Shown one piece after another: positions 1 to 23,227 of a stretch of 23,227 bases of DNA (the first letter of the stretch is position 1; each line of letters opens with the position of its first letter). Position numbers and translations under genes: made by a program. A model generated the notes under the pieces. The model saw only the letters and a list, made by a program, of their open reading frames with translations, was not told the DNA's origin and ran no database searches. Origin of the DNA: Chromera velia (taxonomy: Eukaryota > Sar > Chromeraceae); contig JAHBMJ010002058.1 of assembly GCA_018398765.1 (NCBI GenBank), positions 1 to 23,227 of the forward strand. Direction: 5' to 3'.

Positions 1-760
1 ATGAAGAAGAGGAAAAGGAAGTGCCATAAAGCTGAGTGATTGTCACCTCAATTTTGGTACGTGCTCTAACTTTATCGTATCAACAAAAAGTCATATGCAA
101 TTTCAAATCTATCAATTTTACGTTCTTAATCTCTATTAGTACTAGAGTGAGTCTCAGTGACTAGTGTATATACACTGCCACACAGGCATATTTTTTTTAC
201 GGAACTGATAAGTTATAATTTTATATATATTTTTTTAAATTTTTGAAACACACATCAGAAATGTTCTGATAACTATTGTCATGAGAAAAATGATCAGAGT
301 GACAGTAAGTCAGTGACTCAGTGAGGAACCCTAAGAGGTTAACCTCAAATCTTACCTCAAATATCAAATATTTGAGGTTGAAGCTCAAATCAAATCAAAT
401 CAAATCAAATCAAACATGGTCACTAATTATAGGTAGAAACAACTTCAAACAAGCAAAAAATTACCGAAAACATAACAAAACGATTGCAAAACTTAGTTAT
501 GAGAACTGAAAAGATATAAAAAATCATATTTTTCTTAGTATATAGACTATAAACATAATCAAACAAGTGGTTATATGAATTAAAAATGGCTTTTCATTAT
601 GCTTTGGTCGTTGATCTTTCATTTTTTGTAGATCATACCTAGTGTTACATATGTAAAAATCACGTGTTTACAGTGAAAAGTTTTAAATTTAGTGAGAAAA
701 CGACCTCTAGACATAAAAAGGTTATATAACCGATAGGTTAACCAAACCGAAACGCTTTTT
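1..760. other. AT-rich intergenic block, no gene seen
   Basis: This stretch is strongly AT-rich, with poly-T and TATATA runs, and is compositionally unlike the roughly 50% GC receptor gene. The longest reading frame is 62 codons of Asn/Lys/Ser-rich sequence built partly on a short pentanucleotide repeat. I see no splice-linked exons, tRNA or recognisable element. It is most likely intergenic DNA or degenerate transposon sequence. Confidence 0.6.
385..414. repeat. (CAAAT)n pentanucleotide microsatellite
   Basis: About six tandem copies of CAAAT lie inside the AT-rich block. Upstream, a tcaaatatt/caaatatttgagg segment carries related words, so the array may have grown from local sequence. Confidence 0.85.
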
Positions 761-849
761 GACAGCCAAGTCGGTTCAGTTCAGTTAATAACCTATTTCC
801 TATCCTTGGTCGTCCATGAAGATAAGTGCCAGTACACTGCTGAATCTCC

Positions 850-1896
850 TCATCTCTTCTCTTTCATATGACCTCGCCTGCCCCTGATGCACGCACTTGC
901 TGCCCGTAGGTGGGCAACTTGCAGCTAAGCTCAAATTCGGCCACACACCTTCCAATAACCCTGTCCCCACTTCTTACTTAACAGTCCAACCAGCCTACAC
1001 AGGAATGTATTGGCTTCCTTGTGGAGTATGCCATCAACCAGGCTCACCAGTGGGATGAAGTCGTATCCCCTGTCCCCATATGCCCCTGCGTGCTTCGTTT
1101 TCTTCTCTTAAGCTTAGAAATTAAGAAGGGACGGCGGTCCAGGGGGTATCATCTTTGGAAGTGGCACTGGCATATGGGTTGTTCACCCTTATGTCAAAAA
1201 TTGCTTAGCTGCCTCTGTCTAACGTACGCCTCCTGCACCTGGAAGTCCCCTTTCAGCCTTGGGCACCCCGGTACCTCCTCCTCCTCCCGGATGATGGGTT
1301 CACGACAATTCACTACCCCCGCTGGATACCGCTAGGTAGCTCTCGGCTGCAAGCCCAGCCTAGATAGCATTGACATCCGATTCGTTGTGGTGCAGGGTGA
1401 TAAACCCCCTCACCTTACAATTTAGGGCATTTTCTAGGTCTCATGCTTCTCCACAACGGCGGCCCTCGCATGTTTCGTTCTACCCTCGTAGTTCGGTCTG
1501 ATAGCGGATGGTTAGCGCGTCTCTGAACTCATCGGGGATCAGATTGGCATGTAGGGAGCTGAAAGGCATGACTAAGAGCCAAGCTGACTGTTTGCATTGG
1601 AGTGCTTCTCTTACTTCTTTTCCGTATCTGTCTGTTACTCCTGGGACGGCTGCTGTACTCAGTCTCTTCCACTCCTCTCGGACGGCCTGTCGGCGATAGG
1701 TTCGGTGCTGTTTGCAGGCCGCAGCGCTTAAAGTTTGAGCTGTGTGGGCTCCTCTATTTAGTTCCCCCCATATCAAGATCGTCTCAGTCACCACTTTGAC
1801 TGCTGCTCTTGACGTCTCAAACACTCTTCCCCCCTCCTTGTGGGGCTGGGGGATGGCTAGCCCATACCGACGTCTACATAAATTTTCAGCTTCATA
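850..1896 (-). pseudogene. Decayed non-LTR-type retrotransposon, C-terminal reverse-transcriptase region
   Basis: Read on the minus strand, this is a 5'-truncated and broken piece of a retroelement polyprotein downstream of the reverse-transcriptase core. In order I see a YGLAIPQP segment (near 1870), then ETSRAAVKVV, then a long intact stretch ending in LIPDEFRDALTIRYQ (near 1500). A C..xxC/LENALNCK..GFITLHHNE zinc-knuckle-like motif follows, then FDIRVNNPYAS (near 1195) and KKTKHAGAYGDRGYDFIPL with SLVDGILHKEA (1107-1030). The end is RAASACIRGRR (near 880). This order is familiar from LINE-like reverse transcriptases of protists and algae. Stops break the frame, starting with TAG at 1480-1482. 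The FDIRV segment lies in another frame, so at least two frameshifts flank it at about 1195-1215 and about 1110-1125. The RT catalytic core (the YADD-type motif) is absent. It is inferred to be dead. The family call is by recognition only. Confidence 0.72.
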
Positions 1897-2830
1897 CTAG
1901 TACTTCATATATGTACTTCTCGAGATCCACCGACCGGACTTTTTTAAAATGACTAGCAACTAGGCTAGCAAAATGGTAAGTTAAGTCGGTTCAAAAGATT
2001 TGGTTGAGTCCCTCTCCCTCGTTGAGTTTTCATTACCATTAAAACTTTTGAAAAAGGAAAGTTAAAATATATGTATAGTAACCAAACTTTTTTACCAAAC
2101 ATTCCAGTGATCATTCCACCAGACATTCTTAGGGCTGAATGAATGAATGAGTTAGGTTAAAGCCGGTAAGCCACCTCTCAGGCTCAGGCCAACCCGGCAT
2201 GCCATGCAGAAATTCGTTATGCAACCTAAATTCCATGGGGCAATCGGGCATTTGAAGGCTTGCAAAGCTAGGCGGCCCCTTTGCTTTAGTCTTAAGCACA
2301 CACGCCGGACGGAGGTGCCTCGGTCCTTGGAAAAGATAAAACCTCCGGCTAGTCCCACGGACATCAGTAGGGACATTCCCTAGTGGGCTCGGCTTACAGC
2401 TTAGCTATTAAACCAAAGTAAACTAACCAACTAAAGACCATGCATGATGCATGCATGCTAGCATGCATAACTCAGATTCTAAATGTATAGCTACAATTAT
2501 ATATGTACATATATATAGCTAGTCATAGCTAGTCATAAATACTTCTATACATACTACATGACTAGTTTAATTACTAGTAACTTCAGTCTAGTTCGGTTCT
2601 TAATTTATTTAGTTCATTTACTTTTGTTAGCTATTTTGTTGGTCCAACGTTGCAAATTACTACTAGTAAGTATAAAGTAAGTTTCAAGTAACTAAACAAT
2701 TAGTGTCAATTACTACTACTGTGACTACTGTCAATTAGACTAACTAAAAACCTTAAAGACCATACCCAGCAATCAATATAAGCTAGGATATAAGTATAAA
2801 CTCCTTTTTAATTTAATTGATAAGTTTAAT
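1897..2830. other. Intergenic, AT-rich, with GCATGC and CTAGT palindromic words
   Basis: No gene is supported here. A moderately GC-rich island at about 2150-2400 has a 74-codon minus-strand frame without recognisable motifs. From 2400 on the sequence is AT-rich and full of short palindromes such as TGCATGCA, CTAGTCATAGCTAG and ACTAGT. It could be degenerate transposon sequence upstream of the retroelement remnant, but nothing proves that. Confidence 0.5.
2439..2468. repeat. ATGCATGC palindromic cluster
   Basis: Thirty bases consist almost entirely of overlapping TGCATGCA and GCATGC words around a central ATGATGC and a CTAG. The cluster is self-complementary and could form a cruciform. It is probably a simple-sequence expansion. 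Confidence 0.6.
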
Positions 2831-3679
2831 GTTAGATAACCTTACAATTTTTTTACCAGTCACCTGTATTGACCTGAACGTACAAATCTGTAAGTCAAAG
2901 GCATGTACCAGTTGTACAACAAATTTTGTGTGGCGGAAACGATCTAATTCAAAGCTTTCTATTTTGAAAAGTGTCATGAAAATGTAGCGAACTTGCATGT
3001 AAAATGAAACACGGCCGGTGTTCATTGACCTTTTTTGGCCCGTGTTTACCTCAAAAGCACCCTTGGACGATGAGCTATTCATGCTTTGTAAACAGTCTGC
3101 CAATGACATGCCAAGCATGCACACACTTTTGCATCTTTTCTGCATGACTTCACCAGTTATGCTTCTACATGCATGTTGGCAGGTTGTTGGCTCAAGGACT
3201 ACATGGCGAGTAGACGAACGAGCACGAAGGAATGTTGATCTGGCAAAACGAGAAAGTTGAATGAGAGCCTGAGCAGAAAGACAGGAGAAACAAACGAAGG
3301 ATGAAAGGAAAGAGGGAAGACTGGGCACCATGGCAGGGACCCAGTCACTCTCCTTTCCCCAGCGCTTCTGTCGTTCACACGACAACTCGTCTTCCGAGTG
3401 ACACATCGTACATGAGGGGTAGTCTTTCGCGTGAATTTCCCCCTTTTTTTTCATCCGTTGTATTCAATCATTGACTCCGAGTCTTCTTCCCCTCTCTCTT
3501 TTCCCAAGGCACGCCTCCATGCTCCGTGCATGCTTGCTACTCGCCACAAGAATGTGCAGATGAAATTACGGCTTCTCTCTTGGATTTGTCTATTGTTTCG
3601 TCCTGCTTTGAAAAACAATTGAATTGCAACCGCTGACTGTCTGTTTTCATTTTTTTCTTTTGGTTCACTCACTCATGAT

Positions 3680-3745
3680 CGAGAGAGGAGAAAGAAAGGG
3701 AGAGGACAAGAAGGGGAGAAAGAGAAGAAAAGGGAAGAAAATCGG
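3680..3745. repeat. Polypurine tract
   Basis: Almost uninterrupted G/A on the plus strand (GAGAGGAG, AAAGGGAGAGG, AAGGGGAG words), hence polypyrimidine in a minus-strand transcript. It explains the overlapping low-complexity reading frames on both strands. Confidence 0.8.
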
Positions 3746-3837
3746 GACTCTTCCAAAACAGTGGGGGGACTCTCTGGGGTCTCCCTTGTCTCTCTCTGGT
3801 CGTTTGACCCCAAGATAAGAAGATGTTACAAGTAAAG

Positions 3838-3862
3838 GGAGACAGGAGACAGGAGACAGGAG
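3838..3862. repeat. (GGAGACA)n short tandem repeat
   Basis: Three and a half perfect copies of a GGAGACA heptamer lie in the 3' flank of the receptor gene. Confidence 0.8.
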
Positions 3863-4134
3863 TACATGAAAGCGACGACAAAATATAAAATACGAATGAA
3901 ACGATTCTTCGTCATTTGACTGCATGGTGCACGCTGCCATCGCTACACGATAATGTTCTCTTTTTGTGTTAGTTCCTCGCACAATCAAAGCAAGAGCCAC
4001 GACATTCCGATAGATATAAAAAAGGACGGGCCAAGCAAAACTTCATCAGCATGCCTCGACATTCATCTGTTCCCTCTACGCTGCCACGCCTTTCTGCATA
4101 TGCGGAGTCGAGTGAGAATATTCAATTCATGGGC

Positions 4135-4869
4135 TTAGTGGGGCATGTTTGCACCGTCGATCTCGTCTGCGATGTCTTCCAGCATCGCGTCCTCTGCCTT
4201 GCTGCCTTCGAGGAGAGCAGACTGGGAGTTGTTTAGGCTCCTGTTCCCTCCCTCCAAGTCCCTCACGCTCGGCTGGCCAGCAGACGCTGGCGCCCCCCCT
4301 GCCTGAGCTGCGGCAGCTGCCGCGACGCCCTGAGAGCCCATGGAGCCTGCGAAGGAGACTCGACCTGTGTTGAGTCTTCCCATCTGATGAGTGGGAGAGA
4401 CTCCCTCTGGGCGGGTGGAAGGGGAGATTCCTTCCTCCCCTGCCTTGATTGCCTCCTCTCCTTGTGCTGAGGTGATGGAGCCTCTCTTGACTCTATCGAG
4501 GATTCCGGAGATGGAGAATCTCCCTCCTTGGAGAGAGGCGCGGTTGCCGAGGTTGATAGAGGAGGGGTCGTGCTCGACGTCCAGCTGGTCGGACTCCAGG
4601 GAGTATTGGTGCTTAGGTACGATGGTGACTCTCTTGGAAGAGATGGACGAGTGGGCATGGCTGAGAATCGAACCTCTTGACTGTCTCATGTTCGAAGCTC
4701 TTCTGGAGTAGTTGAAAACAATCGAGTCATGCAGGAGGTCAACGGCATTCTGCATCGCGTTGCGGTCGTGGTCGTTGAGGGTGTACATAAACCCGACGAG
4801 CTTCTCGTGCTGGACCTTCGAGATGACACCGGCAGTCTGGAGGAGGGAGAAGGCCATCCCTCTGATTTT
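4135..4869 (-). other. Exon 26: cytoplasmic tail of the receptor
   Basis: This single 735-nt terminal exon encodes residues 1361-1604 and the TAA. The first 50 residues (KIRGMAFSLLQ ... DRNAMQNAVDLLHD) look amphipathic and helical. The rest is Ser/Arg-rich with basic-residue phosphorylation-like sites (RRAS 1416-1419, KRVT about 1439, KRGS about 1488). Then come a short Ala run (about 1543-1548) and an acidic end (EDAMLEDIADEIDGA). It looks disordered and regulatory. The acceptor is TACAG, preceded by a CT microsatellite in the transcript. Confidence 0.75.
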
Positions 4870-7800
4870 CTGTACAGACACAGACATACAAGAAAGAGAA
4901 AGAGAGAGAGAAAGAGGGAGAGAGATAAGGCCATGTTAAAGTCCTTTGCACCAATCACGGCTCGGGAGCTTTTCTGTTTTTTCAATAGGAGACTTGAGCC
5001 TCTGTTTTCCGTCCGTCTCCTTTTCATTCATTCATTCGTTGCCACATTCCTTCCTTTAGTCCTCCCTCCCTTCCTTCATTGATTCATTGATTCATTGATT
5101 CATTCATTCGTCCGTTCGTTCGTTCGTTCATGTCCTCTTTGCTCATATTGTTTCACACAGAACTCAGTGCATGATACATAAAACACGCACGCACCCGTTT
5201 GCGCACATGCACATGGACACCCACATAGAGAGAAAAGCGCGCTGCAGTACATGCATTGAGGCGGGAGGACTCAACTCACCGCATCTTTTTTCTCCTGGGT
5301 CCTTCTTCCTGGGAAGAGGACAGAACGAGAGATGTAGATGATCAGAAGTCCAGTGAAAGAGAAAGCCCCGATGAGGATCACGAGACTGAAATTGGACAGA
5401 AATTGGGGCTCCGAGCTGGGCGTGTACTGGTCCCCATAGACCTGGAGGGAGAGCGTGTCTACCTCCACGGTGCCTGCAGACAATCCACACGGAACAATTC
5501 ATCCATCAACATGCATCAATGGCTACCCTACAACGAAGGCATGGTCGTTCTTTCCGTACACTTCGAGATAGGACGTCTTCTTGACAAGATCGCACACATT
5601 GCATGTGCCTGCAGGTCTGCCGGTTGATTTGTTTGCTTGCTCAATGTTCACATGTTCTCAATTTCTGCCCGCCTCATTTGGCTATGTCTCATGACTATTC
5701 ATGCAGATCTTTTCTGACTTTTCCTGGTTTCCTCCCTCTGCGTCTTTCTGACCAACCTTGATACAGAGCGCCGACGAGGATGATGCAGATACAGGCGAAG
5801 GAAATGCCCACATCCAGCACGGTGTTGATCTTCGAGTTCCATGGAGCCAGTGCTCCTGTGCCCACCATAATGGCTGCAGCAGAGTAACAAGTTCCTTTGT
5901 GCAAACAAAAAAACTTCGACATACACTGTCGTTCTCAAATGAGGAACTGCGTTACTGCATCATAAAAGGAGATTAAAACGCTCCGTGCTGCCTGCGAGGC
6001 TGTACCACTAATGCATCCTGCATTGACAATCTCCAAAAGGCAAGCTGCGAAACCAAAAATTTCATTCGATTCAAATTCTTTCTGCCGTCTCAGCAACAAC
6101 AAAAGAACGTCTATTTTCATCTAAATAAGTGACTGACAAGAGATGAGGAAGAATTGCCAGCAGATCTGGGTTGCAGGCATATCGGGGAAGATCACTGGAG
6201 GTGCTGCGAGAAGGGCGGAGCGGGTTTGAAGGACGATCCCCCTGCACACTCACACACACACACAAACAATACAACGGTCGAAAACACCTGTCTTTTGCAT
6301 CGCTTTATGCACCGACTTTGCAGCATTGAAACAAGGGAGCAACAGCTGCGGCAATTTTGTTGTCTCTACGGCGGAAAGCAGGGCTGTCTCTATTGGTCTT
6401 TTGCTGAAGGGAGACAGAAAGGACCAGCCCCGTTTCAGGCAGAACGCATCAATCGGATCTGTGATGCATGAGAGATGTCTTTCGACATGTTTCTTGCAAG
6501 CCTGACTGACCAACCGACTGACCAGTAGTAGCGATCCGGTCTGAATCGGAGGAACAGGAACTTCAGGCGCGCGGCCCATCGGGGATCCTGAGAGAGGGCC
6601 GGTCCTCTGATGGTCGCGTAGATGAGAATCGTGTTCACAGCCACGATCCAGATCAGGACTCCAACTATGGCAACAGGCAGAACGCTCATCCATTCTTCCT
6701 GCATCCATGCAGTCATGCCCAGATGCACTCACTCACACACACTCATATTCACCCACACTGCGTGCGTCATTGACTCCACCGAGCCACTCTTTTCGCTACC
6801 CAGAAAGAACCCAAGAAAGGTCTGGGTCTTGCTCTCTATGCTGCGTAAAGAATGACCTCCTCTAGTGCCAAGTGCCGAGTCAGCCATTAGAAGCAAATGG
6901 GTGGATCTGAAGAAGGATTGACGAACCGACAGACTGCCTAACTGCTGACCTGGTAGCATTCGACAGCTGTGAAATCTCGGACTGTGCTGATACCGTTGGG
7001 GTTCCTACGGCAATTGAACAGTGAGAGGGTGACCTTCACAATTCCGATATACAGAATCGAAACACCCATTCCAGACGCGTTGATGCACAGGTCGATGTTC
7101 ATTGGTCCGCTCCTCATGAAGCGCTTCTGCGTGCGTCAAGCAACGAAGAGAGGGATCAGGAGCCACTCAAAAAGATGAAGCGACAAGGAATGAATGGGGC
7201 ACACTTCACAGAGATCACAGAGAATCAGAACACTCAAGCAGCCCTCTACCCCACCCCATGCAGGAATGAACGGAGTGAGTTGGCCGGTGTTCATGAAAAC
7301 TGGGGAGAAAACGAGATTGTGTTTGAAAAAAGTAAAACCGCTAAAAGTTAATTCGCCTTGAGACAGGCAGAACGCATCGACATAGACTGAGCCACAACAA
7401 AGAAAAAAAGCAAATGAATTGGTAACGGCACACACTATGTCCGCCAGACTGACTGACTGACCAATTTGGCCCATGTGATGATATGCCATCGCTTTCTGTT
7501 CTCCTTTGCGTACTTTTCCTCGACCAGATCTTGGTCTGGCTCCACGATGACTCTCTTCAGCAGAGGGTCTGCGAGGACTGTGATGCCGTACCAGAGGAAG
7601 ATGGACACCAGAAGAAGGAAAGGAGTCAGCGTGTTGGTAACCTGCATGAGAGAGAAATCACCAATCGTTCCGTTCAAGATTTTGGAGGCCGATATAACAG
7701 GAGAAGCACCAAGGGTTGCGGAACAAAACATCCTTCCTTGACGTAGAGCAGTAGCAGAGAAGGAAAAATATTGGATCTAGGAGAAGGCAAGGAAGGGACT

Positions 7801-9302
7801 TGGTAGCATTTCCGGTTACATGCATGAGAGACACACACAAAGAGAAAAAGGTCTCTCATCTCACGGACACGCAGACCGACCTGGTGGATCAGCAGACTGC
7901 CTCCACTCACGCAGTTTGCCTTGACTGCTGAGAGATCGAACACCAGAATGTCCATGCCGGAGAAAAGATTGCCCATCACGGGGGGCCAGCTGACAGCCAT
8001 TCCTGCAGGCACATACACGCGCACACGCAGACAGAGGGAGGAGGAAACGATCAGTGGAGGTGAGATCAGCTCTGATTTGTATACTTCTGAAAGACTTAGG
8101 ACGCGCATGAGGATACAGACAACGAAGAGGAGGTAAAACAGCGAAATTCTCTGCTACTTTTTCACAGCGTGAAAAAGATTCGTCCTCTGTCTGTTTGGTT
8201 CCAAGCAGCAGCATTATTTTATCCATACCATTCGGGGAAGGAAAGAGAAGAGCTAGCAATACAGAAAAACACCAAGCCGGAAAACTTGGACTGTCTGGCG
8301 ACTGGCACTACGCTATGCAACACTGACCATCGAAGACTGAAAGTGTCTGTCCGAATGAGAGCAGCAATGAGAGAGCTGTAGAGATCATCATTGTGCTCAG
8401 TGCTTTCTGAGACACCGGAGTTGACGAGGCCTTGTAGAGTGCGGGGCCGACCAAGGCGAAGAGGATGAGGAGGAGGAACACAACACCGACGTTCGTGCCC
8501 GTGTCACAAGGGTCACATTCAACCTGAAGAGAACCCCCCTTGGCGTACCCCGGCTTGCAATCACCACACGCGATTCCCTCTCTGTTTCCCGCACAAGTTC
8601 CTGGGAGGCCACCAGGACACGCGCCCGCCGGAAGGCAGGAGTAGATATCCATCTTTTGAAATGTCGCGTTGTCCGCAGGCGGCACGGCCCAATAACCAAA
8701 CTTCGTCTGCAGTCCGGCAAAGAAAAAAAAGAAGAGAGATGGGGCAGGCCAAGCGAAGGGCAGCGCACCTGCTGAAACATGCGCCGACGCAAACTTGAAG
8801 CGGTTTGCAGAGAAAGGAGAAAAACTGAGCAATGTGCAATGTCTGATGCTTCAAAAGACACTACGGCAACAACAACTGAATGGCGGATAGAGACGGCACG
8901 CATGAGAAGCAGACAACAGGGACGAACCGTAGGAATATCATTTCCTCCCGGGCAGTTGGCTTCAACTGGGCACTCAGTGCAGGTGTTGTTGAGTTTGTTT
9001 AGATAGAAACCCTCGAGGCAAATGCAATCAGATTCGTCGGTGGACGCGATATCGGTGGTGTTGTAGGTGGCAGCACACGAAGTGCAACTGTCTGCAGTTC
9101 CTGTTGCGTTTGCAAATGAGCCTCTCGAACAAGCTGTACAGCTGCCCTCTCCCTCCGCAGAGAAGAATCCTTGGGAGCAGGTAGAGCAGGAATCTCGGGC
9201 GTCGGTGGAAACGGTTCCTGCATACATCAACATGCGGATGAAGGGAGGAGAGGGGGGTGGGGTCACAGGGGTGGAGGGAGGGAGGGAGGGAGGGAGGAAC
9301 GG

Positions 9303-9346
<44 letters not shown>

Positions 9347-12300
9347 CGGAAAGCAGCGTAGGATCTCTTAATCAAGCACAGAGTTTTCTTTGCTTGTCGC
9401 ATCAACCACGTCTTCTTTCGTCTTTCTTCGAAACCCACATGCAATTTCATCAGTCGAGCAAGCATGCCTCTTTAAGAACCTTTTTTCATGTTTATTTCGA
9501 CTGTTGCACATGTCAGGCGCACCTGCTTGACAGGTGTAGCATCCTTGTGCGATGTAGATGTTCACGGTACAATTTTCGAAGTGTGTGGAAGCGGTCGACC
9601 CCTCCGAGGACAGCAGGACAGTGTACCCACTCCTGCAGTCAGGAAGGAAAGCAGGAAGCCATCGATCGAGGTGGTCAGGAACGATCGATTCATGAATATA
9701 AGTCACCACAGAAGATTCCATTTGAAAGGAGTTCACATCTCTTCTTTTGTGCATTCGCGACTTTTTATGTTTGACCGTTAATTCTGAGGCTTCTCTTTCC
9801 CTAAGTCCAGTGACGGCTTATGAAGAAAGAGAGACGGGCCGGCCAAGTGGCCAAGCAAGCAAGGAGGAAGGGAAGCAGGCAGCTAGACAGACCTGAGGCA
9901 GGCGATCCCTCCGTCTGCCACTGCTTGAAGCTTCGAGTAGTCGTTCGTGGAGGCAGTGCCTGTGTACCCCCAAAGGGTGTATTCGTACCTGAAGCGAAGA
10001 AATCAAATAGGAGAGAAACACGCGATCTTCCAATTTACCCTCATGTCTGGAATCACATTGAGTAACGTGGCAGGACCTCGGTAGGACAAAATGTTGCTGA
10101 TTCACTCATTAACTGAATGTCTCCCCACAAAGGCACTTACTTACAGGGTAAAATCAAGCCGCGTATCGATAGCAATATTCGGATTTGTTTGCGGATATAC
10201 GTCACAAAAAACTCTACAACAGGTGATTGCAGATACTTGTGTTGCGAATCAAAAAGGATTAGGACGGAAAAGAGGACCGCAAAACACCGTGAGAAGCCAA
10301 AATGCTTTTAGGAATACACGAAAGAGCACACGATGTTTCGGCACCCTCGCTCTTCGTCTGCCGATGGAGTTGCTCAGATAGAGTCCAAGTATGTGTGGGA
10401 AGGGGGGGGGGAAGTTCACTGACTGACGAGTCACTCCGGTATTGTCCTACTCCGCAAATATCGCAGCTCTGCATCATCGGAGAATAAAGACGAAGACATG
10501 GGAGAAAAGGGCGACAAGGATGGAAAAAAGAAGGAACAAGGAAACATAAACACGTTGGAATGAGGCAGGAAGGACCGCAACCGTGACGTGCATGCATTTG
10601 CATGCATCACTCAGGTGACGCCAAAACACAAAAATATAGAGAGGCATACACACCAGGCACGACCAAAAACAATCGCGGCAGACAAAACGGGGGAAGATGC
10701 GAAGATGCAATATCGCAACATTTCTTTTGATCGCTAATCCTCGAAGGATCGATGGATGGATCAACCCACGACCGCAAAAAAACCAACCACCGAATCGACA
10801 AAGAGACTGACCAACCAAGAACCCGACCGATCGACCGACCGTAGATCCACTGGAATTGGTCCACCTTCCGGTTTCGCAGCCTTCGCAGACGTACGTGTCG
10901 TACAGCGTTTTGTAGACACCGTATGTACCCGGAGGGCACTCAGCGCAGGAGTTGTTCGACTGGATAACGCTCTGTCCTGTAGAGCAAACAGGTGCTCTGC
11001 CGGTGGGCGTCTCCGAGAACCCAGGTTCAGAGGTTGTGTTTTTGTACCTGCAGAAAGCGCATGCTCAGGTGATGGTCGAATACATCAAATCGGTTCAACG
11101 GAGCTCTCTCTGTCTTCCTCTGACCATTTCTTCTCATGAGCCTTTCTCTCTTTTCTCCCTTTCGCCTTCTTTCTTTCCCTCTTTGACCATTTCTTTCGTC
11201 TTTCATTTTCTCTTTCTTCTTTCTCCTCTCGGACAAACATTCCGCCGGCAACAGTCAATCAGCTTACATACATACAGAAGTTCAGGCCAGGTACGTGAGC
11301 AGATGAACTGACCAAGAGAAGCCTGTGCTGCCGAGTGTCCAGGTAGTCGATGCTCTGTCGTATGATGCCAGGGACGACTGGAGGACCAGGTCCGAGTTGT
11401 GTCTCCTTAGATAATAGTTTCGTGTGATGTACCCGTTTTCGATGTTGATGGTTGTGGAGACGCCGTCAAATGGGAGAAGGGCGAAGTTAGCGGGGGCGGC
11501 GAGGGCCAGCGCGACCTGGATGCATGTGGTACAAATAAATAAATAAATATCGGTCAGCGACAAACGTGAAAATAGACAAAAACGGAAGACGCTCTAGAGG
11601 ATGAAGGCTGTGTCACTTCATCCAAACACCACTTAATTTTAGAACGCATGTTTCTGTTTGGAATGCAGGCATGTCTTGTCAGCAGTTTGGCATTGGTAAG
11701 TTGTTTTTCTTCCTGAGTGAATAAGAAGAGGCGGCTGTCTAAAGACCAAACCCAAAGCACTGATAGAAAACAAGCAAAAAAGTCCACCACTCAGCTCAGC
11801 CGACCGACCGACCGACTAACCTGTCTCGGGGTGATTGTGAAGACGTTTCCGTTGTCTGTGACGGCCTCGCTGATTGCTGCCGCGATGAGCAGAACTGCGT
11901 CATAGGTCATGCGGGCGCTCTCGCAGAGGGAGTGGTAGACTGCCGTACCTTCGTAGTCGCAGATGTGGGTTTGCTGCAATTGTTTTTTTTTGCAATTAAG
12001 GGACAAAGGAGACAGAGAGACAAGTCAGGGAGGCAGAACGGAAGTCAGGAAGGAAGGGATCGAGCTGAATCAATGTGCTCAAACAGCGTGGCAGGATATT
12101 TTCACTCTCGTTGTTCCAGCTTGAGGGTAAGCAGAAAAGAAGGGAAGAGCAGACCCCCCCCCTTGGTGAAAAAAGCGCTTGAGATTGCTGAAGAGAGGAT
12201 GAGACGGGAGGATTCAGCCTGACCAAAAGGCGAAATGATGGGTTTGGAGGGAGGAACATCCGGATCCTTGCAGAGAATTCAACAAAACAATTAAGGAAAG

Positions 12301-13101
12301 AGAGCTTGACTTGAGTGTCTGACCAGATAGTCCGCTGCTGTTGAGGAGAGGGCCGCTTGTCTTGACGAGACGAACAGACCGTAACCATTTGTTTGACTCA
12401 GATCTGCAGAAGGCAGCGGAGAGGGTGTAAAGCAGAAACCAAACCAGAAAGGTGCGCACACGGCTGTGAACCATAGGTATTCCCCAACGTATTGGAGGTC
12501 CATGGTGGTAGCTGTTGTCAGACGCGTCTGCCAGAAGTTGTGAGGGACTGAAGTAGCCCCATTCGCTTTTGAGGCCATCCATGTCGGCACGTTGGCTGCC
12601 CATTCAGTGTTGAACATGGAAGCCAGAGGTCCATTGATGTCCCCGACTACACCGAATTCTCCGTTCACGTATTCGTATCCGTTGTGTATGGGCGTTCCGA
12701 ATTCGTAGTTGGCGATACGTGTCAGGTCCACATCATTGAACGAGGCTCGAGCCCCGGCAAACCAAATCCATCCATCGTTCTTCATGTTCAGCAATTCAGC
12801 TTGCAGATGGAGTGTACTTTTTGGTTTTCCACTTCTGCATGCATGCAGATAATTCAAATGAGGTTAATCAAGATTGCACAAGAGCATTGAAGGCAACCAG
12901 CGCGGACAGTCGGAAGAAGGAACGTAACGTGATTGCATGCAGCCAGAGAGGAACTTGAACCCCTGCAGTGCTTGAATGCTCTCCGTTTTTTTCTTTTTCT
13001 ACACACTGTAAGTTTCTTTCTTTTCCCACAGAAGCGCATACATACATACATACATACATACATACAGACAGACAGACAGACAGACAATATCGTCTTTTCT
13101 T

Positions 13102-13136
<35 letters not shown>

Positions 13137-16100
13137 TATATGTTTCTTCTTCTCCCTTCTTTTCTTCATGAACACAACAGACAAACAGACAGACAGACAG
13201 AAAGACAGGCAGACAGACAGACAGACAGACTATATGGTTTCTTTGCCCCCTTTTCTTCATGAACACAACAGACAAAAAGAAAGAGAACAAAAGACAGAGA
13301 GGCAGATAGAGTCTTAGACGGATCAGCAGACGGGCAGGCAGATTGACTATGCAGGGATGGACGGGACAGAGAAAAGGAAAAAACGAACTGCGTGTACCAA
13401 ACATTTGACTGGCTGGACACTTCTGCGTAGACGCAGAATTATCAAACGAAGAAGCATCGGATTTTTATGGACTGAGTGACTGAGTGACTGACCCAACACA
13501 GGTGAAGATGACACGCAGTTCGTATGGAGAGTCGAGAATCGTCTGAAGGGCTGCTTTTGCAGAAGCGTCTTTGATGATGAAATCTTCGGCAGATGTAGGG
13601 TCTCTCTCAACTGGAATCACCGCCGATGTGTATGTGATCGTCTTGCCTGCAGCTGCTGCCTGTGTCTCCATTGTGCTGATGAAATTCTGGAGCTCTTGTA
13701 CACTGCATGAGGAAAGAAAGCAGGGGAAGTGAGAGAGGGGGGAAGGAAACACTCGTGCAGGTAAAACTGCCATGCACACAGAAAAGCGTTATGTGTCAAC
13801 GTCAACTGATTGCTGGTCCGATGCCAGAGAGAGACTAAAACATTCTGCCGTTCTTTTGCTTCGCTTTCGATTTTAATGACTCGTGCAATTGCTTCTTTTG
13901 TGCTCCGACGAAGAAACAATGCATGGGATCCCCTCCGGAGTTGTCCAGCAAGAATGAAACCTAGAGCAGAGACAATCACACGAAACCCACTCTTCTAGAC
14001 TTTTCATGCGTATGTGTAGCTTTTCCTCTTGCCACTTACTCCAAGGCCGTGCCGATGGCCCCAAAGCGGGTGTAGCCCAGGGAGACCATCAGCTTTGCCA
14101 CCGCCGTGTTCTGGACCGAAAAGTCCGGAGTGTTCTGCATCATTGGGAGGGAGTAGAAGACGGGAGGGAAGAGGAGCGTTGAAAGTTTGATTCAGAAGAG
14201 ACACGCGAAAGGATTGCGTGCGTGCGTGCGTGCGTGCGTGCAATCTTGCACACGAGTAAGGCCAGAGAGCGAAAAAGGTCGGTATCTCATCGGTTGGACC
14301 CCCGTATTGAATGGGAGTGCTCACAAGACTGGACACATACAAGAGAGAGAGAGAGAGAGAGAGCGTGCGAGCACACACTGCAGCTGACCCGAATGTACAT
14401 TGGGTAGCTGTTGATCGCTGCAGTGTAGTAGGTGTCGAAGTCCGGGTACGTCGGGATGATTGGCATCATCAGGTTCTGGGCCACTGCATGCAGTGGGAGG
14501 GAGGGAGGGAGGGAGGGGCAGCACAGAAACCGACAGATGCAGAAGCGATCAATGGGAAAGCGGAGAATTAATGGAGTGGCCAGAGAACAGGCAGGTACTT
14601 CTTTCATTTGTCTGTGCTGCATTGCCCGGAAGGATCTGTCGACCTTTGCGCAATGGTACGGAAGTCAGGAGGTAGGAGTACCGCGAGTGTGTCTCTCAAC
14701 CAGTGTTTCTCTAAATGCACACTGTATCTATCAAGGTTTGAATTGTACCGACAGAGAAAAGAGTCTCCAGCCCGCTCTGCTGACCGACCGACCGACCGAT
14801 CGACCGACTGACTGACTGACTGAGTGACTGACTGACTGACCGACCGGCCGACCGGCCGACCGACTGACTGACTGACTGTTACTGACTGACCGGCCGGCTG
14901 GCCGGCTGGCTGACAGACTGACGGACTGACTCACTGACTGACTGACTGTCGATTGCTTTCTTCTCTGGCCGGTAGACTGTCCCTGCGCCGACAATCCCGA
15001 AGAGATAGTCTGGTGCAGAGATTGTCGAGGCCGTGTTGTAGCCACCCCAGTTTGTGTAGCTGTCCGTAATTAACTTCCAAGACTCCCACTGAAGATATGG
15101 AGGGAGGGAGAAGGAGAAGGAGGGAGGGAGAAAGGGAGGGCACTCGTCTAGTCAGGAGTACTGGAGGTAGAAGAAGATCGGATAGATCATGACTTCTCTT
15201 GTTGACTTCCCAGCCGTTTGCTGATGGGGTGGCATTTCTTTTTCTTTCGCGTCTTTCTGTTTTAAAAGAGCTCGCCATCCGTTCGGAAGTCTTTCTTTAT
15301 TTCCAGTCTTGTGCTACGTGTTGCTGTTGATTCTCCTCTCCCATGACCCTCAACGGACCCACCTGTGCGGCTCTGAGGATTTGCATCGACTCCGTGCCGA
15401 ACCACATTGTGTCTGCAGAGAGGGGGAATGGCGATGGCGAGTGTGCATGCCAGCACTCTGACAAAGCTGCAGGGGCGCGTCGGTTGAATCTGGAAGATAC
15501 CCAATGCTTCTAGAAAGGAAGGGACAGAAAAGTGCAGGAAGGTGAAGGAACCAGAAAAGAGCCAGAATTTCAAGTGGCAGAGTAGGAGAGCAGGAAAGAA
15601 AGAGATAAGGCAGATCGGATAGACTGATGGGAAGAAACTCACAAATGTGGTGGATGCTGATGTCGAAGGTCTGAAAGCTTCCCAGCACAGGCACGTTGGC
15701 AACGGAATTAGCGTTGATGTGCATTGCGGCCAGCTCCGCAGCCTGCAACAGGTAGAAGAGAATCATGCTCCATTCATCGTTTCGAGAGCGTCATTTGGGA
15801 CACGCCATCTCATCAACAAAGAGCGCTGCGTGCACCTTGCTCCGATGCTGAAAAGACACTACAAAAGGTGGAAGAAGTGACCGATGGTATTGTTAATTTT
15901 CCATGCACGCTCAGACTGACGAATGCGAGGTTGCCGCTTTCTCGAGGGTTCCAGGTGGCTTCTGCACGTCGGAGCAGGGAGGAAAGGAAGCAGAGATAAA
16001 AGCGCACAACGCTTAGTGAAGGCTCAGGGTAGATCGTTGCTACCTACCAACGACACCAATTCGGAAGAGGGTGGTTGAAGCCGTGTACGCGGTGGACGCG

Positions 16101-16264
16101 ACTGCGGTGATGACACTCGCATCTGCGACGTTTGCCGTGTAGGCAGTGTTCAGGTTTTCGTTCCAGTCGTACCAATCTCCTGCGTATGTCGGCCAAGAGC
16201 TCACCAGGTAAGACTGGAGGCTCAAACATACCGCCACGAGGGCTGAGTACACGGGCGTTCGCAT
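4135..16264 (-). CDS. Large multi-exon membrane receptor: Venus-flytrap ectodomain, Cys-rich repeats, about 8 TM segments
   Basis: I rebuilt the gene by hand. Exons, 5' to 3' on the minus strand: 16264-16048, 15961-15921, 15742-15643, 15412-15363, 15088-14947, 14483-14389, 14134-14040, 13702-13493, 12834-12324, 11973-11821, 11515-11313, 11047-10840, 10468-10428, 10213-10145, 9988-9893, 9632-9523, 9217-8928, 8706-8328, 8002-7881, 7641-7462, 7126-6950, 6698-6523, 6241-6138, 5873-5757, 5473-5280, 4869-4135. All 25 introns are GT-AG and all phases agree, which gives 1604 residues. Layout: signal peptide 1 to about 22; type-I periplasmic-binding fold about 66-605; Cys-rich region about 612-947; membrane segments about 950-1345; cytoplasmic tail 1361-1604. 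The likely role is a plasma-membrane sensor that binds a small ligand outside the cell and couples it through the membrane module; this is inferred from architecture. The start could also be the in-frame ATG at 16342, but the downstream ATG places a signal peptide at the N-terminus. Ligand and output are unknown. Confidence 0.85.
4870..5279 (-). other. Intron 25 with CT tract and ATTC/GTTC tetranucleotide arrays
   Basis: The 410-nt intron has a GTGAGT donor and a TACAG acceptor. Plus-strand GA repeats at 4891-4926 read as a CT tract just upstream of the acceptor. At 5077-5130, ATTG/ATTC and GTTC tetranucleotides form a compound array. No hidden exon is seen. Confidence 0.7.
5077..5130. repeat. 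Compound ATTG/ATTC/GTTC tetranucleotide array
   Basis: GATTCATT octamers pass into ATTC and then GTTC tetramers within intron 25, showing stepwise mutation of one tetranucleotide register. Confidence 0.8.
7127..7461 (-). other. Intron 20, donor followed by GTCA repeats
   Basis: The 335-nt intron begins GTCAGTCAGTCAGTC, a short in-phase extension of the donor word (7447-7461), and ends CACGCAG. No other feature is seen inside it. Confidence 0.7.
8003..8327 (-). other. Intron 18
   Basis: A 325-nt intron with a GTCAGT donor and a CCTGCAG acceptor. It carries no repeat array or hidden exon that I can support. Confidence 0.65.
9218..9522 (-). other. Intron 16 with triple compound microsatellite
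   Basis: The donor is GTGCGC, one of the weakest in the gene, and the acceptor is ATGCAG. A GGGA/TA/GA compound repeat occupies 9272-9346. In the transcript it reads CT repeat, TA repeat, then CCCT repeat toward the acceptor, so it may serve as a pyrimidine tract. Confidence 0.7.
9272..9346. repeat. Compound (GGGA)n-(TA)n-(GA)n microsatellite
   Basis: Three adjacent arrays: GGGA tetramers (about 9272-9298), TA dinucleotides (9303-9319) and GA dinucleotides (9319-9346). It lies inside intron 16 of the receptor gene. Confidence 0.9.
10145..10468 (-). other. Exons 13 and 14: two very short exons (41 and 69 nt)
   Basis: Exon 13 (10468-10428) encodes SCDICGVGQYRSDS. Exon 14 (10213-10145) encodes VFCDVYPQTNPNIAIDTR and a few more residues, and lies in a part of the intron region where no long open frame shows it. 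The evidence is phase: 13 ends in phase 2 (GACTC then GTCAGT), 14 starts after TTGTAG in phase 2 and ends at a strong GTAAGT donor in phase 2, which exon 15 requires. Removing exon 14 also keeps the frame, because 69 is divisible by 3, so it could be a skipped cassette exon. Confidence 0.65.
10469..10839 (-). other. Intron 12 with GTCGGTCG donor extension
   Basis: The 371-nt intron begins GTCGGTCGATCGGTCGGGTT, a donor embedded in GTCG repeats, and ends GATGATGCAG. A TGCATGCAnnTGCATGCA-like palindrome lies at about 10589-10606. No hidden exon is supported. Confidence 0.65.
11516..11820 (-). other. Intron 10 with GTTAGTCGGTCGGTCG donor array
   Basis: The 305-nt intron begins with GTTAGT and runs directly into GTCGGTCGGTCGG (11798-11820). 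The acceptor is ATCCAG, one of six that are not TGCAG. A short AAAT/TTTA tetramer run lies at about 11534-11549. Confidence 0.65.
11974..12323 (-). other. Intron 9
   Basis: A 350-nt intron with a GTCAGA donor and a TTGCAATTGCAG acceptor preceded by a run of T. Nothing else is recognised. Confidence 0.65.
12835..13492 (-). other. Intron 8, longest intron, microsatellite-rich
   Basis: The 658-nt intron begins GTCAGTCACTCAGTCACTCAG (a donor array) and ends CTGCATGCATGCAG. The middle is filled with CATA and CAGA tetranucleotide arrays and a duplicated spacer (separate entry). Confidence 0.7.
13037..13275. repeat. (CATA)n/(CAGA)n arrays with a duplicated ~94-bp higher-order unit
   Basis: CATA tetramers (about 13037-13065) pass into CAGA tetramers (to 13086), with further CAGA blocks at 13104-13136 and 13180-13230. 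Between blocks, a spacer beginning GACTATATG and containing TTTTCTTCATGAACACAACA occurs twice (starts about 13134 and 13228). Spacer and array were therefore duplicated together. Confidence 0.85.
13703..14039 (-). other. Intron 7
   Basis: A 337-nt intron with a GTAAGT donor and a CTCATGCAG acceptor. A minus-strand open frame crosses it (RRSTKEAIARVIKIE...), but exon 7 and exon 8 join directly in phase to give GTALDVQELQ, so no internal exon is needed. Confidence 0.6.
14216..14241. repeat. (CGTG)n tetranucleotide repeat
   Basis: Six perfect GTGC units lie in intron 6. Confidence 0.85.
14484..14946 (-). other. Intron 5 with a ~170-bp donor-derived array
   Basis: The 463-nt intron starts with GTCAGTCAGTCAGT and continues for about 170 nt as a GTCA/GTCG/GGCC tetranucleotide array. 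It ends with CCCT repeats (plus-strand GGGA, 14494-14517) directly upstream of ACTGCATGCAG. Both splice-signal ends are therefore microsatellites. Confidence 0.75.
14776..14949. repeat. GACT/GACC/GGCC tetranucleotide array at a splice donor
   Basis: On the plus strand, GACC units, then GACT units, GGCCGACC units, GACT again and GGCCGGCT units. On the gene strand every GACT is GTCA, so the array contains many GTCAGT hexamers identical to the commonest donor of this gene. It overlaps the last bases of exon 5 (14947-14949). Confidence 0.9.
15098..15140. repeat. GGGA/GGAGAA purine repeat at acceptor of exon 5
   Basis: AGGGAGGGAGAAGGAGAAGG words on the plus strand are CCCT/TTCTCC in the transcript and lie about 10 nt upstream of the TCTTCAG acceptor at 15088/15089. 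Confidence 0.75.
16199..16264 (-). other. Signal peptide of the receptor
   Basis: Residues 1 to about 22 start MRTPVYSALVAVCLSL. There is a basic residue at position 2, a hydrophobic core of Ala/Val/Leu, then polar residues before SSWPTYAGDW. This fits secretion of the following ligand-binding domain. Translation from the ATG at 16342 would add 26 residues with a second Cys/Phe-rich hydrophobic stretch, which looks less like a classical leader. The exact cleavage site is not determined. Confidence 0.65.
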
Positions 16265-16484
16265 TGGTGCAACCCGTGTCCCAAAATGGATACAGGCAAG
16301 GAAGTGACAGATACAGAGTCGAAAGGGAAACTTCAGCACCAACTTTGCCCCTGCCTTCTGGTTCTTGGACTCACGTTGTCGGCCTGGCTCTCACGCGTTT
16401 TCCGAGAACCACTTTGCCTCTTTGCACATCCATGTCATTCAGCAAATCGGCGAGCATAAAGTACGTATATACTCTGAATGTGTA
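16265..16484 (-). promoter_or_regulatory. 5' flank of the receptor gene, probable leader/promoter region
   Basis: This is the region immediately upstream of the chosen start. It includes an alternative in-frame ATG at 16342. No TATA or initiator element can be assigned with confidence. The role is inferred from position only. Confidence 0.3.
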
Positions 16485-16586
16485 AATATATATATATATA
16501 TATATATGTACACAGATGTACATATGTACGCGTGCGTACCGTAGCGTATTCGTATATATATATATATATATATATACGCGTGCGTA
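16485..16586. repeat. Doubled (TA)n plus ACGCGTGCGTAC module
   Basis: Two TA arrays (about 16485-16507 and 16552-16575) lie about 220-320 bp upstream of the receptor start. The 13-base word TACGCGTGCGTAC follows at 16527-16539 and 16574-16586. It may mark a duplicated unit and is rich in self-complementary sequence. Confidence 0.8.
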
Positions 16587-17564
16587 CGTGAAAAAATAGA
16601 AAAAAACTTAATTCTGTATCTTTTCTCAGTGTATCAGGTTCTATTTCAATATAAGTTTCTGTATATTATTAAAAAAAATGACTTAATTAATAAAAAAAAA
16701 ACATATATATGCGAGAGTTTGCGCGATGCATCGCGTGCCGAAAATTTTCGGACTACGTACCAAGTATGCGCGGACGAACGGAGTAGAGACATACACAAAC
16801 TCTAAGCTTTATGTTTTGTCTAGTTTTGTCAATTCTGGCGATTCGGCTTCCCAAAAAACTATAACGCGCTGAGTGTTAGACTAGACTATATAGAAGAGTA
16901 AGATATACTACAAGTTTATATAAAATACATATACAGAATGTATATGTTAAGCTATGTTGAGCCGTTACTGATTCCATTACTAGACCACGACTCTTATGTC
17001 AGCCCTCACGCACACCTAGCTAACTACCGTATAGCCAAGGTATACTAAATTAAGTATTCTATTAATAATTTTTCAGAACAAAACAACACCATGCAATACT
17101 ATGTAAACAAAAGAACGAACATAGCAGAACATGGTAAAAACAAACTTTCAGATAACAATGCTTCAAATACTTTTAAGATGCATTAAGACCGGAAAAGGGA
17201 CTGAAGCAGAATAAGAGATATGTGATTTTGAACGAGCTTAAAATAGCTTAAAGACTATTAAACACAACTTTGAAATGCTGAATAAATAAAAAAAATGTTA
17301 AGTTCTGTCATTAATGAGCTATAAGAAAATTACTGTACGATCGAATGCATGCGCATTGCAAGCTTATGCAAGCTCTATCAATAAAAAAAAAACAACCAAT
17401 CTGAACCAAACAAGACAAATGAATCAACTGAAAAAACTAGATAAAACTAGTTAATATTTATAAGTTAATTTAAGAATAAAATACACAAACTAAAAAAAAA
17501 AATCAAAAATATTTACATTCAGAAAAAAAACTAATTTAAGTAACCCTATTTTCTGATCCGTTCC
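16587..17564. other. AT-rich intergenic kilobase, no gene seen
   Basis: Very AT-rich, with poly-A runs of 8-10 and no reading frame of note. It resembles block 1-760 in composition. No terminal repeats or target duplications were recognised. Confidence 0.6.
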
Positions 17565-18223
17565 GTGTACTGCACAAAGATGAGCATAAACATAGTCAAA
17601 AGACATTGTTCGCTGATAATCATCATAAACAAATCTCTTAGAGATTCATCTTATGTAAAAGATTCGGCAAAAAGAGCGTATTCCAGCGACTGCGTTAGAA
17701 AACCATCAGCGTTCACAAATGCTGTACGTCAATTCACTAAACCGGGAGGAGGCTCCCTTCCTGCAGTCAAACACACAAAATGAACCACAAGGATTTTAGG
17801 AGACTTCGGTTCACCTGGTAGCTTCATGCAGCCTTATTCAACAAGGTAAAAGCGCAACCATGCAACGAGTACCAACGATACCCAACAGTGGTAAGCAGGG
17901 ACACCGGACGTGAAACACCAGAAGACGAAACAATCGGAAAACAAAACCGTTCGAGTTGCGGGGCCGCAGGTAGCAGTAGTTTTGTCATGACGCGATCATA
18001 TCAGAAGGCACTAAGACTTCGAAATAAAGGGAGAGAGGGAGGCAGGATGGGAGGAAGAAGGGGGGGGAAACGTTTTTGGTTTGTTGTTTTTTGGCAGTTG
18101 GGGAGGTCATTTCGCTGGGTGGGTGCATGATGTTTACTTGATGCTATGGATTAGAAAGTGAGTCACATGGTACAAGGGATCTCATAGGGATCTCCATGAA
18201 TGCTCGTCAGAAAGGAAAGAAGG

Positions 18224-18305
18224 ACCGACGGAAGGAAGGAAGGAAGGAAGGAAGGAAGGAGGGAGGGAGGGAAGAAGGGAAGGAGGGAAGAGGGAAGGAG
18301 GGAAC
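18224..18305. repeat. (GGAA)n/(GGGA)n microsatellite
   Basis: GGAA tetramers (about 18230-18259) pass into GGGA and AAGGAGGG words. The array is pure purine on the plus strand. Confidence 0.9.
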
Positions 18306-18585
18306 GACGGCTAGAACGACGGAAGGAAGCAAACAGAAACAGGAAAGAGGGCCGCCCTACAAACGATAGATCCGTCAATGCGTACGGCCACTCCAACTAA
18401 TGTGTGCTCTCTGACGTACCTCTCTCCAGAGATTCTGTATGAGGGGATCTCCAATTGATGCTCGAATTAAATCCCGTTGTTCTCTTCACTCGACTCATTC
18501 AACTCAGTGTCAGAACACCGCCTGCCAGTGGCCAGAGATCATTTCAATCTGGATGGATGAAGGGAAAAGCATGCGGGCACGGACT

Positions 18586-18619
18586 TGCACACACACACAT
18601 ACACACACATATACACACG

Positions 18620-18653
<34 letters not shown>
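18586..18653. repeat. (CA)n-(GA)n compound microsatellite
   Basis: CA dinucleotides with a few AT interruptions (18586-18634) join a GA array (18635-18653). Confidence 0.9.
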
Positions 18654-18960
18654 AGCAAACACAGGGGTTAACCTACTAATATAATATTACGTTATTATGG
18701 GACCCCTGAACCCCCCACTTCCATACAAAGTGGTCGAGGCCAATTTCGGTGACAACCGACGCAGGCTTTGCACTCCTCCCCTAAAATTTTATATGTCGTG
18801 ATGATAGTATAAGTACGCACTTTATGTATAAATATATAGGTAAACACACATGTATAAAATCCTAGGCCCCTTGCCTGTCGATTGGTCGCGGACGAGGTGC
18901 TCATGGACGCTGTTCCCTGGCATGTCGCGCTGAAGCTTTTGAGCTGTTTCTGCTTTTTCT

Positions 18961-19070
18961 GCAAGAAAAAAGCCAAATTGCACCTGCATACCTCCAAATT
19001 GCACCTGTATGCAAGAAAAAAGCCAAAATGCACCTGTATGCATCCAAATTATAAGAAAAAAGCCAAATTC
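18961..19070. repeat. Minisatellite, about 2.4 copies of a 42-50-bp unit
   Basis: The unit contains AAGAAAAAAGCCAAA followed by TGCACCTGTATGC and CCAAATT. It starts at about 18961, 19011 and 19053; the first copy holds an internal repeat of the CCAAATTGCACCTG word. Confidence 0.85.
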
Positions 19071-21201
19071 GGAGGCCTCGAGGGAGGAAGAGACAGAGAG
19101 AGAGTTGGGTGGGAGAGAGAGAGATTCTGAAAACCGCAACACACTAAGTATTCGTTTCTTTCGGCTTCCTCTTTTCTCTATTTTCGCATTCGACAGGAAA
19201 AGAAACAAAGAAAGAAAGAAACAGAGAAAGACCCATCCACATATACAACAGACAAACAGAAGAACAACGACGGAGCGACTAATCATTCATTGGACTCCAT
19301 CCAGTCTCTGCATTTATATTTTGCCCTAACTTTCCCCGTCACGTCTTTTGGTCTCCTTCTCTGACTGGATTCCTGTCTCTGCATGTCTGCATTCACTTGA
19401 GAGAAAAAGCTAGGAAGAGACAGACAAAGGAAGGTTAAAACAGCGTAGGAGGACTCACCACCGTGCCTTGTTACTCCTCCAGATGCCAGACACCCACGAA
19501 AGGTATTTATTTGTCAATCGAGTCCACCGTTGATTGCCCGCCTGCACAGGCCGAGGAAGGGAAAGACACGAGGGACATCAGGAGAGACGATGCGTCAGAA
19601 CTCATAGAAGAGAGAATCCATTCAACCACCAGCAAACAAAAAGACGCACAGTAACGGTAGAAGCACATGCGTTTGCAAGCACGTGATCGGGTATACGCGT
19701 CTGTGTCATTGTGTATTATCGATTAAAGGAGGGTCTTGTTCTTGTCCAGAAAAGTTGCAACGAAAGTCATGCAGACGGTCAACAAGGGCGGCTTAATTCA
19801 CAGTCAAACAGACAGTCTTGTCAAGAAAGAGGAAACTCGATGGGAAAGGTAAGAATCGATCTCGTGCTTGCTTACCGTAGCGAGTGTGAAAAAATGTGTA
19901 CATCCGGATCAACTCCGGTTTGGGGGATGCGCGCGTCGTTCTCCTTGCTAACCTCTTTCTGTCCCTTTCTTTTTATGCTTTTCTCCTCTTTCTTTCTCCT
20001 ATATTCTCATCCCTATCTCGTCGCAGCATACGAGGATCACGAAGGTGCTTCCCCTCCTGCTATCCTACAAGAATATAAAGAAGATGAAAGAAGAGAGAAC
20101 GTCATAAAGAGAGAACAGATCGCTCTCACGTCGACCAGAGTGACGTGTAATAGAAACACTCAGCCAGCAAGCAAACAAGCAAACACCAGATCGGAACTAC
20201 CAGAGTTTTTGGCCCCCTACCGAATCACCGGCATAAAAAAACCGGATCACTCAATACAGCCGAACGGATTATGAGTGCCTCAAGCCGATCCTCACAGACC
20301 CTCTGCAGAACTCTCCACACATATGATGGTCAACACGACGCTCAACGATGAAAAACAATACCCTGCATTCCACGCACACCGACAAGCCTACCAGCTGACC
20401 TGAAGGAAAGTCCAAGCCGCTTCCAGAAGGCAACTTTATTCTGATCGACTTATCCACCCATTGTCCGGGGCACAGTGGTCAAGCTCCTGCTGTCTGAAGG
20501 TTTGAAGGGACATCGTCATTGACCCTCGCGCCAACTGTGCACATACGTATTCACGCACTTGCACTGTCCTCGTTCTTTCGCTCCGTCCTGACTCGGAAAA
20601 CTTCCCAACATGAATGAATCTGCCTGCACACACCCACGTGCACGCAGGCCCTTTGTTAGTTGGCGCTCTATGCATGCACCTATGCAAGAATCGGAAAAGG
20701 CTCTGAAAACACGTGCATTCTGGCCTAAGAAGATCGATGTGCTGAACCTCACTACGCAACATCGATCAAAAGGTTGCAGATCATCACGAAGTTTCTTGGA
20801 AATCGGGTCCACTTTCCACACAGAGAGCGACAGTAAACTGATTCAAAGACTACCGAACACTTGCCGACAGAGCTTGCACAAGAGCTCATCGGTAACCTTT
20901 CTTTGGAACTAACTTAATTGAGTTCCAGTGAAGCTGCTGGGGCCCTTTGGTCCTCTGCTTAGCTGCAACGGACCAACATAAAAGAGGGCAAAGATCAAAG
21001 AGTCAAAAGAGCAGCCATTCAGAGGTACCACACTCGTCTTGAGGCAGAATGTAACCTTTTTGGAATCTCATCGAAAAACGAGAGACAGTCAGGACGGCTC
21101 AGCTGCGTACTAATAGGGAAAAGAGACCATAAAGGCACTCAGCAGTGCACAGCACTTCAGAGATTTCCACAGAGGGACACAGAAAAGCATTCTCTTAGTA
21201 C
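19071..21201. other. No supportable gene
   Basis: Frames of 187 codons (plus, 19711-20274, no ATG at its 5' edge) and about 100 codons (both strands, 20436-20912) exist, but none shows a recognisable domain or splice linkage. Base composition is close to that of the receptor introns. This could be intergenic DNA, a UTR or introns of a gene whose exons I fail to see. Confidence 0.4.
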
Positions 21202-21863
21202 CAGAGCGACTGACTGTTTTGCGTGTCCTCGCAAGTGGACAGTGCCCTTCTCATCGTGGAAAGTCGGGATAGTCCAACCGAAACGCGAGACTCATCAAGA
21301 GTGCATAGGCTTCTCACCTGCAAAAAGGGACTACACACAGAGGCAAAAGGAGGAGACAAAACAAGAAGCCTACCCAAACACTGGCCTAGACACTGGCCTT
21401 GGGGTCTCCAGGGAGGCCGGGGGACACACCTACGCATGACTAACAGCGGCTCAAAACAAAAACAAACGGCAAGAGGACACTCGCTTAAAGGAGGATCTTT
21501 CACTTGCTTACCAGAGTTGGAACAGAAGTCGTGTATATAGATGGGCAGGAAAGTCGGACAGAGAACTATATACATTTAAAGACTATGTATAGGTGCATGC
21601 GGCAATCATTTGAGGAGAGGCAGTCAGAGAAGTCCCTGTGGTGTTCTTTCTGACCTCCCCAAGCTCGTGACAAATACGCAGAGACCCACTGATTGTTTTG
21701 TGTATCCTCGCAAGCAGACAGCGCCCTTCCCATCGTGGAAGGTCGGGACAGTCCAATCGAAACGCGAGACTCATCAAGAGTGCATAGACTTCTCACCTGC
21801 AAAAAGGGACTGACACACAGAGGCAAAAGGAGGAGACAAAATAAGAGGCTCACCCAAACACTG

Positions 21864-21938
21864 GCTTTGGGGTCTCCAGGGAGGCCGGGGGACACACGCT
21901 TGGAGGGTCTTGCTCCCGGCCTCCCCCCGCCCCAAAGC
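21864..21938. repeat. Strong inverted repeat (hairpin) across the copy B / extra-segment junction
   Basis: The left arm is GCTTTGGGG (21864-21872), 7 nt, then GGAGGCCGGG (21880-21889). The right arm is CCCGGCCTCC (21915-21924), 5 nt, then CCCCAAAGC (21930-21938). That gives 19 perfect pairs in two blocks around a small internal loop, with a 25-nt apical loop. The left arm is duplicated sequence; the right arm lies in the extra segment. Confidence 0.85.
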
Positions 21939-22138
21939 TTTCCCCCCTGCGCTTTCATCCCCGCCCAGCCATGCACATGCACGGACAAAAAGGAGAAGAT
22001 GGTTTGAATAAGAGAGACCAAAGTCTCGCTCGCTTGCTCGCTGTATGCACACTCGGTGGGGGTTCTCTTGGAAAAAGCAGGGCCCGCACAACGCAATTCC
22101 AAGTCGATTTGAGTTCACAAATCTACTTATCCACCCCA
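21898..22138. mobile_element. ~241-bp segment present only in copy B (insertion, or deletion from copy A)
   Basis: Copy A reads GACACACCTACGC where copy B reads GACACAC, then about 241 bases, then CCCACCTACGC. A CAC triplet flanks both ends, compatible with a 3-bp target duplication or with microhomology-mediated deletion in copy A. The segment has no recognised coding sequence, tRNA-like boxes or poly-A tail. Its left end forms a hairpin with the flank. Class unknown. Confidence 0.45.
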
Positions 22139-22397
22139 CCTACGCATGACTAACAGCGGCCCAAAACAAAAACAAATGGCAAGAGGACACTCGCTTAAAG
22201 GAGGGTCTTTCACTTGCTTACCAGAGTTGGAACGGAAGTCATGTATATAGACGGGCAGGAAAGCCAGACCGAGAACTATATACATCTAAAGGCTATGTAT
22301 AGGTGCATGCGGCAATCATTTAAGGAGAGACAGTCAGAGAAGTCCCTGTGGTGTTCTTTCTGACCTCTTGTGCGACCCAAGCTCGTGACAAATACGC

Positions 22398-22894
22398 CGG
22401 ATGCGTTGGCTTGATTGAAATGGAGTACTTAATCACAATCCCGGCGGTTTGCTCACCAAATTCGAAAGTCGGCAATCCTGCGAGTCCTGTCCATCCCATT
22501 CATCCGTCCGTATGTGCATATACACCCCATCAGGTCTTCACCGTATCGTACACTGCAGGGTTTGTTTTACCAGTATCTTGGAAAGAAGATGGGCACCCGC
22601 TTTCTTCTTTTCCGGGAGGAGCGAGCGGGCAAGGCGCTGCACATTTCACTGACAGGACCAATTGTCTGCATACAGAAAAGAAACTTGAAAAGAACCAATC
22701 CTCTGCTGCATACCGGCAAAGAAAGGTTTTCTTGTGTGGAAACCAAAGCTGGAACGAAGTACAAGCAACCCTGAGAACATGATCCCCCATAAAATGCTCA
22801 GATCTCGGCCAGGGGATAGACACAGAACTTCCGTTCTCATGAAAATGTCTTGCAACATGCATGCAGTTATCTACTATACTTAACCCAGGAAGCC
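22398..22894. other. No supportable gene
   Basis: Overlapping frames of 136-144 codons occur on both strands but show no recognisable motif, so I do not call them. The segment follows the duplication directly. Confidence 0.4.
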
Positions 22895-22954
22895 TTTTTT
22901 TTTTAGCCACACGCGCCTGCATGCGTTTTTTTAGACACACGCGCGGGGGGTGCG
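22895..22954. repeat. Two-copy ~30-bp tandem repeat (T-run + CACACGCG)
   Basis: A T-run followed by AGCCACACGCGC..TGCATGCG is repeated as a T-run followed by AGACACACGCGC..GGGTGCG. Confidence 0.7.
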
Positions 22955-23227
22955 GGGGCCCCGGACAGCCACAGCAAAAAATGGTCCCGCAAGCAAAAAA
23001 TTAACCAAACGCTATAGGTAACTCCCCCGGGGTGAGTACCTTGCACGCACCGCACCATATAACTCGCGCCCGCGAAAAAGGTGAGTGCCTTGGAATTGAA
23101 ATTATCTGGCTGAGGACATTTGATGGGCCATAAATGTTTGACAGGCCAGGGATTTTTGGCAAGCCTGCCAGCCGAGCTCACTAACCAGCCTACGCCAGGC
23201 TATTTTGACAGGCCATGTACACGCTAT
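22955..23227. other. Window end, unclassified, with short direct repeats
   Basis: GGTGAGTACCTTG (23030) and GGTGAGTGCCTTG (about 23080) form a 13-base direct repeat with one mismatch. GACAGGCCA recurs near 23140 and 23208. This may be part of a transposable element continuing beyond the window. No gene is seen. Confidence 0.4.

Follow-up and report, generated by a model that had tools for sequence, protein, structure and literature searches.

A gene of Chromera velia appears to encode a receptor in which an extracellular Venus-flytrap domain controls a TRP/CRMP-like membrane base, probably via Ca2+ or regulated secretion, a reading to which we give about even odds (probability roughly 0.5). 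The gene lies in the window, that is, the whole analyzed stretch of 23,227 nucleotides (contig JAHBMJ010002058.1). Chromera is a free-living alga and a single-celled relative of malaria parasites, and the flytrap domain is known from animal glutamate receptors. The product would be a plasma-membrane chemoreceptor whose flytrap takes up a small molecule and closes, the Cys-rich stalk relaying this movement to a nine-helix base. The base, putatively a distant relative of the Flc/Pkd2 “TRP” family (PF06011) and probably also of the alveolate CRMPs, would raise cytosolic Ca2+ or set off regulated secretion, with the basic, Ser-rich tail as the likely coupling part. We infer the binding of a ligand, the conduction or control of Ca2+ by the base and an output resembling CRMP-triggered exocytosis.

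Such proteins could constitute a separate eukaryotic flytrap chassis with a nine-helix TRP/CRMP-like base, swapped bacterial-style sensors of types I and II, and chemically gated Ca2+ entry or exocytosis, which would stand beside class C GPCRs, ionotropic glutamate receptors, receptor guanylyl cyclases and Venus kinase receptors; this wider proposal is tentative, its chances being somewhat short of even. The contact-triggered secretion switch of apicomplexans may have its origin in a chemosensor of this kind in their free-living relatives. If flytrap proteins and CRMPs have the base in common, standard binding assays can identify the ligands of the former, and the natural exchange of sensors leads to swap experiments on the gating of the base. 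If true, the flytrap principle behind taste and glutamate receptors has been placed on at least one further membrane machine in protists, and the family points to a further means by which cells sense their surroundings.

Gene structure

The gene occupies positions 16264-4135 of the minus strand, with an ATG at 16264 and a TAA at 4137-4135. The model of 27 exons and 1564 aa, with GT-AG at 26 of 26 introns, comprises exons 1-9 at 16264-16048, 15961-15921, 15742-15643, 15412-15363, 15088-14947, 14483-14389, 14134-14040, 13702-13493 and 12834-12524, exons 10-18 at 12403-12324, 11973-11821, 11515-11313, 11047-10840, 10468-10428, 10213-10145, 9988-9893, 9632-9523 and 9217-8928, and exons 19-27 at 8706-8328, 8002-7881, 7641-7462, 7126-6950, 6698-6523, 6241-6138, 5873-5757, 5473-5280 and 4869-4135. 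Intron 9 (12523-12404) is in frame and 120 nt long; when it is read through, exons 9 and 10 merge and a version of 26 exons and 1604 aa results, which reproduces exactly the model of an earlier note on this DNA that had left the strand unstated. The 27-exon variant fits marginally better.

The model started from a dynamic-programming exon chain of 23 exons and 1472 aa, to which exons 10, 14, 15 and 24 were added manually, and the ends of exons 9, 13 and 23 were shifted. With a codon table seeded from the same strand's own open frames, also for the shuffles, the 23-exon chain scored 215 on the real strand; none of 20 dinucleotide shuffles exceeded 28.5, the opposite strand reached 32.6 and four shorter runs in the flanks at most 25.5. 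GC3 is 0.652 in exons versus a GC content of 0.479 in introns. All 26 donors carry +5G and 21 of the 26 acceptors GCAG, counts that are not independent evidence, since the chain scoring favored both features. A retrained chain differs at three sites: intron 9, exon 15 (10213-10145) and the 5' boundary of exon 27 (4869 or 4836). Two or more genes within 16264-4135 were considered and rejected because one exon chain explains the span; the prediction demonstrates a single gene with the domain order flytrap, stalk, membrane part. Ten of the longer open frames in the flanks gave no match above cut-off, tRNA and Rfam RNA searches returned none, and relations to PHROG and NCBIfam families were discarded as matches at chance level only.

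Domain organization of the predicted protein

Hydropathy marks the hydrophobic N-terminus (16196..16264, minus strand, about aa 1-23) as a predicted signal peptide. The following type I periplasmic-binding (Venus-flytrap) domain (11313..16195, minus strand, exons 1-12, about aa 24-565) matches ANF_receptor (PF01094) at aa 183-488 with an E-value of 7.4e-9 and 35.5 bits (cut-off 25.4). The Cys-rich stalk (8928..11047, minus strand, exons 13-18, aa 566-837) contains Ephrin_rec_like (PF07699; GCC2/GCC3-type) repeats, which match above cut-off at 2.3e-6, best at aa 757-805, and aa 566-905 contain 30 Cys residues. All three elements, the signal peptide, the type I fold and the stalk with GCC2/GCC3 repeats, had been proposed in the earlier note and are borne out by these matches and by the hydropathy. 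Alignment of paralogs delimits a conserved pre-membrane Cys motif (8497..8706, minus strand, aa 838-907) with the consensus GYW..P...C...CPGG..C..R..I.C..C..GY...C..C, at which there is a sub-threshold match to DUF7630. Only two Pfam families are listed for the full-length protein at E up to 10, a setting under which HMMER nevertheless drops most matches above 0.1, and its Pfam matches include neither a kinase or cyclase domain nor that of a ligand-gated channel.

The membrane module (5315..8496, minus strand) is delineated by hydropathy, charge pattern and conservation in paralogs. It is best read as nine predicted helices with the N-terminus outside and the C-terminus inside: TM1 908-930, TM2 944-966, TM3 1006-1028, TM4 1079-1101, TM5 1130-1152, TM6 1181-1201 (weak), TM7 1205-1226, TM8 1235-1255 and TM9 1285-1308. 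The membrane part suggested earlier is thus present, with nine segments by hydropathy and charge instead of about eight. The cytosolic tail (4138..5314, minus strand, aa 1309-1564), likewise anticipated as basic and Ser-rich, holds 28 K+R, 28 D+E and 33 S, and its first part aligns with a helical-looking stretch of the paralogs. A PDB sequence search with aa 1-1396 matched the Cys-rich stalk only, and further PDB searches gave matches at chance level; no solved membrane structure in the PDB search matched the family profile, and no pore or gate was identified.

Paralogs and exchange of sensor domains

A search of the C. velia genome found the membrane module in paralogs at 22-45% identity, giving 12 loci including the window, and comparison of these loci demonstrates, on the predicted proteins, a family in which the membrane base is constant and the sensor domain is exchanged, a family that the earlier note missed. 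A type I flytrap lies on the same strand as the module at 7 of the 12 loci and in a single chain with it at five: the window, C3693, C3717, C2089 and C1680. The full domain order in one chain recurs at C3693, where ANF_receptor (3.2e-9) and Ephrin_rec_like (9.6e-14) are both above cut-off and the full membrane module matches family profiles at 3.7e-95 and 9.1e-36, with none in reversed frames; a sub-threshold JAMP match (1.2e-4) was also observed in this module. The flytraps of the other single-chain loci match ANF at 7.3e-5 (C3717), 3.2e-11 (C2089, whose module was read in part) and 0.0097, sub-threshold (C1680). Flytrap and module share a contig, not one chain, at C1343 (ANF 1.3e-33) and C973 (ANF 6.7e-4, module 3e-6). 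ANF matches on C2966 and C3630, two of the seven contigs scanned, have no module joined to them in the data.

At three of the other five loci, the sensor is seemingly type II-like in two cases and Sushi/HYR in one. The domain of C3454 gives a sub-threshold OpuAC match (0.0044), and that of C2156, which has no Pfam match of its own, resembles it at 1.4e-4 over 87 aa. The modules of the window and C3454 group together in the tree at 94/97, just under the support mark, and have two intron sites in common, in the same column and phase; C3454, the nearest relative of the window protein on module comparison, seems to bear the other (type II) kind of binding domain. The window flytrap itself resembles that of C1343 weakly (3.9e-4 over 64 residues), and the two are linked because both match PF01094.

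Comparison with class C GPCRs and other flytrap receptors

Class C GPCRs and the window protein both carry an ANF_receptor flytrap with a Cys-rich linker behind it, but the latter lacks 7tm_3 and has nine predicted helices and an Ephrin_rec_like-type stalk. Scans at E up to 10 for the window protein and up to 1 for seven family modules list no 7tm_3, and a genome search with this profile gave no match up to an E-value of 0.001, the control genomes giving none either; NCD3G is likewise not listed for the window protein. Membership in class C was accordingly rejected despite the flytrap above cut-off, in agreement with the earlier note, which had seen no class C hallmarks in the membrane part and had named a clear 7tm_3 match there as evidence against its reading. 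Its further suggestion of an independent solution to small-molecule sensing applies to the base alone, as the flytrap belongs to a Pfam family that class C GPCRs also have. That flytrap, together with weak sub-threshold NCD3G matches in three paralog stalks (C3454 4e-6, C3693 1.9e-5, C1680 0.0041) and a PANTHER call of TgCRMPa and PfCRMP1 as GPCR-like in the available part of the source (PMC9670195), would suit a class C GPCR that has diverged strongly yet retains G-protein coupling through its membrane part. Such a receptor is very improbable, given the nine predicted helices and the lack of 7tm_3 in the window protein, the seven modules and the genome; moreover, the six PF00503 (G-alpha) matches of the genome are confined to positions 159-262 of the 333-position profile. 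The top match passes the cut-off with its neighbors, and the top and second matches, the two of the six inspected by eye, resemble small GTPases (Arl, Sar1).

Flytraps coupled to different effectors are familiar from ionotropic glutamate receptors and, in the descriptions at hand, from Venus kinase receptors. Type I and II binding domains (ANF, BMP; OpuAC, SBP_bac_1) are reported for fungal family 3 GPCRs in the consulted portion of PMC3251606.

Similarity to the Flc/Pkd2 family

Six of the seven modules match PF06011, three of them below 0.01 (C2156, C1343 and C3693), versus none of six reversed modules. The best match among paralog modules is 3.2e-5, probably that of C2156 (about 23 bits by scaling), and C3693, held out earlier, reaches 6.6e-5; no match was found for C3454 at E up to 0.1. 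The matches are collinear at profile positions 207-402, in the second half of the profile. Where bits are shown, the paralog scores are at most 22.4, none being above the Pfam cut-off of 28.5, and the matches are not independent tests, the seven modules being mutually related. The reversed decoys match other families by chance with E-values as low as 0.023, so that the values for C3717 (0.024), C1680 (0.038) and the window (0.14) carry little weight singly. The window module matches at chance level (E 0.14-0.44, 11.3 bits), PF06011 is not listed for the full-length protein at E up to 10, and membership of the window protein taken alone was rejected. At the family level, a relationship to PF06011 is supported below formal thresholds, as a remote, collinear similarity in excess of chance; the TRP-like character suggested earlier is thus partly supported, for the family and not for the window module by itself.

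The fungal relatives in PF06011 were originally named flavin carriers. Unlike the Flc and fission yeast Pkd2 proteins, the window protein has no listed TRP_N (PF14558, ML-like) domain and bears a large flytrap and Cys-rich ectodomain instead. In the accessible text of the respective reports, fission yeast Pkd2 lets Ca2+ through when the membrane of vesicles is stretched (PMC12028594), and a link between Flc1 and the transport of flavins is described (PMC9600462). The latter, and the apparent use of both periplasmic binding-domain types across the family, would fit a transporter or permease with the flytrap as substrate receptor, as in bacterial ABC systems. This is improbable, however: a long Cys-rich stalk lies between the binding domain and the membrane, and the Sushi/HYR domain that replaces the binding domain in one relative is ill-suited to substrate delivery.

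Comparison with CRMPs

For the proposed flytrap-controlled base, the alveolate CRMPs (cysteine repeat modular proteins, present in apicomplexans and ciliates), which the earlier note overlooked, are probably the closest described kind. In the sections of PMC9815656 and PMC9670195 available to us, CRMPs have Ephrin-type repeats, an outside N-terminus and a cytosolic C-terminus, act in exocytosis, and have nine TM segments in Toxoplasma and Plasmodium but five predicted ones in Tetrahymena; the same part of PMC9815656 calls the ligands of their ectodomains an open question. The window protein likewise has a large ectodomain with Ephrin-type Cys repeats (PF07699 above cut-off); nine TM segments, with TM6 weak, and a cytosolic C-terminus are the best reading of its hydropathy and charge. 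The likeness is one of described features. Kringle, MAR, lectin and EGF-type domains are among those described for CRMPs, whereas neither a Venus flytrap nor a type II domain is named in these sections.

Nine predicted helices, Ephrin-type repeats and an alveolate genome suggest, by analogy, a connection to the CRMP exocytosis triggers as well. The protein could then be a ligand-responsive CRMP-like non-channel, whose base is a scaffold or complex partner licensing extrusome-type secretion while the flytrap reports a chemical cue. We consider this somewhat unlikely: the predicted N-out/C-in arrangement agrees with it, as do the “many diverse CRMPs” attributed to Chromera velia and the predicted pairing of CRMPA and CRMPB via their TM parts (both PMC9815656, as far as the available text goes), but the likeness is by description, and the PF06011 affinity at least equally favors the fungal Flc/Pkd2 group. 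The genome content is also consistent with a CRMP-like role, with 11 alveolin-type matches (a control match occurs also in Caulobacter) and 14 CPW_WPC matches on three contigs (controls 0/14).

Domain architecture of the predicted receptor

The protein encoded on the minus strand at 16264-4135 combines a secreted binding domain, a Cys-rich stalk, a multi-helix membrane base and a charged, Ser-rich tail, an anatomy that, judged from sequence, is that of a receptor. The Venus-flytrap and GCC2/GCC3 parts proposed in the earlier note are borne out by Pfam matches above cut-off to ANF_receptor (aa 183-488, E 7.4e-9) and to Ephrin_rec_like (best stretch aa 757-805, E 2.3e-6), which we take to be the present name of GCC2_GCC3. 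The residues before 183 lie outside the ANF_receptor match and resemble, by eye, the first strands of the type I fold. No third family was found with the whole protein against Pfam at E up to 10, a search in which HMMER drops most matches above 0.1. Aa 566-905 contain 30 cysteines, compared with 4 in aa 1-565. Membrane segments follow the stalk as the note had stated, although hydropathy and charge are read here as nine helices rather than about eight: with segment borders chosen by the analyst, 20 Lys/Arg fall in the four inside loops and 6 in the five outside stretches. The hydropathy signal of TM6 is weak, but the segment belongs to a block conserved among the paralogs.

Gene model

The window (contig C2050) is a complete contig of 23,227 bases in a 178-Mb eukaryotic genome. 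A first chain of 23 exons (1472 aa) came from dynamic programming on splice and codon scores. Exons 10, 14, 15 and 24 were then placed by hand, and exons 9, 13 and 23 were given new ends. The resulting model has 27 exons (1564 aa), opening with an ATG at 16264 and closing with a TAA at 4137-4135. If the 120-nt intron 9 is kept as coding sequence instead, the outcome is exactly the 26 exons and 1604 aa described previously. The spliced form scores the flytrap slightly higher (39.4 vs 37.9 bits), but intron 9 has the weakest donor of the gene's 26, so either form may be right. A retrained chain left out exon 15 and started the last exon at 4836 instead of 4869. The 23-exon chain scores 215, compared with at most 28.5 (and at most 74 aa) in 20 dinucleotide shuffles, 32.6 on the opposite strand and at most 25.5 in four shorter flank runs, the codon table being seeded from minus-strand open frames in every run, controls included. 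GC3 is 0.652 in exons versus a GC of 0.479 in introns; G at +5 (26/26 donors) and GCAG (21/26 acceptors) were both rewarded by the chain scoring. Long tetranucleotide arrays lie in introns 5 (CTGA, 14780-14948) and 8 (ACAG/CATA, 13037-13230), the former adjoining a GTCAGT donor, a sequence used at 9/26 introns of the gene.

Paralogous loci with exchanged sensor domains

A genome search with the membrane module gave 21 matches, nine in the window itself and the others on contigs C3454, C3717, C1343, C1680, C3730, C465, C2156 and C2884. ANF_receptor gave nine matches on seven contigs (C2089, C2966, C3630, C3693, C1343, C3717 and C973) and none at the window, whose short exons went undetected, so that these counts are low. 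Gene models were built at the eight module loci and then at C2089, C3693 and C973, with rough chain boundaries and intron remnants in some chains. The module, whole or in part, is present at 12 loci including the window; at seven of these a type I flytrap is encoded on the module's strand, and a sensor type has been assigned at ten (all but C465 and C3730). Flytrap and module share one chain at the window, C3693 (ANF_receptor 3.2e-9, Ephrin_rec_like 9.6e-14, module 3.7e-95 and 9.1e-36; no module match in reversed frames), C3717 (7.3e-5), C2089 (3.2e-11; module partly read, with LRR-like sequence by eye replacing the Cys stalk) and C1680 (0.0097, sub-threshold). They share a strand but not a chain at C1343 (ANF_receptor 1.3e-33) and C973 (ANF_receptor 6.7e-4, module 3e-6 about 5.5 kb downstream). 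C2884 has Sushi and HYR domains instead. No module was found on C2966 from 2081 to the contig end; at the C3630 locus 3.3 kb were read.

The cleanest second copy, C3693:50501-58170 (L061, L044), runs from flytrap through Ephrin_rec_like to nine helices with few introns and is suited to expression; the nine-helix module at C2089:144001-153100 (L050) is a more distant copy, and that locus has long inserts. The module fragment at C3730:35342-35536 (L016, L031) has two in-frame stops and adjoins a gene resembling malic enzyme by eye.

The nearest relatives are the window and C3454 modules (33-34% identity; support 94/97, a little under what the tool stars). Two of their intron sites, at columns 1 and 362 of the alignment, agree in phase as well; a further two fall in the same or a neighbouring column but with another phase, and others differ. 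C3454 begins with a domain similar to glycine-betaine binding proteins (OpuAC at 0.0044, under the cut-off), and the start of C2156, which has no Pfam match, is related to it (1.4e-4, 87 aa). A two-row profile of both matched the betaine/proline binding proteins 7yle (0.013, near the start) and 4xz6 (0.035, at the end), with a LysM receptor kinase (9h24, 0.029) ranking between them at another place on the profile. A type II binding domain is thus assigned to both loci with moderate confidence, because OpuAC is sub-threshold, the PDB matches are mixed and OpuAC, searched exon by exon across the genome, gave no match, missing C3454 as well. C3454 (L022-L023) and C2156 (L034-L035) may be osmolyte sensors in a eukaryote.

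Exchange of type I and type II sensors is not new as a principle, since both are described in fungal family 3 GPCRs (PMC3251606); their use on this base appears new. In open-access titles and abstract starts, a scope outside which most subscription papers fall, no description of a flytrap on this membrane base was found.

Affinity of the membrane base

Of the TRP-like base proposed earlier, a remote family-level affinity stands. In one scan, with matches taken to E 1, PF06011 matches five of set A1's six modules (best 3.2e-5), the window among them at 0.14. A second scan gave E of 0.00044 for C2156, 0.0014 for C1343, 0.024 for C3717 and 0.038 for C1680, and no match for the C3454 module at E up to 0.1. 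For the C3693 module, outside A1, PF06011 is the best match (6.6e-5). All matches with positions given fall in profile 207-402 of 426. None of the six reversed modules matches PF06011, chance matches to other families reaching 0.023; no match with bits given passes the PF06011 cut-off, and the full-length window protein does not match it. We read the relationship of the family as real but remote. Fission yeast Pkd2 itself bears PF06011. The family includes the fungal Flc proteins (PMC9600462), with which Pkd2 is grouped (Flc1-3) in a review table; in reconstituted vesicles Pkd2 passes Ca2+ upon membrane stretch (PMC12028594).

Possible mode of action

Coupling to G proteins, as in class C receptors, was considered. 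In agreement with the earlier view that the membrane part lacks class C hallmarks, 7tm_3 was not found in the window protein, the modules scanned or the genome. PF00503 (G-alpha) has six genomic matches, the top one over cut-off when joined with its neighbours; all are restricted to the GTPase stretch, and the two inspected (the top two) resemble Arl and Sar1 by eye, although an exon-by-exon search may overlook a genuine G-alpha. The missing 7tm_3 and the restricted PF00503 matches make G-protein coupling unlikely, which would favour closure of the flytrap on its ligand as the control of either a Ca2+ path or a trigger for secretion, a reading to which we give roughly an even chance.

Cysteine repeat modular proteins (CRMPs) are described as having Ephrin-receptor-like repeats, an outside N-terminus, a cytosolic C-terminus and nine TM segments in Toxoplasma and Plasmodium but a predicted five in Tetrahymena; they are required for Toxoplasma rhoptry secretion, and two for Tetrahymena mucocyst discharge, and Chromera velia is stated to have 'many diverse CRMPs' (PMC9815656, PMC9670195). 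Ephrin-type repeats are common to CRMPs and the window protein, and the nine helices proposed here from hydropathy and charge would resemble the nine TM of the Toxoplasma and Plasmodium proteins. Going by these descriptions, the module may be a CRMP core by descent. Alveolin-type and CPW_WPC domains are present in this genome, the latter being apicomplexan-wide with homologs in chromerids (PMC4501334).

Other features

Diverged direct duplications without a recognised gene occupy 21203-22367 of the window (231 nt at 94% and 130 nt at 90%, spacing 710 and 479), and an open frame at 17822-18127 (plus strand) has a sub-threshold Myb-like match (0.0031). Elsewhere, C334:37672-40755 contains three MACPF-domain matches within roughly 3.1 kb, and one of them includes an in-frame TGA.
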